Positions 1 to 64,000 of a stretch of DNA of 64,000 bases are shown piece after piece. The position numbers and the translations under genes are program-made. Numbering within the stretch: position 1 is the first letter of the stretch; the number at the start of each line of letters is the position of its first letter. Source of the DNA: Candidatus Poribacteria bacterium. Lineage in GTDB: Bacteria > Poribacteria > WGA-4E > UBA9662. Location of the stretch: NCBI GenBank assembly GCA_002709695.1, contig PAQF01000047.1, positions 1 to 64,000 of the forward strand. The letters run 5' to 3'. The notes beneath the pieces are model-generated. The model was not told where the DNA came from and did no database searches. It saw nothing but the letters and a program-made list of their open reading frames with translations.

Positions 1-309
1 AAATATCCTTCCTGATGATATTGTTCAACCTGCGATATCGTCAACATACTAATAACCCAAAAATTTGTTTCAAAATATAAAGAACTAAATTCTCAGATGA
101 TTTTCTTAGTTCCGGCCTGTTTGGAAACCTCTCCGCCCAAAATACAAGCATAATTTTTAAACCTTCAAAAAAACTTGTTTTTAGGAGTTTACATGTATCT
201 CAATAACATATTGATACATTGAACAACATCGTTTGGGGGTAATCAGCCCCCAATTATAAGAAAGTAATCTTAAAATGGGAAAGGTCACATCAAAAACCAA
301 AATACAGTT
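1..309. other. Left-edge intergenic stretch, no gene seen
   Basis: AT-rich stretch with no convincing open frame on either strand. The only structure seen is an inverted repeat, TTGGGGG at 233-239 and CCCCCAA at 247-253 with a 7-base loop, 57 bases beyond the stop of the minus-strand gene at 310. It lacks a U-run on the minus side, so it is at best a weak terminator for that gene. Confidence 0.4.
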
Positions 310-615
310 CTAAAAGAGGTGAAACCTTTGCATAGCTATTGGAGAATAAATGAAACATAGAAGTAACAGAAACACAACTGCACATATTACAACAAGCGAG
401 AGGTTCTCCTTGAGTAATTTCCATAGACAAGCTTTTTTGGAGTCTTTATATTCACTCAAGCTGATGTCATCTTTGAAAGTTCTTTTGAACCTGCTAATAT
501 TAATGACTAAATGATGTGGTTTTTGGGTAGGTTTGACCAATTCTTCGTTTTTAGTATTGGCTTTGGCTAAAGATGATTCTTGGAGAATATCCCTATTCTT
601 TCTTGCTTTTTTCAT
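310..615 (-). CDS. Small single-pass membrane protein, unknown
   Basis: I do not recognise this 101-aa protein. About 65 residues of basic, polar sequence are followed by one strongly hydrophobic segment near residues 73-91 (VVICAVVFLLLLCF) and a short tail. That pattern suggests a C-terminally anchored protein with a cytoplasmic N-terminus. There is no clear ribosome binding site before the ATG and no motif suggesting a role. It lies 39 bases downstream of the oxidoreductase at 655-1644 on the same strand and could share its transcript. It may equally be a chance frame, although the well-formed membrane segment argues for a real gene. Confidence 0.5.
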   Translation of the reverse strand: MKKARKNRDILQESSLAKANTKNEELVKPTQKPHHLVINISRFKRTFKDDISLSEYKDSKKACLWKLLKENLSLVVICAVVFLLLLCFIYSPIAMQRFHLF

Positions 616-654
616 ATAGCTGGTTTTTCCCTCAAGCCATCAAAAATTAACTCA

Positions 655-1644
655 TCAAAATTCATTAAAGACTTTTACTGGTTTTCCTGATTCAGCAGAT
701 TCTACCCCTGCTACAAGGGCAGCAACAGTTTTGGCTCCTTCACGAACGTCTATCATTGGCCCTTGACCACCGAGAATACACTCGATAAAGTGTGCACTCA
801 CTAGTTGAATTGAGTCCTGTTTCTCAAATTGAATTTCCTCAACTCCACCCTGAGCTGTATACAATTTATTCTGCCAAATTGTTCCTTCTGTACCATAGAT
901 TGACAGAAATCCTTCTCCCATGCCATGACCTTTGCACCCACTGGTAACAAATACTTTTCCGATACAACCATTCTGAAATCTACAGGAATAGATATAGCAA
1001 TCATCCAAGGGGAAATCCGTGGCTGCGTATCCGTTAGAATAGGCATGAACCTCTTCAATATCTGAGCCTACAGCCCACCTTAACAAATCCAAGGGATGGC
1101 ACCCGCCACCGATGAGGATGTTTTGAGGGTTTTCAGGATCGGAACGCCATGTTCTGGGCGTGTAATACGGACGCATATCATGAATGTAACTACCTTCTAC
1201 AAAGAAAGCATTGCCTATTTTACCCTGATCATAAATTGTCTTAATCGATCTATACACCGATTCGAACCTCATAAACTGACTGACCATGAATGTTAAACCT
1301 GTTTCGTCCACGGCTCGTACAATATCACGACAACTTTGTACGTTAGTCGTCATAGGTTTTTCACATAGTACATGTTTACCTGCTCTTAAGGCCGCAATAG
1401 CATGTTCCGCGTGCAAGTGGTCTGGGCTACAAACCACAATAATGTCTATAGATTCATCCTCAAGAAATCTCTGATAGTCGGTAGTAAAATACTCCATGCT
1501 TCCTTGATCTGATATGTTTTCTGCTGACTCTTGACTATTGTCACAGGCACCAATAAGCACTGCTTTTTCGTTGGCTAAAAAGGATTCAACATACCCACCG
1601 ATATGAACATCGCTACCAACAAAACCAACTCCCAGCTTTCTCAT
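655..1644 (-). CDS. Gfo/Idh/MocA family NAD(P)-dependent oxidoreductase
   Basis: A 329-aa protein with the usual two-domain layout. The N-terminal Rossmann fold starts with GVGFVGSDVHIGGY, a variant of the glycine-rich loop. A CEKPM motif near residue 95 supplies the family's conserved lysine, and the C-terminal half is the GFO_IDH_MocA alpha/beta domain with an IGGGCHPLD stretch. Members oxidise or reduce sugars, inositols and related polyols in the cytoplasm; the substrate cannot be read from sequence. The ATG is preceded by AGGA at 7 bases. A GNAT acetyltransferase lies 18 bases upstream on the same strand, so the two are probably co-transcribed. Length is normal for the family. Confidence 0.88.
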   Translation of the reverse strand: MRKLGVGFVGSDVHIGGYVESFLANEKAVLIGACDNSQESAENISDQGSMEYFTTDYQRFLEDESIDIIVVCSPDHLHAEHAIAALRAGKHVLCEKPMTTNVQSCRDIVRAVDETGLTFMVSQFMRFESVYRSIKTIYDQGKIGNAFFVEGSYIHDMRPYYTPRTWRSDPENPQNILIGGGCHPLDLLRWAVGSDIEEVHAYSNGYAATDFPLDDCYIYSCRFQNGCIGKVFVTSGCKGHGMGEGFLSIYGTEGTIWQNKLYTAQGGVEEIQFEKQDSIQLVSAHFIECILGGQGPMIDVREGAKTVAALVAGVESAESGKPVKVFNEF

Positions 1645-1662
1645 TTCTATTTCCTTGAAAAA

Positions 1663-2253
1663 CTATTGATAAATTTTGGTTATAATGTTTTCGTTCAGTG
1701 CGGTTCGTACCTGATCTACTGAATCAGAAATGAAAGGTAATTTTAATTTTTCAAAAATGACTTTCCAACGTTCAGGTTGATCATCATCAACATAAATCGG
1801 TATAAAATCTAGGTTCAAATAAGTTTTTATAGCTGGGAGTCGAAAATCGTCCGTGCCTAACACTGTACACTTGAAGCCTTTTTGTCGATGATAATGTAGT
1901 ACAGCAAGGGAAACCCACTTTCCTAATCGATGACCAGAGTGATCGGGCATAACACCAACCATATGGAGTTGTCCCACCTCTTTCTCCTCAGCACCATTCC
2001 ATTTCCAAGCACAAGCGGTTCCAACAGGTTGATCTTGATGGGTACTGAAAAATAAGCCTGTCGGTTCAAATTCTGACCGCTCAGTTATTTGCTCCCGTGC
2101 GTCAGTGACAGTCCGATTTCCCCCAAATGAAGATTTGATGATATTAGCCCAGTGCCAATCATCATTTTCTTGATAGGTCCGCAATCGATACCCAGATGGC
2201 ATTTTGATCTCCGGTAAGTCGAGCAGGTTAGTCCGAACCATTCTCAATTGCAT
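1663..2253 (-). CDS. GNAT family N-acetyltransferase
   Basis: The central region fits GNAT motif A: a strand containing VGVMPDHSGHRLGK, with the acetyl-CoA-binding loop SGHRLGK, followed by a helix and a motif-B-like segment ending near YLNLDFIPIY. The acceptor substrate is unknown. A longer frame begins at a TTG at 2289, but the ATG at 2253 has GGAG about 7 bases upstream and gives a normal length of 196 aa, so it is preferred. The gene ends 18 bases before the Gfo/Idh/MocA gene at 655-1644 on the same strand, which suggests a two-gene transcript. Confidence 0.82.
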   Translation of the reverse strand: MQLRMVRTNLLDLPEIKMPSGYRLRTYQENDDWHWANIIKSSFGGNRTVTDAREQITERSEFEPTGLFFSTHQDQPVGTACAWKWNGAEEKEVGQLHMVGVMPDHSGHRLGKWVSLAVLHYHRQKGFKCTVLGTDDFRLPAIKTYLNLDFIPIYVDDDQPERWKVIFEKLKLPFISDSVDQVRTALNENIITKIYQ

Positions 2254-2634
2254 GTTTTTCTCCCATAACGCATGAATTATTAGTTTCAAAAAAACAGTGA
2301 ATACCTTTACAGATTGACTGATGAAAATTGAGTGTCAAACAGCAACACCAACCGATTTTGCTTCGTTAACCGTATTGGGTAAAGGTTCTAGGTTTTTGAG
2401 GCACTATTGAAAATATTGTATATAGCGGTCTGGCCATACCAATACACTGGTGTCAGTTTACAACTCCTTCATCTGTAACTTCCTTAGTCCTTTGGAGTCA
2501 TAAAAGTGTTTGGTTAGTATTAAGTTGTTAACTAATAACGAAGATTATTGACTTTTAAATTTTCAAATGAGTTACATTATACATGTTATCAGATTTACTC
2601 AACACCTATAATTTTAAGATATACACTTTCGAGT
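2254..2634. other. Divergent intergenic region, no gene seen
   Basis: AT-rich spacer between a minus-strand acetyltransferase and a plus-strand dioxygenase. No coding frame or RNA gene was seen. The plus-strand promoter at its right end is listed separately. Confidence 0.5.
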
Positions 2635-2664
2635 TTGACATGATTAAAAATTACTATGTATAAC
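2635..2664 (+). promoter_or_regulatory. Sigma70-type promoter for the PhyH gene at 2682
   Basis: TTGACA at 2635-2640 matches the -35 consensus exactly. An 18-base spacer follows, then TATAAC at 2659-2664. Transcription would start near 2671, only about 10 bases before the ATG at 2682. That gap holds no Shine-Dalgarno sequence, so translation may be nearly leaderless. Confidence 0.6.
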
Positions 2665-2681
2665 AACACAAACAGTCACTA

Positions 2682-3527
2682 ATGGATTCTAATCTACGTA
2701 ATAAATGGCAAAAAGACGGTTTTGTTATAGTCAGGGAAGTATTCGATCCAAATCGCACTAATAGGCTCAAGTCAGTCTGTGAGTTTATCCTTGAACAATG
2801 GAGAACCTGTAATCCGGAAACGGGAGAACCGGGAGGTAATTCAGATGCAACAATTATGCGTCATCTCAACCACCCAGGATACTTCAAAGACAATAATGTT
2901 TCAAAACTAACTGACTTGATGGATGCTGTAGCAACTGGCAAGGTGTTAGAAATTTGTCGGACTATATTAGGAGAGGAACCACTCTTTCGGTGTACAAGCT
3001 TATTTATGAATCCAACTAGGACCAGCCAAGATGGAAGTTGGCATCGTGATACCCAGTTTATTACGAAAACGGAACAAGAAGAAAAGGCTAAGATTCAATC
3101 TGCTGAAGATACAGGAGATGCCATACAATTGCAAATTGCATTGCTAGCAAATAGCGATGTTGAGTTTGTCCCCGGGTCACATTTAAGATGGGATACGGCA
3201 ACAGAACACTCTATTCGAAAAGATAGTGACGGAGCTCATAGTCGATCCAATACAATGCCAAGCTCACATCGTATTGTACTTCAACCAGGAGATGCTCTGG
3301 CATTTAATCCATATGGTCTGCATCGTGGACGATACCACGTTGATAAACCTAGGAGGACCTTAATGTTGACTTATACCAAAACATCTGTTCCATGCAGCGA
3401 TTATTTCTCTTATCAACCTTGGTTCTTAGAAGCAGGTTATTTGGAAAATTTGCCTCCAAGAACACTCCCATTCTTTGAAGCTTTCGTGTCAGCTTATGAA
3501 TCCGATTGGAACAACGATTGCAGTTAG
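2682..3527 (+). CDS. Phytanoyl-CoA dioxygenase (PhyH) family protein
   Basis: A 281-aa non-heme Fe(II)/2-oxoglutarate oxygenase of the PhyH family. The iron triad is visible as His121-x-Asp123 in SWHRD and a distal His214 in YGLHRG, with an arginine in RRTLML (about 224) placed to bind 2-oxoglutarate. Such enzymes hydroxylate or otherwise oxidise small molecules in the cytoplasm, and the family is too diverse to name a substrate. It stands alone behind a strong promoter with hardly any 5' leader. This is one of three PhyH proteins in the window and is clearly divergent from those at 53445 and 56983. Confidence 0.88.
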   Translation: MDSNLRNKWQKDGFVIVREVFDPNRTNRLKSVCEFILEQWRTCNPETGEPGGNSDATIMRHLNHPGYFKDNNVSKLTDLMDAVATGKVLEICRTILGEEPLFRCTSLFMNPTRTSQDGSWHRDTQFITKTEQEEKAKIQSAEDTGDAIQLQIALLANSDVEFVPGSHLRWDTATEHSIRKDSDGAHSRSNTMPSSHRIVLQPGDALAFNPYGLHRGRYHVDKPRRTLMLTYTKTSVPCSDYFSYQPWFLEAGYLENLPPRTLPFFEAFVSAYESDWNNDCS

Positions 3528-3711
3528 CAGTTTTGCTGGGACTTTCAACAGAATCAAGTTACATAATATTACCTAAAAAATGACAAGTGAAACTAATTAT
3601 ATACTTGCTTGTTTCCAAAAATAGAAATTAGAACAAAGGGGAATTAGAAAATCGATTATCACTTTTATTCAGCATCAATGTCTTGTAAAAAATGATTAGA
3701 AAGGTAATTTC

Positions 3712-5946
3712 ATGGGTTTCGCTTTGGTTTTCAGAAATCAGCACCTCCAACTTGTAAAGTATTTGATTCAATTACTGCTTATCTTTGTTCTTGTATCTCT
3801 GGTTGATGCCCAAAAACAATCGGTAGAGTATGAAGTAGAGGCGTATCGTACATACGAAACCATCGAAATTGATGGTGATCTCAATGAACCTGAATGGAGG
3901 AAAGCAAAGCCAGTTGACCGTTTTGTTCAAATTGAACCTTATGAAGGTTCCCCTGCATCTCAGCCAATGGACGTTCGTATACTCTATGATGACAGTCACA
4001 TTTATTTTGGATTTACTTGTTTTGATTCAGACATTTCCAAATTAGTAGCCAACGAAATGCGCCGTGATGCGCGAGATATACATGAAAACGACAATGTGTT
4101 TATTCTATTAGATACTTATAATGATCGTCGAAGCGGCTTTTTTTTTCGGATTAATTCGTTAGGAGCAATGCAAGACAGCAAAGTAATTAATGGTGGCGAT
4201 AGTATGAATAGAGATTGGGATATCGTTTGGGAATGCCGAACCAAAGTCAATGAAAATCATTGGGTGCTAGAAGTTGCTATTCCTTTTAGTCAACTTCGTT
4301 TTGAGAAACAAGAACACATGGTATGGGGAATTAATCTGGGCCGAGAGATCGCTAGAAATAAGGAAGAAGCGATTTGGTCTCCTGTTTCAAAGTCGTATGG
4401 GGGAATGGCAAAATATCGAACTGCCAATTTGGCTCGTTTAACTGGTTTGACAGGTATAGTCCCATCACGTAACTTGGAGATTTCACCTTATATATCACCT
4501 GGGCTAACGAAAAATGATAACGATACCAATCGAGTTTTTGACTCTGGGTTAGATCTAAAGTATGGTGTTACGCCGAACTTGACCGCTGACTTTACGTATA
4601 ATACTGATTTCGCTCAAGTTGAAGCGGATCAGGAAGAGGTGAATCTCACCCGATTTGATCTTTTCTTCCCTGAAAAGCGACCTTTTTTTCTGGAGGGTGC
4701 TGGGCTATTCGATTTTGGGATTCCACGCGCGAGTTTCCGACGTCCGCCTCCACTTCTGCTGTTTTATAGTCGTCGTATTGGTATTGAAGAAGAAGGAAAC
4801 GCTATTCCAATTACTGCAGGGGCAAAAATCACTGGCAAGACAGGCCCATATGGGATAGGCATCTTAAATGTCTTAACAGACAAATTTTCCAATCCAGAAG
4901 ATGAAATTGACATTCCTTCTACAAATTACACGGTGACACGGGTGAAACGTGACGTTTTAGATCAATCAAGTGTAGGACTGATTGTTGTTAATAAACAAGA
5001 AAGTGACAGATACAATCGATCTGGCGGGCTAGACTTTTTATATCGTCCGAATGAAAATTTGAATGTTCAAGGAATGTGGGCTCGAACCTTAGATGAAGAA
5101 GATATCGGTTCTATGGAAACTGATGCATCCAACCACGAGAATGCCTGGTCTGTAGGCAGTCGCTGGAGAAACGATTTATTTCGCTTAGAAGGATTATATG
5201 TTGATGTTGGAAAGAACTTCAATCCTGAAGTTGGTTTTATTCGCCAACAAGGAATTCGACGGATACGAAGTGAAATGCGCTACACTCCATGGCCTAGAAA
5301 GTTTGGTGTTAGACGCGTTTGGATTGGCCCAGAAATTGACTGCATTCTTGATCAGGATAATCAGTTGCAAACCCGGGATATGACATTTTTGAGTTGGTTT
5401 GAATTTGAATCGGGAGGATGGGTTAATTTTCGAACCAAGCACACTTTCGAGCGCCTCGAGGAGGAAGAGGAGATTCGCGGAATTGTCATTCCCGTTGGTA
5501 AATATAGCTTTTCTTCCTTTGGAGCTATGATTGAAAGTGATGAAAGCAAAATGATATCTGGTAGAATAGGAGCTAATTTTGGTGGATTTTGGGATGGCAG
5601 CAGACGTGGTTTTGACTTGGGAATAAGTTTTAAGCCCAATGGACATTTAAGTTTTCAATCGGGATATGAATTCAATCAAGTTGAACTCGGAGCAGAATCA
5701 TTTGATGCCAGCGTCCTAAGTGCACGTTTGAGCTACTCTATTTCGACGACGTTGTTTGCCAAAGTGTTTACCCAATGGAATAACGACGATGACATAATAT
5801 CCACCAATTTTTTACTGAACTATATTTATCGACCGGGCAGCGATTTCTATTTTGTTTTTAATCAAATTAATGAAAACGTTGGTAGCTCCAATAGCATATC
5901 TGAATCAACGTTTATTGTTAAAATGACTTATTGGTGGCATCTATAA
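3712..5946 (+). CDS. DUF5916-type outer-membrane protein with N-terminal CBM9-like domain
   Basis: A 744-aa protein with a hydrophobic signal peptide at about residues 16-34. A carbohydrate-binding-family-9-like domain follows (about 40-235), starting with IDGDLNEPEW and a YFGF strand. The C-terminal half alternates aromatic and polar residues like a beta-barrel and ends in an aromatic-rich strand (TYWWHL), as in DUF5916 proteins. It contains FPEKRPFFLEG, which is typical of that family. The likely place is the outer membrane, where the domain may bind glycan or peptide ligands. The ATG is preceded by AAAGG. It has no obvious operon partner. Function in the family is not established. Confidence 0.82.
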   Translation: MGFALVFRNQHLQLVKYLIQLLLIFVLVSLVDAQKQSVEYEVEAYRTYETIEIDGDLNEPEWRKAKPVDRFVQIEPYEGSPASQPMDVRILYDDSHIYFGFTCFDSDISKLVANEMRRDARDIHENDNVFILLDTYNDRRSGFFFRINSLGAMQDSKVINGGDSMNRDWDIVWECRTKVNENHWVLEVAIPFSQLRFEKQEHMVWGINLGREIARNKEEAIWSPVSKSYGGMAKYRTANLARLTGLTGIVPSRNLEISPYISPGLTKNDNDTNRVFDSGLDLKYGVTPNLTADFTYNTDFAQVEADQEEVNLTRFDLFFPEKRPFFLEGAGLFDFGIPRASFRRPPPLLLFYSRRIGIEEEGNAIPITAGAKITGKTGPYGIGILNVLTDKFSNPEDEIDIPSTNYTVTRVKRDVLDQSSVGLIVVNKQESDRYNRSGGLDFLYRPNENLNVQGMWARTLDEEDIGSMETDASNHENAWSVGSRWRNDLFRLEGLYVDVGKNFNPEVGFIRQQGIRRIRSEMRYTPWPRKFGVRRVWIGPEIDCILDQDNQLQTRDMTFLSWFEFESGGWVNFRTKHTFERLEEEEEIRGIVIPVGKYSFSSFGAMIESDESKMISGRIGANFGGFWDGSRRGFDLGISFKPNGHLSFQSGYEFNQVELGAESFDASVLSARLSYSISTTLFAKVFTQWNNDDDIISTNFLLNYIYRPGSDFYFVFNQINENVGSSNSISESTFIVKMTYWWHL

Positions 5947-6146
5947 AACTAGAGGTGGTTTCTCTAGAAAATGTGATTATAAGCGTAAGGTGTCTAAGTA
6001 GATCTGTATCTGTACGTTCTTTATTTGAATTCTCTATTGAATTTAGGTTTCAATTCCAATAGGATATTATTTAAAATCGGAAGAAATTTCTTGTTGACGT
6101 GTTTTGTTCATATAATTACAATTTTGCCAGGAGTAGGGATTGTGTC

Positions 6147-6572
6147 ATGTTAAACAGTTTAAGAGTGATTTTACTTATATATTTTTTCATCTCGATAGGT
6201 TGCTCGAAAAAATCAAGTCAAATTGTGGTGGATGCTGTTTCTGACGCGCAAACCCAGGTTCAACTAGCTAGAAAAGCAGGAGCAGCAGAAACTACAAACA
6301 AAGATTTATTAGAAGCTCAGCAACTGCTTAATCGTGCTGGAGAACTAATGTCATCTGGCAAGAATCGCGAAGCCTATCGATTTGCCATGCGAGCATATCT
6401 CAAGGCAGCCGTGTCTGAGGCAATTGTTACTGCAGATGTAGCCGAAAACGATGCACTTGAAGCTGAAAAGGAACTAGCTGCGCAATTAGATATTGCGGAA
6501 AAAAAGCGTCGCGAACTGGAAAGAATAGAAGCCAAACTCGAAGAATTGAAAACTCAATTTGATCAGAATTGA
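6147..6572 (+). CDS. DUF4398-like envelope lipoprotein
   Basis: The signal peptide ends in the lipobox ISIGC, so the mature protein starts at a lipidated cysteine. The rest is helical and charged, with one DUF4398-like repeat (AQTQVQLARKAGA, then LLEAQQLLNRAGELMSSGKNREA) and a C-terminal coiled coil. An upstream GTG at 6099 is possible. The ATG at 6147 sits 7 bases after AGGGA and gives a proper lipoprotein signal, so it is preferred (141 aa). The next gene carries several copies of the same repeat, and the two probably form an envelope pair. A structural or scaffold role is inferred only. Confidence 0.75.
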   Translation: MLNSLRVILLIYFFISIGCSKKSSQIVVDAVSDAQTQVQLARKAGAAETTNKDLLEAQQLLNRAGELMSSGKNREAYRFAMRAYLKAAVSEAIVTADVAENDALEAEKELAAQLDIAEKKRRELERIEAKLEELKTQFDQN

Positions 6573-6611
6573 AAGGATTGTTAATTGTCCTATTTGATAC
6601 GAGGAAACTTT

Positions 6612-8318
6612 GTGTTCAAGCTCCTGTATGGTTTTATGATTGTATGCTATATTTTTATATACATTGGTTGTAGTGTAACTGTTGATCCGATAGAATTAGA
6701 AAACAGCATCATAAATGCTCAGAATGCAATTGATCAAGCTGAAAGCTTGGATGCGGAAAAGTTTGCTCAGGAAAGATTAAATCGAGCCAAAGATTTTCTC
6801 GAACAAGCACGACAAGCAAAAGATACTAACAAAAGCGTACAAAGCATAGATTTAGCCTTCCGTGGTCAGATGCAGGCGCAGATTTCTGGAGCCTATGCTC
6901 GAAAACAACGTGCCAAACAAAAAACCAATGAAGCATATCAGGCAGATTTACGTGCCATGGTTCAAGGGATGGAGTATGAAATCCAAATTGCTGAAACGGA
7001 GAAAATGATTGCGGAAGAGCGTGCCAATCAAGCAGAAATTAGAGAAATGAAGGCAGCAGAGCGTGCCAATCAGGCCGAATCTGATGCTATACAATCAAGA
7101 AAAGAAACTAACTCAACTATAGCGACAACAAAAGTCCAAACTCAAATTAACCAAGTTCAAAGTATCCTTGATACAGCAAAAGAGTTAGGGGCATTAGCTT
7201 ATGCTTTAATTGATTATCAAACTGCTGAGAAACAACTGAATCAGTCGGTTTCCTTATTATCGCAAGGGCAATTTGATCAAGCTTCAGAAATTGCGATTCG
7301 TGCCGAACAAACTGCGCGAATCGCTAGAACCTCAGCTATTAGCGGACTAACGAACGCACAAGAAAATGAGTCGCAAGCATATGCAAAAGCCAACATCATT
7401 TTATCTTATGCTGAAACCGAAATTGGGAAAGCTGAACGAGTCAATGCTGCAACTCATGCCAAGGATTTGATATCAAAGGCTAAACGGCTATTTGAACGAG
7501 CAAATAATGCCATGCGTCTGGAGAAATATGATCAGGCAATTGATTATGCAAATCAAGCGAAGGAACAAGCGAGCCAAGCCTATTCAACATCTAAAACGGC
7601 TGAAGAAAAACGTCTAGAACAGGAAGCATTGGAAGAAAAAATTGCACAAGCAAAAGACATGATTTTTAAAGCTGAAGAAGCATTTGATCAAGACATTGAT
7701 TTGGTAATTAATCTTGTTCCCAACAAATATGATGAATCAAAAACACTACTTGATCAAGCAATTAAGGGTTTAAATTTAAATAACTATAATGATGCTATCA
7801 GTAATGCTCAAAAAAGTCTTGTTCTACTAAAAACAGCAATCGAAAACGCCCAGAAGTTGGATAATCTGGAAACGCAAATTGTTCAGGCCATAAAACGGAT
7901 TAGGAAAATCAGGGCGACAGAGGTAAATCGTGACCTCAATGGGGTTCTAGTCCGATTCAGCAAGGATGTTTTCGAATCGGGAAGCGCTAAACTAAACCAA
8001 AAATACTTTTCCATAATTAAGCAGTTGGGTCAGGTCATTGAAGGGTTTCCTGATGTTGGGGTTCGTGTTGAATCCCATAGTGATAGCATCGGCGATGCCG
8101 TCGAAAACAAAAAGCTAACAGGAAAACGAGTTAATGCATTTATGAAATATTTGTTGGAGAATAGTAATTTGTCGAAAGATCGCTTAACAGCTGTTGGTTT
8201 GGGTGAGAAAAAGCCAATTGCAACTAATATGAACAAAACAGGAAGGGATAGAAATCGCCGAATTGACGTAATCTTTTTGACCCGCGTTCCTTCTTCAGTT
8301 AGTGACACAGGTCTATGA
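6612..8318 (+). CDS. Repeat-rich lipoprotein with C-terminal OmpA-like peptidoglycan-binding domain
   Basis: The protein begins with a signal peptide ending in a lipobox (IYIGC). A long helical region follows, with several DUF4398-like repeats and a short duplicated coiled-coil unit (ERANQAE occurs twice near residues 137-160). The last 110 residues form an OmpA domain: LVRFSKDVFESGSAKL, then SHSDSIGD with the conserved Asp, and RDRNRRIDV with the arginines that contact diaminopimelate. It should tether the outer membrane to the cell wall. The TTG at 6585 is in frame, but the GTG at 6612 lies 7 bases after GAGG and is preferred. It follows the smaller lipoprotein by 39 bases and ends at a strong terminator. 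Confidence 0.85.
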   Translation: MFKLLYGFMIVCYIFIYIGCSVTVDPIELENSIINAQNAIDQAESLDAEKFAQERLNRAKDFLEQARQAKDTNKSVQSIDLAFRGQMQAQISGAYARKQRAKQKTNEAYQADLRAMVQGMEYEIQIAETEKMIAEERANQAEIREMKAAERANQAESDAIQSRKETNSTIATTKVQTQINQVQSILDTAKELGALAYALIDYQTAEKQLNQSVSLLSQGQFDQASEIAIRAEQTARIARTSAISGLTNAQENESQAYAKANIILSYAETEIGKAERVNAATHAKDLISKAKRLFERANNAMRLEKYDQAIDYANQAKEQASQAYSTSKTAEEKRLEQEALEEKIAQAKDMIFKAEEAFDQDIDLVINLVPNKYDESKTLLDQAIKGLNLNNYNDAISNAQKSLVLLKTAIENAQKLDNLETQIVQAIKRIRKIRATEVNRDLNGVLVRFSKDVFESGSAKLNQKYFSIIKQLGQVIEGFPDVGVRVESHSDSIGDAVENKKLTGKRVNAFMKYLLENSNLSKDRLTAVGLGEKKPIATNMNKTGRDRNRRIDVIFLTRVPSSVSDTGL

Positions 8319-8358
8319 TAAATTGGTTTCTAGTTCTGAAGACGACACATTAATAATT

Positions 8359-8414
8359 AATAAGCGTGATTGGGATCGGCACCAAGGAAAGACACCATCC
8401 CACCCACGCTTATT
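8359..8414. terminator. Bidirectional terminator between the OmpA-like gene and katG
   Basis: AATAAGCGTG at 8359-8368 pairs perfectly with CACGCTTATT at 8405-8414. After a 2x2 internal loop, TGGGAT at 8371-8376 pairs with ATCCCA at 8397-8402, leaving a 20-base loop. The plus side runs into GTTGTTTATT and the minus side into AATTATTAATG. It sits between two convergent genes, so it can serve both. Confidence 0.75.
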
Positions 8415-8435
8415 GTTGTTTATTATCCACTGAGA

Positions 8436-10658
<2,223 letters not shown>

Positions 10659-10679
10659 TTAAATTTTGCCTAATTTACA

Positions 10680-10702
10680 AATGACCATTATCTTTAATCA
10701 TT
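10680..10702 (-). promoter_or_regulatory. Possible Fur/PerR operator upstream of katG
   Basis: The 79-base gap between the Fur-like gene and katG holds AATGACCATT (10680-10689), whose outer AATG and CATT are inverted repeats, and a second AATCATT at 10696-10702. The AT-rich spacing resembles Fur/PerR boxes, but it is not a clean consensus match. The assignment rests mainly on the position before katG and beside a Fur-family gene. Confidence 0.3.
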
Positions 10703-10713
10703 GACTAACCATC

Positions 10714-11071
10714 TCACGATTCAGTTTTGTGACAATTTGGGCATAAACCGTAGACATCTAATTTGTAATCAAGTAATTCAAAGCCTTGCGACTTTAATAG
10801 ATCCACATTCAAATTTTGTGCCAACGATTGATCTATATCGTAAACCTGATTACAATTGACACACTCCAACCGCTGTAAAAGACCCAGATCTTCTAATACG
10901 CCTAAATTTCGGTGAACTGTACCTAGGCTTATTTGTGGAAGATGATAACGTACTGCTTCGTATATCTCTTTAGCCGTCGAATGAGTCCTCATCCTCTTTA
11001 CTTCCGCAAGGTGCACTTGACTGACGTTGCCGAGTTACCCTTTGTCCTGTTCCACGAAGTATTTGTTCCAT
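10714..11071 (-). pseudogene. Fur/PerR-family regulator with a frameshift near its N-terminus
   Basis: The main frame (GTG at 11016) encodes the later part of a Fur-family repressor: THSTAKEIYEAV and SLGTVHRNLGVLEDLGL form the winged helix, and CVNC and CPNC supply the structural zinc site. It is about 20 residues short at the front, and an in-frame TAA lies just upstream at 11037-11035. The missing front is in another frame: an ATG at 11071, 5 bases after AGGGA, reads MEQILRGTGQRVTRQRQ, the usual Fur/PerR start. One extra base around 11017-11025 would separate the halves. Either the gene is broken or the assembly has an error. If functional it should control katG just downstream. Confidence 0.8.
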
Positions 11072-11306
11072 ATTTCCCTAGGTTTTTTTGAATACCTAAT
11101 TTAACCAACTAAAGCCAAAACCCTCGACTATAAGAAAGCCAAAAAGGGTTATTAGTAACAGGAATCATTACTAAATAATTATACAAACACCTAAACTATT
11201 ATACAAGTAAAAATAAGCAAAAATTTTGTTGTTTTTATCTATGTTTGTAGAACAGAAAATCTATTGGAGGAAAGGAGAAGAATAGTTAGTATGACAGCGG
11301 GGAGAA

Positions 11307-12113
11307 CTACCAGTTGACCTGACAGAATTCATCATAATCGATTAATTCATGGATGGTTGGTTCCTCGCCACAAATTGGACATTCAGGATCTCGTCGGAGT
11401 TTTAATTTTTTGAATTCCATATTCAAGGCGTTAAAAAGTAAAAGCTGGCCGATAAGTGGCTCTCCAATATCCAATAATACTTTTATTGTCTCAATTGCTT
11501 GAACATTGCCAACTATTCCAGGGAGAACCCCGAGAACACCAGCTTCCTGACAACTCGGTGCCATACCTGGAGGAGGGGGAAGGGGATAAAGACATCGATA
11601 ACAAGGACCTTTTCCTGGCGCGAAAACGGTTGCCTGACCTTCAAACTGGAAAATACTACCATGCACATTTGGTTTTCCAAGCATTACACAGACATCGTTA
11701 ATTAAATAACGAGTAGGGAAATTGTCGCAGCCATCAAGCACAAGATCATATTTTTCAATAAGTTCCAGTGCATTTTCACTGGATATCCGGTCTGTATAGG
11801 GAATAACCTCTACATCGGGATTAATATTAGCAATTGTTTCCATGGCTGACTCAGTTTTGAGACGACCAATATCGTTTGTACCATGTAGCACCTGCCGTTG
11901 AAGGTTGCTTAAATCGACTACATCCATATCAATAATCCCTAAAGTTCCAACTCCTGCTGCAGCTAGATACAAGGCGGCAGGGGAGCCCAGACCTCCAGCA
12001 CCAATCAGAAGTACTTTAGCTTCCAGAAGTTTTGTTTGTCCTGTTCCTCCCACTTCCTTAAGAATAATGTGTCGGCTATACCTCTCTATTTGTTCATTAC
12101 TAAAATCAAACAC
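11307..12113 (-). CDS. moeB: MoeB/ThiF/HesA-type adenylyltransferase (E1-like)
   Basis: A 268-aa E1-like enzyme that adenylates the C-terminal glycine of a small sulfur-carrier protein. Visible features are RYSRHIIL at the front, the nucleotide loop GAGGLGSP, the Mg-binding DMDVVDLSNLQRQ segment, DGCDNFPTRYL, and the zinc motifs CYRC and CPIC. SCQEAGVLG holds the usual sulfur-handling cysteine. There is no C-terminal rhodanese domain. The start is a GTG with AAAGG upstream. It is the third gene of a sulfur block after a siroheme reductase-TusA fusion and an unknown protein. That placement suggests sulfur transfer for cysteine, molybdopterin or thiamine synthesis; the exact pathway cannot be fixed from sequence. 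Confidence 0.88.
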   Translation of the reverse strand: MFDFSNEQIERYSRHIILKEVGGTGQTKLLEAKVLLIGAGGLGSPAALYLAAAGVGTLGIIDMDVVDLSNLQRQVLHGTNDIGRLKTESAMETIANINPDVEVIPYTDRISSENALELIEKYDLVLDGCDNFPTRYLINDVCVMLGKPNVHGSIFQFEGQATVFAPGKGPCYRCLYPLPPPPGMAPSCQEAGVLGVLPGIVGNVQAIETIKVLLDIGEPLIGQLLLFNALNMEFKKLKLRRDPECPICGEEPTIHELIDYDEFCQVNW

Positions 12114-12176
12114 TTGACTAATACCTTTAACTTCTAAATCGGGATGGGAATGTAGGGAATGGTAAAACCATGCATG

Positions 12177-12764
12177 TTATTTTTCGAGATTTCCCAGAAG
12201 GGTGGAAACCTCTAAATTTGCATTGGAGGAAATTAGAACTGCGAATCGCTCCCGCGGATCTTCAGACGCTTTTTCAAGAGTGAAGTCTGCATTGCCGTAT
12301 ATCTTTTCAAGAACGGGGGATAATTCAAGTTTAATGGCCTCGAAAGTTTCCTGTGTATTTGGTGCCAGATGCCGATTATTAACCATGAACAGGATTTCGT
12401 TCCCCTTGAATCGGACTTCGTTTCCCAAGTCTCGCTCCTGTTCCAGTTGTTGGCATTTTTCAAAAGTATTGATAAAAGCCTGATTAATTTTTTGGTGATT
12501 GTTGCCTTCTACATTTTCCTTTTGGTTATACAAAAACCCATGACGGTTTTGAGCATTATCAATACTATAATTAACCCGCTTGGAAATGAGTAAGACTCCC
12601 GGTCCAGCATGAGTGAAAGAGTAATCGGCATAATTCAGATAATCATCATGATCGGCTTCTTCCATCCATTTATTGAAAACCTTAATGAAATTTTGGTAAC
12701 TTATAGGACTGTCTTCGGTAACAAAGACTTTTATATTAATCTGCTGTAAATCTATGACATCCAA
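12177..12764 (-). CDS. Uncharacterised 195-aa protein of the sulfur block
   Basis: I do not recognise a named family. The protein is soluble, with no signal peptide or membrane segment. Its most characteristic pieces are WMEEADHDDYLNYADYS near residue 33, HAGPGVLLISK near residue 53, and NNRHLAPNTQETF near residue 130. It ends with an alpha/beta-looking segment around ERFAVLISSNA. It starts at a TTG with GGAG about 12 bases upstream and lies between the siroheme reductase-TusA gene (95 bases upstream) and MoeB (63 bases downstream), all on the minus strand. Its position makes a role with the reductase or the sulfur carrier the first guess, but nothing in the sequence shows a catalytic site. 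Confidence 0.72.
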   Translation of the reverse strand: MDVIDLQQINIKVFVTEDSPISYQNFIKVFNKWMEEADHDDYLNYADYSFTHAGPGVLLISKRVNYSIDNAQNRHGFLYNQKENVEGNNHQKINQAFINTFEKCQQLEQERDLGNEVRFKGNEILFMVNNRHLAPNTQETFEAIKLELSPVLEKIYGNADFTLEKASEDPRERFAVLISSNANLEVSTLLGNLEK

Positions 12765-12859
12765 TTTGCAAGAATACTCCCAGAATTTTATAAGACAGTT
12801 TAATCTAATTCATTCAAAATATATGATTAAAACACAAGTTATCGTAAAAAGTATTTAGC

Positions 12860-15301
12860 TTATTCGCCTTTACGAATTAAAAGACGGTAGTGTTGGCCAA
12901 TCCTTTTAGTGTCGACAATCTCATGGCCATCATTTGTTAGGCTCGCAGGAACATTCTCAATGGGTTCACCGTCGTCAATAGTAACCTCTAGTAACTCTCC
13001 CAGATTCATCTGTTCAAGTCTCACCTTAGCTTGAACATAGTTAAATGGACAAGCAACACCTTTTAGATCCATGGCATCAACGATTGCTTCCGCTTCAGCT
13101 GTCGGTTCTGGAATTCTAGCGGGTGCAGCTTCACGTTTCTTCCGTCCTTGCGCTTGATCCTCTTCCTCTTGTCGAATCTGCATTCGGCCATAAACGTTGT
13201 GGGACTGTTCAACAAACAAGGTTGCCTCTTCTACCCGACGATGTGTTAACTCCCCATCAAGTGTAGAGGCATTTCCCTCTGCGGCTTTGAATAGGTGTTC
13301 TCCATAAGCTGAGAAGAAAATCTGCGTATCAAAGAATCGATCCCGAAATTCCCGGATTGTCGTTTCATCATCAATGTACTGTATACCTTCAGTTGTTAGG
13401 AGACCATCAGCAGCATGAATCATGGCTTCAAACGAGCGTGCAGCTGAATCTTCAAACTCGCCGTCTTCCAAATGAACACCAGCTTCGTAGATCAAACGAT
13501 CAGCTTCTTCCAGTTTGAAAGAGACCAGTGCCACTAACTCTCCGGCACACTCACCTACGCCTTTTTGTAACTTAAATTCTTTTGTATCACCTGTGTCGAT
13601 ATAATAGCTAGGGTCTTCTTCATAAGACGGAATTTCGTCATACTGTTTTAGAACTGCCTTAATTTCAGGTTTCCCCAACCGCTCAATGTAGCTGGTGAAA
13701 GTTTCATCTTCACCAGTTCTCTCGTCTAGATATCGACCAGTCAAGTGTTCAATAAACTGCGGGATATTCTTGCCATGAATCTTACCGGCAGCTAAGCCAT
13801 AAGAACCAGCATTCTCGACAGCATGTCCCCCCAACATAACTTGGTAATAAGGCGCGATGTGCCCTGCTATACGACGAGAAGAACCAAAGAAACCAATGTT
13901 GGCTACATGGTGTGCGCCACAGGAGTTAGGACAACCACTAATTTTGATCCTCAAGTCTTTGATTTCTTCCTTGGCTCCGTTTTCCAAAAAGTAACCTCGT
14001 AGTGAAGCTGCTAAACCTCGTGAAGAAGAAATTCCTAACTTGCAAGAATCAGTGCCAGGACAAGCCGTAATATCAGTTAGTCGTTCAGCATCACCTTCCG
14101 CCAAGCCAATGGCTTTCAATTCGCTATAGACAGAGGGTAAGTCACTCATCGTAACCCAACGAAGAACGATATTTTGTTCAACAGTAGCTCGAACCGTCTC
14201 TTTGACATACTTACGGGCTATGTCGGCTAAACCACGGGTTTGATCCGATGTGATGTCGCCCAAAGGCAGGGTGATTTGTACCACGGCATAGCCTGGTTGT
14301 GCTTGAGGTTTAACATTGGTAGCATGCCAAGCATGAAATCCATCTGGCTTGACTACACCATTGAGCTGGGTTGGAGGCCTGAGCGGCGATTCATCAAATT
14401 TTTCCAGATCATCTAGATAGGATGTCCATGCGGGATCATGGCGCAATTTCTCTCGTTCCACATAAACTTCCCGACGAAATTCGTCTATACCGAGTTTCGC
14501 TACTACGAATTTCATCCGAGCTTTATTTCGGTTCTTACGCTCCCCTAATCGGCTAAAGACTTTAGCCATTGCTTGCGAAACAGGAAGAAGTTCTTCCACA
14601 GGTAGAAATTCCTCTAGGATTTTAGCTCTATGAGGAACCGCCCCAAGTCCTCCCCCAACATACATCTTGAACCCATGTTTCTTTTCACCATCGACTTCTT
14701 TTACAACAGCTACAGCACCAATGTCATGCATCTGGGCAAAGCCGCAAGCGTGATCGTGACAACCAGAAAAGGAAATCTTAAACTTTCGCCCAAAGTCTTG
14801 CCCATCAGGATGACCAAGTAAGAAAGATGAAAGAGCTTGGGCATAAGGAGTAACATCAAACGTTTCATCATTACAAACGCCAGATAGTGGACATGCAGTG
14901 ACATTTCGAACGACATTTCCACATGCCTCTTTGGTAGTAATTCCCACTGCAGCTAAGCGTCTCATCAATTCAGGAGTGTTGTTAATATCAACATAGTGGT
15001 ACTGAACATCTTGCCGAGTAGTAATATGTATAATACAATCGGAAAATTCTTCACCAACGTCAGCCAACATTTCCAATTGATCAGCGTCCAAACCTCCATA
15101 AGGAATCTTGACCCGAATCATTTGGGACCCATCGTCTCGTTGACCGTAGACACCATGACGGAGTCTAAATTCAGTGAAGACCTCTTCTGCTACTTGACCA
15201 GACTGGACACGCCCAAGTTGGATTTCGTAAATCTCGATGGCACGGGCAACATCTGGAGGGATTGCTTCTGCATTATAAGGGACTAATTGTTCTGTTGCCA
15301 T
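12860..15301 (-). CDS. Siroheme nitrite/sulfite reductase fused to a C-terminal TusA domain
   Basis: An 813-aa protein. Residues 1 to about 550 hold the two ferredoxin-like half-domains and siroheme domains of sulfite or nitrite reductases. The catalytic [4Fe-4S]-siroheme cysteines are 414 and 420 (CPGTDSC) and 457 and 461 (CPNSC). The N-terminal half carries further cysteines at the pseudo-symmetric places: 137 and 143 (CPLSGVC) and 181 and 186 (CHDHAC). A helical, HEPN-like region follows (about 570-700), then a TusA sulfur-carrier domain with Cys751 in GVACPFN, where the second Pro of CPxP is missing. The ATG at 15301 follows AAGGAG at 9 bases and is preferred to the TTG at 15325. The fusion points to sulfite rather than nitrite as substrate. 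Confidence 0.88.
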   Translation of the reverse strand: MATEQLVPYNAEAIPPDVARAIEIYEIQLGRVQSGQVAEEVFTEFRLRHGVYGQRDDGSQMIRVKIPYGGLDADQLEMLADVGEEFSDCIIHITTRQDVQYHYVDINNTPELMRRLAAVGITTKEACGNVVRNVTACPLSGVCNDETFDVTPYAQALSSFLLGHPDGQDFGRKFKISFSGCHDHACGFAQMHDIGAVAVVKEVDGEKKHGFKMYVGGGLGAVPHRAKILEEFLPVEELLPVSQAMAKVFSRLGERKNRNKARMKFVVAKLGIDEFRREVYVEREKLRHDPAWTSYLDDLEKFDESPLRPPTQLNGVVKPDGFHAWHATNVKPQAQPGYAVVQITLPLGDITSDQTRGLADIARKYVKETVRATVEQNIVLRWVTMSDLPSVYSELKAIGLAEGDAERLTDITACPGTDSCKLGISSSRGLAASLRGYFLENGAKEEIKDLRIKISGCPNSCGAHHVANIGFFGSSRRIAGHIAPYYQVMLGGHAVENAGSYGLAAGKIHGKNIPQFIEHLTGRYLDERTGEDETFTSYIERLGKPEIKAVLKQYDEIPSYEEDPSYYIDTGDTKEFKLQKGVGECAGELVALVSFKLEEADRLIYEAGVHLEDGEFEDSAARSFEAMIHAADGLLTTEGIQYIDDETTIREFRDRFFDTQIFFSAYGEHLFKAAEGNASTLDGELTHRRVEEATLFVEQSHNVYGRMQIRQEEEDQAQGRKKREAAPARIPEPTAEAEAIVDAMDLKGVACPFNYVQAKVRLEQMNLGELLEVTIDDGEPIENVPASLTNDGHEIVDTKRIGQHYRLLIRKGE

Positions 15302-15413
15302 TTTTTCTAACTCCTTATCACCCAAGTTATGGTGGGAAAGAACCAGCCTTGGCCGATTATTTTCTGCCTAAATTTGTTTTGGGAGAACACTAAACCATAA
15401 TATATAAAAAGCC

Positions 15414-15442
15414 ATTATACGATAAAATACAAACCTAAGCAA
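15414..15442 (-). promoter_or_regulatory. Sigma70-type promoter of the sulfur block
   Basis: On the minus strand TTGCTT (15442-15437) is followed by a 17-base spacer and a perfect TATAAT (15419-15414). Transcription would start near 15407, about 105 bases before the reductase ATG at 15301. That leader contains a short CCCA-TGGG hairpin but no riboswitch I recognise. Confidence 0.65.
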
Positions 15443-15498
15443 GTCTAGAACTGAAAAAAATCGTCTAGATTATAATTCTGGAGTGGGTTGTTTACTAA

Positions 15499-16293
15499 TC
15501 AGAGGTTTTCTACCATCCATTGATAAGATTTTGTTTGACCAACTCCATCATTCTCACGTCCCTCATATTCGCACGTCCAAACACCATTATAACCTGCATT
15601 CTTTAAGAGACGAACTGCCTTCTTGAGATGAATTTCACCTTCTCCTAATGCTTCACCGCGATAGTTTCCTCGAGATCCTCGACCATCTTTTAAATGCATA
15701 TGCAATGTGTATGGCGCAAGAATTTCATAGTACCTATCTACTTGATCGAGATCGTGGCCAAACCAACGATAATTCATGGTATCGAGACAGACACCCACTA
15801 AATCTGAATCAACTCGCTGAATCAATTCAAGTTGTAAATCTCCATCGTTTGTAACAACCCCATGATTATCAACTGCCAAAAGAATCCCATCTCGTTCAGC
15901 AAATTGTTCCAAACACCGTTTAAGGCAGGTTTCCATGGCCTCGACCCAACGTGTTTCGGGTACGCTATCCTTTGGCGCTCCCCCTTCCATACGTAATGTT
16001 GAAGTTCCTAAAGTATTAGCAAGACTCGCAATGCGTTCAACTTGGTCAACCTGCGTTTTAATCTGTTGTGGATCGAGAACAACGAAATCGTTTCCGGCGG
16101 CAACAGCTGAAACCTTTAGATCATATGAGTCAATTTTTTTCCGTAGATCCTCGGCATTATTTTCGGCATCGTCTCCCCAAATACTCCCAATCTGGATTTC
16201 TACGTACTTGTAGCCAATTTGACTACAATAGGCTAGAAAGTCGTCCATTGACCCAGCAAAATTATAATGGATGATTCCCAATTTTGTATCCAT
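15499..16293 (-). CDS. Sugar phosphate isomerase/epimerase (AP-endonuclease-2-like TIM barrel)
   Basis: A 264-aa xylose-isomerase-like TIM barrel of the AP2Ec superfamily. The metal-binding strands are visible as YVEIQIG near residue 30, LAVDNHG near 145, VCLDTMN near 170, HMHLKDG near 200 and a closing CEYEG near 248. Such proteins isomerise or epimerise keto-sugars and inositol derivatives with a divalent metal; the substrate is unknown here. The ATG is preceded by GGAG at 6 bases. The glycoside-hydrolase-like gene at 16420 lies 126 bases upstream on the same strand, so both may belong to one carbohydrate-use transcript. Confidence 0.88.
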   Translation of the reverse strand: MDTKLGIIHYNFAGSMDDFLAYCSQIGYKYVEIQIGSIWGDDAENNAEDLRKKIDSYDLKVSAVAAGNDFVVLDPQQIKTQVDQVERIASLANTLGTSTLRMEGGAPKDSVPETRWVEAMETCLKRCLEQFAERDGILLAVDNHGVVTNDGDLQLELIQRVDSDLVGVCLDTMNYRWFGHDLDQVDRYYEILAPYTLHMHLKDGRGSRGNYRGEALGEGEIHLKKAVRLLKNAGYNGVWTCEYEGRENDGVGQTKSYQWMVENL

Positions 16294-16419
16294 TTTTCAC
16301 TCCAAATTAAAATTCTAAACCAATCCCCTGTGGATATCCAAGTACATCTCTCTAGAGAAAGTTTAACTGTAAACTAAATTAGACATCAAGCTTTTTATAT
16401 GATTTAGTTTTAATTATAA

Positions 16420-17850
16420 TCAAAAAAATGAATTGAGTGCCATAGGACGCCCTGTGTTTTCAACGTTCCAAATTCCAGCTAACGCGGAGATCTTTTCATC
16501 TGATAAATAGCAGTAACGTTGAACCCACATCCCATCTGCAGTGGTATCTCTAACAATATTGACTGTCCGTTTCCACTGTTCTAATGGAACATATCCATGT
16601 GCCAGTGGAGTGACAGGTACCCTCTTGCCAACTTGACGAACGACCTCATCTATTCGATGAACAAAGGTCTCAAAATGGACAGGATGATTTTCAGTTGCAC
16701 TTGGAATATGGTAATTTGCAAAGGTTGGCGATTTAACATCATCTGGCAAGTTGAACCAAGTTTTAATAGCTTCGAGAATAGCAGACTCTCCCAAGTCTGG
16801 ATTCCAACTTCTCAAAACTTGACCATACCAACGTGGCATCGACGACCAATGGAAAGTATAAAGTTTAGGACGGATACCCTGAACGATTTCTGCCAAGCGG
16901 CTATAGTCCATACCGCTAGACCGATTAAATGGTGGAGCCCAACCGTTGGCTATCAACTCAACATCGGTATATCCTGATTGGTCCATTGCCTTGCGAATCT
17001 CATGATAAAGACCGTGAACAACATCTGATTTGAAGCGTAGAAAATCGCAAAAGCCGGAGAAACGCACTAATAGATCTATTATCTCCGATGGGTTTTGAAC
17101 AATACGTTTAGCGTGATCTAGTCGATCAGACGTCAAATTATGCAAGTAATTCCACAGACTAACTACGTCCTGTTCAATCTTCTCTGAATTGTACCCAAGT
17201 TCTTGCATATGTTGCTGTGAATATGAACTAAAGCAACTGAAATGGTCTTCCAACAAGTAGGTTGTATACTCGACCCAATCTAAACAAACACCGTCAACTT
17301 GGGGTTGCTGACTGACTTCATCTAAAACAGTTGCTATAGCCCAATCACGTACATTAGGAGAGCTAGGACAACCTTGGTTAGCTACCCTTCGGTTTGGGTC
17401 CGGAATCTGCCCATTAATCCACCGCATTTTATCCTCATCTCTGAGTTTTGGTATCGCTAGAGGTGTGACAGAAGTGTAGATCTTCCAACCTCGTTTTTTC
17501 GCCGACTCGTAAATTTTATCAGGTAAATCAGCATCTAGATCATTCGGAATTTCTTTCCATTCAGGTTTGTAACATAGGTTGTTGTACCATGATAGTTCCG
17601 GTTTTTTTGCACGGAAGCTTTCCAGATAGAGTTCAGGTTTACCCCATACTAGCCGATCAAAGACTCGACCATACCCATCAATATCGAGTGGTGGGGCGCG
17701 AAAGCCTGTATCGGGACCTGCTTGACGATTTAGAATACGACCGCAATTGATCGCTGTTGCCCCGGAGGACTCGATACGATCCATAACTGCATTTATACCT
17801 TCAACTTGTACATCCAACGGTGTCATTACTATACCAAGAAATTTTGCCAC
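16420..17850 (-). CDS. Glycoside-hydrolase-like TIM-barrel protein, substrate unknown
   Basis: A 476-aa cytoplasmic-looking protein with no signal peptide. VDGVCLDWVEY (Asp191) resembles the strand-end motif that carries a catalytic acid in the putative glycosyl-hydrolase-like (GHL) families. KRGWKIYTSVTPL near residue 120 fits the region where such families place a substrate-facing strand, and LYTFHWSSMPRWYG and PVTPLAHGY look like later barrel strands. I cannot assign a numbered GH family. The start is a GTG with AAAGGAAA upstream. It precedes the AP2Ec isomerase on the same strand, which supports a role in sugar breakdown. Confidence 0.6.
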   Translation of the reverse strand: MAKFLGIVMTPLDVQVEGINAVMDRIESSGATAINCGRILNRQAGPDTGFRAPPLDIDGYGRVFDRLVWGKPELYLESFRAKKPELSWYNNLCYKPEWKEIPNDLDADLPDKIYESAKKRGWKIYTSVTPLAIPKLRDEDKMRWINGQIPDPNRRVANQGCPSSPNVRDWAIATVLDEVSQQPQVDGVCLDWVEYTTYLLEDHFSCFSSYSQQHMQELGYNSEKIEQDVVSLWNYLHNLTSDRLDHAKRIVQNPSEIIDLLVRFSGFCDFLRFKSDVVHGLYHEIRKAMDQSGYTDVELIANGWAPPFNRSSGMDYSRLAEIVQGIRPKLYTFHWSSMPRWYGQVLRSWNPDLGESAILEAIKTWFNLPDDVKSPTFANYHIPSATENHPVHFETFVHRIDEVVRQVGKRVPVTPLAHGYVPLEQWKRTVNIVRDTTADGMWVQRYCYLSDEKISALAGIWNVENTGRPMALNSFF

Positions 17851-18023
17851 ATGATTTCCTTTAGTTCAGTTTAATGTTATTTAATCCTGCCGATGTGAAA
17901 ATCATATAATAATAACGCATTTAATGATTTGTGAGAATGGATTATACAATCTGGAAATTTGATTTGGTTAAAGTCGCACAAAGGATTTTCTCATACCCAG
18001 CTAAATTACAGGAAATAAACATA

Positions 18024-18045
18024 TTAAGGGTAAGTTTACCCTTAA
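18024..18045. promoter_or_regulatory. 22-bp inverted repeat in a divergent intergenic region
   Basis: TTAAGGGTAA (18024-18033) and TTACCCTTAA (18036-18045) are perfect inverted repeats with a 2-base spacer. The repeat lies in the 372-base gap between the minus-strand gene starting at 17850 and the plus-strand ABC operon starting at 18223. It has no U-run, so a dimeric repressor operator is more likely than a terminator. Nothing else was recognised in the gap apart from a weak TTGACT at 18122. Confidence 0.45.
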
Positions 18046-18222
18046 GTCAGTGTCCCTCTACGATCTATAGATTTTTAGTACGAATCCTGATATAATTGCT
18101 TTTATAGAGTGTAAAATTATCGTTGACTTAGATTAGTAGTTTAAACTGAATAAACTAAACATGATGTCAATCAAGACTACTGATATTTAAGTGGCCAAAG
18201 CAGGATTCTTAGGAGCCAGATT

Positions 18223-19104
18223 TTGAAAAAGATCATCACCATGTCACTTTGTCTATTATTCTTTTTGTTACTGATTTCTTGTACCCATGATAAAAAGCCT
18301 GGCCATCAAACTTCATCGACTGTTCGACCTACTAACGATCTGCTAGCTCAAATTCAAAAAAAGGGTACTATCTTTGTCTCAACAGACCCAAATTATGAGC
18401 CACAATCATACTTAACAGAACAAGGGGAATTTGTGGGTTTTGACATCGATGTTGCTAAGGAAATCGGTAAACGCTTGGGGGTGCAAGTGAAATTTAGTAC
18501 TCCCGATTGGGATTTGGTTGCTGCTGGAAACTGGGGAGGACAGTGGCATATGAGCGTCGGTTCAATGGCTATTACAACCAGACGCCAAGAGATACTCGAT
18601 TTTGCCCAACCTCCCTACTACTATACAGTCGCACAGTTTGCGGCAACTAATGGTGCTGGAATCAATACACTAGAGGATATTAACGGACAAAGTATCTGTG
18701 TATGTGTGTCTACTGTTTACGAAGATTGGCTTAACGGAATCGTAGAATTTCCAAAATCAAGCCTTTATGCAAATCCACCAATGAACGCTACTGTCATTCC
18801 ACTAAAAACGGACAACGAATGTGTTCAATCGATTCAGGCGGGGCGTGAAGAATTTGCCATTTTCCTTACTTCTAATACGATTGTCGAAGCAGCTATAAAA
18901 AACGGAATATCCGTTCACAAAGTGGGCCCTCCTGTTTTTGCAGAAAATTTGGCAGTTGCTTTTGATAAAAATAGTGTTAAGGATAATGCCCGATTGGTAA
19001 AGAAAGTGAGTGAAATTATCGTTGATATGCATGAAGATGGAACACTTAGCACTTTTTCAATGAAATGGTTCAAGGAAGATAGAACCAAAAACCCAAGTAT
19101 ATGA
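18223..19104 (+). CDS. Amino-acid ABC transporter substrate-binding lipoprotein (SBP family 3)
   Basis: The signal peptide ends in the lipobox LLISC, so the protein should be anchored in the periplasm. The body is a family-3 solute-binding protein: GTIFVSTDPNYEP starts the first lobe, FVGFDIDVAKEIGKRLG follows, and GSMAITTRRQEILDFAQPPYY is the hinge region typical of polar amino-acid binders. The exact amino acid is not readable. The start is a TTG placed 7 bases after AGGAG. The permease gene overlaps its last 4 bases and the ATPase follows, forming a complete importer. Confidence 0.92.
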   Translation: MKKIITMSLCLLFFLLLISCTHDKKPGHQTSSTVRPTNDLLAQIQKKGTIFVSTDPNYEPQSYLTEQGEFVGFDIDVAKEIGKRLGVQVKFSTPDWDLVAAGNWGGQWHMSVGSMAITTRRQEILDFAQPPYYYTVAQFAATNGAGINTLEDINGQSICVCVSTVYEDWLNGIVEFPKSSLYANPPMNATVIPLKTDNECVQSIQAGREEFAIFLTSNTIVEAAIKNGISVHKVGPPVFAENLAVAFDKNSVKDNARLVKKVSEIIVDMHEDGTLSTFSMKWFKEDRTKNPSI

Positions 19105-19943
19105 AACGCACACTTGGTTCCAATTTGAAGAACCAAAGCGAACTGATTGAAGAACTAAGGAAACGACAGCAATTCCGTTTTCAGCTTAGTGTTTATTTGT
19201 CTTGGTTAGGTTTACTTATTATTTTGTTATTTGCTTTTAGTGGTTTTGAAGCTCAGTTTTGGGGGATTCAAGTTAGAACCATTAAACTTGATTTTCAATT
19301 TATTCGTAGACATGCTCCCTTTATAGCTGGCGGGATTGGTTTAACAATTCTCTTGTCTTTTTTCTCCATTATTTTGGCATCCTGTTTAGCTTTCTTGGGC
19401 GCACTCGGTCGGTTGTCTAAGATTCCATTAGTTTACGCATTAGCAACCTTCTATATATCCCTAATTCGTGGCACTCCACTTTTGTTACAGATTATTTTCT
19501 TCTATCTGGGATTACCTCAGTTGGGTATACGCCTATCCGGTATGACAGCTGGGATCTTGGCATTAGGAATCAACTACGGCGCTTACATGACTGAAATTTT
19601 CCGAGCAGGTATCCAATCAGTAGGTGTAGGCCAACGAGAAGCTGCATTAGCAATAGGTATGAACCAACGCCAGTTGATGCAAAGAATCGTACTGCCACAG
19701 GCCATTCGGTTGGTTATACCCCCAATTGGAAATCAGTTTATTGCCATGCTGAAGGATACTGCTTTAGTTTCTGTTACTGGTTTCGTCTGGGAGATTCTCT
19801 GGAGAGCGCAGAAGCAAGGACGTGCATACTTCCGGAACCTAGAAGCACTATTTATTGCTGCTATCTTTTACTGGATTTTAACCATTATCTTCTCTCTAAT
19901 TCAAGGACGTGTGGAAGCATATTTTGCTAAAGGTGACCGTTGA
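19101..19943 (+). CDS. Amino-acid ABC transporter permease (HisM/GlnP type)
   Basis: A 280-aa inner-membrane permease with a cytoplasmic N-terminal tail, a first membrane segment near residues 28-46, and a conserved five-helix core starting near residue 70. The EAA loop that contacts the ATPase is visible as REAALAIGMNQRQLMQRIVLPQAIR. LIRGTPLLLQI is typical of the polar amino-acid permease family. The gene overlaps the binding-protein gene by ATGA and the ATPase gene by one base, so translation of the three is probably coupled. Confidence 0.93.
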   Translation: MKRTLGSNLKNQSELIEELRKRQQFRFQLSVYLSWLGLLIILLFAFSGFEAQFWGIQVRTIKLDFQFIRRHAPFIAGGIGLTILLSFFSIILASCLAFLGALGRLSKIPLVYALATFYISLIRGTPLLLQIIFFYLGLPQLGIRLSGMTAGILALGINYGAYMTEIFRAGIQSVGVGQREAALAIGMNQRQLMQRIVLPQAIRLVIPPIGNQFIAMLKDTALVSVTGFVWEILWRAQKQGRAYFRNLEALFIAAIFYWILTIIFSLIQGRVEAYFAKGDR

Positions 19944-20719
19944 TGCAACCAATTGTTGATGTCCATCATCTAGACAAATACTTCGGCCGGCTACACGTAT
20001 TGAAAGATATTTCGTTCTCAGTTGATACAGCTGAAGTTGTGTGTATTATTGGACGTAGTGGTTCTGGTAAAAGTACTTTCTTGAGATGCCTTAATTTTTT
20101 GGAAACACCAGATCACGGATCAATTAGTGTAGACGGAGTTGTAGTTAATGCCAACGAAAGTGGACGTAGCTACCACCGCCGACTGCATGCGATCCGATTA
20201 AAAACCGGAATGGTATTTCAGGCTTTCAATTTATTTCCTCATATGACTGCTTTAGAAAATGTGATAGAAGGCCCTATTACAGTCAAAAAAATCAATCAGC
20301 AAGAAGCTGTTGAAATTGGGAAATCTAACTTGGAAAAAGTTGGATTGGCCGACAAGCAGGATGAATACCCATCTCGGCTTTCCGGTGGACAGCAACAACG
20401 TGTAGCCATCGCTCGGGCGTTAGCTATGCAACCTAGAATTATGTTGTTTGACGAGCCAACTTCATCACTAGATCCAGAACTAATTGCTGAGGTTCTTGAC
20501 GTGATGCAACAACTGGTTGAAGATGGGATGACCATGCTAATCGTAACACATGAAATGGGATTCGCCCGTAATTTTGCTGATCGAGTGATATTTATCGATG
20601 AAGGTCATTTTGTCGAAGAAGGATCGCCAAACCAGGTTTTCTCAGAACCACAGGATCAAAGAACCCAAATTTTCTTGAATGCTCTCAAACGTTTTAATCA
20701 AGCTGACAACAAATCATAA
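19943..20719 (+). CDS. Amino-acid ABC transporter ATP-binding protein (GlnQ/HisP type)
   Basis: A complete ABC ATPase. Walker A is GRSGSGKST, the Q-loop is VFQAFNLFPHMT, the signature is LSGGQQQRVAIARAL, Walker B is IMLFDEPTSSLD, and the switch histidine sits in IVTHEMGFA. Family and context make it the energy subunit of the amino-acid importer whose permease ends at 19943. A TTG at 19940 is in frame, but the ATG at 19943 shares its A with the permease stop (TGATG), a common coupling arrangement, and is preferred. The aminopeptidase gene follows after 14 bases. Confidence 0.95.
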   Translation: MQPIVDVHHLDKYFGRLHVLKDISFSVDTAEVVCIIGRSGSGKSTFLRCLNFLETPDHGSISVDGVVVNANESGRSYHRRLHAIRLKTGMVFQAFNLFPHMTALENVIEGPITVKKINQQEAVEIGKSNLEKVGLADKQDEYPSRLSGGQQQRVAIARALAMQPRIMLFDEPTSSLDPELIAEVLDVMQQLVEDGMTMLIVTHEMGFARNFADRVIFIDEGHFVEEGSPNQVFSEPQDQRTQIFLNALKRFNQADNKS

Positions 20720-20733
20720 AGGTATATAAACTT

Positions 20734-21909
20734 ATGTGGATAACTAACGGGAAACCAAAGCGTAGGGTGAATCAACCAAGTTTGTACTTAGCAATTTGTC
20801 TTTTATACTTGGCAATTCAGGTCGTCGCCGATAACGACAAAAGAGATCTGACTATTCCGACATCCCGAGTACGAGCACGAGCTATCGGAATCCAGATAGG
20901 AATTTATCAACCAGGAACATACAATGCCATAACCGATGTCGTTGGTGTCAAAGTAGGGCATATTACCTTAAATGAAGGGGATAGCATACGAACAGGTGTG
21001 ACGGCTATTATTCCACGAGATAACATCTGGAAAAACCGGTTGTTTGGTGCAAGTTACGCTATTCACGGAAACGGTGAAACCACTGGCATGGCAAGAATAA
21101 ATCAAGCTGGATGGATTGAGTCACCGATCATGCTAACCAATACTTTGAGTGTTGGTGCGGTACATGATGGTGTTGTAAGGCACACTATTAAACATTATCC
21201 AGATGACCATGTTATTCTTCCTATTGTAGCTGAATGTTATGATGGAGGACTAAACGATATCAGTGGGTTGCATGTCACGGCTGAGCATACTATTCAGGCA
21301 ATCGAAAGTGCTAGAAGCGGTTGGGTTGCAGAAGGGTGTGTCGGTGGTGGTACAGGAATGCGATGTTATGGATTCAAGGCCGGAATTGGAACATCTTCAA
21401 GAATTCTTCCTGAAAAACAGGGCGGATATACAGTCGGTGTTTTAGTTAATTCCAATGGTGGGCGTCGGCACCAACTCAAGATTGATGGCGCACCAGTGGG
21501 TCGAGAAATGACCGATTCCAAAATTCAAAGCTATCGTGATGGTTCATTTATTATCGTCGTAGCTACTGATGCCCCTATGGTACACCGTCAATTGATGCAA
21601 TTAGCTCAAAGAGCAACGCATGGAATAGCTCGCACGGGGACACCCAGCACTGTTAGTAGCGGAGAGTTTGTGATTGCTTTCTCAACAGCTAATACCATTC
21701 CTCTTAGACCCAAAAATGGAACATTTTCTATCAACATACTTGCTGATTACCAACTAGATGGGCTTTATCAAGCAGTGGTCGAAACTACTGAAGAAGCTAT
21801 AATTAATTCAATGACAACAGCAGTAACAACTACTGGAAGAAAGGGAAGGATAATTAAGGCTATACCTCTAGACCATTTACAAACAATTATGAAAAAATAT
21901 GGTCGTTGA
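20734..21909 (+). CDS. Secreted S58 (DmpA/BapA-type) aminopeptidase
   Basis: A 391-aa member of peptidase family S58, an Ntn-hydrolase fold that cleaves itself into two chains. An N-terminal signal segment (about residues 16-33) suggests export. Family landmarks are ITDVVGVKVGH, HGNGETTGM, LTNTLSVGAVHDGV, GCVGGGTGM and GIGTSSR; the self-cleavage serine of the family lies around this last stretch. Members remove N-terminal residues from peptides, some acting on D- or beta-amino acids. It begins 14 bases after the amino-acid ABC ATPase and is probably co-transcribed. A likely job is to release amino acids in the periplasm for the importer. Confidence 0.88.
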   Translation: MWITNGKPKRRVNQPSLYLAICLLYLAIQVVADNDKRDLTIPTSRVRARAIGIQIGIYQPGTYNAITDVVGVKVGHITLNEGDSIRTGVTAIIPRDNIWKNRLFGASYAIHGNGETTGMARINQAGWIESPIMLTNTLSVGAVHDGVVRHTIKHYPDDHVILPIVAECYDGGLNDISGLHVTAEHTIQAIESARSGWVAEGCVGGGTGMRCYGFKAGIGTSSRILPEKQGGYTVGVLVNSNGGRRHQLKIDGAPVGREMTDSKIQSYRDGSFIIVVATDAPMVHRQLMQLAQRATHGIARTGTPSTVSSGEFVIAFSTANTIPLRPKNGTFSINILADYQLDGLYQAVVETTEEAIINSMTTAVTTTGRKGRIIKAIPLDHLQTIMKKYGR

Positions 21910-22079
21910 TTAAACAAGCTCCAACTAGATGGCATCTTATAATTTTCTTGATAGTGAAGGCAAGCAATGCCATATGTCTGGAATTCCTTCTTAAATTCAA
22001 CAATTAGTTTGTGTAAAGAAAATTAGGGAGCTTTTGGGGCGATTTGCCAGCTGATACCAATTATTTCATTGCAAAGCCA

Positions 22080-22643
22080 CTACACAGAAAGAAAATTACC
22101 AAGTAGTTTTTTTCCTTCTATGGTCAAGATTGACTCAGGATGAAACTGTACACCGTAAATTGACATCTCTTTATGTTGGATGCCCATGATTTCCTCTTCG
22201 TCTGTCCATGCTGTTAATTCTAAACAGTCCGGCAGACTGTCGTTTTGAATGATGAGGGAATGATAACGAGTGGCATCGAAAGGGGAAGGTAGTCCTTGAA
22301 AAATCTCTCGATTTTTGTGGTATATCGGCGACGTTTTTCCATGCATTAATCGGTTTGCCCGAACAATATTTCCACCGAATACTTGACCAATGCATTGATG
22401 CCCCAAACATACACCCAAAATCGGCACGCGGCCAGCATAATCTCTAATTAACTGACAAGAAATCCCCGCTTCGTTTGGCGTACAAGGCCCAGGTGAAATT
22501 ATAATCTTTTCTGGATCTAGCTTGTTAACTTGACTAATCGAAATTTTATCGTTTCGGTAGACGATTAGATCTGCGCCCAATTCCCCAAAATACTGAACCA
22601 AGTTATACGTGAAAGAGTCATAATTATCAATCATCAAGACCAT
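22080..22643 (-). CDS. trpG: Anthranilate synthase glutamine amidotransferase component
   Basis: A 187-aa class I glutamine amidotransferase. The nucleophile Cys79 lies in GVCLGHQ and the His-Glu pair in FHPESI near the C-terminus; [13 protein letters not shown] is the family start. It supplies ammonia to TrpE for anthranilate synthesis. The ATG is 8 bases after a GGAG located in the end of trpE, and the gap between the genes is 5 bases, so they are translationally linked. PabA of folate synthesis is nearly identical in motif, but the linkage to trpE and the upstream attenuator favour tryptophan. Confidence 0.93.
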
Positions 22644-22648
22644 TGCTC

Positions 22649-24133
22649 TTACTCCAGTCCTAATTCAGCTAATTCAATAGCGCGGATAACAGTACGTGCT
22701 TTATTGACGGTTTCTTGAAATTCTGTTTCGTTGACAGAATCCGTAACAATTCCACCACCAGCCTGTACATAGGCTATTCCGTCTTTAACAATAATTGTTC
22801 GAATTGTAATTGCGGTATCAGAATTACCATCGAAACTAAAATATCCGACTGCTCCACCGTAACAACCGCGACGAGTCAGTTCCAATTCGTCAATGATTTC
22901 CATCGCACGTATCTTTGGTGCCCCTGACAAGGTTCCTGCAGGAAAACAAGCTCGAATTACATCAAAAGCGCTCATTCCTTGCCGTAATTTCCCTTCTACT
23001 TGAGAAACAATGTGCATGACATGTGAGTAACGTTCAATAGCCATCATTTTGCTCACATGCACTGTGTCGTACTCACACACTCGCCCCAAATCGTTACGCC
23101 CTAAGTCAACCAACATTACGTGCTCAGCTATCTCTTTAGGATCCTCAATTAGCTCTCTGGCTAAGGCTTCATCTTCTTTCGGCGTTTGGCCTCTGGGTTT
23201 AGTCCCCGCAATAGGGCAAGTTTCCACGATACCGTCTTCAACTCGCACCATCATCTCGGGAGATGCTCCAGCGATTTTCAGATTATCTCCCAATTTCAAA
23301 TAATACATATATGGAGATGGGTTAATCATTCGTAGTGCACGATACACATCAAAGACTTCGACAGAAATTGGCGTACTAAAACGTTGTGAAGGAACAACTT
23401 GTATGATATCACCTGCACCAATATATTCTTTGGCCAAATCGATAATCTTTTCGTAATCAGCTTTAATAAAGTTAGATTTAACTTCTGCTGGCTGCTGATT
23501 TCGATCTGCAACTTTCGGTTCCAAATTTAAAGGGTGTTTAAGCTTAGCAATTAGCTCATCGATTTGTGACGTGGCGATTTCATAGGCCACATCAACATCA
23601 TCTTCCACATGAGCATTGGCGACCACTTTAATTTGGTGGCTGACATGGTCGAATACTAAGATAGTATCTGTAAGCATGAAGCAACTATCAGGTAAATCCA
23701 GGTCATCTTCGGTTGAGTCGGGCAACTTCTCAAAAAAACGTACCATATCATAGCCTAGATATCCAACGACTCCTCCATGGAAACGTGGGAGCCCTTCCAC
23801 CTCAACTGGTTGGTACACTTTAATTAAGTTCTCTAATTCGAGGAACGGGTCTTCGCATTCTCGCTCAATTATTTGTCCTGTTTTAGTAACTTGGATTTTT
23901 ACCCGGTTTCCTTTGCTTTGAAAAATGAGAGATGGTTGATTGCCGAGGAAGGAATATCGTGCGGCTTTTTCTCCACCTTCCACGCTCTCCAAAAGAAACG
24001 CATAGTCACTTTTTCCTATTTTATAGAATGCAGATACAGGAGTTTCTAAATCAGCAAGAATTGGTTTGTAAACAGGAATCAAGTTGCCTTGTTTTGCTTT
24101 CTTTCGAAACTCATCCAAATCCGGGAAATACAT
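22649..24133 (-). CDS. trpE: Anthranilate synthase component I
   Basis: A 494-aa chorismate-using enzyme that makes anthranilate with the TrpG amidotransferase, the first step of tryptophan synthesis. The N-terminal region has LLES (residues 47-50), the feedback-inhibition motif of TrpE. The catalytic C-terminal half shows [28 protein letters not shown] and AGGGIVTDS. The ATG follows GGAG at 9 bases. Upstream lies a leader with a Trp-containing peptide frame and mutually exclusive hairpins, so expression is probably attenuated by charged tRNA-Trp. The later trp genes are not in this window. Confidence 0.95.
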
Positions 24134-24191
24134 TAATAAGTCTCCACACCTTTGTTCCTTAGGGAACTCTTCTATTAACTAAATAAAAAAA

Positions 24192-24225
24192 AGTCGCAGA
24201 CATCACGTTTAGTATGCCTACGACT
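24192..24225 (-). terminator. Attenuator terminator in the trpE leader
   Basis: In minus-strand RNA, AGUCGUAGGCAU (24225-24214) pairs over 12 bp, two of them G-U, with AUGUCUGCGACU (24203-24192). The loop is 10 bases, and UUUUUUUAUUU follows (24191-24181). In plus-strand RNA the two G-U pairs become mismatches, so the structure is built for the trpE strand. It ends about 58 bases before the trpE start. GUAGGCAUAC (24221-24212) can instead pair over 10 bp with GUGUGCCUGU (24265-24256), which would destroy the terminator. Confidence 0.8.
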
Positions 24226-24251
24226 CATTTTCTTTGTGAGGATCTTGATTT

Positions 24252-24350
24252 TTATACAGGCACACTCCCGCTCCGATCAATGTGCCGCCAACGACTAACA
24301 CATACAATCACTTCAGTTCTTGATTGCCAAATACCCACCCTGAAAACCAT
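24252..24350 (-). CDS. trpL: Candidate trp leader peptide
   Basis: A 32-codon frame from ATG at 24350 to TAA at 24252, with Trp codons at positions 8 and 21. The second TGG (24290-24288) directly precedes GGCACAU (24286-24280), which can pair with GUGUGCC in segment 2. The stop codon lies right after segment 2. A ribosome stalled at Trp21 would cover segment 1 and let 2 pair with 3; one reaching the stop would cover 2 and let the terminator form. The ATG lacks a spaced ribosome binding site. A GTG at codon 5, about 11 bases after AAGGA, may be the true start. Confidence 0.55.
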   Translation of the reverse strand: MVFRVGIWQSRTEVIVCVSRWRHIDRSGSVPV

Positions 24351-24436
24351 CCTTGTAAAGATCGAATAAGAATAGCATAACCTGTAGTAATGAGTCAAGA
24401 CAGATCTAACCCAAGAATTATTATAATCTGCGAAAC

Positions 24437-24465
24437 TTTACAACCGCTATTTCAAGTGCTATACT
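24437..24465 (+). promoter_or_regulatory. Sigma70-type promoter for the DUF4159 gene
   Basis: TTTACA (24437-24442), a 17-base spacer and TATACT (24460-24465) form a good plus-strand promoter 42 bases before the ATG at 24508. A minus-strand TATAAT at 24425-24420, partly facing it, is a plausible -10 for the trp leader, so the two promoters may be back to back. Confidence 0.55.
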
Positions 24466-24507
24466 GCAAATTATGGCTATAAATGTAAGGATGGGTAAAA
24501 GTGTATT

Positions 24508-25365
24508 ATGGTAGATATTATAGAACATACACAACATGACCAACCAACCCCTAGACGCAGGTTTTTGAAAGAAACAATTAGCCTAACTACTTCGGCACTG
24601 GCGGCCAATTTGTTTTCCACCCAAACATGGGCAGACGGCTGGGCTCAATATGAGCCAAGAGAAGACGTTTATTATGGTAGTCGCTATGGTCTTATCGAGC
24701 ATCACCGACCATCAGACGACCCTTCTGGTGAAAAATTTATATTTGTGAGACTTCAATATCCAGGAGGAGATTGGTATACCAATGTAGTAAATTACTATCG
24801 ATGGCCCGCAGATCTAAAATTTTCCCAGGTGCTCTCCAGTAATACCTCTATCGATGTTGGAAATTACCAAAACCCTCAATATGTCTCAATCGATGATGAT
24901 GATCTCTTCGCTTACCCGTACATTTTCATGACAGGCCACAGAGGCATACGTTTGTCTAAAACACAAACTAACCGATTGCGGGAATACATCGAACGTGGAG
25001 GATTTATTCATGCTGAAGATTGTGATATTCGTCTCAACGGTGGGCGCGGATTTATGCGCCCCTCAGTTCACCGTTTGATGGGACAACTCTTCCCAAGCAA
25101 AAAGCTTGAGCGGCTTGATTTGAGTCACCCAATTTATCACACACTGTATGACCATGATGAATATCTTGGAGGTGACAAGTTCATCTATCCGTACGCAACT
25201 TACGATGAAGCCTTGATGATAGATGGTCGTATTGTTGTTTACTTTTCATCAACTGATTATAACTGTGCTTGGGAAGGACGCCCCTGCTCCCCAGGAGGAG
25301 AAGAACAACGACGATGGGCGTTTGAACAGGGAATGAATATAGTTGCCTATGCACTTAGTCACTAG
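24508..25365 (+). CDS. Tat-exported DUF4159 protein
   Basis: A 285-aa protein with a twin-arginine signal: RRRFLK at residues 17-22, a hydrophobic stretch, and a likely cleavage after TWA near residue 43. The mature part is a DUF4159 domain, with FVRLQYPGGDWYTNVVNYYRWP at its start, a FAYPYIFMTGH strand, LREYIERGGFIHAEDC and a conserved aromatic end. The function of DUF4159 is not established; the fold is related to class I glutamine-amidotransferase-like domains. Tat export implies folding in the cytoplasm before transport. It has its own promoter and no operon partner. Confidence 0.82.
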   Translation: MVDIIEHTQHDQPTPRRRFLKETISLTTSALAANLFSTQTWADGWAQYEPREDVYYGSRYGLIEHHRPSDDPSGEKFIFVRLQYPGGDWYTNVVNYYRWPADLKFSQVLSSNTSIDVGNYQNPQYVSIDDDDLFAYPYIFMTGHRGIRLSKTQTNRLREYIERGGFIHAEDCDIRLNGGRGFMRPSVHRLMGQLFPSKKLERLDLSHPIYHTLYDHDEYLGGDKFIYPYATYDEALMIDGRIVVYFSSTDYNCAWEGRPCSPGGEEQRRWAFEQGMNIVAYALSH

Positions 25366-25621
25366 AGTTGTCCCACCTCGATTTTATGTTCACTCCTCTA
25401 GAATTTCAACTGACTAAACGGGTGCTTTTTTCCTGCTTAAACTGTTAAGAAATAAATTTAAGTTTATAAAATATAACTGATTTTCCGAGTATTGAAAAAC
25501 TAAGCTCATTCAGACATCAAAAATTTATGCCTGCCTCTCCTGTATTATCGTCCTAATTGAAACAATTATGATTTGATCTTTCGTCTATTTATACAATAAA
25601 ACTATCAAAAGGATTCTAAAA

Positions 25622-26968
25622 ATGAGTAATTCGTTGCCAAATTCCCGCAGGTCACTTTCTCTGTTTCAAACTGACTTCACCCCTGCCGAATTTTTTGCAC
25701 GTCGCGAGAATATCTTTGACCAGATAGGCAACAACGCCATAGCTGTCTTACAAGGTGCATCTCCACGTAGCGAATTAGAATTGTTTCGTCAATCCAACGA
25801 ATTCTACTATTTATGTGGAGTAGAAGTACCTTATGCTTATTTACTTTTGGACGCCCGGGATCGTGAAACTGTTCTTTATCTTCCTAAGCGGAATATAGAC
25901 CAAGAACGCAGTGAAGGCCCTATATTGAACGCTGATGATGCTGATTTGGCAGTCCAACTCACAGGTGTAGATAAGGTGCGCAGGATAGAGGAGTTTTCAG
26001 CTGACATAGCAAATGCTGAAACTGTTTATGTACCAAAAGGGAGTGAAGAACTTCATAATCCATCGGATTTATTGAATACACACCCAAAAAGGGAAGTGTG
26101 TTTCATCCAGAGACTGAAGGACTCTTTCCCACAGTTTAAGATTCAGGATTTATCACCGATAATCTTCTCTCTTCGTACCTTAAAAAGTCCAAATGAGATT
26201 AAACTGATGCAACGTGCGGGACAACTTACCGGACTAGCAATCACAGAAGCAATGAGATGTACAAAACCTGGTATAATTGAATTTCAACTGAGATCAGTTG
26301 CAGATTTTATCTTTCTAGCTAATGGTGCAAAAGGGGGAGGATATCCTGCCATCATTGCAGGAGGTGCTAATTCATGGTATGGGCATTACTTTCGCAATAA
26401 CTGTGAGTTGCAAGAAGGAGATTTAGTTCTTATGGATTATGCTCCCGATTATGGATACTATACAAGTGATATTGGTCGGATGTGGCCGGTTAATGGTAGA
26501 TATTCAGCATGGCAGAGGGAGTTATACGGTTTTATTGTGGAATACCATAAAGCCCTATTAAAATTAATTCGACCGGGTGTCCTGGCTTCACAGATTATGG
26601 ATGAGGCCGCCGTAGTCATGGAGGACCTAGTCAATAGAACAAAATTTTCAAAAGATTACTATGAGAAAGCAGCTCGGAAAGCCTTAGAGTTTCGGGGGCA
26701 TTTATCCCACACTGTTGGTATGGATGTGCATGATAGAGGGGATTATCGTTCTCAGCCATTGGTTGCCGGAACAGTGTTTTCAGTAGATCCTATGATGTGG
26801 GTTCCTGAAGAGGAACTCTATATTCGTGTTGAAGATACAATCATTGTAACCGAAACTGGAATAGAGAATCTAACTCAGTTAGCTCCGTTGGAACTTGATG
26901 ATGTCGAGGTAGTAATGAAGGAAAAAGGTGTTTTGGAAAACCACCTTTTAATTTCATATTTCAAATAA
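25622..26968 (+). CDS. pepP: Xaa-Pro aminopeptidase-like M24B metallopeptidase
   Basis: A 448-aa creatinase-fold peptidase with an N-terminal AMP_N domain (residues 20-150) and a C-terminal pita-bread domain. By alignment with PepP the metal ligands are Asp272, Asp283, His363 and Glu404. The ligand that is normally glutamate (VEPG) reads VDPM here, so Asp389 or a nearby glutamate (PEEE, 395-398) must take its place. GHLSHTVGMDVHD is otherwise canonical. It should remove an N-terminal residue ahead of proline in the cytoplasm. AAGGA lies upstream of the ATG. It is a single gene with no obvious partner. Confidence 0.87.
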   Translation: MSNSLPNSRRSLSLFQTDFTPAEFFARRENIFDQIGNNAIAVLQGASPRSELELFRQSNEFYYLCGVEVPYAYLLLDARDRETVLYLPKRNIDQERSEGPILNADDADLAVQLTGVDKVRRIEEFSADIANAETVYVPKGSEELHNPSDLLNTHPKREVCFIQRLKDSFPQFKIQDLSPIIFSLRTLKSPNEIKLMQRAGQLTGLAITEAMRCTKPGIIEFQLRSVADFIFLANGAKGGGYPAIIAGGANSWYGHYFRNNCELQEGDLVLMDYAPDYGYYTSDIGRMWPVNGRYSAWQRELYGFIVEYHKALLKLIRPGVLASQIMDEAAVVMEDLVNRTKFSKDYYEKAARKALEFRGHLSHTVGMDVHDRGDYRSQPLVAGTVFSVDPMMWVPEEELYIRVEDTIIVTETGIENLTQLAPLELDDVEVVMKEKGVLENHLLISYFK

Positions 26969-27062
26969 AACGTAATATTGCCTCTTCGTTATGCTTTCAG
27001 CACCTAAGCTCCTTAGCTGCCTTGAGTTCACGGTCGGTAATTCATCGTACTCAGGAAAAATC

Positions 27063-29009
27063 TTAAAATAGTATTCTTTCTAGGGAGGCAGCTAAAGACC
27101 CTCGGATTCTTTTTTGCCTTAAGTTTTTCGATCGAAAAGAATCATTATTGGTTTGTGAAGTAGAATCTTTTCCTAACCTTTTGTTATGTTGTGTAGATGT
27201 GTTTTCTGGGATGAAATTCTTTGCTTTGATAATGCCCAGAAAAGCAATAAACATTTCATCTGTTGTTTTTTCACCCCACCCGATTGCTTTGGGTGGGTCA
27301 TTTGGATTACGGGGATTTGCCGCTGAATTATCGAAATGCCCAACGGCTTTGACAATAGTACCCATAGGCATAAAGATCGGTGTTTTATAATGGTAGCTAT
27401 CTTGCCAGTTAAAATCCCAATTCCTGATCCAAATCATTTCTTGTTGTCGACCATCGGGGAAAATTGCATCAACTTTCATATCAGTTCCGATCAGATGCAT
27501 ATGTGGCCCAACTGTAATAACATATATATCTTCTTTTGCTGTCCACTCGGCTTTGACCTGGTATTCGGATACACCTGCGGGAATTCTGAATTCGGTGTTG
27601 ATAGCAGCATCAACATACACACGCTTAGGATCCATCGATTTGCTGAAATATAAGCCAGCTTTTGACAGATCCCGTTCTATACGACCAGTTTTGTAGTAAT
27701 GGATTTGCAAGACGATATCTGCCCCCCTTGGGAGTAAGGCTCCGGTTCCTTCCGGTAACAGGTTAGGGGTAACGCCAGGGGCCCAACCACCTAACCATTG
27801 TGCGTCGAAACCAGTTCCCCCAAATCGCGAATATCCTGGTTTAGGATCTGTAGCATCTAATTCTCTTGCTTTTCCGGTTGTATCTAAATAAGCAATAACA
27901 TGATGAACTGTTTTGCGGTTACCTGGCACAACATCTATAGCTTGGACATACATGTCTTGGTCGAAGTTTGTTGGGATTACGAAGTGACGATATTCATCTT
28001 CACCGTCTGCTGGTACATCATAAGGCTCTGGCATTTGAACTAATAAATCTGGTTCACCTAAAAACCAAGAATTATCAAAAGAGCGAGAAATTGGAAGATC
28101 TACTTCGCGACCGTAAGGCATATCAGCATTTACCCATTCTGAAATTTTTTTAATTTCCCAATCTTGCATACGACGCGTCCTTTTGAAATCTCCATACCCT
28201 GGTTCAGGCTTCCAAGGAGGCATCAAATGGTTTTGGGTATAAGAAACTATCTCAGTTGACCATGTTTTGGTCTCTTCATATGTCATTAATGAGAATGGAG
28301 CCACCTGTCCTGGACGATGGCAGGACAGGCAGTTGCGTTGTATAATCGGCGCAATATGACGTGCATAAGTGATTGTATCGTCTGCCTCTTCAGTTAAATG
28401 TATGGTACAACCAAATGAATCTGCTTGGCAAACAGTGATTTCTTGGTTATTCAGCAACTGCTCCATCGCATTTTTCAGGTATTTCTCTCTAACACGGTTA
28501 GCGTATCGGTTATCATCAATTGGTCCATGGTATCTAATGACCTTTTTTTTGTCAATAACCACTGCTTGTGGCGTCATAGTTGCTCTTAATTGATTAGCCA
28601 ATTTACCATCAAAATCTTTGATAGATTGGAATAGGATTCCCATTTCTTTGACATGTTCGGCGATGTGCTTGGTCGTATCTTCACGGTTAGAATAAACCCC
28701 AATTATTGAAGCACGAGTATAATTTTTGTGCATCCAATTGAGTCTTTGCGTGTATTGTTTTGCAACCGGACATTTTGTTGAAGTGAAAACAAATACGATC
28801 GGCCCTTTGTGGCATAAGCTATCTATTGAATATAATTCGGATTTTATCGTTTCAATCATTAGATTTTGGATCGGATCTGACGGCAGTTTAATATTGGATT
28901 TTTCCCCAATGACATTATTCTTTTTATTAATTTTATGTGTCTTGGCTTTAGAGAAAAAACACATAAAAATGAGAATTATGTAAAAGATTGCATGTAGGTC
29001 TTTTCGCAT
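27063..29009 (-). CDS. Secreted fusion: redoxin, cytochrome c and copper type II monooxygenase
   Basis: A 648-aa exported protein with three parts. Residues 40-195 are an AhpC/TSA- or TlpA-like thioredoxin fold with a lone cysteine (Cys80 in STKCPVAKQY), so not a CxxC disulfide exchanger. Residues 215-300 hold a heme-binding CxxCH (Cys227, Cys230, His231) in CLSCHRPGQVAP. Residues 340-600 resemble the copper type II ascorbate-dependent monooxygenases, with HH (369-370), HYY (His437) and HMH (503, 505) as copper ligands. A signal peptide spans about residues 6-20. The combination suggests periplasmic electron transfer to a copper hydroxylase; the substrate is unknown. AGGA precedes the ATG. 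Confidence 0.85.
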   Translation of the reverse strand: MRKDLHAIFYIILIFMCFFSKAKTHKINKKNNVIGEKSNIKLPSDPIQNLMIETIKSELYSIDSLCHKGPIVFVFTSTKCPVAKQYTQRLNWMHKNYTRASIIGVYSNREDTTKHIAEHVKEMGILFQSIKDFDGKLANQLRATMTPQAVVIDKKKVIRYHGPIDDNRYANRVREKYLKNAMEQLLNNQEITVCQADSFGCTIHLTEEADDTITYARHIAPIIQRNCLSCHRPGQVAPFSLMTYEETKTWSTEIVSYTQNHLMPPWKPEPGYGDFKRTRRMQDWEIKKISEWVNADMPYGREVDLPISRSFDNSWFLGEPDLLVQMPEPYDVPADGEDEYRHFVIPTNFDQDMYVQAIDVVPGNRKTVHHVIAYLDTTGKARELDATDPKPGYSRFGGTGFDAQWLGGWAPGVTPNLLPEGTGALLPRGADIVLQIHYYKTGRIERDLSKAGLYFSKSMDPKRVYVDAAINTEFRIPAGVSEYQVKAEWTAKEDIYVITVGPHMHLIGTDMKVDAIFPDGRQQEMIWIRNWDFNWQDSYHYKTPIFMPMGTIVKAVGHFDNSAANPRNPNDPPKAIGWGEKTTDEMFIAFLGIIKAKNFIPENTSTQHNKRLGKDSTSQTNNDSFRSKNLRQKRIRGSLAASLERILF

Positions 29010-29506
29010 AATTATATTTCCTGCCTCTGATTATATTTTCTTGACGAATGCTCTTTGATTCTATTGCTATGATTCCAAATTCTTCTGATAGATGGAATTG
29101 AGAGAGATTTACTTTTTTTCTTAATCGATACAAGCATTATTTGTCAGCTCAAATTTGTTTAAAACCAACAGAAGGAGTCAATACCAAAATAAAGTTAACT
29201 ACAGCTGTGTATCTGGCTAAAGATAGTTTTGATTGGGATGTTCCATTTAGCAAGAGTATACGCGATAGCAATATCAGTGACTTTTTGAAATTATATAATT
29301 TTAGGAAAACAGAATGAAACCAATAGTTTATTGTTTCTGTTCTGTTGCTTTTCACTTCTACATGATATGACTAATAAAGCTTGACTGTCAAATTTTTTGG
29401 CCTGATCTTATTTACATAATTAAGCAGGTCAATATTTAAATGTTGATTAAAAAACATTAATCACATATCATGTTTTTATTCCAAAACTTGAGAGGTAAAT
29501 ATTAAG
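29010..29506. other. Divergent intergenic region, no gene seen
   Basis: A 497-base AT-rich gap between the minus-strand fusion gene and the plus-strand dehydrogenase. Two short minus-strand frames (28948-29133, 29149-29355) have no ribosome binding site, no family signature and poor composition, and were not accepted. No RNA gene or clear promoter was recognised. Confidence 0.45.
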
Positions 29507-30553
29507 ATGTCGAGTGTCAATGGTACTGAGCTCAAGCAGCTCGTTTGCAACAATGCATATCAGCCACGTTGGGAATCGTACGAACTTGAGGATCTAGGAG
29601 CTCAGGAGGTTCGTGTTAAAAGCGAACTAACAGCAGCCAAACATGGTACTGAAAAATCGGAATTGCTGGGAAAGGCAATTTACACCAATGCCCCGTATAC
29701 AGAAGGTAAAGTTTTTGATCGTTCGCAAAAACGAAATCATGATGCCACACAATGGAATGTTGTTGGCAACACAACTGTTGGAAGTGTTATTGAAGTTGGG
29801 TCAGATGTTACCCACCTTAAGGAAGGTGATAAAGTTTACGCACATGGTGGATTCAGATCCGTACATCAAGGCAGCCATTTCAAGCAATTAAGCAATGGTT
29901 TAACGCCAGAAGCTGCTTGCTGTATTGATCCAGCCAATTTCGCCATGGCAGCGGTTCGTGATGGTAAAGTTCGGATTGGTGAGCGAGTTATTGTTTCTGG
30001 TATGGGAGCGATTGGACTTTTTGCCGTACAGTTTGCACGATTATCAGGTGCTGTGGATCTGGTTGCTGTTGACCCAATTGAAGCCCGTCGCGAACTAGCC
30101 CTTCAACACGGCGCAACTAAAGCAGTTGATCCTAATGAAGCTGATGATCTTGGAATGGCTTCACGGGAATGGTTTCCCGATGGTGCGGATGTTGTCATAG
30201 AAGCCAGTGGGAGCTATGCAGCATTAAACCAAGCTATCCGTGCTGCCCGGTATGCAGGAAAAGTTATACCATTGGCCATGTATACTGGAGACCCTTCAGC
30301 ATTGGAACTTGGCGAAGAGTTTCATTTCAATCAGATCGACATCATCTCAGCACGTGCCTGTAGCCACCCTCAACGTGAACTCTACTGGAGTGAATCCCGT
30401 ATTGTTGAAACGTTGCTTAAATTGTTTATCTCTGGGGATTTGCACCCACATGGTTTGCCTAGTCCAATAGTGTCACCAGATGAATTGCCAGAAGCATATG
30501 GTAAGATCTATCATGCTCCTGAAGAGGTCATAAAGGTAGCCGTACGCTGGTAA
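29507..30553 (+). CDS. Zinc-type medium-chain dehydrogenase/reductase lacking the catalytic cysteine
   Basis: A 348-aa MDR protein with an N-terminal GroES-like domain and a Rossmann domain carrying SGMGAIG (164-170) and VAVDPIEARRELA. The usual catalytic-zinc stretch CG(T/S)D is replaced by KHGTE (45-49), and the four structural-zinc cysteines are absent. It therefore probably acts as a zinc-free NAD(P)H-dependent reductase, or as a member of the bi-domain oxidoreductases. It has a paralogue in this window at 41563 with the same KHGTE. A palindromic hairpin follows the stop. Confidence 0.82.
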   Translation: MSSVNGTELKQLVCNNAYQPRWESYELEDLGAQEVRVKSELTAAKHGTEKSELLGKAIYTNAPYTEGKVFDRSQKRNHDATQWNVVGNTTVGSVIEVGSDVTHLKEGDKVYAHGGFRSVHQGSHFKQLSNGLTPEAACCIDPANFAMAAVRDGKVRIGERVIVSGMGAIGLFAVQFARLSGAVDLVAVDPIEARRELALQHGATKAVDPNEADDLGMASREWFPDGADVVIEASGSYAALNQAIRAARYAGKVIPLAMYTGDPSALELGEEFHFNQIDIISARACSHPQRELYWSESRIVETLLKLFISGDLHPHGLPSPIVSPDELPEAYGKIYHAPEEVIKVAVRW

Positions 30554-30566
30554 ATAAACCATTCGT

Positions 30567-30597
30567 CCTTATTAAACATATTAAATGTTTAATAAGG
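30567..30597. terminator. 13-bp perfect inverted repeat after the dehydrogenase
   Basis: CCTTATTAAACAT (30567-30579) and ATGTTTAATAAGG (30585-30597) are perfect inverted repeats with a 5-base loop, starting 14 bases after the stop at 30553. There is no run of T after it on the plus strand and the stem is AT-rich, so it may be a transcript-end stabiliser rather than a classical intrinsic terminator. Confidence 0.5.
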
Positions 30598-31172
30598 AAA
30601 ATTCCTACTGGTCAAATGATACAATTTTCTTTTTAATGAACAAAAGTATTATGTGCTTAGAAAAAATTTGGGTTTTACAAACCAGAATTTGCAGGGATGA
30701 TTATCTATGCCTCCTCATTTCTAACTTCTTTACTACTAGCTGTCGATCGTAAGTTATCCTTGCTGTGATTTGTATCTTGGGCAAACTAGTTGGAATTTAT
30801 TAGCAACCAAAAAGAGTTGGTTTCATAGGCTGCTTGAGGCTGTTGAACAGTATAAACCCATTTAATAAGCTGCAACTTGAGAAAGGCTTACACGCTTGTT
30901 CATTTGTCATTTCCTCGATCTTGGAATAGTTCTTCTATGCAAATATTCTGATTCAAATCTGCTAAGTGGGAAGAGGAAATGCTCGGATCGAATGATTGGA
31001 ATTAGACTAAGGGTAGCACCCTAGCCCTTTTGCCTGATTTGAGCATAAAAAGATCATATCTAAAGTGAATTGAATTTACTGATGAAATGGGACTAAGTTT
31101 CCTGAATTTCGATTGTGTCTGCTTTCCTTTTCATAAACTATTTACTTACTCTAAGATGAGCCTCCATTAATC
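30598..31172. other. Convergent intergenic region, no gene seen
   Basis: A 575-base stretch with stops in all frames. The only structure noted is an imperfect hairpin around 31005-31023 (CTAAGGGT, AGC, ACCCTAG). Nothing resembling a tRNA, a small protein or a transposase remnant could be supported. Confidence 0.4.
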
Positions 31173-32126
31173 TCATTTTGCTATGGGGGTTGTATAAACA
31201 AAACGCGGATAGAAATGAAGACGGGAGGGAATTCCGCCAACTTCTTCACTAACAGTGTAATATCCGGTACTGTTAGCATCCCAGCATACAGCCTCTCCTT
31301 GCGGTTCAGTTTCGCTTTCGTACGGCACTGTAACATAATGATCTAAATCGAACGCTTTCCATAAAGGTAGATTTGGATTACGAGCAAAGTAGTAAATGTC
31401 ACTATAAGTCTTAACCAGTATCCTTGATCCACAATGAGAAACGTCTCCTCCAACTACCAATCCAATGTTTAATGTAGTGACACATTCAAGTGTCATTACA
31501 TCAGTAACTGACTGGGGATAAGGAACAAGATAAACGTTGACGCTGTTTCCCCATTTGGATATAACGTAAAGTTCTTTTGTCAATGGGTCAACCAAAAGTG
31601 TTTCAGCATCATGGCGACCGTCAGGGTATCGGAACGAGATCTTTTCCACATTTGCTATCGTCTTTCTTTTGCCAAATGGTGTTTGATCAAGATTGATGAT
31701 TGGCTCCGGAAAGCGGTAGATGTGCTTCAGCTGATACTGAGAAAAGTTGTCTCCGATATCACCTAAATATAGATAGTCTTGATAATCTCTTGGGCCAGGA
31801 CCAAGAGCAATATCCTCCCAATCTCGATTTGTGATTCCCATGACATAGTAAGTACCGAGGTGCCTGCCTTTGTTGTCCAAAGCGTATAAACAATTTGGAT
31901 TATCGCTATCATTATGAGTCCATAACACTCCAGAATTCTTCCGACTAGCAACAATACCAGAGGCTTCACGAATTTCCTCATGTTCAACTAGCCCAAGGTC
32001 TGTTCGGACATCTTTGCTTTGTTCATCAGCATATAGCAGTGAGCTCATTATTAGTGCCAAGCTTACTACACGGAGAGTTATGATTAGAATTTGCGTTATG
32101 TCAGTATATAATTTGGCAGTTGGCAT
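31173..32126 (-). CDS. Secreted propeller-like protein, uncharacterised
   Basis: A 317-aa exported protein with a hydrophobic signal near residues 10-32. The body has repeated strand-turn patterns that look like a beta-propeller: EASGIVASRKNSGVLWTHND, LYALDNKGRHLGTY, WEDIALGPGP, LYLGDIGDN and EPQGEAVCWD. This sequence style recurs in conserved bacterial proteins without a known activity. I infer binding of a metal or small ligand because of the many Asp-rich turns, but no catalytic site can be named. A membrane cytochrome c lies 70 bases upstream on the same strand and may share its transcript. Confidence 0.68.
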   Translation of the reverse strand: MPTAKLYTDITQILIITLRVVSLALIMSSLLYADEQSKDVRTDLGLVEHEEIREASGIVASRKNSGVLWTHNDSDNPNCLYALDNKGRHLGTYYVMGITNRDWEDIALGPGPRDYQDYLYLGDIGDNFSQYQLKHIYRFPEPIINLDQTPFGKRKTIANVEKISFRYPDGRHDAETLLVDPLTKELYVISKWGNSVNVYLVPYPQSVTDVMTLECVTTLNIGLVVGGDVSHCGSRILVKTYSDIYYFARNPNLPLWKAFDLDHYVTVPYESETEPQGEAVCWDANSTGYYTVSEEVGGIPSRLHFYPRFVYTTPIAK

Positions 32127-32196
32127 TGATTAGATGCTCCTTTGATTCCAGAAAAACAATAGTATTATCATGTGCCAAGTTGTGCTTATTCTCCTG

Positions 32197-32562
32197 TTAC
32201 TTTTTACGAATTTGATGGTCATATATCAAAAAACGGATAATTTCATCCGATATTTCCTTTGTTAGTCCAGACCCAGATTTATTCATCATTCTATAGACAT
32301 ATTTTTGCCATTTATCAGCAGAAAAATCAGAGTTAATTGGACGAGCTAAAGTGTGGCAACGGCTACACCTACTGGCAAAAATCTTATATGAACGCTGCAT
32401 TTCCTGTGGATAACTTGATACATCAATGTAAGCTAGACCTAAATCAGCAGGATATATTTGGCTAACCATCTTTGACATCCTGTAAAAAAGAACGACTAAC
32501 AAACAAGAAAGTATCAACATGATAACAATAGAGATAGTAGCAACAGGACGCATGTTTGACAA
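32197..32562 (-). CDS. Membrane-anchored monoheme cytochrome c
   Basis: A 121-aa protein with an N-terminal membrane helix at about residues 8-27 and one heme c site, CSRCH (Cys66, Cys69, His70). The sixth heme ligand may be a Met in YRMMNKSG near residue 90. It should face the periplasm and carry single electrons. The frame opens at a TTG (32562) and has an ATG at 32553; GGCGG suits the TTG better, so the start is uncertain by three codons. It lies upstream of the propeller-like protein on the same strand. Confidence 0.8.
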   Translation of the reverse strand: MSNMRPVATISIVIMLILSCLLVVLFYRMSKMVSQIYPADLGLAYIDVSSYPQEMQRSYKIFASRCSRCHTLARPINSDFSADKWQKYVYRMMNKSGSGLTKEISDEIIRFLIYDHQIRKK

Positions 32563-32734
32563 AATTAACCGCCGTAATTTAACTCAAGATTGATTAGGAA
32601 CCTTAATACTAGATTTAAAAAAACTTTGGGAGGTCATCAGGTTAGAAAAAGATATCAACATTATTAAGCTGTTAGGGAGTGCCATAATTGTTTTACGAGG
32701 TTTCCGACTTCGCAAAACCCATAACATTGTTTAA

Positions 32735-33661
32735 TCATTTGTTACTCAAACGTTCACGGTTATTTGGCACGTCCAATTTTAAATTGGGGCCAATCGGCAC
32801 AACTCGCGTAGGATTGATTTCAGGATGTGTCATGTAATAATGCCGTTTGATGTGATCAAAATTTACCGTTTCTGCTATATCATCGTGACAGTATAAATCA
32901 CACATGTAACCATAAAGATTTGGATAATCAATGATGCGCTTTAAGTTGCACTTGAAATGTCCATAATAAACAGTATCAAAGCGGATTAGTGTAGGAAATA
33001 GACGCCAATCAGCTTCTGTAAGTCGATTACCTATCAGATAACGATGTTCCGAAAGCCGGATTTCCAATAGGTCAAGTGTTTCGAACACTCTGTGAACAGC
33101 CACTTCATAGGCTTTTTGAGTAGTGGCAAAACCCGAACGGTAGACACCATCATTTACGTTAGCATAAATCAAGTCATTGACCTCATCAATCTCAGGTCTC
33201 AATTCGGCAGGATATAAGTCAAGGTTACTGTCTGTGAAATCATCAAACCGGCTATTCAACATCCGCATTATGTCATCATCACAGTTGCTGACAATTTGAC
33301 AGGTTTTACTATCCCATAAGACTGGAACTGTCACTCTTGCCTCATAATTTGGATCAGTGGAAATATAAGCTTGGCTGAGATATTCAAAACCGCTGATAGG
33401 ATCTTTTTGATCGTTGAAAACCCAACCGCGTTCGTCACGGATTGGGTCAACAATCGTCATCCCAATCACATTTTCTAGTTTCTTCAGTCTCCGTACAATT
33501 ATGACTCGATGCGCCCATGGGCAAGCAAAAGATACATAAAGATGGTAACGACCTGACGTTGCAGGGAATTTTGATGAAGCACTGCTCTCGATCCAACTGC
33601 GAAATTGATCTTCCTGACGTAGGAATTTCCCTTCGTCAGTTTTTTCTTCATGATGTAGCAT
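32735..33661 (-). CDS. Glutathionyl-hydroquinone reductase-like glutathione S-transferase
   Basis: A 308-aa omega/xi-class GST. The catalytic cysteine is Cys47 in FACPWAHR, the signature of glutathionyl-hydroquinone reductases (YqjG/PcpF), which strip glutathione from quinone conjugates. Supporting stretches are GWVF, VPVLWD, a thioredoxin-fold end at NCDDDIMRML, and a helical C-terminal domain with YLIGNRLTEADWRLFPTLIRFD. The usual NESSEI loop reads NCDDDI, a mild variation. There is no ribosome binding site before the ATG. It stands alone. Confidence 0.9.
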   Translation of the reverse strand: MLHHEEKTDEGKFLRQEDQFRSWIESSASSKFPATSGRYHLYVSFACPWAHRVIIVRRLKKLENVIGMTIVDPIRDERGWVFNDQKDPISGFEYLSQAYISTDPNYEARVTVPVLWDSKTCQIVSNCDDDIMRMLNSRFDDFTDSNLDLYPAELRPEIDEVNDLIYANVNDGVYRSGFATTQKAYEVAVHRVFETLDLLEIRLSEHRYLIGNRLTEADWRLFPTLIRFDTVYYGHFKCNLKRIIDYPNLYGYMCDLYCHDDIAETVNFDHIKRHYYMTHPEINPTRVVPIGPNLKLDVPNNRERLSNK

Positions 33662-33913
33662 TAATTTTTATACTTCATGTTAGTTTGAAAAAACAATAGA
33701 GTGTAAATGCTGATCCTATATCTGGCAGGTAATAGAAGATTTGTGGGTGGAACCGAATATGAAGAAGTTTCAAGACCAATTCTAAATTTGATGAGGAGAT
33801 TTAGGAAAGGAATCACCTTTAAAGATTAAGTTCAAATGAGAAAACAGATAAAGAGTGGTCGTTTTTTTTATGTCCAGTGTCTCTTTAATATGCAGGCAAT
33901 TTGAAGGTTCCAT

Positions 33914-34705
33914 CTAAGTCGAGCGTTTTTCTGCCACAAAAACCATAGAGGAACTATCATCATAATTGAATTCTTGGTTGGAATCATAATTGCTAAAAAA
34001 GTTTTGGATGTTAAACCCAGTTGATTCCAGTAATATCTCCATTTCCGATCGAAAAATATATTTCGTTTGTACTATACGGACTGCCTTTTCAATCCGACCG
34101 TCTGGGTAAACAGTGTCATAGATCATCTCGGTCTCCTGAATTTGATCTGTCAAGTTCACCCTAACGCGATCATTTCGAACATAGGTTGTACTGGTTTCTT
34201 CATCGTAGAGTAAACCACGATAAATTGGAACGTCTTTACGTCGAAGCCATTCGCGAGCGAGATCACCATGCTTGGGTGTCAAAATATCGATAATTAACAA
34301 CCCGTTATCAGTCAACATATTATTTACGTTCACCAGCGTTTGTTGTTGATCTTTTCGTGTAAGCAAGTTTAAAAACGAATTGAAAGCAATCAAAATAAGA
34401 TTAAACTTCATATCTTGTTGAAACTCAGGTAACTCATGCTCAATTAGTGTAATACGTTCTTTAACTTCATCAGGCCCCGTATCCATTTCCGATCGCACGA
34501 ACTCAAGCATCGGCTCTGAACTATCAACGCCATAAATGTCAATACCTTCACTTGCAATAGGTAGCAACAGTCTACCAACACCACAACCAAGTTGCAATAC
34601 GGGACTGCCTTGCACATTAGCATAATCAAGATACATGCTAATGCCTGCTGTTTTATCAGTCATGTCAAGATCATACATCGATGCTAATTGATCAAACTGG
34701 TTCAT
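33914..34705 (-). CDS. Class I SAM-dependent methyltransferase
   Basis: A 263-aa protein with motif I as VLQLGCGVGRLLLPIA near residue 36, the acidic ribose-binding end of strand 2 in IYGVDSS, and motif IV as NLILIAFNSFLN near residue 105. The C-terminal half is a beta-rich extension often seen in methyltransferases acting on small molecules or sugars; the substrate is unknown. GGGGA precedes the ATG. It lies 25 bases after the GT39-like membrane protein, in the same direction, and may modify a product of that enzyme. Confidence 0.85.
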   Translation of the reverse strand: MNQFDQLASMYDLDMTDKTAGISMYLDYANVQGSPVLQLGCGVGRLLLPIASEGIDIYGVDSSEPMLEFVRSEMDTGPDEVKERITLIEHELPEFQQDMKFNLILIAFNSFLNLLTRKDQQQTLVNVNNMLTDNGLLIIDILTPKHGDLAREWLRRKDVPIYRGLLYDEETSTTYVRNDRVRVNLTDQIQETEMIYDTVYPDGRIEKAVRIVQTKYIFRSEMEILLESTGFNIQNFFSNYDSNQEFNYDDSSSMVFVAEKRST

Positions 34706-34730
34706 GTCTAAGTCCCCGAAAAAATTTCAA

Positions 34731-36152
34731 CTACCAATAAGTATACAACATTACTTCAAATAAGAGCAATTGAAGAACCATTAAACTTATGATCCAACGT
34801 AGATCAGAAATGTTGGATCGTGAGTGCAAGTATTTAGCCGCTGGAATAACAATAAAAGGAGCCATAAAAATCCAAATCCGTTCGACTTCCATGGTATAGA
34901 GTGTTGAAAATGTAATAATCACTAATGTCACCAGATAACTTAAAGGAAAGAGATCCCGAGACAACTGAATTGATTTCACCGTACCATTAAACCATGGAAT
35001 CGTTAGCGGCACTCCAACACCAATCAAAAAAGCCAACAGATTGGCAATACTCAAATTCAAGTATCGACCGACTGTCTCATATCCAGTTCCCATACCTGCT
35101 TCATCTTTCTTGATTGAAGCCCATAAAGCACCAAATGGATCAAAATTAGTGGCTAGGAACAAAAAAACATAAAAAGTCGCGAAAAAAAACAAGGAAATCG
35201 ATAGTATTTTTATTAGAGAGTGGAACTGTTGACGATTAAAAATGAAGCTTAAAGAAACGAAAACAATGAAATATAAACCGATCACAGCAGTAGAGTAAGT
35301 CATCAACATACCAAAACTTAGGCATAGTCCAAGACAAATGGCAATTCTTTTTTTCGGAACAGAAATCGATTTAAAAAAAAGATAAATACTCAAAATGAGA
35401 AAAACACTAAATGGACCGTCCATTGACGTTGACGTAAAAATAACGAAATTAGGCATCACTAAAAAAAGGATTATAGATAATCTTCCCACTTTTTCACTAT
35501 AGAGTTCTTTTGCCAATAAGTAGATAGGAATGATTACAATACTCGTGAAGAGAATTGAAATAAGAGATGCTGAGATGAGGTTGTATCCAAAAATTTTGCT
35601 GAAGGCCCACAAAAATATGACACCTCCGGGAGGATGCGTTTGTGTGTGTCCAGATAGGTTCTGAAAGATATCTGGTTGGGAATAGTTTTTCAGGAAATGG
35701 TAAAGCCCTACTTCATCAAGAAGTGGAACATCACCATAATATTCAAGCGATAAGCGATTATAAGGTTCAAAAAACGCGGGCAACCATTGGCCATCAATCA
35801 TTTTATAACCATCAATCATGGCAACACTAATGCTAATAAACAAAAAAAGACTTATAGAGATAGCTAGAAATGTTACAGTTGAGACCTTTGGATGATTAAT
35901 CAGATTATCCCAAAACAAAAGAAATAGAGTTAGAATGACAATTGCAGGAAAAAGCCAAAATCCTAAATTGATCTGCAGGACAGCATACAATGGTGGAACA
36001 TGACGGTTAGCCTTTAGAACTCCGAGGTGAATTGGCACATAAACCATCAAATAGCTCAGAATTTTATGGTAAAGGAAAAAGAAAGACGAAAGGATAAGTG
36101 TTTGTAAAAGCAGGGAGCTACTGATCCTAAAAAAAAAATGTTTAAGATTCAA
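34731..36152 (-). CDS. GT39-like (PMT/ArnT) polytopic membrane glycosyltransferase
   Basis: A 473-aa membrane protein with about eleven hydrophobic segments. A long extramembrane loop near residues 130-180 contains QTHPPGG, the His-Pro-Pro-Gly motif common in GT-C enzymes of the dolichyl-phosphate-mannosyltransferase/ArnT group. Such enzymes move a sugar from a polyprenyl phosphate carrier onto lipid or protein at the periplasmic face. The start is a TTG overlapping the last 4 bases of coaD. The methyltransferase follows by 25 bases, so the three form a likely operon. Confidence 0.78.
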   Translation of the reverse strand: MNLKHFFFRISSSLLLQTLILSSFFFLYHKILSYLMVYVPIHLGVLKANRHVPPLYAVLQINLGFWLFPAIVILTLFLLFWDNLINHPKVSTVTFLAISISLFLFISISVAMIDGYKMIDGQWLPAFFEPYNRLSLEYYGDVPLLDEVGLYHFLKNYSQPDIFQNLSGHTQTHPPGGVIFLWAFSKIFGYNLISASLISILFTSIVIIPIYLLAKELYSEKVGRLSIILFLVMPNFVIFTSTSMDGPFSVFLILSIYLFFKSISVPKKRIAICLGLCLSFGMLMTYSTAVIGLYFIVFVSLSFIFNRQQFHSLIKILSISLFFFATFYVFLFLATNFDPFGALWASIKKDEAGMGTGYETVGRYLNLSIANLLAFLIGVGVPLTIPWFNGTVKSIQLSRDLFPLSYLVTLVIITFSTLYTMEVERIWIFMAPFIVIPAAKYLHSRSNISDLRWIISLMVLQLLLFEVMLYTYW

Positions 36153-36652
36153 AATTTCTTTTTCAGAAACTGAATGGTAATGGGCGGAACCATTTCAAGT
36201 AGAAATTCATCTGTTACTTTTGGATTTGACATTTCCATAACTTCACTGACCAAAGTTGAACTGAGATGGGCATATTTCAGATCAGCCATCATGAAAATTG
36301 TTTCCACTGATGGTGCTAGTTTTCGGTTCATTCTTGCCATTTGGAATTCATATTCGAAATCGGAAAATACACGTAAGCCTCGAACAATGGCTGAAGCTCC
36401 AAGCGAAGCTGCGTATTGTGCTGTTAAACCAGAATATTGGTCGACCGTAGCATACGGATAAGGCTTTATAACTTCAGTTAGCATCTCGATTCTCTCCTCT
36501 AGGGTGAATCTGGTACCTTTTGTAGGATTGACACCGATTGCTACAATGAGTTGATCAAAGTCTAAAGAACGGGAAATGCGATCGATCAAATCCATATGCC
36601 CATTCGTAACAGGATCAAAACTCGCAGGAAATACGATAATTTTTTCCGACAT
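36149..36652 (-). CDS. coaD: Phosphopantetheine adenylyltransferase
   Basis: A 167-aa enzyme of coenzyme A synthesis that joins ATP and 4'-phosphopantetheine. The nucleotidyltransferase motif TNGH is at residues 16-19 in FDPVTNGHMDLI. RGLRVFSDFEYEFQMA is the substrate-binding stretch, and the later STLVSEVM stands for the ISSTxVRE motif. Length is typical. It is the first gene of a minus-strand trio with a GT39-like protein and a methyltransferase, which is a chance neighbourhood rather than a CoA pathway. Confidence 0.96.
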   Translation of the reverse strand: MSEKIIVFPASFDPVTNGHMDLIDRISRSLDFDQLIVAIGVNPTKGTRFTLEERIEMLTEVIKPYPYATVDQYSGLTAQYAASLGASAIVRGLRVFSDFEYEFQMARMNRKLAPSVETIFMMADLKYAHLSSTLVSEVMEMSNPKVTDEFLLEMVPPITIQFLKKKF

Positions 36653-36762
36653 CTCAATACTTCGTATTAAAGAATATTTTCTTCGAATATGAATCTTAGC
36701 ATAATTTGAATATCAAGAACAAATATAAACAAGAAATGAACTTCTATCTATACCTTACTTAA

Positions 36763-37558
36763 TTACTCTGAGGTATTGCCCGAATCATTTCTGTGCCAGC
36801 AACCAATTTTATACTTGGCATATTTAACGATTTCCTCTGCCACTTTGCTATCCGTGTATTTTTCTATACCTTTAAAACCTGAGGCAGAATTGATTTCACA
36901 GTTTTTGTATCCATTGTTATTAAAGAGTAGGTCTACTCCGCCGATATCTAGTCCCATCAATCTAATTGCTTCCAGCGATAAGAATTCCATTTCATCATCA
37001 ATAGTTTACCTTCGCCACCTCTAGTAACATTGGTTCTGAAATCTCCATTTATTGCTTGTCTTTCATGGATACGACTACTCTCCCTCCAATAACGATAACC
37101 CTAATATTTCGCCCAAATGAAGTTTTAACGAATTCTTGGAGGATCATATTTAAACCAATATCAACTAAGTCAATCTTTTCAACCAGTTGCTCAAAGTTCC
37201 TGCGGGTTTCGGCAAAAAAACCACAGCCATGTGTTCCATTCAATGTTTTTACAACAATGGGAAAACCTATTCCTTCTTCGATATAATCAACATTAATGGA
37301 ATTTTCCGCTAGCATTGTCTTTGGTATAGGTAGATAATACTGTGCCAACGCTTGTTGGATATATAGTTTATCCTTGACTGTTTCAATCCCGTCGGAAGAA
37401 TTTAGGAATGTAACTCCCATTTTTTCCAAATGGCGAAACACTGCCTTTTGATAGTAAGTTGTAGACGGACCAATCCTAGGAATACAGAAATCAGGTTTTT
37501 TTGTTGACCATTGACTAGTACAAACTTCCGGCCCTATCGGTTGACCAATATGCCAACA
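36763..37558 (-). pseudogene. RimK-like ATP-grasp ligase broken by at least two frameshifts
   Basis: Three frames spell one RimK-type ATP-grasp protein. From about 37558 to 37052 comes DFCIPRIGPSTTYY, TLNGTHGCGFF and VIGGRVVVSMKD. A one-base loss near 37055 moves the sequence to a frame reading INGDFRTNVTRGGEGKL. A second shift near 36995 leads to the frame from 36990 down, with LMGLDIGGVDLLF and the metal-binding CEINSASGFKGIE. The order matches RimK homologues that add amino acids to protein or coenzyme tails. No start codon or N-terminal domain remains upstream of the TAA at 37561. It is probably a decaying gene; sequencing error is the alternative. Confidence 0.8.
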
Positions 37559-37753
37559 TTATTTGGATGAACAATGTTTGATCTTTACTGAGTTTAGATT
37601 GGTCTCTTAGCATTCTATAAGCACCAGCATTATCAAATGTGAAAGGTATTCCAAAAAACACCTAAATTAAGACCAAGAAAAGAAATCTTAGACAAAAGCC
37701 CTGCTTTTACATCTTTATAGAAAAAAGAGAGAAGTGTATCAACAACATTATGG

Positions 37754-38518
37754 TTAATCCCGGTCGTTCTTAATTTGCGCCCAAGTTGTCGAAACTTTCT
37801 TCCGGGGATCGACAGCCCAAGTGTTTTCAATCACAATATTGTCAAAATGCCCTTGCTGGGCATAAAGTTGAATGCCAATATAACCTTCTTCATATTCCTT
37901 ATCAGCACCTTCGATTATTTTTTTGTCTTCCCGCGTCAATTTAAACTCTCCACCTTTGACTTCGAATTTCCAGTGGAGCGGAGCTTGTTCTTTATACGTA
38001 ACCCCTTTTTCAGCCTTTATCAATTCATACCAAGGTTCATCATCACTCACCCGTTTCTGGATTTTCATGAATGGTCCTTTGATTTTATCAACTGGTACTT
38101 CTGGCCACCCATCATTAATCATGATAACGCGATAGTGTCTTTTTGTGCTTTCATAAGCCCAAGTAATTCCCATACCATCATTATCAGCAGCAAAAACATC
38201 CATCTCAATTGTAAAGTCTTTGAATTTTTCAGCTTTGTAAATAGCAAAAGTGCCCATTAGGCAGGTATCTGCTTTGGAACCCCATATATTAGAACCTTGA
38301 AACAAAGAATTCCCGTCTAGCGGCCCTTTTTTAATTTCCCATGCAGAGGGTCCTGCATCCCCCAGATTTTTCGGTGCCTCATCAATGAATTCCCAGTCTT
38401 TTATGCTTGCCTTGTTTTCAAAATTAATTCTGATCTTTTCTTGCGCTGAAGAAAGAGTCACAGATATAAACAAACAAAAAAACAGCAATAAAAAGTATTG
38501 AGCCTTATATGTTCTCAT
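37754..38518 (-). CDS. Secreted LamG/concanavalin-fold protein
   Basis: A 254-aa exported protein with a signal peptide ending near SSA (residue 25). The mature part is a beta-sandwich of the LamG or DUF1080 type: NFENKASIKDWEF, FTIEMDVFAADNDGMGI, LHWKFEVKGGEFKLTRED and YIGIQLYAQQGHFDNIVIEN. Such domains bind glycans or act as modules on secreted enzymes; no catalytic residues are evident. The C-terminus ends KKVSTTWAQIKNDRD, related to the ends of the proteins at 51270 and 52108. A truncated copy of its last 50 residues lies directly upstream (38545). Confidence 0.72.
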   Translation of the reverse strand: MRTYKAQYFLLLFFCLFISVTLSSAQEKIRINFENKASIKDWEFIDEAPKNLGDAGPSAWEIKKGPLDGNSLFQGSNIWGSKADTCLMGTFAIYKAEKFKDFTIEMDVFAADNDGMGITWAYESTKRHYRVIMINDGWPEVPVDKIKGPFMKIQKRVSDDEPWYELIKAEKGVTYKEQAPLHWKFEVKGGEFKLTREDKKIIEGADKEYEEGYIGIQLYAQQGHFDNIVIENTWAVDPRKKVSTTWAQIKNDRD

Positions 38519-38544
38519 AATTTTAAGCCTCTGAAATTTTAGTT

Positions 38545-38700
38545 TTAATAGTCCCTATCCACTTTTGCTTCTACCCAAGTTGTTGATAATTTTTTATCTG
38601 GGTCTACAGCCCAGGTGCTTTCAATAACAATATTATCAAAGTAGCGTTTTTGAGCATAAAGTTGAATGCCAACATACCCTTTTCTGTACTCCCTATTAAT
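38545..38700 (-). pseudogene. C-terminal fragment of a duplicate of the LamG-like gene at 37754
   Basis: The minus frame reads INREYRKGYVGIQLYAQKRY, then FDNIVIESTWAVDPDKKL and STTWVEAKVDRDY before the stop at 38545. It aligns with the last 50 residues of the neighbouring gene (DKEYEEGYIGIQLYAQQGH and onward). A TAA interrupts the frame about 10 codons upstream and the rest of the gene is missing. This is the relic of a tandem duplication. The 38701-38906 stretch beyond it shows nothing recognisable. Confidence 0.78.
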
Positions 38701-38906
38701 CCCTCCATAAGATTTATCTGACCTTTAATTTGAGTTTTGACTTTTAAACAAAGTTTTATTTATGATATTTTTTGGTTCTACTCTCAATTGCCCGATTACT
38801 GATTCCTTCAGCTACCTCTAAGACTTGCAGATCAATGTCTGCCAAGACTAGTTCAAAACCTCAAAATTCTGAGACAAAATTAGGATCTGCAACCACTCCA
38901 CTTCAG

Positions 38907-39992
38907 CTATAGTTTTTCTTCTGCTCGCAATACGTCAACTAGAGATTCCCGTACGCCAATCGGTAGATCAACCCAACAATTGTTGCGTCGTTCAGATTCA
39001 TAGATAGCCATAATAATTTCAATAGCGGCACGACCATCCAGACCGTTACATCGAGGGGATTGATCCTCCTGAATACAATTCATCAAGTCCTGCACGGCCT
39101 TTATCATTGATGTCTCAGTCCAAGAGGGGATTGGGAAAGTATCTGGTTCTAATGTCCACCATGTTCCGCTTTCAAAATCAATTGGTTGCGAACGCCAAAC
39201 ACCGGCTCCAAAACCTAATCTTATAATTCCTTTTTCACATTGCAATTCTATATCCCAACGTTCATATTCAGTTAGCTCATTACTAATTACAACACCATCT
39301 ACACCATTTTTAAACTGTAGTAAAGCATAACTGGTATCCTCCACGCGAAATTGGTGATGTATCCGTCTTCGTGCTGTACCAAGCACTGAGGTTACATCAC
39401 CAACTAAGAAACGCAATATGTCAAAAGTATGTACCGAATCATGTAGTAATGGACCTTCAGTATCTGCTACCCAGTCAGGAGAAGGCTTGCATCCTTGGCA
39501 GTGACCAATGACGTGGAGTAACGGCCCCAGTGCACCAGATTCCAGCAGGTCCTTTGCTGCTTGGTATTCACCGGACCATCGACGTGAACAGTTAATCAAC
39601 AATTTGGTCCTATTTTTTTCACACGCTTTAATCATCCGGTCACAATCACCTAGATTCAATGCCATAGGTTTTTCACAAAAGACCCCTTTAGCACCAGATT
39701 CAGCTGCAGCGATAACCATCGCTGGATGTAACGGAGGATGCGTAGCCACACAGATAATATCTAAATCTTCTTTGTGCAACATCTTCTGATAATCATGGTA
39801 GAGGTTAGCAACATCCCACTTTTTACCAAAGACACTGAGTCCTTCCGATCCACGATTACATGCAGCAACTATCTCGGCATTAGGCAGGGCGTCAAAAGCG
39901 CCTGCAATTGAAATTGGGTGTTCATCAGATTGACCCTCCATCTTACTGGCAATACGACCACACCCAATAATACCGACGCGGTAAGTTTCCAC
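38907..39992 (-). CDS. Gfo/Idh/MocA family oxidoreductase
   Basis: A 361-aa NAD(P)-dependent oxidoreductase. The Rossmann loop is VGIIGCGRIASK, the lysine motif FCEKPMAL lies near residue 115, and GPLLHDSVHTFDILRFLVGD is the usual substrate-binding stretch. The frame is open up to a TTG at 40037, but the GTG at 39992 sits 6 bases after AAGGAG and gives the normal domain start. Substrate unknown, probably a sugar or cyclitol. It differs clearly from the relative at 655. No operon partner is evident. Confidence 0.88.
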   Translation of the reverse strand: METYRVGIIGCGRIASKMEGQSDEHPISIAGAFDALPNAEIVAACNRGSEGLSVFGKKWDVANLYHDYQKMLHKEDLDIICVATHPPLHPAMVIAAAESGAKGVFCEKPMALNLGDCDRMIKACEKNRTKLLINCSRRWSGEYQAAKDLLESGALGPLLHVIGHCQGCKPSPDWVADTEGPLLHDSVHTFDILRFLVGDVTSVLGTARRRIHHQFRVEDTSYALLQFKNGVDGVVISNELTEYERWDIELQCEKGIIRLGFGAGVWRSQPIDFESGTWWTLEPDTFPIPSWTETSMIKAVQDLMNCIQEDQSPRCNGLDGRAAIEIIMAIYESERRNNCWVDLPIGVRESLVDVLRAEEKL

Positions 39993-40789
39993 AGTCTCTC
40001 CTTTTTTTACAATTGAGAATTTGTGCATTGAATTCAATTTTAAAATACACGTTGGCTCATTTTGGTTTTAGTTTGATACTCATTGATAAAAACCTAGGTT
40101 CAAGTCTGTGCGAGAACATGCCAATTTGATTTGGCATACTACCACGTTTGTCATTGGCATAACAAACCAATTCACTTATAATCTAAAATTAACATGAAGC
40201 TTAACCAATTCATTTATTTTGATTGGAAAATGACGGGAAAATTTAAGGTGAGGATTATCCAAGTTAGACTTTATATTGTCAATATTCCGGGGCGAAGATA
40301 GTAATGGTCAAGCGAAGTTTATGGACATTCCTTGTACCGACAATCTGAACATGACATTGCGAAAGTAGGAACTAATACCGGACTTATCGACTTAGCACAA
40401 ATTGAGCGTAATACATAGTCTTATACTTCCTGAATATTCGGTGCACAATAATATTAACTTTGGGGAACCTAAATGTGTCTGAATAATTGGCTTAGAAACA
40501 GCTTATCTCAGACTCTTTCTAGCTGTTTTTTGGCTTTGATACCTGTAATTCATGTTTAAAAGGAAACTGGTGCCATGCTAAAACCACAAATTATAGAACT
40601 GGGTATTAGATCTTCTATCCTTATGAACTCGCAATTACCAAAAATCGTAATGAAGCCTATATGAAGCATTCCAGAAATATTAATATGATGGAGCTAAGCA
40701 GAACATCATATTTAGCTGCTGTCCGATCTCCTTGACCTGATTAACCAATAAAGCCTTTCTCGTAAAAATCTCATACACAGGAAACAGTT
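39993..40789. other. Long divergent intergenic region, no gene seen
   Basis: About 800 bases of AT-rich DNA with only short interrupted frames. A GGTTCAAGTC at about 40090 recalls a tRNA T-arm, but the flanks cannot form an acceptor stem. The ribosome binding site of the creatininase-like gene (AGGA, 6 bases before 40790) lies at its right end. Confidence 0.45.
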
Positions 40790-41521
40790 ATGTACTTAAA
40801 ACACATGCGACCATATCAATTAAAAGAGGCTGTAACTTTGAATTATCCTTTACTTGTGCCTGCAGGCTGTATTGAAACTCACGGTCCTCATATGGCAATT
40901 GGTCATGACACAATCATTGTAGAAGAAATTTGTGACCGGATTGCCCAAAAAGTTGATGTTGTTATTGCCCCTTCTTTTGATTATGGCCCAACTGGCTATG
41001 CCCTCGGTAGTCCCATGGATGGCACTATAGACCCTGACTACACGGCATTTGGCAACCATGTTAAAGCAATTTTGAAAAATTTTCGCCAAATGGGATTTAA
41101 AAAGACCTATGTCATTATTATGCACCAAGGCATGGAGGCGCCGTTAGCTTTGGCTTTCAAAAAAGCTGCTGCAGAACTGGCTTTTGAAGGAATCTTGGAA
41201 CAAGGGTACCCTCGTGGGTGGTGGGGTAATGAGACCCTGAAAAATAAAGCTGGATCAGTGTGGAATGAGATTGAAGTTCAACCGATGATCTTACCTGCTG
41301 CCTCTCCTCCAGCAGGAGGAGACCACGCAGGTTATAACGAAACATCTTTTCTTCTTGCTACCTGTCCTGATCTGGTTGAACAAGATAAACTGGATCAGGA
41401 CGCACCTTGGTATTGTTACCAAGATGAAGAAAAAAACAGCTGGACTGCTAATGCTACACATGGACAGATTATGGTAGAAGCGGTGGTTGATGCTTGGATT
41501 GATAAAATTTCTACTTGCTAA
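40790..41521 (+). CDS. Creatininase-family amidohydrolase-like protein
   Basis: A 243-aa member of the creatininase/MftE family, metal-dependent hydrolases of cyclic amides or processors of small molecules. GCIETHGPHMAIGHD supplies the metal ligands (Glu29, His31/His34, Asp40), and GDHAGYNETS in the last third supplies another His-Glu pair. The region usually reading NGHGGN is MHQGMEAP around His112, so the family signature is altered there. The gene lies alone, convergent with an MDR dehydrogenase. The substrate cannot be named. Confidence 0.83.
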   Translation: MYLKHMRPYQLKEAVTLNYPLLVPAGCIETHGPHMAIGHDTIIVEEICDRIAQKVDVVIAPSFDYGPTGYALGSPMDGTIDPDYTAFGNHVKAILKNFRQMGFKKTYVIIMHQGMEAPLALAFKKAAAELAFEGILEQGYPRGWWGNETLKNKAGSVWNEIEVQPMILPAASPPAGGDHAGYNETSFLLATCPDLVEQDKLDQDAPWYCYQDEEKNSWTANATHGQIMVEAVVDAWIDKISTC

Positions 41522-41562
41522 GTACTAATAAATTCCAAACCTGCAAGTTTCTGCATTATTGA

Positions 41563-42597
41563 TTAATTATCTGATACGATCCCAAGCTTAATGCTTTCTG
41601 CTGGTTTTTCATCGATGATGCGATAGGCTTCTGCTGCTTGATGAAAGGAAACGATTGGGTGAACAAGACCATCTACAGAGAGTCTTTCTTCCTGTAGTAA
41701 AGCAAATGCTTCTTTATGTAAACGCGAAGTGTTCCAAAGTGGATCATTTCTCAGTGTACTATTGACATCGCGAGTTGACATCATTGTCAATTGATTTCTG
41801 TGCCACTCGCCTTCAAAACTTAACACACTAGAGTCGCCAGTGTAATAGGCAGCAGAGACAATTTTCCCTCCATAGGCAGTTGCACGAAGTGCATCATTCA
41901 TAGCAGCATAACTACCACTTGTCTCTATGCAAACATCAACGCCAGTATTCTTAGTTTGATCCTTCACACTAAATCCTACATCATCCACTGTTGGGTCGAT
42001 GACCAAATCCGCGCCGTGCTTCTTAGCCATTTCTCGTCTTACTGGAATTGGGTCAGATGCAGCTATCCATCTTGCACCTTGTAACCGAGCTAGTTGCAGT
42101 GCCATCTGGCCAATAGCCCCCAATCCAAATATGACTACGGATGTACCAAGGCATATTTGGCTTCCTTGAATTGCACATAGGGCAACCCCTGCAGGATCAG
42201 AATACACGATTGCTTCTGATGACATGTTCTCAGGGACCTTTTTTACCTGTTCCTGATTAACAGTGTGTGTATCTCGAATTGGCAAATGTCCAAATACCTT
42301 GTCGCCAACTTGAAAACTTGTGATTTCCTGACTGACTTCGACTACCTCACCAATTGCCATGTTTCCTAACCGAATTGGAAATCTAGGTTCCCCCCCTTCT
42401 CCGAGATGTATGCGCTTTTGCCTATCAAAAGGTGAAGTTTGATCTTTAGTATTCGCACGGTAAGGTCTAAGCTCTGTGCCATGTTTAGGAGCGGAGAAGA
42501 TACTTCTTACCCTCAGTTCATTCGATTTAAGAGGTTGTTCCTCATACTCACGCAATATCGGAGTTTTTGGTGCAATAGCAACTAGTTCTCTCGGCAT
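41563..42597 (-). CDS. Medium-chain dehydrogenase/reductase, paralogue of 29507
   Basis: A 344-aa MDR protein with a GroES-like domain and a Rossmann domain (VIFGLGAIGQMALQLARLQG). As in the relative at 29507, the catalytic-zinc cysteine is replaced: KHGTE at residues 38-42. The structural zinc cysteines are missing too. AASDPIPVRREMAKKHGADLVIDP shows the NAD-binding strand end. The longest frame opens at 42633, but the ATG at 42597 lies 6 bases after GAGG and is preferred. Two such divergent paralogues suggest a shared, non-alcohol substrate class. Confidence 0.83.
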   Translation of the reverse strand: MPRELVAIAPKTPILREYEEQPLKSNELRVRSIFSAPKHGTELRPYRANTKDQTSPFDRQKRIHLGEGGEPRFPIRLGNMAIGEVVEVSQEITSFQVGDKVFGHLPIRDTHTVNQEQVKKVPENMSSEAIVYSDPAGVALCAIQGSQICLGTSVVIFGLGAIGQMALQLARLQGARWIAASDPIPVRREMAKKHGADLVIDPTVDDVGFSVKDQTKNTGVDVCIETSGSYAAMNDALRATAYGGKIVSAAYYTGDSSVLSFEGEWHRNQLTMMSTRDVNSTLRNDPLWNTSRLHKEAFALLQEERLSVDGLVHPIVSFHQAAEAYRIIDEKPAESIKLGIVSDN

Positions 42598-42633
42598 TCT
42601 TTTCCTCTTCTTGATTTCATTATGATGCATCAT

Positions 42634-43094
42634 CTTTATTAAAAATTTATGACAGACACAAAGTCATTTAGTTGTTATATGTTTCGTACGCGAATCCAGC
42701 AATTATTACTATTTCGGTTGGACATCCGAAGTATACTATACTGTATATATTCCTGTTTCACAAAAAATGAGGATATACATACACAATTCATGTCAGGTCT
42801 TTTCTCTCTGATTCTGATCCTACATTGATTATTTTAGTTGATGAAAATAAAATACGACAAGGATATAATACAACCGTTTTAGTATTTTAAACTTCGATGA
42901 TAAAGGCTTTAATTTCACTTTTAAATTAAAGGTTATAGGAAGTTCTAAGAAGCAATAAACGGCTGTGACTTCACACATTATGATCTCTCGCTGATTAGGA
43001 TTGAATATAAAATTCCCTCGTAGAAGTTATTCATACTATTAGTAATTTATAATACCATCATGGAACAAAAGGAATAAAACAAGTAAACAGTAAA
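42634..43094. other. Divergent intergenic region before purH
   Basis: A 461-base AT-rich gap. TATAAT at 43048-43053 is a plausible -10 element for purH without a good -35. No purine riboswitch signature and no coding frame was found. Confidence 0.4.
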
Positions 43095-44660
43095 ATGAAA
43101 AAAATCAAACGCGCTTTAATTAGTACTTACGACAAAACGAATCTGGTTGAATTAGGAAAGATACTTGCTGATTTTAAAGTCGAAATTCTATCAACAGGAG
43201 GAACTGCTCGATGTTTGCGTGAAGCAGGAATTGATATACAAGAAATTTCTGACTACACTGGTTTCCCAGAAATGTTGGATGGTCGTTTAAAAACACTGCA
43301 TCCAAAGATACATGGTGGATTATTAGCCTTACGTGAGAACTCCAGTCATGTTGATCAAACAAAGGAGCACGAAATTCAAATGATTGACATGGTTATTTGC
43401 AATCTTTACCCTTTTGAAGCAACTGTTTCTAACCCAGAGGTGGAGCTTGCTGACGCTATTGAAAATATCGATATCGGAGGACCTACAATGATCAGGTCCG
43501 CAGCCAAGAACTATCAGGATGTTGCAGTTCTAACTTCCCCACAACAATATACTAGTGTCATTGTTGAGCTAACCGAAAATGACGGTTGTTTGTCCAGTAA
43601 ATCCCGGTTTGATTTTGCCAAGGCAGCGTTTACCCATACTGCTCTGTACGACAAAGCAATATCGAATTACCTGAACGGCTTGGATCAAAAAAATGTCGAT
43701 ATGCCCGAAGTTTTAGATCTTCAGTACAAAAAATGGCAAGATTTGAGATACGGAGAAAACCCTCATCAGTCCGCTTCTTTTTATCGTGCTTCATCTCCTT
43801 CAGTACCATGCGTAGCATGGTCAAAACAATTAAATGGTCAACCTTTGTCTTATAATAACTTACTTGATTTGGAAGCCGCATTAGAGATTGTAAGGGACTT
43901 TTCCGATCCTACTTGTGTTGTCATCAAACATAATAATCCTTGTGGACTAGCTACTCATGTTGATCTCGGTCAAGCGTTTCTTGGCGCACTTGATTGTGAT
44001 CGCGTATCAGCATTCGGAAGCATCGTTGGATTCAACAAAGAAGTGGATTTAAATACAGCTAACTTGCTGCGTGAAGAAGCTAAATCTGGAATAAAAATTG
44101 AGGCGATTATTGCTCCTGATTTCACTAGCGAGGCATTAAAGCAACTTTCACGTGTAAAAACGAGGAGAATACTTGCTACTGGTGAATTAGAACATGATGA
44201 GTCAGCTTTGCACTTTAGACACATCACCAATGGTATTTTGGTGCAAGGACTTGATTCCCATTATTTATCTGAAAAGGATCTGCAAGTGGCTACTCGCAGA
44301 AAGCCAACTGAGAACGAAATAAGATCTTTGTTTTTTAGCTGGAAAGCATGTAAACACGTCAAATCAAATGCTATCTTGTTGGCACAAAACACAAAGACAG
44401 TTGGAATTGGGGCGGGACAAATGAGTCGTGTCGATTCTAGTATCATTGCTGTTCGGAAGGCCGGAGATCGGGCCAAAGGAGCAGTGTTAGCTTCTGATGC
44501 TTTCTTTCCGTTTCCTGATGGTGTTGAAACAGCGGGAAAGGCTGGAATAACCGCTATTATTCAACCTGGAGGTTCCGTTGGTGATGACGAAGTTATTGAA
44601 ATGGCTAACAAATATGATATGGCTATGGTTTTTACAGGTGTACGGCATTTCAAACACTAG
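43095..44660 (+). CDS. purH: Bifunctional AICAR transformylase/IMP cyclohydrolase
   Basis: A 521-aa enzyme for the last two steps of IMP synthesis. The N-terminal cyclohydrolase (1-195) shows ALISTYDKTNLVELG, STGGTARCL and MLDGRLKTLHPKIHGG. The transformylase part shows LRYGENPHQSASFY, VIKHNNPCGLA, SAFGSIVGFN and FFPFPDGVE, with the catalytic Lys-His region in IKHNNPCG. Length is normal. It stands alone, without other pur genes nearby. Confidence 0.97.
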   Translation: MKKIKRALISTYDKTNLVELGKILADFKVEILSTGGTARCLREAGIDIQEISDYTGFPEMLDGRLKTLHPKIHGGLLALRENSSHVDQTKEHEIQMIDMVICNLYPFEATVSNPEVELADAIENIDIGGPTMIRSAAKNYQDVAVLTSPQQYTSVIVELTENDGCLSSKSRFDFAKAAFTHTALYDKAISNYLNGLDQKNVDMPEVLDLQYKKWQDLRYGENPHQSASFYRASSPSVPCVAWSKQLNGQPLSYNNLLDLEAALEIVRDFSDPTCVVIKHNNPCGLATHVDLGQAFLGALDCDRVSAFGSIVGFNKEVDLNTANLLREEAKSGIKIEAIIAPDFTSEALKQLSRVKTRRILATGELEHDESALHFRHITNGILVQGLDSHYLSEKDLQVATRRKPTENEIRSLFFSWKACKHVKSNAILLAQNTKTVGIGAGQMSRVDSSIIAVRKAGDRAKGAVLASDAFFPFPDGVETAGKAGITAIIQPGGSVGDDEVIEMANKYDMAMVFTGVRHFKH

Positions 44661-44768
44661 ATGAAATGATCAAGAATTCTGAAGCCCATTGAAGATTGCT
44701 GTTAATACTGTTAACATTAATTCAAATAACGGACGATGAAACTCTTAACCTTCTAAAGGATAAAATTT

Positions 44769-45731
44769 ATGTCACGAAAAATAAAGAATCGATCGAGAAT
44801 ATTGTTTATAGCTTTTCTAATAATTGGATTAATCTCTGGAATGACTGCGTGGACAGTTTCTCAAGAAGAAAAATGGTACCCTTCTACATGGGGAGCTGAA
44901 GATCAACGAGGGGCACTAAACCGTTTGACGCCAGAGAAGGTCTTAGAAGCTATGAGTCTGATTAAAACAGGTAAAGTTTATGAATTAGGTAGAACATATG
45001 AAGATGCAATGCCCTTATTTGGCACTCGTCACTTTAGTCTTCGAATACCTCAAATGTCTGGCCCATTAGGTGATAATCACGTGACTTGGCACGAAGAGAT
45101 TTTTAGTGGTGAGATCGGCCAGATCGGAACCCAGTTTGATGGGCTAGCTCATATTGGAATAGGTGATCTCTATTACAATGGGTTGCCACAAAGTGAAATC
45201 GCTACAGCAGAAGGTTTTGTTAAGTTGGGTGTCGAGAACGTTGGTGCCATTGTGACTAGAGGTGTCTTAATTGATGTGGTTAGTTATAAAGGAGTGGAAT
45301 ATTTAGAAGATAAATACGAAATCACCGCTGAGGACTTGAAGGGAGCACTTCACCAACAAGGAATAACTATTAGGTCTGGTGATGTTGTCCTGATTCATAC
45401 AGGTTGGGGAAGATTCTGGATTACTGACAACGAACGTTACAATGAAAGTGAACCTGGGATTGGTTTAGATGCGGGAAAATACCTTGTTGAGCAGGAAATT
45501 GTCATGGTTTGTGCTGATAATTGGGGAATTGAGGTTGTACCAAATCCTGATGAGTCTGTAGCTTTTCCTGTTCATCAGTTGTTCCTCCCTCGAAATGGTA
45601 TTTATAACCTTGAGAATATTGCCACCGAGGAATTAGCCAAAGATAAAGTGTACGAATTTGCCTTCATCTTCACCCCACTTAAAATTAAAGGAGCAACGGG
45701 TTCACCCGGTAGCCCAATTGCAATTCACTAA
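44769..45731 (+). CDS. Exported cyclase-family (kynurenine formamidase-like) hydrolase
   Basis: A 320-aa member of the metal-dependent cyclase family (PF04199 type). An N-terminal hydrophobic signal (about residues 10-30) directs it out of the cytoplasm. The family's HxGTHxDxxxH site appears as QIGTQFDGLAH near residue 120, so the first and second histidines are glutamines here, with Asp and the last His kept. IRSGDVVLIHTGWGRFW is the next conserved block. Likely an amide or lactone hydrolase; the substrate is unknown. AAAGGA precedes the ATG. The phosphatase gene follows 20 bases later. Confidence 0.8.
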   Translation: MSRKIKNRSRILFIAFLIIGLISGMTAWTVSQEEKWYPSTWGAEDQRGALNRLTPEKVLEAMSLIKTGKVYELGRTYEDAMPLFGTRHFSLRIPQMSGPLGDNHVTWHEEIFSGEIGQIGTQFDGLAHIGIGDLYYNGLPQSEIATAEGFVKLGVENVGAIVTRGVLIDVVSYKGVEYLEDKYEITAEDLKGALHQQGITIRSGDVVLIHTGWGRFWITDNERYNESEPGIGLDAGKYLVEQEIVMVCADNWGIEVVPNPDESVAFPVHQLFLPRNGIYNLENIATEELAKDKVYEFAFIFTPLKIKGATGSPGSPIAIH

Positions 45732-45751
45732 GCAGTGAGTGTCATATACTT

Positions 45752-46759
45752 ATGGTTATTCGTAAAATCGTTACCATTCTTTGTTTATTAACTTTGTTTT
45801 TTTCATTATCTTTAATTTGTGTGGATAGTGGACTAACACAGGTAAAACAGTTGGTAGATTACCCCGACCAATTGACTAGGGATGGAGAGTTAGTTATCCT
45901 TCCCAACCACGGAACAGTCTATATTGGAACAGATTTTCACGGGAAATTTCATCACTTCGAGCAATGGTTGGAGCAAACGGCGTTGATCGATAAAATTTAT
46001 TCAGAAAATGACGTCTACGGTTTGATTCTTGGGGATGTCGTGGATCACAAGCTAACTGAACCAATTCCTGATCCCAATGGGGACGCAAAGATTGTCGATC
46101 AGATTCGAAGCTTTCAAAAACAACTAGGAAGTAAAGGAGAACATCTGATTTACCTTAAAGGCAATCATGAACTGGCTGCTACCGACACCTATGCTATGTT
46201 AAAAAAGAATGGAATGAATGCTCATAATCGCAAACATTTGATTGATTTGTTATATAAGAGTGCTCAAGGCAGCTATTTCAAACAATTTAATTTTATAGAA
46301 CGTATGACAGATGAACAATACGATTATTTGGTTGATCTACCTGTTATCGCTGTGGGTAAAAATGGCATGGTTGCTGTCCATGCAGGTACTTCACCTTCTG
46401 TCATGAATATTGCTGATCTTGTCAAGCCTAGTCAGAAAATATTGAATCAGTTGTTATGGGGTCGTCCATCAATTGTGATGGCAAACGGATATACAACGTC
46501 GCAAACTCAGGCTTTCCTAAAGGGAATTGGAGGTACCCTCCTGATTGTTGGTCACACTCCGCTAAGTTATCTCCCTCCAGAAGGAATTATAAATGGTGTT
46601 TCTATCTTGAATAAACAACAACTTACTTTTTCAACTGGTTATGGAGCCCAACCAGGAGTTTCTTCCTATTTAGTAATTGATCTCTCTGAAATATATAATT
46701 CTGCCCTTTCATTAAAATACAAGTCGGAAATACACCCACTTTTCCCTCCAGAACAATGA
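45752..46759 (+). CDS. Exported calcineurin-like metallophosphoesterase
   Basis: A 335-aa phosphatase with a signal peptide (about residues 7-30). The dinuclear metal motifs are in order: GTDFHG (Asp61, His63), GDVVDH (Asp95), GNHE (138-140), AVHAG and VGHTP. The layout resembles bacterial serine/threonine-type phosphatases such as ApaH or PrpE relatives, but it is placed in the periplasm. Substrate unknown. It follows the cyclase by 20 bases, suggesting a two-gene transcript. Confidence 0.85.
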   Translation: MVIRKIVTILCLLTLFFSLSLICVDSGLTQVKQLVDYPDQLTRDGELVILPNHGTVYIGTDFHGKFHHFEQWLEQTALIDKIYSENDVYGLILGDVVDHKLTEPIPDPNGDAKIVDQIRSFQKQLGSKGEHLIYLKGNHELAATDTYAMLKKNGMNAHNRKHLIDLLYKSAQGSYFKQFNFIERMTDEQYDYLVDLPVIAVGKNGMVAVHAGTSPSVMNIADLVKPSQKILNQLLWGRPSIVMANGYTTSQTQAFLKGIGGTLLIVGHTPLSYLPPEGIINGVSILNKQQLTFSTGYGAQPGVSSYLVIDLSEIYNSALSLKYKSEIHPLFPPEQ

Positions 46760-47070
46760 CAGGACTAAATTCCATTCATTAAATAGCATTTGGTAGGTTC
46801 ACAAGGAAACACAAGTTCATAAGCGGAACGTAGGATAATCAGGAAAGCTGGGCGAAAACTCAAATTATCAGCTGTTGGCGTGTGTTGAAACGAGAGTTAC
46901 AATTACGTAAAAAACTGGGTGTGAGTCGCCGGATAGTTGGGTGAGAAACAAACTTAATTTTCGTGTTTTGTATAATGTTTGTGTCCCATCTGTCTAGTTT
47001 CTTTGAATATGTTTTCGGGGTTCGGGAATCTACCCAACCCCAGCTTGGAAAATGGGACTTAATTTTTTTC

Positions 47071-48363
47071 ATGGAACGAAGCTATAGTTTTTGGAGCAAC
47101 CGTTTAACTTGGCAATTGAGATTTTATCTTCTTGCTTTCAGCTTAATTTTATTTTCTCAACACGATCTTCTTTCTCAGAACAATCAGGTTGTTTCTTCCT
47201 TGCGTAAAGCCGAAGATAATTTCCAACACGGAAACTGGACAGAGGCTCTCAAAATTTATCAACGTTTGGTCAAGGATCATCCTGATTCGGTGTCTGCTCA
47301 CGTTGGTATGGCTAGTTCCTTAGTTAAACTAAAAGACTACCCACCTGCTATTATTGCTTTTCATCGTGCCTTAGAAATTTCGCCGCGTTTGTCCCGGGTA
47401 CAAGGGGCTTTAGCTGATACGTATAACAAAAATCGACAACCGAATGAAGCTACCAAATGGTATCAAAAGGCAATTGAATCTTTTTATGGTAAAGCCCCAG
47501 TATCATGGTATATCAACCTAGGTATAATCGAAGCCCAACAAGGAAATCTTGACCAAGCACGACGTTACTACACTGTGGCAGTACAATTGTATTCCAAATC
47601 AGTACCTGCCTACCAAAATCTTGGCACCGTGCTCTTAAGGCAAAATCGACTTGATGAAGCAGATGCCTGCTTTTATACTGCACTGGAGTTAAACCCTAAA
47701 TTTGATCCAGCTTTTTTCGGACGTGGAGAAATAGCCAAAAAGAGAGGTAAATTGGTTGTTGCACAGCGTTTGTATGAAACAGCAATCAGACTAAATTCAG
47801 CAGATTCAGCGTATCGATATGCTTATGCTCAAGTACTCCTCCAGTCAGGTGAACTTGAAGCAGGTAAGCAAGAATTAAAGAAGACTCGAAGTTTAAAAGC
47901 AAAATCTCATCTACAACATGCTCACCGATTGGCCCAAGTAAAAGATTGGCAAAACACACTTCGATATTTGAAAATCGCGATTGATGCAGATCCGACTTTG
48001 GTTGAGGCTGTTCAGGATTTGGCTTATTTACAAACCCAATTTGATGATTTGAAAGCAGCTGAGTCAACTTTGAGCTTAGGATTAATGAACCAAGCGAATT
48101 GGGCTTCTGGATATTGGCAACGCGGAAAAATCAGAGAAAAAATGTCTGACTTTATCGGTGCGGAATCTGATTTTCGGAAGTCAATTGAACTGTCACCTAG
48201 CGCGGCACCTCCTAAAATATCTCTAGCAAAGCTTTTAGCCCAGACAGGAAGAGACCTTGCTCAAGCCTTAGAACTGGCCCAAAACGCTATTAACATCGAT
48301 CCTAAACCTGAATTCCAAGAAGTAATAAAGATGATTCGCAGAAAAACCGTATCAGAAAAATGA
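47071..48363 (+). CDS. Exported tetratricopeptide-repeat protein
   Basis: A TPR protein of 430 aa from the ATG at 47071. The frame is open from a GTG at 46963, but the ATG places a basic N-region and a hydrophobic signal (YLLAFSLILFSQ) right at the front. About ten TPR units follow, for instance AEDNFQHGNWTEALKIYQRLV, PAIIAFHRALEISP and QARRYYTVAVQLY. It should serve as a periplasmic or outer-membrane scaffold. No clear ribosome binding site decides the start. The FG-GAP cluster beyond it is on the other strand. Confidence 0.85.
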   Translation: MERSYSFWSNRLTWQLRFYLLAFSLILFSQHDLLSQNNQVVSSLRKAEDNFQHGNWTEALKIYQRLVKDHPDSVSAHVGMASSLVKLKDYPPAIIAFHRALEISPRLSRVQGALADTYNKNRQPNEATKWYQKAIESFYGKAPVSWYINLGIIEAQQGNLDQARRYYTVAVQLYSKSVPAYQNLGTVLLRQNRLDEADACFYTALELNPKFDPAFFGRGEIAKKRGKLVVAQRLYETAIRLNSADSAYRYAYAQVLLQSGELEAGKQELKKTRSLKAKSHLQHAHRLAQVKDWQNTLRYLKIAIDADPTLVEAVQDLAYLQTQFDDLKAAESTLSLGLMNQANWASGYWQRGKIREKMSDFIGAESDFRKSIELSPSAAPPKISLAKLLAQTGRDLAQALELAQNAINIDPKPEFQEVIKMIRRKTVSEK

Positions 48364-48733
48364 ATTTGCAACAATTGGATTCCCATAATCCGACATTCAA
48401 CTGGCTAGGTTAGACCAAAATAAGTTTCTCTGACACAAAATAATATTTTGGAATGCCCCGTATTTCTCACATTTATAGTTTCATCCAGCCAAAGAGTTAG
48501 TCAAACTAAGCTCGCCGATATTATTCAGGAAGCAGGCGAAAAATCCTCATACTGTAATGGTCAAAAGAAACAAAAATTGGATATCTGATTAGTTGACACA
48601 ACAGTTGCTAGTAAAAACAACCGGAGAAAGATTCAGGACATAAATTTCACCAAAACCTTGGAGATCAGGAATTCTTTGAGGTGACAAAATTTTCGAGGGT
48701 GGTGGTGGGGACGTTGGTTATGCCACTTCAAAG
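48364..48733. other. Convergent intergenic region
   Basis: A 370-base gap between the TPR gene and the FG-GAP gene. CCAAAATA (48415-48422) and TATTTTGG (48444-48451) are inverted repeats with a 21-base loop, a weak terminator candidate. Short frames here overlap the FG-GAP gene antisense and were rejected. Confidence 0.4.
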
Positions 48734-50383
48734 TTACTTTTGAGCTACCGTAAGTATTTGTCTGGCAGAAATATCTTTGAGCGTTTGCAGTGTTCCATCG
48801 GCCCACCGAATGGTAACTTTTTCGATGACATTGGCGTCGTCGAGGCCAAAATGGAGTCGCATGTCGTTTCCAACCAGATAACTCGAGCCACAAATCACCT
48901 CGCTGGTTTGAGTTATTCCATTTGTTGTCAACTGGACTCGAGAGCCTATTGCATCAGTATTTTTGCCTTTCCCTACTAGCCGAAATGCTATCCAAGATTT
49001 GCGATTGCCAGCTTCATTTCGAAGTAAAATTACGTGTCGATTAGATTGGCATAGAACCAGATCAACATCACCGTCGTTATCAATATCTCCGCGAATCAAA
49101 CCACGGACCACATAGTGGTTTGGATTTACTCCTATTTGGTTCGTCCTATCTTGAAACTGTCCTTGAAAATTAGAAAAGATTTGGAGTGGTTGAAGATAAT
49201 CCATTGAGGGATCAATCAAGTGTACATTATCCCAAATGTGGCCATTTCCAACGACTAGGTCTTTCCAACCATTGTTGTCACAATCTGCAAATAAGGTGCC
49301 AAACCCCAGCAAATGGAATGAAGGTTTAGCCAAGTTAAGGTCAAAGGTGAAATCATCAAAATAGCCATTTCCATCATTTATCATTAAACAATTAGCTTCA
49401 AGTGAAAAATTTGTCATCCATAGATCAATATCACCATCATTGTCAAAGTCTTGGGCGTCAATGCCCATCGAACCATTAGCAATACCATCAGCATTATAAG
49501 CACAACCACGAGGTGTCCCCTCTTCGGCAAATTTGCCCTCTCCTTGGTTGACAAACAGTTTGTTTGGATTCATGTCGTTGGCAACATAGATATCTAATAA
49601 GCCATCATTATCTAAATCAGTGAAGACAACGCCTAATCCACGCGTATCTGGAATGTATGTCCCACTGGCCTGAGTGACATCGGTAAATGTACCATCACCG
49701 TTATTGCGATATAAAGTGTCTTCGATGCCTTGATAATCATTTGGCCCACAATAAATTCGCATATCCTGGTAATAACAAGGAATGTCACTATCTAGTGAAT
49801 AGCCAACGTAATTACAAACATAGAGGTCTAGATCACCATCCTGGTCAATGTCGGCAAAAGCTGAACTGGTGCTTAGTAAGTCGCATTTGACTCCTGCATC
49901 GGTTGTTACATCCGTAAAGGTATTATCGCCATTGTTGCGGAACAAAACGTTAGGTCCAAGGTTCGTGACATAGAGATCTTGATAACCATCACCATTATAG
50001 TCTGCAGCTACAACACCCATTCCATAACCGCTGTCTCCACAACCTGCTTCTATCGTTACATCAGCAAAAGTCTGACCATCATTACGATAAAGGCGGTTGA
50101 TTAAATTTGGGTTCGGATTAGTAAGTGAATTCCCTTGTACAAGGTAGATATCTAAGTCTCCATCCTTATCGAAGTCGAAGAGCGCACCACCACTTCCCAT
50201 CGTTTCAACTAAACGGCGTTCAGGCGAGAAATCATTGAAATGCTTAAAATCGATGCCAACTTCTGCAGTTACGTCACGGAAGGATATATCAGTTTGGCCA
50301 AATGCAGAAAATGGGAGAAACAGCAAAAATATGAAGATAAATTTGAGCGAGAAACGCCTTTTGTTCCTGAAAAGCTTAATCAT
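48734..50383 (-). CDS. Secreted FG-GAP/VCBS repeat protein with C-terminal ASPIC/UnbV domain
   Basis: A 549-aa protein with a signal peptide ending near FGQ (residue 30). Many FG-GAP or VCBS units follow, each with a calcium-binding loop of the type DFDKDGDLDIY or DIDNDGDVDLV, expected to fold as a beta-propeller. The last 75 residues are an ASPIC/UnbV domain (IGSRVQLTTNG, VTIRWADGTLQTL), as in CRTAC1-like proteins. Function in bacteria is not established; a surface-binding role is inferred. It overlaps the upstream FGE-like gene by ATGA. Confidence 0.92.
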   Translation of the reverse strand: MIKLFRNKRRFSLKFIFIFLLFLPFSAFGQTDISFRDVTAEVGIDFKHFNDFSPERRLVETMGSGGALFDFDKDGDLDIYLVQGNSLTNPNPNLINRLYRNDGQTFADVTIEAGCGDSGYGMGVVAADYNGDGYQDLYVTNLGPNVLFRNNGDNTFTDVTTDAGVKCDLLSTSSAFADIDQDGDLDLYVCNYVGYSLDSDIPCYYQDMRIYCGPNDYQGIEDTLYRNNGDGTFTDVTQASGTYIPDTRGLGVVFTDLDNDGLLDIYVANDMNPNKLFVNQGEGKFAEEGTPRGCAYNADGIANGSMGIDAQDFDNDGDIDLWMTNFSLEANCLMINDGNGYFDDFTFDLNLAKPSFHLLGFGTLFADCDNNGWKDLVVGNGHIWDNVHLIDPSMDYLQPLQIFSNFQGQFQDRTNQIGVNPNHYVVRGLIRGDIDNDGDVDLVLCQSNRHVILLRNEAGNRKSWIAFRLVGKGKNTDAIGSRVQLTTNGITQTSEVICGSSYLVGNDMRLHFGLDDANVIEKVTIRWADGTLQTLKDISARQILTVAQK

Positions 50384-51273
50384 GGGGTAGTTTCAGAATC
50401 AACTGTCCGAACAATTCTGAAACCAATGTTATTGGTAGAATCAAGAGGATAGAGTTTGAACCGGAGGGCAGAGCGAAGAAATACACGTCCGTAATCCCAA
50501 GAACCGCCTCGTATAACCCGGTCGGTTAGGATGTTTTTATGTCGAAAATTAACTGGGTTTCGGGGTGAAGTTTCTCGATAAAAATCAGGAGAATATCGAT
50601 CAAGACACCACTCCCAAACGTTTCCCGCTAAATCATTAACGCCTTCAGCAGACGCTCCATCTAAAAACTGACCAGTAGCGGATGGTTGGTTCAAATGCCG
50701 AGCGAAATTTGCTGTTTTGCGAGTTGGAGGGAAGTTTCCCCATGGATAGGTTAAACCGTCAATTCCTCGAGCTGCCCTTTCCCATTGTGCTTCGGTGGGC
50801 AGATTCCCACCAACCCAGTGAGCAAAGGCATAGGCATCAAACCAAGTTACGCCAACAACTGGTTGATTATCAGCATTCAAGATTGGATCACCCCATACAT
50901 CTTCCCCTTTGTATCCACGTGGTTCAGGACGCTTTGTTTGCTCAATAAAAACGCGGTATTGAGCATTAGTAATTTCGTTTCGAGAAATCTGATAAGCGGA
51001 AAGATAGACTTTATGTTGTGGCGTTTCCGCTTCAAAAGCAGGCAGCTCCAGCATCGAGCTTCGGAGTTTGGATTCTTGATAAAAATCCTCAATCTCCTCT
51101 TCCGTCGACCCCATGACAAACTCTCCACTCGGTATTTCAATCCATTCTATTGTATCTAGCGCAGAACTGGCAACTGAGTTGGAAGGTATACTAACTTGAT
51201 CCGCATCACAAAATAAGGGCACAAGAAAAAAACAATAGAGACTAGCAAAAAGTAAATAATACCTTAAACTCAT
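50380..51273 (-). CDS. Exported formylglycine-generating-enzyme-like (SUMF1) domain protein
   Basis: A 297-aa protein with a signal peptide and one FGE-sulfatase-type C-lectin-like domain: IPSGEFVMGS, EITNAQYRVF, VVGVTWFDAYAFAHWVGGNLPTEAQWERAARG, DLAGNVWEWCLD and VIRGGSWDY. The two copper-binding cysteines of true FGE, expected in and after the RGGSW block, are absent (RGGSWDYGRVFLRSA), so it is unlikely to make formylglycine. No sulfatase lies nearby. It overlaps both neighbours by 4 bases (ATGA), so the trio is translationally coupled. Confidence 0.88.
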   Translation of the reverse strand: MSLRYYLLFASLYCFFLVPLFCDADQVSIPSNSVASSALDTIEWIEIPSGEFVMGSTEEEIEDFYQESKLRSSMLELPAFEAETPQHKVYLSAYQISRNEITNAQYRVFIEQTKRPEPRGYKGEDVWGDPILNADNQPVVGVTWFDAYAFAHWVGGNLPTEAQWERAARGIDGLTYPWGNFPPTRKTANFARHLNQPSATGQFLDGASAEGVNDLAGNVWEWCLDRYSPDFYRETSPRNPVNFRHKNILTDRVIRGGSWDYGRVFLRSALRFKLYPLDSTNNIGFRIVRTVDSETTP

Positions 51274-52034
51274 TTCGGTTGTTTCAAAGAACCCCAGATG
51301 ACAGATAATTTTTCTCCGGCAGACACGGAGAACGGGTTTTTAAAATCTTCAACGTATTCGTAGTATGAATCCATCTCTCCTCCTGCATCAGCTATACCGG
51401 AATAGATACTCACTTCGATAGGATCAGGGAATTTATGCTCAGTTTCACCTACTTTTTCCCATTTGTCTCTTATTTTGCGCTTCCACCAAGCGGTAAAAGT
51501 GTCCCCTTTGCGTTCCATGCGCATGTACAATTCTATTTCACCCATTGGATCTAAAAAACCAGGGTGTGTTCCTACCAATCCTTCTCCTCCATCGAACTCC
51601 CGTTTCTGATACTGGATTACGGCGTTTTTATCACCACCACCACGTCCCCAGAGTTTCAGTGTAACCCATTCTCCAGGACGGTTTTTTCGATCTTTGACCT
51701 TAGATGAATAGGCCGCAGTTCCCATAACCGTAGACGCATCTTTATAATCCATAATTAAGTGAGTAGCTATGTCAAAATCGCCGCTATGTTCTTGGTAAAG
51801 ACGATTGGTTGTATCATCGCCCCACAAGTTTCGGTTCCTTTCTCCTTTTATGTAAAGCCAACCTGGTTTTGTTTTACCAACATCCCATTCTTTTGGTTCT
51901 TTAGACCATTTCCAATTTTTATTTTGGAGTTCATTTCCTGCGAATGGATCGCCGAGTGATTCAGCTGCTTGAATTCTAGGTATAAATAGACACATAAGGA
52001 CACACACAGAAAAAAACACTGCATTTATTTTCAT
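51270..52034 (-). CDS. Secreted LamG-like (DUF1349-type) protein
   Basis: A 254-aa exported beta-sandwich protein with a signal peptide ending near QAA. Its core matches the neighbour at 52108: WVTLKLWGRGGGDKNAVIQYQKRE here, WITLKLWGRGGGDNNAVLQYQRRE there. It probably binds glycan or acts as a secreted carbohydrate module. The ATG at 52034 follows GGAG at 8 bases and is chosen over the TTG at 52037. The C-terminus ends in KLSVIWGSLKQPK. It overlaps the FGE-like gene by 4 bases and lies downstream of a strong terminator. Confidence 0.82.
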   Translation of the reverse strand: MKINAVFFSVCVLMCLFIPRIQAAESLGDPFAGNELQNKNWKWSKEPKEWDVGKTKPGWLYIKGERNRNLWGDDTTNRLYQEHSGDFDIATHLIMDYKDASTVMGTAAYSSKVKDRKNRPGEWVTLKLWGRGGGDKNAVIQYQKREFDGGEGLVGTHPGFLDPMGEIELYMRMERKGDTFTAWWKRKIRDKWEKVGETEHKFPDPIEVSIYSGIADAGGEMDSYYEYVEDFKNPFSVSAGEKLSVIWGSLKQPK

Positions 52035-52056
52035 CAATTATTCTCCTTGATAAAAT

Positions 52057-52092
52057 AAAAAGCGCAGTTGCAAATAAGCAACTACGCTTTTT
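52057..52092 (-). terminator. Internal terminator between the two LamG-like genes
   Basis: On the minus strand AAAAAGCGUAGUUGC (52092-52078) pairs over 15 bp with GCAACUGCGCUUUUU (52071-52057), with one G-U pair and a 6-base loop; UAUUUUAUC follows. In plus-strand RNA the G-U becomes a C-A mismatch. It starts 16 bases after the stop of the 52108 gene, so the three downstream genes need read-through or their own promoter. Confidence 0.82.
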
Positions 52093-52107
52093 ATACAAAA
52101 TGGAATC

Positions 52108-52881
52108 CTACTTGTTTTTAATCTCACCCCACTTAATAGCAAGCCGATTCTTGGGATTAACGGGGGTTGACTTAGAAGAAGCTTCGTGAAAATAGTCGAA
52201 TTCAGCCGTTATTTTCCTTCCATCGGCCGCGGCTGATTCAGCAATACCTGCATAAATACCAACTTTGAGAGGGGCATTAAGCACATAATTGACTTTACTT
52301 ACTGAAACCCAATCACCTTTGGCATTTGGCTTGAACCAAGCTTCATAAGTGTTTCCATCCCGCTTTATGCGGAGTGAAATCGGAATGATACCAGCAGGTG
52401 GCTTGTAATCTGGTTGTGTGCCAACAAGACCTTTGAGATTATCGTTTTCTCGGCGCTGATACTGTAGTACTGCATTATTATCACCACCACCACGACCCCA
52501 CAGCTTAAGGGTGATCCATTCTGGTTTTCGACCTTTTGAATCCTTGGTTGTCTCTGATAAGATAAGTATCCCTGCTACTGTGCTTCCTTTGGCATAATCA
52601 ACAACCACTGTTGTTTCCACATCAAATGCTTTTTGGGTAGTCTCCTGATAGTAAAATGTTGCATCGGCGTTACCCCAAACATTTGCATTTAGACCGCCAA
52701 CGACGTTCAACTTACCACCATTAACTTCCCATTTTGCCTTTTTCGGATTATCAATTTTCCAAATTGAACTTAGTTTAGAACCATTGAAGTCATCGCTCTG
52801 TAACTTAGCAAACAATGGACTTGCTACGGATAAAACAACGCAAAACAATACTGCCCTAAAAATCAAATTGGTGCGTTTCAT
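52108..52881 (-). CDS. Secreted LamG-like (DUF1349-type) protein, first gene of the cluster
   Basis: A 257-aa exported protein, paralogous to the one at 51270 over its whole length. The signal peptide ends near LFA. The core holds FDVETTVVVDYAKGSTVAGILI and the conserved WITLKLWGRGGGDNNAV block; the end is RLAIKWGEIKNK. The frame is open from a GTG at 52917, but the ATG at 52881 with GGAAAGAG upstream starts the signal peptide properly and is preferred. An own terminator follows 16 bases after the stop, so it may be made in larger amounts than the downstream genes. Role: probably glycan binding. Confidence 0.82.
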   Translation of the reverse strand: MKRTNLIFRAVLFCVVLSVASPLFAKLQSDDFNGSKLSSIWKIDNPKKAKWEVNGGKLNVVGGLNANVWGNADATFYYQETTQKAFDVETTVVVDYAKGSTVAGILILSETTKDSKGRKPEWITLKLWGRGGGDNNAVLQYQRRENDNLKGLVGTQPDYKPPAGIIPISLRIKRDGNTYEAWFKPNAKGDWVSVSKVNYVLNAPLKVGIYAGIAESAAADGRKITAEFDYFHEASSKSTPVNPKNRLAIKWGEIKNK

Positions 52882-52938
52882 TACACTCTTTCCATATTTA
52901 TTTACTTTTTTAAGCACAAAACACTGACTCCGATTGTA

Positions 52939-52961
52939 ACATAAATGTTCAACATTTATGT
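52939..52961. promoter_or_regulatory. 23-bp inverted repeat upstream of the secreted-protein cluster
   Basis: ACATAAATGT (52939-52948) and ACATTTATGT (52952-52961) are perfect inverted repeats with a 3-base spacer, 58 bases upstream of the ATG at 52881. There is no U-run, so a regulator-binding site is possible. The rest of the gap to 53444 shows no gene. Confidence 0.35.
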
Positions 52962-53444
52962 CGTTATTGTAAACAATTCAAGGTTTAACCTAATTTTTTT
53001 GAATTATTAAGACTCCGATTTTCGCGTGTAACCAATAGAAACAGTCATAAAACCCACCTTATCAGGAAATCCATTCTGAAATGTAATAACTATTGGTTTC
53101 AACATTTCGATTAATGGCATACTAAACCCTAAAGTGTATCAGTAAGGGTAATTAGGAATCATTTGTCTTTTGAACCTATTGCTTTACTGTTTCCAAAAAC
53201 GTATACCATAATCATCTTCCTTTATTTTTTTTCGTTTCCTAGGAGGCATTTAAGAACTATGTTAATCCACAACTCCATCAACTCCAGCCCAGATTAGATG
53301 AGCAATCGACAATGTAATTCGGAGCTTAAAATCTGGAGACTTATATCTGAATATAAATCAAATCGATCTGTGAGCTTTTAAAGGCTTGGATGGTAAATGG
53401 TGGGACTGAAGTACACGGTTAGAGACGAGTACTAATGATTTAGG
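52962..53444. other. Intergenic region, no gene seen
   Basis: AT-rich sequence between two minus-strand genes, without a supported frame or hairpin. Confidence 0.4.
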
Positions 53445-54212
53445 TTACACTTCGTAAATTATAGGACTGTATGTCATGTCGTCTAAATGCGAAACATAAT
53501 AGTTCTCGTTGTTCATAACCGGCTTAGCATGTTCATTGCGCAGGTGTACTGCCAGACTGCATCGTGCTTGATCGGAAGTATTAGCACCACTGCCATGGAA
53601 TGTTAGACAATGGTGGAGGCTAACACCACCAGCTGGCAATAAAGCCGAAATTTCTTCCCAGTTTTCACCTATTGGTATTTCTATACTTGCCTGGATTTCT
53701 TCCTGATCCGAACTGAAAAAATCACCTTGTCCCAGAAAACCCCAGCGGTGCGAGCCAGACACGAATTGCATTGGACCACATTCCCGGTTTACTTCGCTAA
53801 GTGCAATCCAAGCGGTAAACAGCCCTTCGTCTTCCTGCCAATATTGCCAGTATTGTCGGTCTTGGTGCCACCCCACGCACCCAGCTTCCTCTGAGCCCGG
53901 TGGTTTGATTAACAGCTGGCTAGCCCAAACCTGCACTAATCTAGAGTCGGTTACAGCGGCGATACCTTTACCTAGCTTTGACTGGGTGAGTAAGGCATAA
54001 AGCTTTGTACTGGCCAAATGTACGTCATTGATCTTGCACAATTTGTTTGTATCGTAGCCGGGGTGAGATGACGGTGGCACGTCAGTATCAAAAATCCCAT
54101 CGCGCACAGCCAACATTCCCTCCTGTGCAGCCTCGAGCAGGTTTTCGTCGATAGTTCCAGCATCCAAAAAGCAAAAACCTTGCTTTCTATATTGTTGCTG
54201 CAGGGTTACCAT
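53445..54212 (-). CDS. Phytanoyl-CoA dioxygenase (PhyH) family protein
   Basis: A 255-aa Fe(II)/2-oxoglutarate oxygenase. The metal triad is His116 and Asp118 (GWHQD) with His206 (LTFHGSGANTS); Arg217 is placed to bind 2-oxoglutarate. GPMQFVSGSHRWG is the typical PhyH stretch between them. GGAG lies 4 bases before the ATG. It is isolated, and its substrate is unknown. It is one of three PhyH proteins in the window, with little similarity to the others beyond the motifs. Confidence 0.9.
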   Translation of the reverse strand: MVTLQQQYRKQGFCFLDAGTIDENLLEAAQEGMLAVRDGIFDTDVPPSSHPGYDTNKLCKINDVHLASTKLYALLTQSKLGKGIAAVTDSRLVQVWASQLLIKPPGSEEAGCVGWHQDRQYWQYWQEDEGLFTAWIALSEVNRECGPMQFVSGSHRWGFLGQGDFFSSDQEEIQASIEIPIGENWEEISALLPAGGVSLHHCLTFHGSGANTSDQARCSLAVHLRNEHAKPVMNNENYYVSHLDDMTYSPIIYEV

Positions 54213-54914
54213 AGTACTCCAAGTACAAAGTCATCAAGGGGTAAAGTTACTTATGCACGGAATATGACAAAAAGGACAATTCTTCCTAATGATACTTGCG
54301 TTGCACTGTAACACATATTATTTAACAAAACAACCGTTATGATACTTCAGAGTATAAAAAGACAGAGGTCATAAAAAGAAGAATAATTTTAAGTGACAGT
54401 TTGAGGTATTAAGGCTTACTGATACTTGCAAAAATTAAGTGATTCATGACATATGTTGACGATTAAACTCATATAATCAGGTTATACTTTTTCTGAATAG
54501 CATGATATCGTCGCTTTGTCCTTCCTCTTATTTTTATTGACTGTTAACTTGGATGGAAAATACCCCCTAATTCTTCATCCATTTATGTCTCCAATGTTAC
54601 AAAGGAGGACATCCTAAACAGCAGATCCCTTATTCCAAATCTGCAGATTCAGTAATATTTTTTGACGAATTAGTATAAAGATAAACATACTGACCTACGT
54701 GCGTTGCCCAATGTCATTTGCTTCTTTACTTTGTTAAATCGAGTTAGTTCCATAGTTATGCTCATAGTCTATTTTTAACTTTTACAGACAGAGACATTAC
54801 ACTTGCAACTCTTTAATGATTTGAGTCGTTGTGTTCAATAAACTCAAGCAATTAACGATCCAGCAGCAACTCTTTAGTATTCAAAAAGAAAAAAGATGCA
54901 CAGGAAATTGATCA
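54213..54914. other. Divergent intergenic region, no gene seen
   Basis: About 700 bases of AT-rich DNA between the minus-strand dioxygenase and the plus-strand cupin gene. All frames are interrupted. No RNA gene or repeat was recognised. Confidence 0.4.
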
Positions 54915-55409
54915 ATGCAAAAATTAAATTTGGGTGATGTGAAGATTGATACTTTTGCTTCCCCAAAAGGCATATATCAAGTTGAGCGGAAAGAAATTTC
55001 GCGACATCTTCGTCAACAAGATACCGAAAGCCGACAGCCAGCCTTTGAAATTGAGCATGTTTTGCTTCCACCGGGGAAAAAGAATTTCCCCTATCATCAA
55101 CATGCTACTTGGTGGGAACTCTACTACATTTTGAGCGGATATGGAACAGTTCGAACCGAGGAAGGTATAACCAAAATTGAGGTCAATGACTGTTTTGTTT
55201 TTCCTCCTGGTCATCCGCACCAAATCATTAACGATAGCCAGCAAGATTTGATTTATCTAGTGGTGGCGAACAATACACCATTTGATCAGTGTTATTATCC
55301 AGACAGCGATAAATTATGGTTCGCTGGCACCGTGGCAAAAGGACAACCTGCGGGATTAACACAGGTGAAATCTGCTTTTACTACCGACTATTGGCAAGAT
55401 GAGGAATGA
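54915..55409 (+). CDS. Single-domain cupin protein
   Basis: A 164-aa cupin. Motif 1 is PYHQHATWWELYYILSGYG near residue 57, with two metal-binding histidines and a glutamate. Motif 2 is PPGHPHQIIN near residue 95, with the last histidine. Such folds serve as small dioxygenases, isomerases or binding proteins, and the function cannot be read here. AGGA lies 9 bases before the ATG. It stands alone. Confidence 0.87.
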   Translation: MQKLNLGDVKIDTFASPKGIYQVERKEISRHLRQQDTESRQPAFEIEHVLLPPGKKNFPYHQHATWWELYYILSGYGTVRTEEGITKIEVNDCFVFPPGHPHQIINDSQQDLIYLVVANNTPFDQCYYPDSDKLWFAGTVAKGQPAGLTQVKSAFTTDYWQDEE

Positions 55410-55697
55410 GTTTGCTCTTGAAACTAGCAAGGAGATTTCTCACGTACAGTACATTTTTTGAATTTACTGCATCAAAACATTATCAGGATATATGGAGAAT
55501 AGAACGATAACTGCCGAGACCAAGAGAATATCCAATCAAATTGTAGAAAAGAAACACAGCTTTGTAGCAAGAGTTTATAGATAACTCAATAATTAAGTAC
55601 AAAAAACAACCAAACATATTTTTACAGAATTGGATGTCTTCGGCAAGAGAAAATTTTCCTTAATTGGACAGAGATACAATGGGGGAATAGTAGGGAC

Positions 55698-56453
55698 TTA
55701 CTTTTCCTTATTAGCTTGGGTTAATTTTTTTAGTCGATATACTGCTACATCTAGTGATTTTGAAAACAATACCGAAGGGTGTTGCGGCCCAATTTTAAAA
55801 TTATTTAGTATTGTATTAGCTTCGATCGTCAGGTTAGCTGTTTCAAGTGTCCATTGTTGGTGATGGACATCTGCACAAAATACGTTTCCTGCTTTATTAT
55901 TACTATATAAGCAATATCTTTCTGTTGACCACATTTCGAATGACTCTTTTTCGAATATAGCCTTCCCTCTAGGGCCATAAGTTGCTTTGAATGTTTTATT
56001 CTGTCTTGCGTGGTTATAGTTGATATTTTGGCCTATTGCATTGACAGACATTTCTGCTTGGTAATATGGCAAATGAAAAAATAGCTTAGCAAACCATACA
56101 GCAAAAAAGTTAGTGACATCTAAACTAAAGAAAAATACGCCTGGTTTGCTTGCGTAAGTCACGTACGTACGTACATTGATTTCTGGAAAGTTGCAAAAAT
56201 ATGATGGTGCAGGATAACCGCGTTTGGTTACACTTGACATCCGAAATGGGATTATACCTATATAGGCTTTGTTTTCATATTTATCTATTTCGAGTTGCGG
56301 GGGGATTTTGTCGCGAATTTCTGATTCATCTATCTCCCAATGTATAAATACAAGGTCTTCCCAAGTTTGTTGCCAATGCCATTTTTCATTCGGTAAAGGC
56401 CATGGTCTATGTTCTGTTTTATTGAAAATATGATCTATTTCTGTTTTCGCCAT
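55698..56453 (-). CDS. DUF2071 (YqjF-like) protein
   Basis: A 251-aa protein matching the DUF2071/YqjF family, related in fold to acetoacetate decarboxylase. Typical parts are the front RPWPLPNEKWHWQQTWEDLVFIHW, IPPQLEIDKYENKAYIGIIPFRM, EINVRTYVT and PGVFFFSLD, and a C-terminal CLYSNNKAGNVF stretch. No catalytic lysine can be assigned with confidence, and the biochemical role of the family is unclear. There is no ribosome binding site before the ATG, and the gene is isolated. Confidence 0.85.
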   Translation of the reverse strand: MAKTEIDHIFNKTEHRPWPLPNEKWHWQQTWEDLVFIHWEIDESEIRDKIPPQLEIDKYENKAYIGIIPFRMSSVTKRGYPAPSYFCNFPEINVRTYVTYASKPGVFFFSLDVTNFFAVWFAKLFFHLPYYQAEMSVNAIGQNINYNHARQNKTFKATYGPRGKAIFEKESFEMWSTERYCLYSNNKAGNVFCADVHHQQWTLETANLTIEANTILNNFKIGPQHPSVLFSKSLDVAVYRLKKLTQANKEK

Positions 56454-56982
56454 GTTGTTTTTTCGTTTTGGTTATTATGAATTAATATACCATACTTAAT
56501 ACTCTGGTTGGTTCGTTCAATTAAACTGAACCAAAGAGTGTTGAAATGATGAATATCATGATCTAAAGGAGCAAAAGATTACATGGGAGATTTGATGGTT
56601 GATGTTTAGGTGGAATTGATAAGAAAAAATAAAGATTAAGAGAAATCACAACGAAAATAATTGTGGTATTGGAAACAGAGTAAAAAGCTAACAAGGTAAG
56701 TTAGCAAGCAATTTTCATAAGGAGGGAATCGGGATTATTTATAAGAGAATATGGTGCAAGTTAGTTCTAAAACTCGTAAAAAAGGTGGGATATTCTGCCA
56801 ATAGTAAATGTAATTAGCAAGATATCATGCTAATGGAAGATTCTCTCAATAGTTCGATTATCTATTTATGTGTTCGCAACATTGACAAGCGAACCAAATT
56901 TGGAAGTGAACGCAAAGACAACCGACTGAATGTTAAGTGTTCAATCGAACATCTAACTAGTATTAATTGTAACAATAATTGG
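56454..56982. other. Convergent-side intergenic region, no gene seen
   Basis: AT-rich gap of 529 bases. A plus-strand frame (56827-57138) runs antisense into the PhyH gene and has no support. Confidence 0.4.
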
Positions 56983-57789
56983 TTACATCATTGCCTTTTG
57001 TGGTTGATACTCGCGTCGTCGCAGGAAGCGTTCTCCCACGTCGTAGTTGGGCTGATCAGACACATACCGCCAAAGCTCAACACGTTTCATCAGTTCGTAT
57101 CGATGGTCATTTCCTTCCCAACCATGATGTGTATTTAAGATCCGACCAATCTCGGGGTCATCGATATCCGACGTATCAAAGTTGCGAATCTGTGGTTTCG
57201 TCGGGTTCAGGCGTAACTTATACATGTAGCGGTCTTGGTTCGTATGGTTGCTTCGCCCTCCATGCCAGACACGCGTGTTCCACACGTAGATCGTGCCACC
57301 TGGGCAGGTGGCCCAGATTTTACCAGAAACATGCTGATATCCACGAATTTCAAACGTTCGAACATTCCGAAAGTGCGATCCGGGTATCAAGAATGTCCCA
57401 CCCATCTCATCGGTTGTATCAACTGGAAAGAAGGACAATTGAATATCAAAGTAATTCTGACGGAAGTCGATTACCGAGTCCTGATGCATATTAGGTCCCA
57501 TATTTGTGTTTGCTCTTACTAGATGGGCAGCGTGATGATCGTATAGTGGTTTTGGTCCGATCAGCGAATGAATAAGTCCTTTTACCTTCGGTAGCCGAAA
57601 GGCCTCACCCAAGGCAGTATCCTTTGGCCATGTTTCCTCAAATGGTGCGCCTACCGTCAAGTAACCACTACTGTTTCCCATCTCCTTTCGGCAGGCTTCA
57701 GAAAGATCTTTCGGTACCATATCTTCATATTTTAGGTATCCTGAAGCAACGAACCTGGCCATGTCCTTCGATGAAATAAGATGTTCCAT
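56983..57789 (-). CDS. Phytanoyl-CoA dioxygenase (PhyH) family protein
   Basis: A 268-aa Fe(II)/2-oxoglutarate oxygenase. The triad is His102 and Asp104 (MHQD) with His176 (VWHGGRS); Arg187 in DRYMYKLRL should bind 2-oxoglutarate. GGTFLIPGSHF is the usual PhyH loop. AAGG lies about 9 bases before the ATG. A 100-aa unknown gene ends 3 bases upstream and is surely co-transcribed. Part of this locus is unusually GC-rich (36 of 60 bases at 57241-57300), which may mean transfer. The substrate is unknown. Confidence 0.9.
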   Translation of the reverse strand: MEHLISSKDMARFVASGYLKYEDMVPKDLSEACRKEMGNSSGYLTVGAPFEETWPKDTALGEAFRLPKVKGLIHSLIGPKPLYDHHAAHLVRANTNMGPNMHQDSVIDFRQNYFDIQLSFFPVDTTDEMGGTFLIPGSHFRNVRTFEIRGYQHVSGKIWATCPGGTIYVWNTRVWHGGRSNHTNQDRYMYKLRLNPTKPQIRNFDTSDIDDPEIGRILNTHHGWEGNDHRYELMKRVELWRYVSDQPNYDVGERFLRRREYQPQKAMM

Positions 57790-57792
57790 AGA

Positions 57793-58095
57793 CTAACCTT
57801 CTTCCTCTTCCTGTTGTATCTCATTGAAACGGGATAATACCGTCTGGTATGGTAATGGGCCCAACTCGTAGCCGTCGATCTCAGATCGATGTTTGTGCTC
57901 ACTCATCTGAATGACCTCCCATCCATCACGCATTGCTTCCAGCGCACTCTTGTATGGTGGGGTGCTCTCTTCGATAAGATCTTTGATGCCAGTTCCTTTT
58001 GATGCTTCATAGTGCGCCCACGCGGCTGGTGCGGCGTCGAGTTCGGGACTGGTCTGGAATAATACCAAAATATCTTGAACTTTGGGCATAGACAT
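57793..58095 (-). CDS. Small acidic protein co-transcribed with a PhyH oxygenase
   Basis: I do not recognise this 100-aa protein. It is soluble, acidic at the end (EEEEG) and mostly helical in appearance, with SKGTGIKDLIEESTPPYKSALEAM in the middle and WEVIQMSEHKHRSEIDGYELGPL after it. AGGAG lies 3 bases before the first ATG and 9 before a second ATG at 58089, which may be the true start. It ends 3 bases before the PhyH gene at 56983, so the two should be made together. A partner or chaperone role for the oxygenase is only a guess. Confidence 0.7.
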   Translation of the reverse strand: MSMPKVQDILVLFQTSPELDAAPAAWAHYEASKGTGIKDLIEESTPPYKSALEAMRDGWEVIQMSEHKHRSEIDGYELGPLPYQTVLSRFNEIQQEEEEG

Positions 58096-58541
58096 TATCT
58101 CCTAAAATGCATTTTTCTCCTAGAAGTTAGAGGCGTTTTGAAACCCAAAGCAGTACTTCATTTTCCCGTTTTGGTAACCAACACAGCCATATTTCCCAAC
58201 TACAATAATCCACAAATAACGTTTTGTCAAGCCTTTCTGTATAAGCGTTATCAGGTTCCCAAATTGAGTTTTGACCAGTTAATTTTAACTTTAAATTTTG
58301 AATCTACTACGAGCTTTGTGCATAGCAAAAAGTTTTGGATGCATAGTTTATTGAGAAACTATTCTATCGAATCTGCCTTTGATGTATTAATTTGTTAAAG
58401 ATACTTTGCTTGTACTACCATATTACAGTCTCGCAAAAGTTTTTCTGTTTAGTTTTTACGTCCATTTTCTTTATTAGTAGTACCTTGCAAAGTCAATTTC
58501 CTCCTCCGTTCCTGTTAGCATGTGTCCATTTAAGATTTAGG
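58096..58541. other. Intergenic region, no gene seen
   Basis: A 446-base AT-rich gap upstream of the 100-aa gene. Two plus-strand frames in it (58075-58398 and 58392-58622) have no binding site or family signature and overlap genes antisense. Confidence 0.4.
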
Positions 58542-59339
58542 TTATCCAACAGACATACCCATCCGCCCTCCATCCACGTGGAGGGTCGTTCCTGTGATAT
58601 AGGAGGCATCATTGCTAGCTAAGAAACTGATCGCTGAGGCGACCTCCTCAGGAACTGCTAGCCGCTTCATGATACATGAAGAAATCGGTTTTGTTTCCAG
58701 TTCTCTCTTGTGGGATTCTGGTTCTGGGTGTTGTCCATAGTGCATTTCCGTGACAATCCAGCCTGGAGCTACAGCGTTGACCCGGATGTCATAGTCAACG
58801 AACTCATAGGCCATTGTTTTGGTCACTGAGACAACAGCGGCTTTGATAGCATCATAGATCCATTGTCCTGGTCGCCCTAGGAAACCTCCCTCAGATGAGA
58901 GATTGACAATAGCACCACCTTCTTCTTTCATTAAGGGTAATAACACTTGTGTTACAAGAACCCAACTTCTCAAACCGATCTGTGTTTCAGGTTCCCAATT
59001 AGACAACCATTCACCACTTTCAATACAACCCGTCCTCAAAATCGCGGCATTGTTGATCAAAATGTGAAGAGCAGGGAACTGCTTGCTAATCTTCTGATCT
59101 AGTACTTTGATATCTGCATCGTTCATAAGATCGACTTGTACAAAAATCGCTTTGCCACCTGATTGCTTGATTTGGGAAACAGCGTCGTTGCCTAGTTCTG
59201 CATTTCGGTCAACAATAACTACTTCAGCTCCTTCGGAAGCTAAGCGTAACGCAGTCGCTCGACCAATACCAGAAGCCCCACCAGTAATTAGTGCTACTTG
59301 GTCTTTGAAACGTCCTATGCTATGTAAAGTTTTGGTCAT
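58542..59339 (-). CDS. Short-chain dehydrogenase/reductase (SDR)
   Basis: A 265-aa classical SDR. The coenzyme loop is TGGASGIG (residues 19-26), VDRN marks the end of strand 2, INNAAIL is the structural motif, and the catalytic residues are Ser in NLSSEGG and Tyr-Lys in YDAIKAA near residue 165. VNAVAPGWIVTEM and ITGTTLHVDGG complete the pattern. VDRN suggests NAD(H) rather than NADP(H). The frame opens at 59369, but the ATG at 59339 lies 5 bases after GGAGG and is clearly the better start. Substrate unknown. Confidence 0.93.
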   Translation of the reverse strand: MTKTLHSIGRFKDQVALITGGASGIGRATALRLASEGAEVVIVDRNAELGNDAVSQIKQSGGKAIFVQVDLMNDADIKVLDQKISKQFPALHILINNAAILRTGCIESGEWLSNWEPETQIGLRSWVLVTQVLLPLMKEEGGAIVNLSSEGGFLGRPGQWIYDAIKAAVVSVTKTMAYEFVDYDIRVNAVAPGWIVTEMHYGQHPEPESHKRELETKPISSCIMKRLAVPEEVASAISFLASNDASYITGTTLHVDGGRMGMSVG

Positions 59340-59678
59340 AAATACCTCCACAGTTTTTATATGTGTCATTATAGATCATTTGAGGTGAGGAAACCAAACT
59401 TAGAATAGTACTTCAACCCATTCATAAACCGGACGGTCGAACAATTGTAGGTTTGGGAATTGCAGTTAAAAACTGAATTTGCTATAATTTGAACATTTAG
59501 GGATGGCAACCTTATTAACTGAATTATGTGAAGTTGAGTGCCGAATTTTATAGTTCCGTTTAGAATGAATTTTCAACTTTCAATCTATAAGTTCTTGAAG
59601 ATTTCGGACCTAAGGGAATTGGCAAATTTGGTGAGCCACTTCAGTTGTAAAGAGCTCGTTTTGCATCCAAAAATATAA
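59340..59678. other. Divergent intergenic region, no gene seen
   Basis: AT-rich gap of 339 bases between the SDR and arfB genes. No frame, hairpin or promoter stood out. Confidence 0.4.
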
Positions 59679-60107
59679 ATGATATACGTGACCCCCGAAA
59701 TCTCTATCGATCCACGCTTGATCAGCATCGATTTCGTCCGAGCTTCTGGTCCAGGAGGACAAAACGTTAACAAGGTTGCGACGGCTGTTCAACTGCGATT
59801 TGACGCAGCTAACTGCCCTCTCCTAAGTAGTGATGTCTTGGATCGTCTGAAAAAGTTGGCTGGACGAAGAATGAGCATTTCCGGGATGTTGGTGATAGAT
59901 GCACGTCGATTCGCAAAACAGAAGCAGAACCGAGCCGATGCTATAGCTAGATTGGTAGATCTCTTGCGCGAAGCCGTTGCTGAACCTAAGGCTCGCCGGA
60001 AAACCAGACCAACCTTCGCCTCTAAGCAACGTCGCTTAGAGGCCAAACGACACCGTGGCAAGACGAAGAAACTCCGCCGATCCATTCGATATGATACGCT
60101 TTCCTAA
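59679..60107 (+). CDS. arfB: ArfB-type peptidyl-tRNA hydrolase (ribosome rescue)
   Basis: A 142-aa class-I-release-factor-like protein. GGQ (26-28) in RASGPGGQNVNK is the catalytic loop that frees the nascent chain. The C-terminal tail is long, very basic (RRLEAKRHRGKTKKLRRS) and expected to enter the empty mRNA channel of stalled ribosomes. The length equals ArfB/YaeJ rather than a full release factor, and no stop-codon-reading domain is present. There is no Shine-Dalgarno before the ATG. It stands alone. Confidence 0.93.
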   Translation: MIYVTPEISIDPRLISIDFVRASGPGGQNVNKVATAVQLRFDAANCPLLSSDVLDRLKKLAGRRMSISGMLVIDARRFAKQKQNRADAIARLVDLLREAVAEPKARRKTRPTFASKQRRLEAKRHRGKTKKLRRSIRYDTLS

Positions 60108-60407
60108 ATATCTTTAGGGTTATCATCTCAAATTTCCATTTATGATTTAAGGTTGATCTGGCCAAATTAACGGATGTTTTCAATAAACAGACTAGTTACA
60201 ATATTGCTAAGTTTTTTAAAAATATATTGTTCATTCATGCTTTAAATAAGTTGAAATTGGTTTTAAATGAACTAGAACTTTTTACTAGAAGGGATTGTCA
60301 AAAACCTTCTAGATATATTACCTTTAATAATTCTGAGAATAAATGGTTGTCAGTTCAGATATTGTTAAACAAGTCTTGGATTAATTACAGTTGCGAGGAA
60401 AACTTTC
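60108..60407. other. Intergenic region, no gene seen
   Basis: A 300-base AT-rich stretch between arfB and the TauD-like gene; one short frame (60227-60418) runs into the next start and is not supported. GAGG, 9 bases before 60408, is the binding site of the next gene. Confidence 0.4.
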
Positions 60408-61313
60408 ATGCCGGATAATTTCTTTGGAATTAAGAGAACAATAAATTTTATGGAATCGGTTTCAGGCCTTCGCAAACAGGCTCAAGAAATCCAGGAATCC
60501 TTGGAATCGGATTCGGGGCTTATCTGGATGGAAGGGGTCTCGGAGGACATTTTGCAAAACAATTCATCCGAATGGTTCTTGGCCTTTTCTCAGATGATTG
60601 GTACACCTATTTCGCAAAGCGCTCAAGGAGAATTGATTTTCAATGTGCGTGACGAGGAATATGGTAAGCAGGACAACCGAACACGTGGTCCCAATACCAA
60701 TCGCAAGCTTGGTTTTCATACTGATCGCTGCGATGTGATTGGGTTTCTTTGTCTGCAACCAGCGAAGGTGGGCGGGGAAAACCAAGTGGTAAGCAGTCCG
60801 GAAATCGAAAAGATTATTTCTCAGGAACGTCCTGATTTACTTCAGATTTTGCGGAAACCTTTTCCCTACAAACGGCATGTTGTTGATTTGGAGAACGAAC
60901 TCTCTTTTTGCGAACAACCAATTTTTTCCATGTGCGAAGGTTTTTTTGCTTGTTCCTATTTGCGTGTTTTGATTGATCGTGCGGATGCTGACCCAGATTG
61001 TCCGAGCTTGACCTGTAATCAAAAGGAAGCTCTTGATTACCTTGATTCTGTGACCGCACGTGAGACTTTGCAAGCTCATTTCACTCTCAAGCGAGGAGAT
61101 CTCCTTTTTCTCAATAACTGGACAACCTTACACCGAAGAACTGCCTTTGAAGATTTTAAACAGAAAAACAAGCGTCGGCATTTGCTCCGTGTCTGGTTGT
61201 CTTCCTCCAAAAGTCGACCGCTAGATGAATGTTTTCGGGCAAATTTTGGATCTGTTGAGGCGGGAGCCATTCGAGGAGGCATGAAATCGCCCTCTTCGCC
61301 CTCATCTCTGTAA
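60408..61313 (+). CDS. TauD/TfdA-family Fe(II)/2-oxoglutarate dioxygenase
   Basis: A 301-aa oxygenase of the TauD superfamily. His104 and Asp106 (GFHTD) with His242 (TTLHRR) bind iron, and an arginine in KRRHLLRVWLS (257-261) should bind 2-oxoglutarate. Closest in outline to the gamma-butyrobetaine or TfdA-like branch. It is distinct from the PhyH proteins in this window. The substrate is unknown. GAGG lies 9 bases before the ATG. No partner gene is evident. Confidence 0.88.
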   Translation: MPDNFFGIKRTINFMESVSGLRKQAQEIQESLESDSGLIWMEGVSEDILQNNSSEWFLAFSQMIGTPISQSAQGELIFNVRDEEYGKQDNRTRGPNTNRKLGFHTDRCDVIGFLCLQPAKVGGENQVVSSPEIEKIISQERPDLLQILRKPFPYKRHVVDLENELSFCEQPIFSMCEGFFACSYLRVLIDRADADPDCPSLTCNQKEALDYLDSVTARETLQAHFTLKRGDLLFLNNWTTLHRRTAFEDFKQKNKRRHLLRVWLSSSKSRPLDECFRANFGSVEAGAIRGGMKSPSSPSSL

Positions 61314-62029
61314 TGTCTAAATCATTAAAAAATCATCATTGTGAAACAAGATTTGGAAGCTGATAAACTGCCAACACTCCTGATACCAACGTATTCAACA
61401 TTCGATAAGATCAGGATTCCCTCAAAAGTTGGTTCTTTTAAAACCGCTTAGAATTCAGCTTCTTCATCTCTGAGTTAAACACATAAGTTTTTTATTGTTT
61501 ACCGCTCAGTTATGAAGAACTGATTCTGCTTGGAACAACGTTTTTCGTGGTTGAGTAAAACAAGCATAGCTACAGTTGTCACAGGTAGATATGGATCAAC
61601 TGATAGACTCTCATGTTCAAGATAGTTTGCCATAATCTGATATGCTGTGATAAAGTACGGGAAAAAATCGCAGATTCCGCTTTGTAGCCTGTCCTAATTG
61701 TATTGGCGTCAACTGAGTAAATGACCAATAATCGGAAATCTTCCATTGTCTACATCCTTTTGATTGAAAATAAACAGTTGTTTCTAGGGCAAAAACGACC
61801 GATCCTAAACTACGTTTTGGTCTGCGACTAATCTTACAAAATTACAAGGATTTAGTTCGTCGAACCAAGAAGCAAAAGAGCCTAATTAAACCCATAACAG
61901 GATCTTTAAAAAAGTTTCTTATCCAAAAGGAACTGTATTGGTAAACAAACCGGTTGACTTGATTCTATGACGATAGTTTATTAAGTTGAAAATATAAGCA
62001 TTGTTCAAGAATATTAAAATTATAATGAA
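61314..62029. other. Intergenic region, possibly decayed coding DNA
   Basis: 716 bases with no intact gene. Two stretches stay open for 50-60 codons without a proper start: minus strand roughly 61520-61710 and plus strand roughly 61797-61940 (ending KKFLIQKELYW). They have protein-like composition but match nothing I can name. They may be remains of an old gene or chance frames. Confidence 0.35.
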
Positions 62030-63997
62030 ATGGAGATTAGTGTGTTCCAACTGAGTCAAGATGAAGTTCGGGAGTTTTCCCAAGCCCCCTTCTGGTTTTG
62101 GAATGATGAACTTAACGAAGAAGAGATTAGCCGACAACTGGATGAATTTCAAGCTCACGGAGTTCATGCCTTTGTAATTCATCCTCGGGCAGGTTTGCCT
62201 GAGTCCTTGGCGTGGATGAGCATTAGGCTTTTAGACTACATGCGATTCGCTATCGAAGAAGCGAAACAGCGTAATATGTGGGTTATTCTTTATGATGAAG
62301 GAATGTATCCTAGTGGTTCTTCAGCTGGGCAGGTGGTAGCCGAGAATCCGGATTTCGCTTGTCGGGGTTGGGTAGCGATTGATTTGACCACAGCATCTCC
62401 TGAAAGCGAGATCCAAGGGGTAAAGATTGATGCTCAATCACAGGTCCATTTGGATCCGACACAAACACTCGTTGCCGAAGTCGACCGTCGCCATGATGGA
62501 CATCGATTGGTAATCGTAGATCAGCCCATTCATACGACCATCCGCGGTCTTCATTTCACCGAGCAAGATCCTCCTCGGCGTCAGGATCAGCGTGAGGTTG
62601 ATGAATGCCATCCTTTGGCTGCTGATCTGCTTAACCCCGATGCTATGATTTGCTTTATCAACAAAGTCTACCAACGCTATTATGACGAGTTTGCCGAGTA
62701 CTTTGGTACTACCATTCAAGCTATATTTACCGATGAGCCTAGCCTTTTAGGGAAACATGATCGACCTCCGGGATGGATTGTCCGTCCTGGTACACGCGAT
62801 GCTCTTATCCATATAAATCGCTTCTTACAATACGATTTCACTCCTTACCTGCCCACTCTTTGGGATGATCAGGAACCAGAAGCCGAAAAGTACCGCGCTG
62901 ATTATAATCGCGCAATTAAGGCTCGACTTGAAGAGACTTACTATGAACCCATTTCAGCTTGGTGTCGGAAGCACGATGTGAAGTTGACTGGACATCCAGA
63001 TGCTTCGGATGATATTGGCATTCTGCGCCACTTCGATTTGCCTGGGCAAGATTTAGTACTTCGTTATGTGGAACCAGGGAAGGTGACCGCCTTAGAAGGC
63101 GGACATTCAACTATGGGAAAGTGTGCTAGCTCAGCCATGGTGCACCTTGGTGCTAAGCGTAACAGTAACGAATTCGCTGGTGCCTACGGCCATCAGCTTA
63201 CTTTTGCCGAGTATCGTTGGCTAGCACTTTGGTTATTGATTCGGGGATGCAATTTGCTTATCCCTCATGCTTTTTACTATTCTGTTCGTGGTCCTCGCAT
63301 TGATGAACGTCCACGAGATGTAGGACTCCACAGTCCGTGGTGGGGAAATTACGCACGTTTTTCAGACCTCACTGGGAAAATCTGTTGGCTGAATACAGAG
63401 AGTCAACAGGTCTGTGGAACTGCCATTCTTGGTTTAAGCGACTTTCTTCCTTGGGAGGCTGCCAAGGTCTGTTTCCAACATCAACATGACTTTAATTACT
63501 TGACCATTGAAGACCTATTAAAACGAGTCGAACAAGCTGAGGATGGGCTTCGAATTGCTGGCATGACCTATCGTTTGCTTATCGTTGAATCGGTGGTGAT
63601 GGATCAGCTTTCTGAAGAGGAAAGGAACCTGATTGCGGACATTGAGGCTCAAGGACGTGTGTTGTGGTGGAAAGGATCGGAAGAGACTGACGATTTTCTC
63701 AAGCATCTTCGCTATATGGATCCTACTCCGTTTGTTTTTACTCCATCGTCTCTTGATCTTCGTATTCGTTATGTTTATAAAGGAAGTATTGCCTATCTTC
63801 TTCTGTTTAATGAAGGAGAAGGTGAGATTCGGACTCGACTGAGTTTAGAGGATTCTTCTCTTGTAGGAAATGGTGTGTTGATTAATATGGATACGGGAGA
63901 GGAGGAGCCATGGCATAGCAATACTTCTCTGCACCTCTCGCCTCATGGGTGTGCTGTTTTAACATTACCTATAGCAACACATTTGGGAAGGGTTTAA
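62030..63997 (+). CDS. GH106-like glycoside hydrolase (TIM barrel)
   Basis: A 655-aa protein whose first 450 residues resemble the catalytic part of GH106 alpha-L-rhamnosidase-like enzymes: FWFWNDELNEEEISRQLDEF, then FVIHPRAG, WVILYDEGMYPSG, AIFTDEPSL and LTGHPDA. TDEPS and YDEGMYPSG hold likely catalytic or metal-binding acids. There is no signal peptide, so it may act inside the cell or with a partner. GGAG precedes a GTG at 62042 by 6 bases, which could be the true start; the ATG at 62030 lacks a binding site. It is complete, with its stop 3 bases before the window edge. Confidence 0.75.
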   Translation: MEISVFQLSQDEVREFSQAPFWFWNDELNEEEISRQLDEFQAHGVHAFVIHPRAGLPESLAWMSIRLLDYMRFAIEEAKQRNMWVILYDEGMYPSGSSAGQVVAENPDFACRGWVAIDLTTASPESEIQGVKIDAQSQVHLDPTQTLVAEVDRRHDGHRLVIVDQPIHTTIRGLHFTEQDPPRRQDQREVDECHPLAADLLNPDAMICFINKVYQRYYDEFAEYFGTTIQAIFTDEPSLLGKHDRPPGWIVRPGTRDALIHINRFLQYDFTPYLPTLWDDQEPEAEKYRADYNRAIKARLEETYYEPISAWCRKHDVKLTGHPDASDDIGILRHFDLPGQDLVLRYVEPGKVTALEGGHSTMGKCASSAMVHLGAKRNSNEFAGAYGHQLTFAEYRWLALWLLIRGCNLLIPHAFYYSVRGPRIDERPRDVGLHSPWWGNYARFSDLTGKICWLNTESQQVCGTAILGLSDFLPWEAAKVCFQHQHDFNYLTIEDLLKRVEQAEDGLRIAGMTYRLLIVESVVMDQLSEEERNLIADIEAQGRVLWWKGSEETDDFLKHLRYMDPTPFVFTPSSLDLRIRYVYKGSIAYLLLFNEGEGEIRTRLSLEDSSLVGNGVLINMDTGEEEPWHSNTSLHLSPHGCAVLTLPIATHLGRV

Positions 63998-64000
63998 GAG

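Follow-up and report, generated by a model that had tools for sequence, protein, structure and literature searches.

The trp operon leader of Escherichia coli (trpL) is built from a short open reading frame with Trp codons just before RNA segment 1, a stop codon near segment 2, the segments 1 to 4 and a terminator that precedes trpE. In the hisL leader of E. coli and Salmonella the His codons of the leader peptide are found before a histidine biosynthesis gene. Other leaders respond to several amino acids, as is the case of thrL (Thr and Ile) and of the ilvGMEDA leader (Ile, Val and Leu). A 2010 survey listed leader-peptide attenuators as shown only in Proteobacteria and Actinobacteria, to which a Firmicutes case was added (PMC2965389).

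The window studied here, a stretch of 64,000 nucleotides of a Candidatus Poribacteria genome (G000), shares all these features of trpL in the minus-strand leader of its trpE-trpG operon (Table 1). The leader ORF has Trp codons and is predicted to be translated, a terminator precedes trpE, and a covarying antiterminator shares the 5' arm of the terminator. Judged from its conserved anatomy, the element would be a ribosome-mediated transcription attenuator that ancestrally sensed His and Trp and was reduced to Trp sensing in the window, a reading to which we give a probability of about 0.9.

The leader ATG at 24350 is directly preceded by AAGG, while a GTG at 24338-24336, roughly aligned with the ATG of the congeneric genome G001, is a possible alternative start. 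A TTGACA-type promoter is recognized by eye at the corresponding place in other families. Trp codon 1 sits 36 nt ahead of Trp codon 2. A small inverted repeat (GTTCCTTAGGGAAC, 24154-24167) lies between the attenuator and trpE; its G001 counterpart (TTTACTAAGGAAC) is not intact.

Table 1. Features of the trpE leader and operon in the window.
Feature	Position	Strand	Remarks
Sigma-70-type promoter, TTGACT-18-TATTCT, TG before the -10 hexamer	24369..24398	minus	Same hexamers in G001
Leader ORF, 32 codons, MVFRVGIWQSRTEVIVCVSRWRHIDRSGSVPV then stop	24252..24350	minus	Homologous to MQTRWPRSKVISCVKRWWYTSWGRSVPV then stop in G001
Trp codon 1	24327..24329	minus	Upstream Trp in G001 too; absent from the preliminary description
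Trp codon 2, control codon immediately 5' of segment 1	24288..24290	minus	Nearly all relatives have it in their core
Core CGT-TGG-CGG-CAC	24282..24293	minus	Aligned by eye with CAT-TGG-TGG-CAT, anchored on the conserved SVP codons
Segment 1, GGCACAU	24286-24280	minus	Forms 7 bp, one of them G-U, with GUGUGCC 24265-24259
Segment 2, GUGUGCCUGU	24265-24256	minus	Partner is segment 1 or segment 3
Segment 3, GUAGGCAUAC	24221-24212	minus	Pairs with segment 2 in the antiterminator; also belongs to the 5' arm of the terminator
Intrinsic terminator (3:4)	24185..24225	minus	12-bp stem, arms 24225-24214 / 24203-24192, two G-U
trpE, anthranilate synthase component I	22649..24133	minus	Regulated gene
trpG, anthranilate synthase glutamine amidotransferase	22080..22643	minus	Second operon gene

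A preliminary description of this DNA, which proposed a complete trp attenuator, had placed the three alternative helices correctly: 1:2 and 3:4 have the lengths given in Table 1 and 2:3, read directly on the minus strand, has 10 bp with three G-U among them. The terminator stem runs into eight U (24192-24185), the first of them inside the stem. The Trp codon assigned to the position directly before segment 1 is there, in the frame that leads from the ATG to TAA 24254-24252, and this stop does follow immediately on segment 2. The attenuator is complete in the sense that all segments are present, but the leader is reduced when compared to relatives, with CGG (24287-24285) in place of the second TGG of a tandem and a weaker 2:3 helix. 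The competition between 2:3 and 3:4, which had been left to a folding calculation, comes out against 2:3 in thermodynamic terms. Region folds gave -12.2 kcal/mol for 1:2, -10.0 for 2:3 and -16.9 to -18.2 for 3:4, a deficit of 7-8 kcal/mol for 2:3. The action of 2:3 must therefore be kinetic, with the helix forming ahead of the synthesis of segment 4. The 2:3 helix reaches -14.0 kcal/mol in G001. Helix energies of E. coli trpL are of similar size in a like calculation (-16.9 for 1:2, -15.0 for 2:3 and -13.7 kcal/mol for 3:4).

In the proposed mechanism RNA polymerase would start near 24362, with a ribosome following on the leader ORF. If charged tRNA-Trp is ample, the ribosome would reach the stop codon and cover segment 2, so that 3:4 terminates transcription near 24185. 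If tRNA-Trp is uncharged, the ribosome would wait at TGG 24290 and cover segment 1, so that 2:3 forms, the terminator does not and trpE-trpG is transcribed. An RNA without ribosome would form 1:2 and thereby permit 3:4. A ribosome stalled at Trp codon 1 would leave segment 1 free, favouring termination. The response in the window may be weakened due to the less stable 2:3 helix, the loss of one tandem Trp codon and the position of Trp codon 1 too far upstream.

As a single sequence, the whole window leader folds mildly better than its shuffles (z -1.7), and support beyond chance has thus to be comparative, coming from G001 and from about 75 Poribacteria genomes. G001 is the only congener of the window genome and its TrpE is 89% identical. 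Its leader keeps the frame, with four Trp codons including a WW tandem, and the promoter hexamers and every helix of the window are retained. None of the 20 positions of segments 2 and 3 differs, while segment 1 has three changes that all preserve pairing. In the terminator, both partners of one pair have changed (U-A to C-G), and in a second pair only one of them has (U-G to U-A). The covariation value between window and G001 is reached by 231 of 500 shuffles, as two sequences alone cannot prove covariation.

The region directly upstream of trpE had given the impression of a leader confined to one genus, which was wrong because relatives carry it upstream of hisI. When searched with a covariance model built from the window and G001 sequences, ten further genomes, from families f2 and f4, had matches ahead of hisI-trpE (E 3e-11 to 2e-5). 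Inspection of the sequence 5' of hisI in every available genome gave 70 tabulated leaders, and five more were found through the HWHWW pattern where contigs are split or mixed. The element is present in about 75 of the 79 genomes with usable upstream sequence, weakly in G067, and trpG follows trpE in all relatives examined. No leader was detectable in four genomes that keep hisI-trpE (G002, G046, G071 and G062). Between hisI and trpE of G002 (L007) there is a 12-nt match to segment 2 of the window (AGTGTGCCTGTA), a similarity attained by 5-11 of 1000 shuffles; it is a possible, weakly indicated, relic of a leader at that place.

Typical leader peptides are MQTLNRQPQFQIASHHWHWWHRVEGSSVPLLR in family f4 and MKYIRSHSSLHSISNHWHWWRSDSIKEGCAR in family f3. 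The HWHWW core is constant, as is the GTGTGC segment, but the N-terminal halves vary. In 85 genomes 51 of the 56 matches to the HWHWW DNA pattern fall in the hisI-trpE leader; the other five lie away from hisI and trpE and look like chance. Most tabulated leaders have a stem and U-run terminator 22-75 nt after the leader stop. The 1:2 helix, of 7 bp in the window as well as in G001, is about 5 bp long or of a different form in several relatives.

Some leaders depart from this organization or have an unusual context. Two hisI leaders are found in the G037 assembly, its own of f3 type (L243, C3) and one of f4 type (L167) on contig C149, which looks like contamination of that assembly. An insertion in the leader ORF of G082 and G084 (L210, L212) splits the HW core (EHWQCEAKTNS...GRIWWHS) and the frame stays open. 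Upstream of the hisI-trpE leader in G036 there is a cobalamin riboswitch, encoded on the other strand (L175:1091-1279).

The amino acid content of the leader peptide varies with the gene that follows. In the 66 leaders followed by hisI, His codons number 1-6 (mean 4.06) and Trp codons 2-4 (mean 3.14); the means of the four followed directly by trpE are 0.25 and 3.5, respectively. These four are from G000, G001, G059 and G060, with 1, 0, 0 and 0 His codons and 2, 4, 4 and 4 Trp codons; they stand for the window genus and two deep lineages and represent about two evolutionary contrasts rather than four independent ones. The His codons alternate between CAT and CAC yet stay His. By alignment, the core CAT-TGG-TGG-CAT of relatives corresponds to CGT-TGG-TGG-TAT in G001, and the core of the window has lost a His codon, kept one Trp codon, lost the other and retains one His codon.

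It is likely that the interleaved His and Trp codons read the charging of two tRNAs and exert OR control over hisI-trpE-trpG throughout the phylum, the His input being absent where hisI is absent. In most other Poribacteria a shortage of either His or Trp should then release the hisI-trpE leader. The strongest competing view, although clearly the less probable one, is that Trp alone is sensed throughout the phylum and that the His codons are incidental, TGG-CAY for instance supplying the GGCAY of segment 1. This GGCAY does pair with the end of segment 2, which could by itself favour one CAY codon, but several His codons are located outside segment 1, as in SHSSLHS of family f3. Leaders not linked to hisI (G001, G059 and G060) also keep the attenuator without His codons, and the first gene of the regulated operon is a His gene, both arguing for a sensing role of His in the two-input leaders.

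The window leader, with two Trp codons that are not in tandem and one His codon, followed by trpE and not hisI, is not of this dual type; by sequence comparison it appears to be homologous to the dual leaders and derived from them. In the window genus hisI is found on another contig (L153 in G000:C78, L154 in G001:C140), with no His/Trp leader seen upstream. Its product is 45% identical to operon HisI, the operon copies compared being 63-88% identical among themselves, and it is probably a xenologous replacement by a foreign copy. The loss of hisI and His codons in the window genus looks derived because G002, which belongs to the family of the window, has retained hisI-trpE. In this course of events hisI would have moved out of the operon and most of the His codons would have decayed, leaving Trp sensing in place. 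From anatomy, conservation, covariation, codon content and gene order we infer this evolutionary order as well as ribosome stalling, termination and the response to each amino acid.

Covariation was assessed in the antiterminator, whose segments were placed by motif in 71 rows. Each of the seven core pairs is intact in 69-71 of the 71 rows and double changes are found in G061 (UA to CG), in G059 and G060 (CG to UA) and in family f3 (CG to GU). When segment 3 was reshuffled among the 23 distinct combinations, none of 2000 reshufflings paired as well as observed, relatedness being retained in that shuffle. The two signs that the preliminary description had asked relatives for are both found: compensatory changes, in the terminator of G001 and in the antiterminator across the phylum, and conserved Trp codons in G001 and in the hisI-linked leaders. 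Genome by genome, antiterminator strength is clearly above shuffles in just 7 of 64 cases because the region is G-rich, and conservation is therefore used as support. These modest single-sequence statistics, together with the z value of the window leader, speak for a plain terminator or 5' UTR hairpin next to a chance ORF, with accidental alternative pairing. Such an origin is nevertheless very improbable because the leader frame, Trp codons, 2:3 pairing and terminator are conserved jointly across the order and its families and remain recognizable in the deep lineages G059 and G060.

It is similarly improbable that the relevant product comes from another frame (24307/24301 to 24218, MLVVGGTLIGAGVCLYKNQDPHKENES), either as a small hydrophobic protein or as a different type of uORF control. 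In the stretch shared by window and G001, synonymous changes are, by eye, more numerous in this frame than in the Trp frame, a bias explained by the paired segments 1 and 2 that this stretch covers. The frame is much shorter in G001. The Trp/His frame is met with in relatives throughout, its start, W/H core and stop included.

The least probable reading is attenuation by a Trp-binding protein of TRAP type, by a Trp T-box or by a small-molecule riboswitch. These share the terminator/antiterminator layout, but the leader has conserved codons instead of a conserved aptamer sequence, neither a T-box nor any other Rfam family was found in it, and PF02081 was not found in the 8 genomes searched. The Rfam scans (gathering score; E<=10) gave nothing above chance-level matches for the window leader and no match for eight relative loci. 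TrpR was not found either in those 8 genomes; the search for TRAP did detect its positive control, B. subtilis. As neither regulator was found in these genomes, attenuation may be among the principal controls of trpE.

A leader of this kind does not accompany trpE as a rule, as indicated by a control of other phyla with 79 trpE loci taken from public genome records. A convincing W-rich leader was seen only in Poribacteria, with a U-run in L031, L032 and L033 and an interrupted one in L035. Three further loci that passed a loose WW filter do not look like attenuators. Neighbouring hisI-trpE genes of Omnitrophota and Actinomycetota had no convincing leader of this kind, and no precedent of a His/Trp leader for hisI-trpE was found in the literature searched (open-licence papers). 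The window adds to the known systems a deep, uncultured and little-studied phylum with a conserved, probable leader-peptide attenuator and with no TrpR or TRAP found in the genomes searched.

The suggestion that the logic of the enterobacterial trp leader operates in an unrelated lineage is supported, the genome being that of a Poribacteria bacterium and the anatomy that of trpL. The window leader differs from trpL in having separated Trp codons instead of a tandem and in matching no Rfam family, and no TrpR was found in the 8 genomes. Its relatives differ further by an operon with hisI as first gene and a peptide with His and Trp. These relatives are like hisL in having His codons ahead of a histidine biosynthesis gene, but they mix in Trp codons and the operon is hisI-trpE-trpG, not a full his operon. 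The presence of a gene in the operon tracks the presence of its control codons, which offers a natural way to test how the specificity of attenuators arises. The HWHWW leaders would resemble thrL and ilvGMEDA in the sensing of more than one amino acid by one leader. The amino acids of thrL and ilvGMEDA belong to one connected pathway, whereas His and Trp come from different pathways that share PRPP, and the mixed leader of hisI-trpE, if true, would be a cross-pathway sensor.
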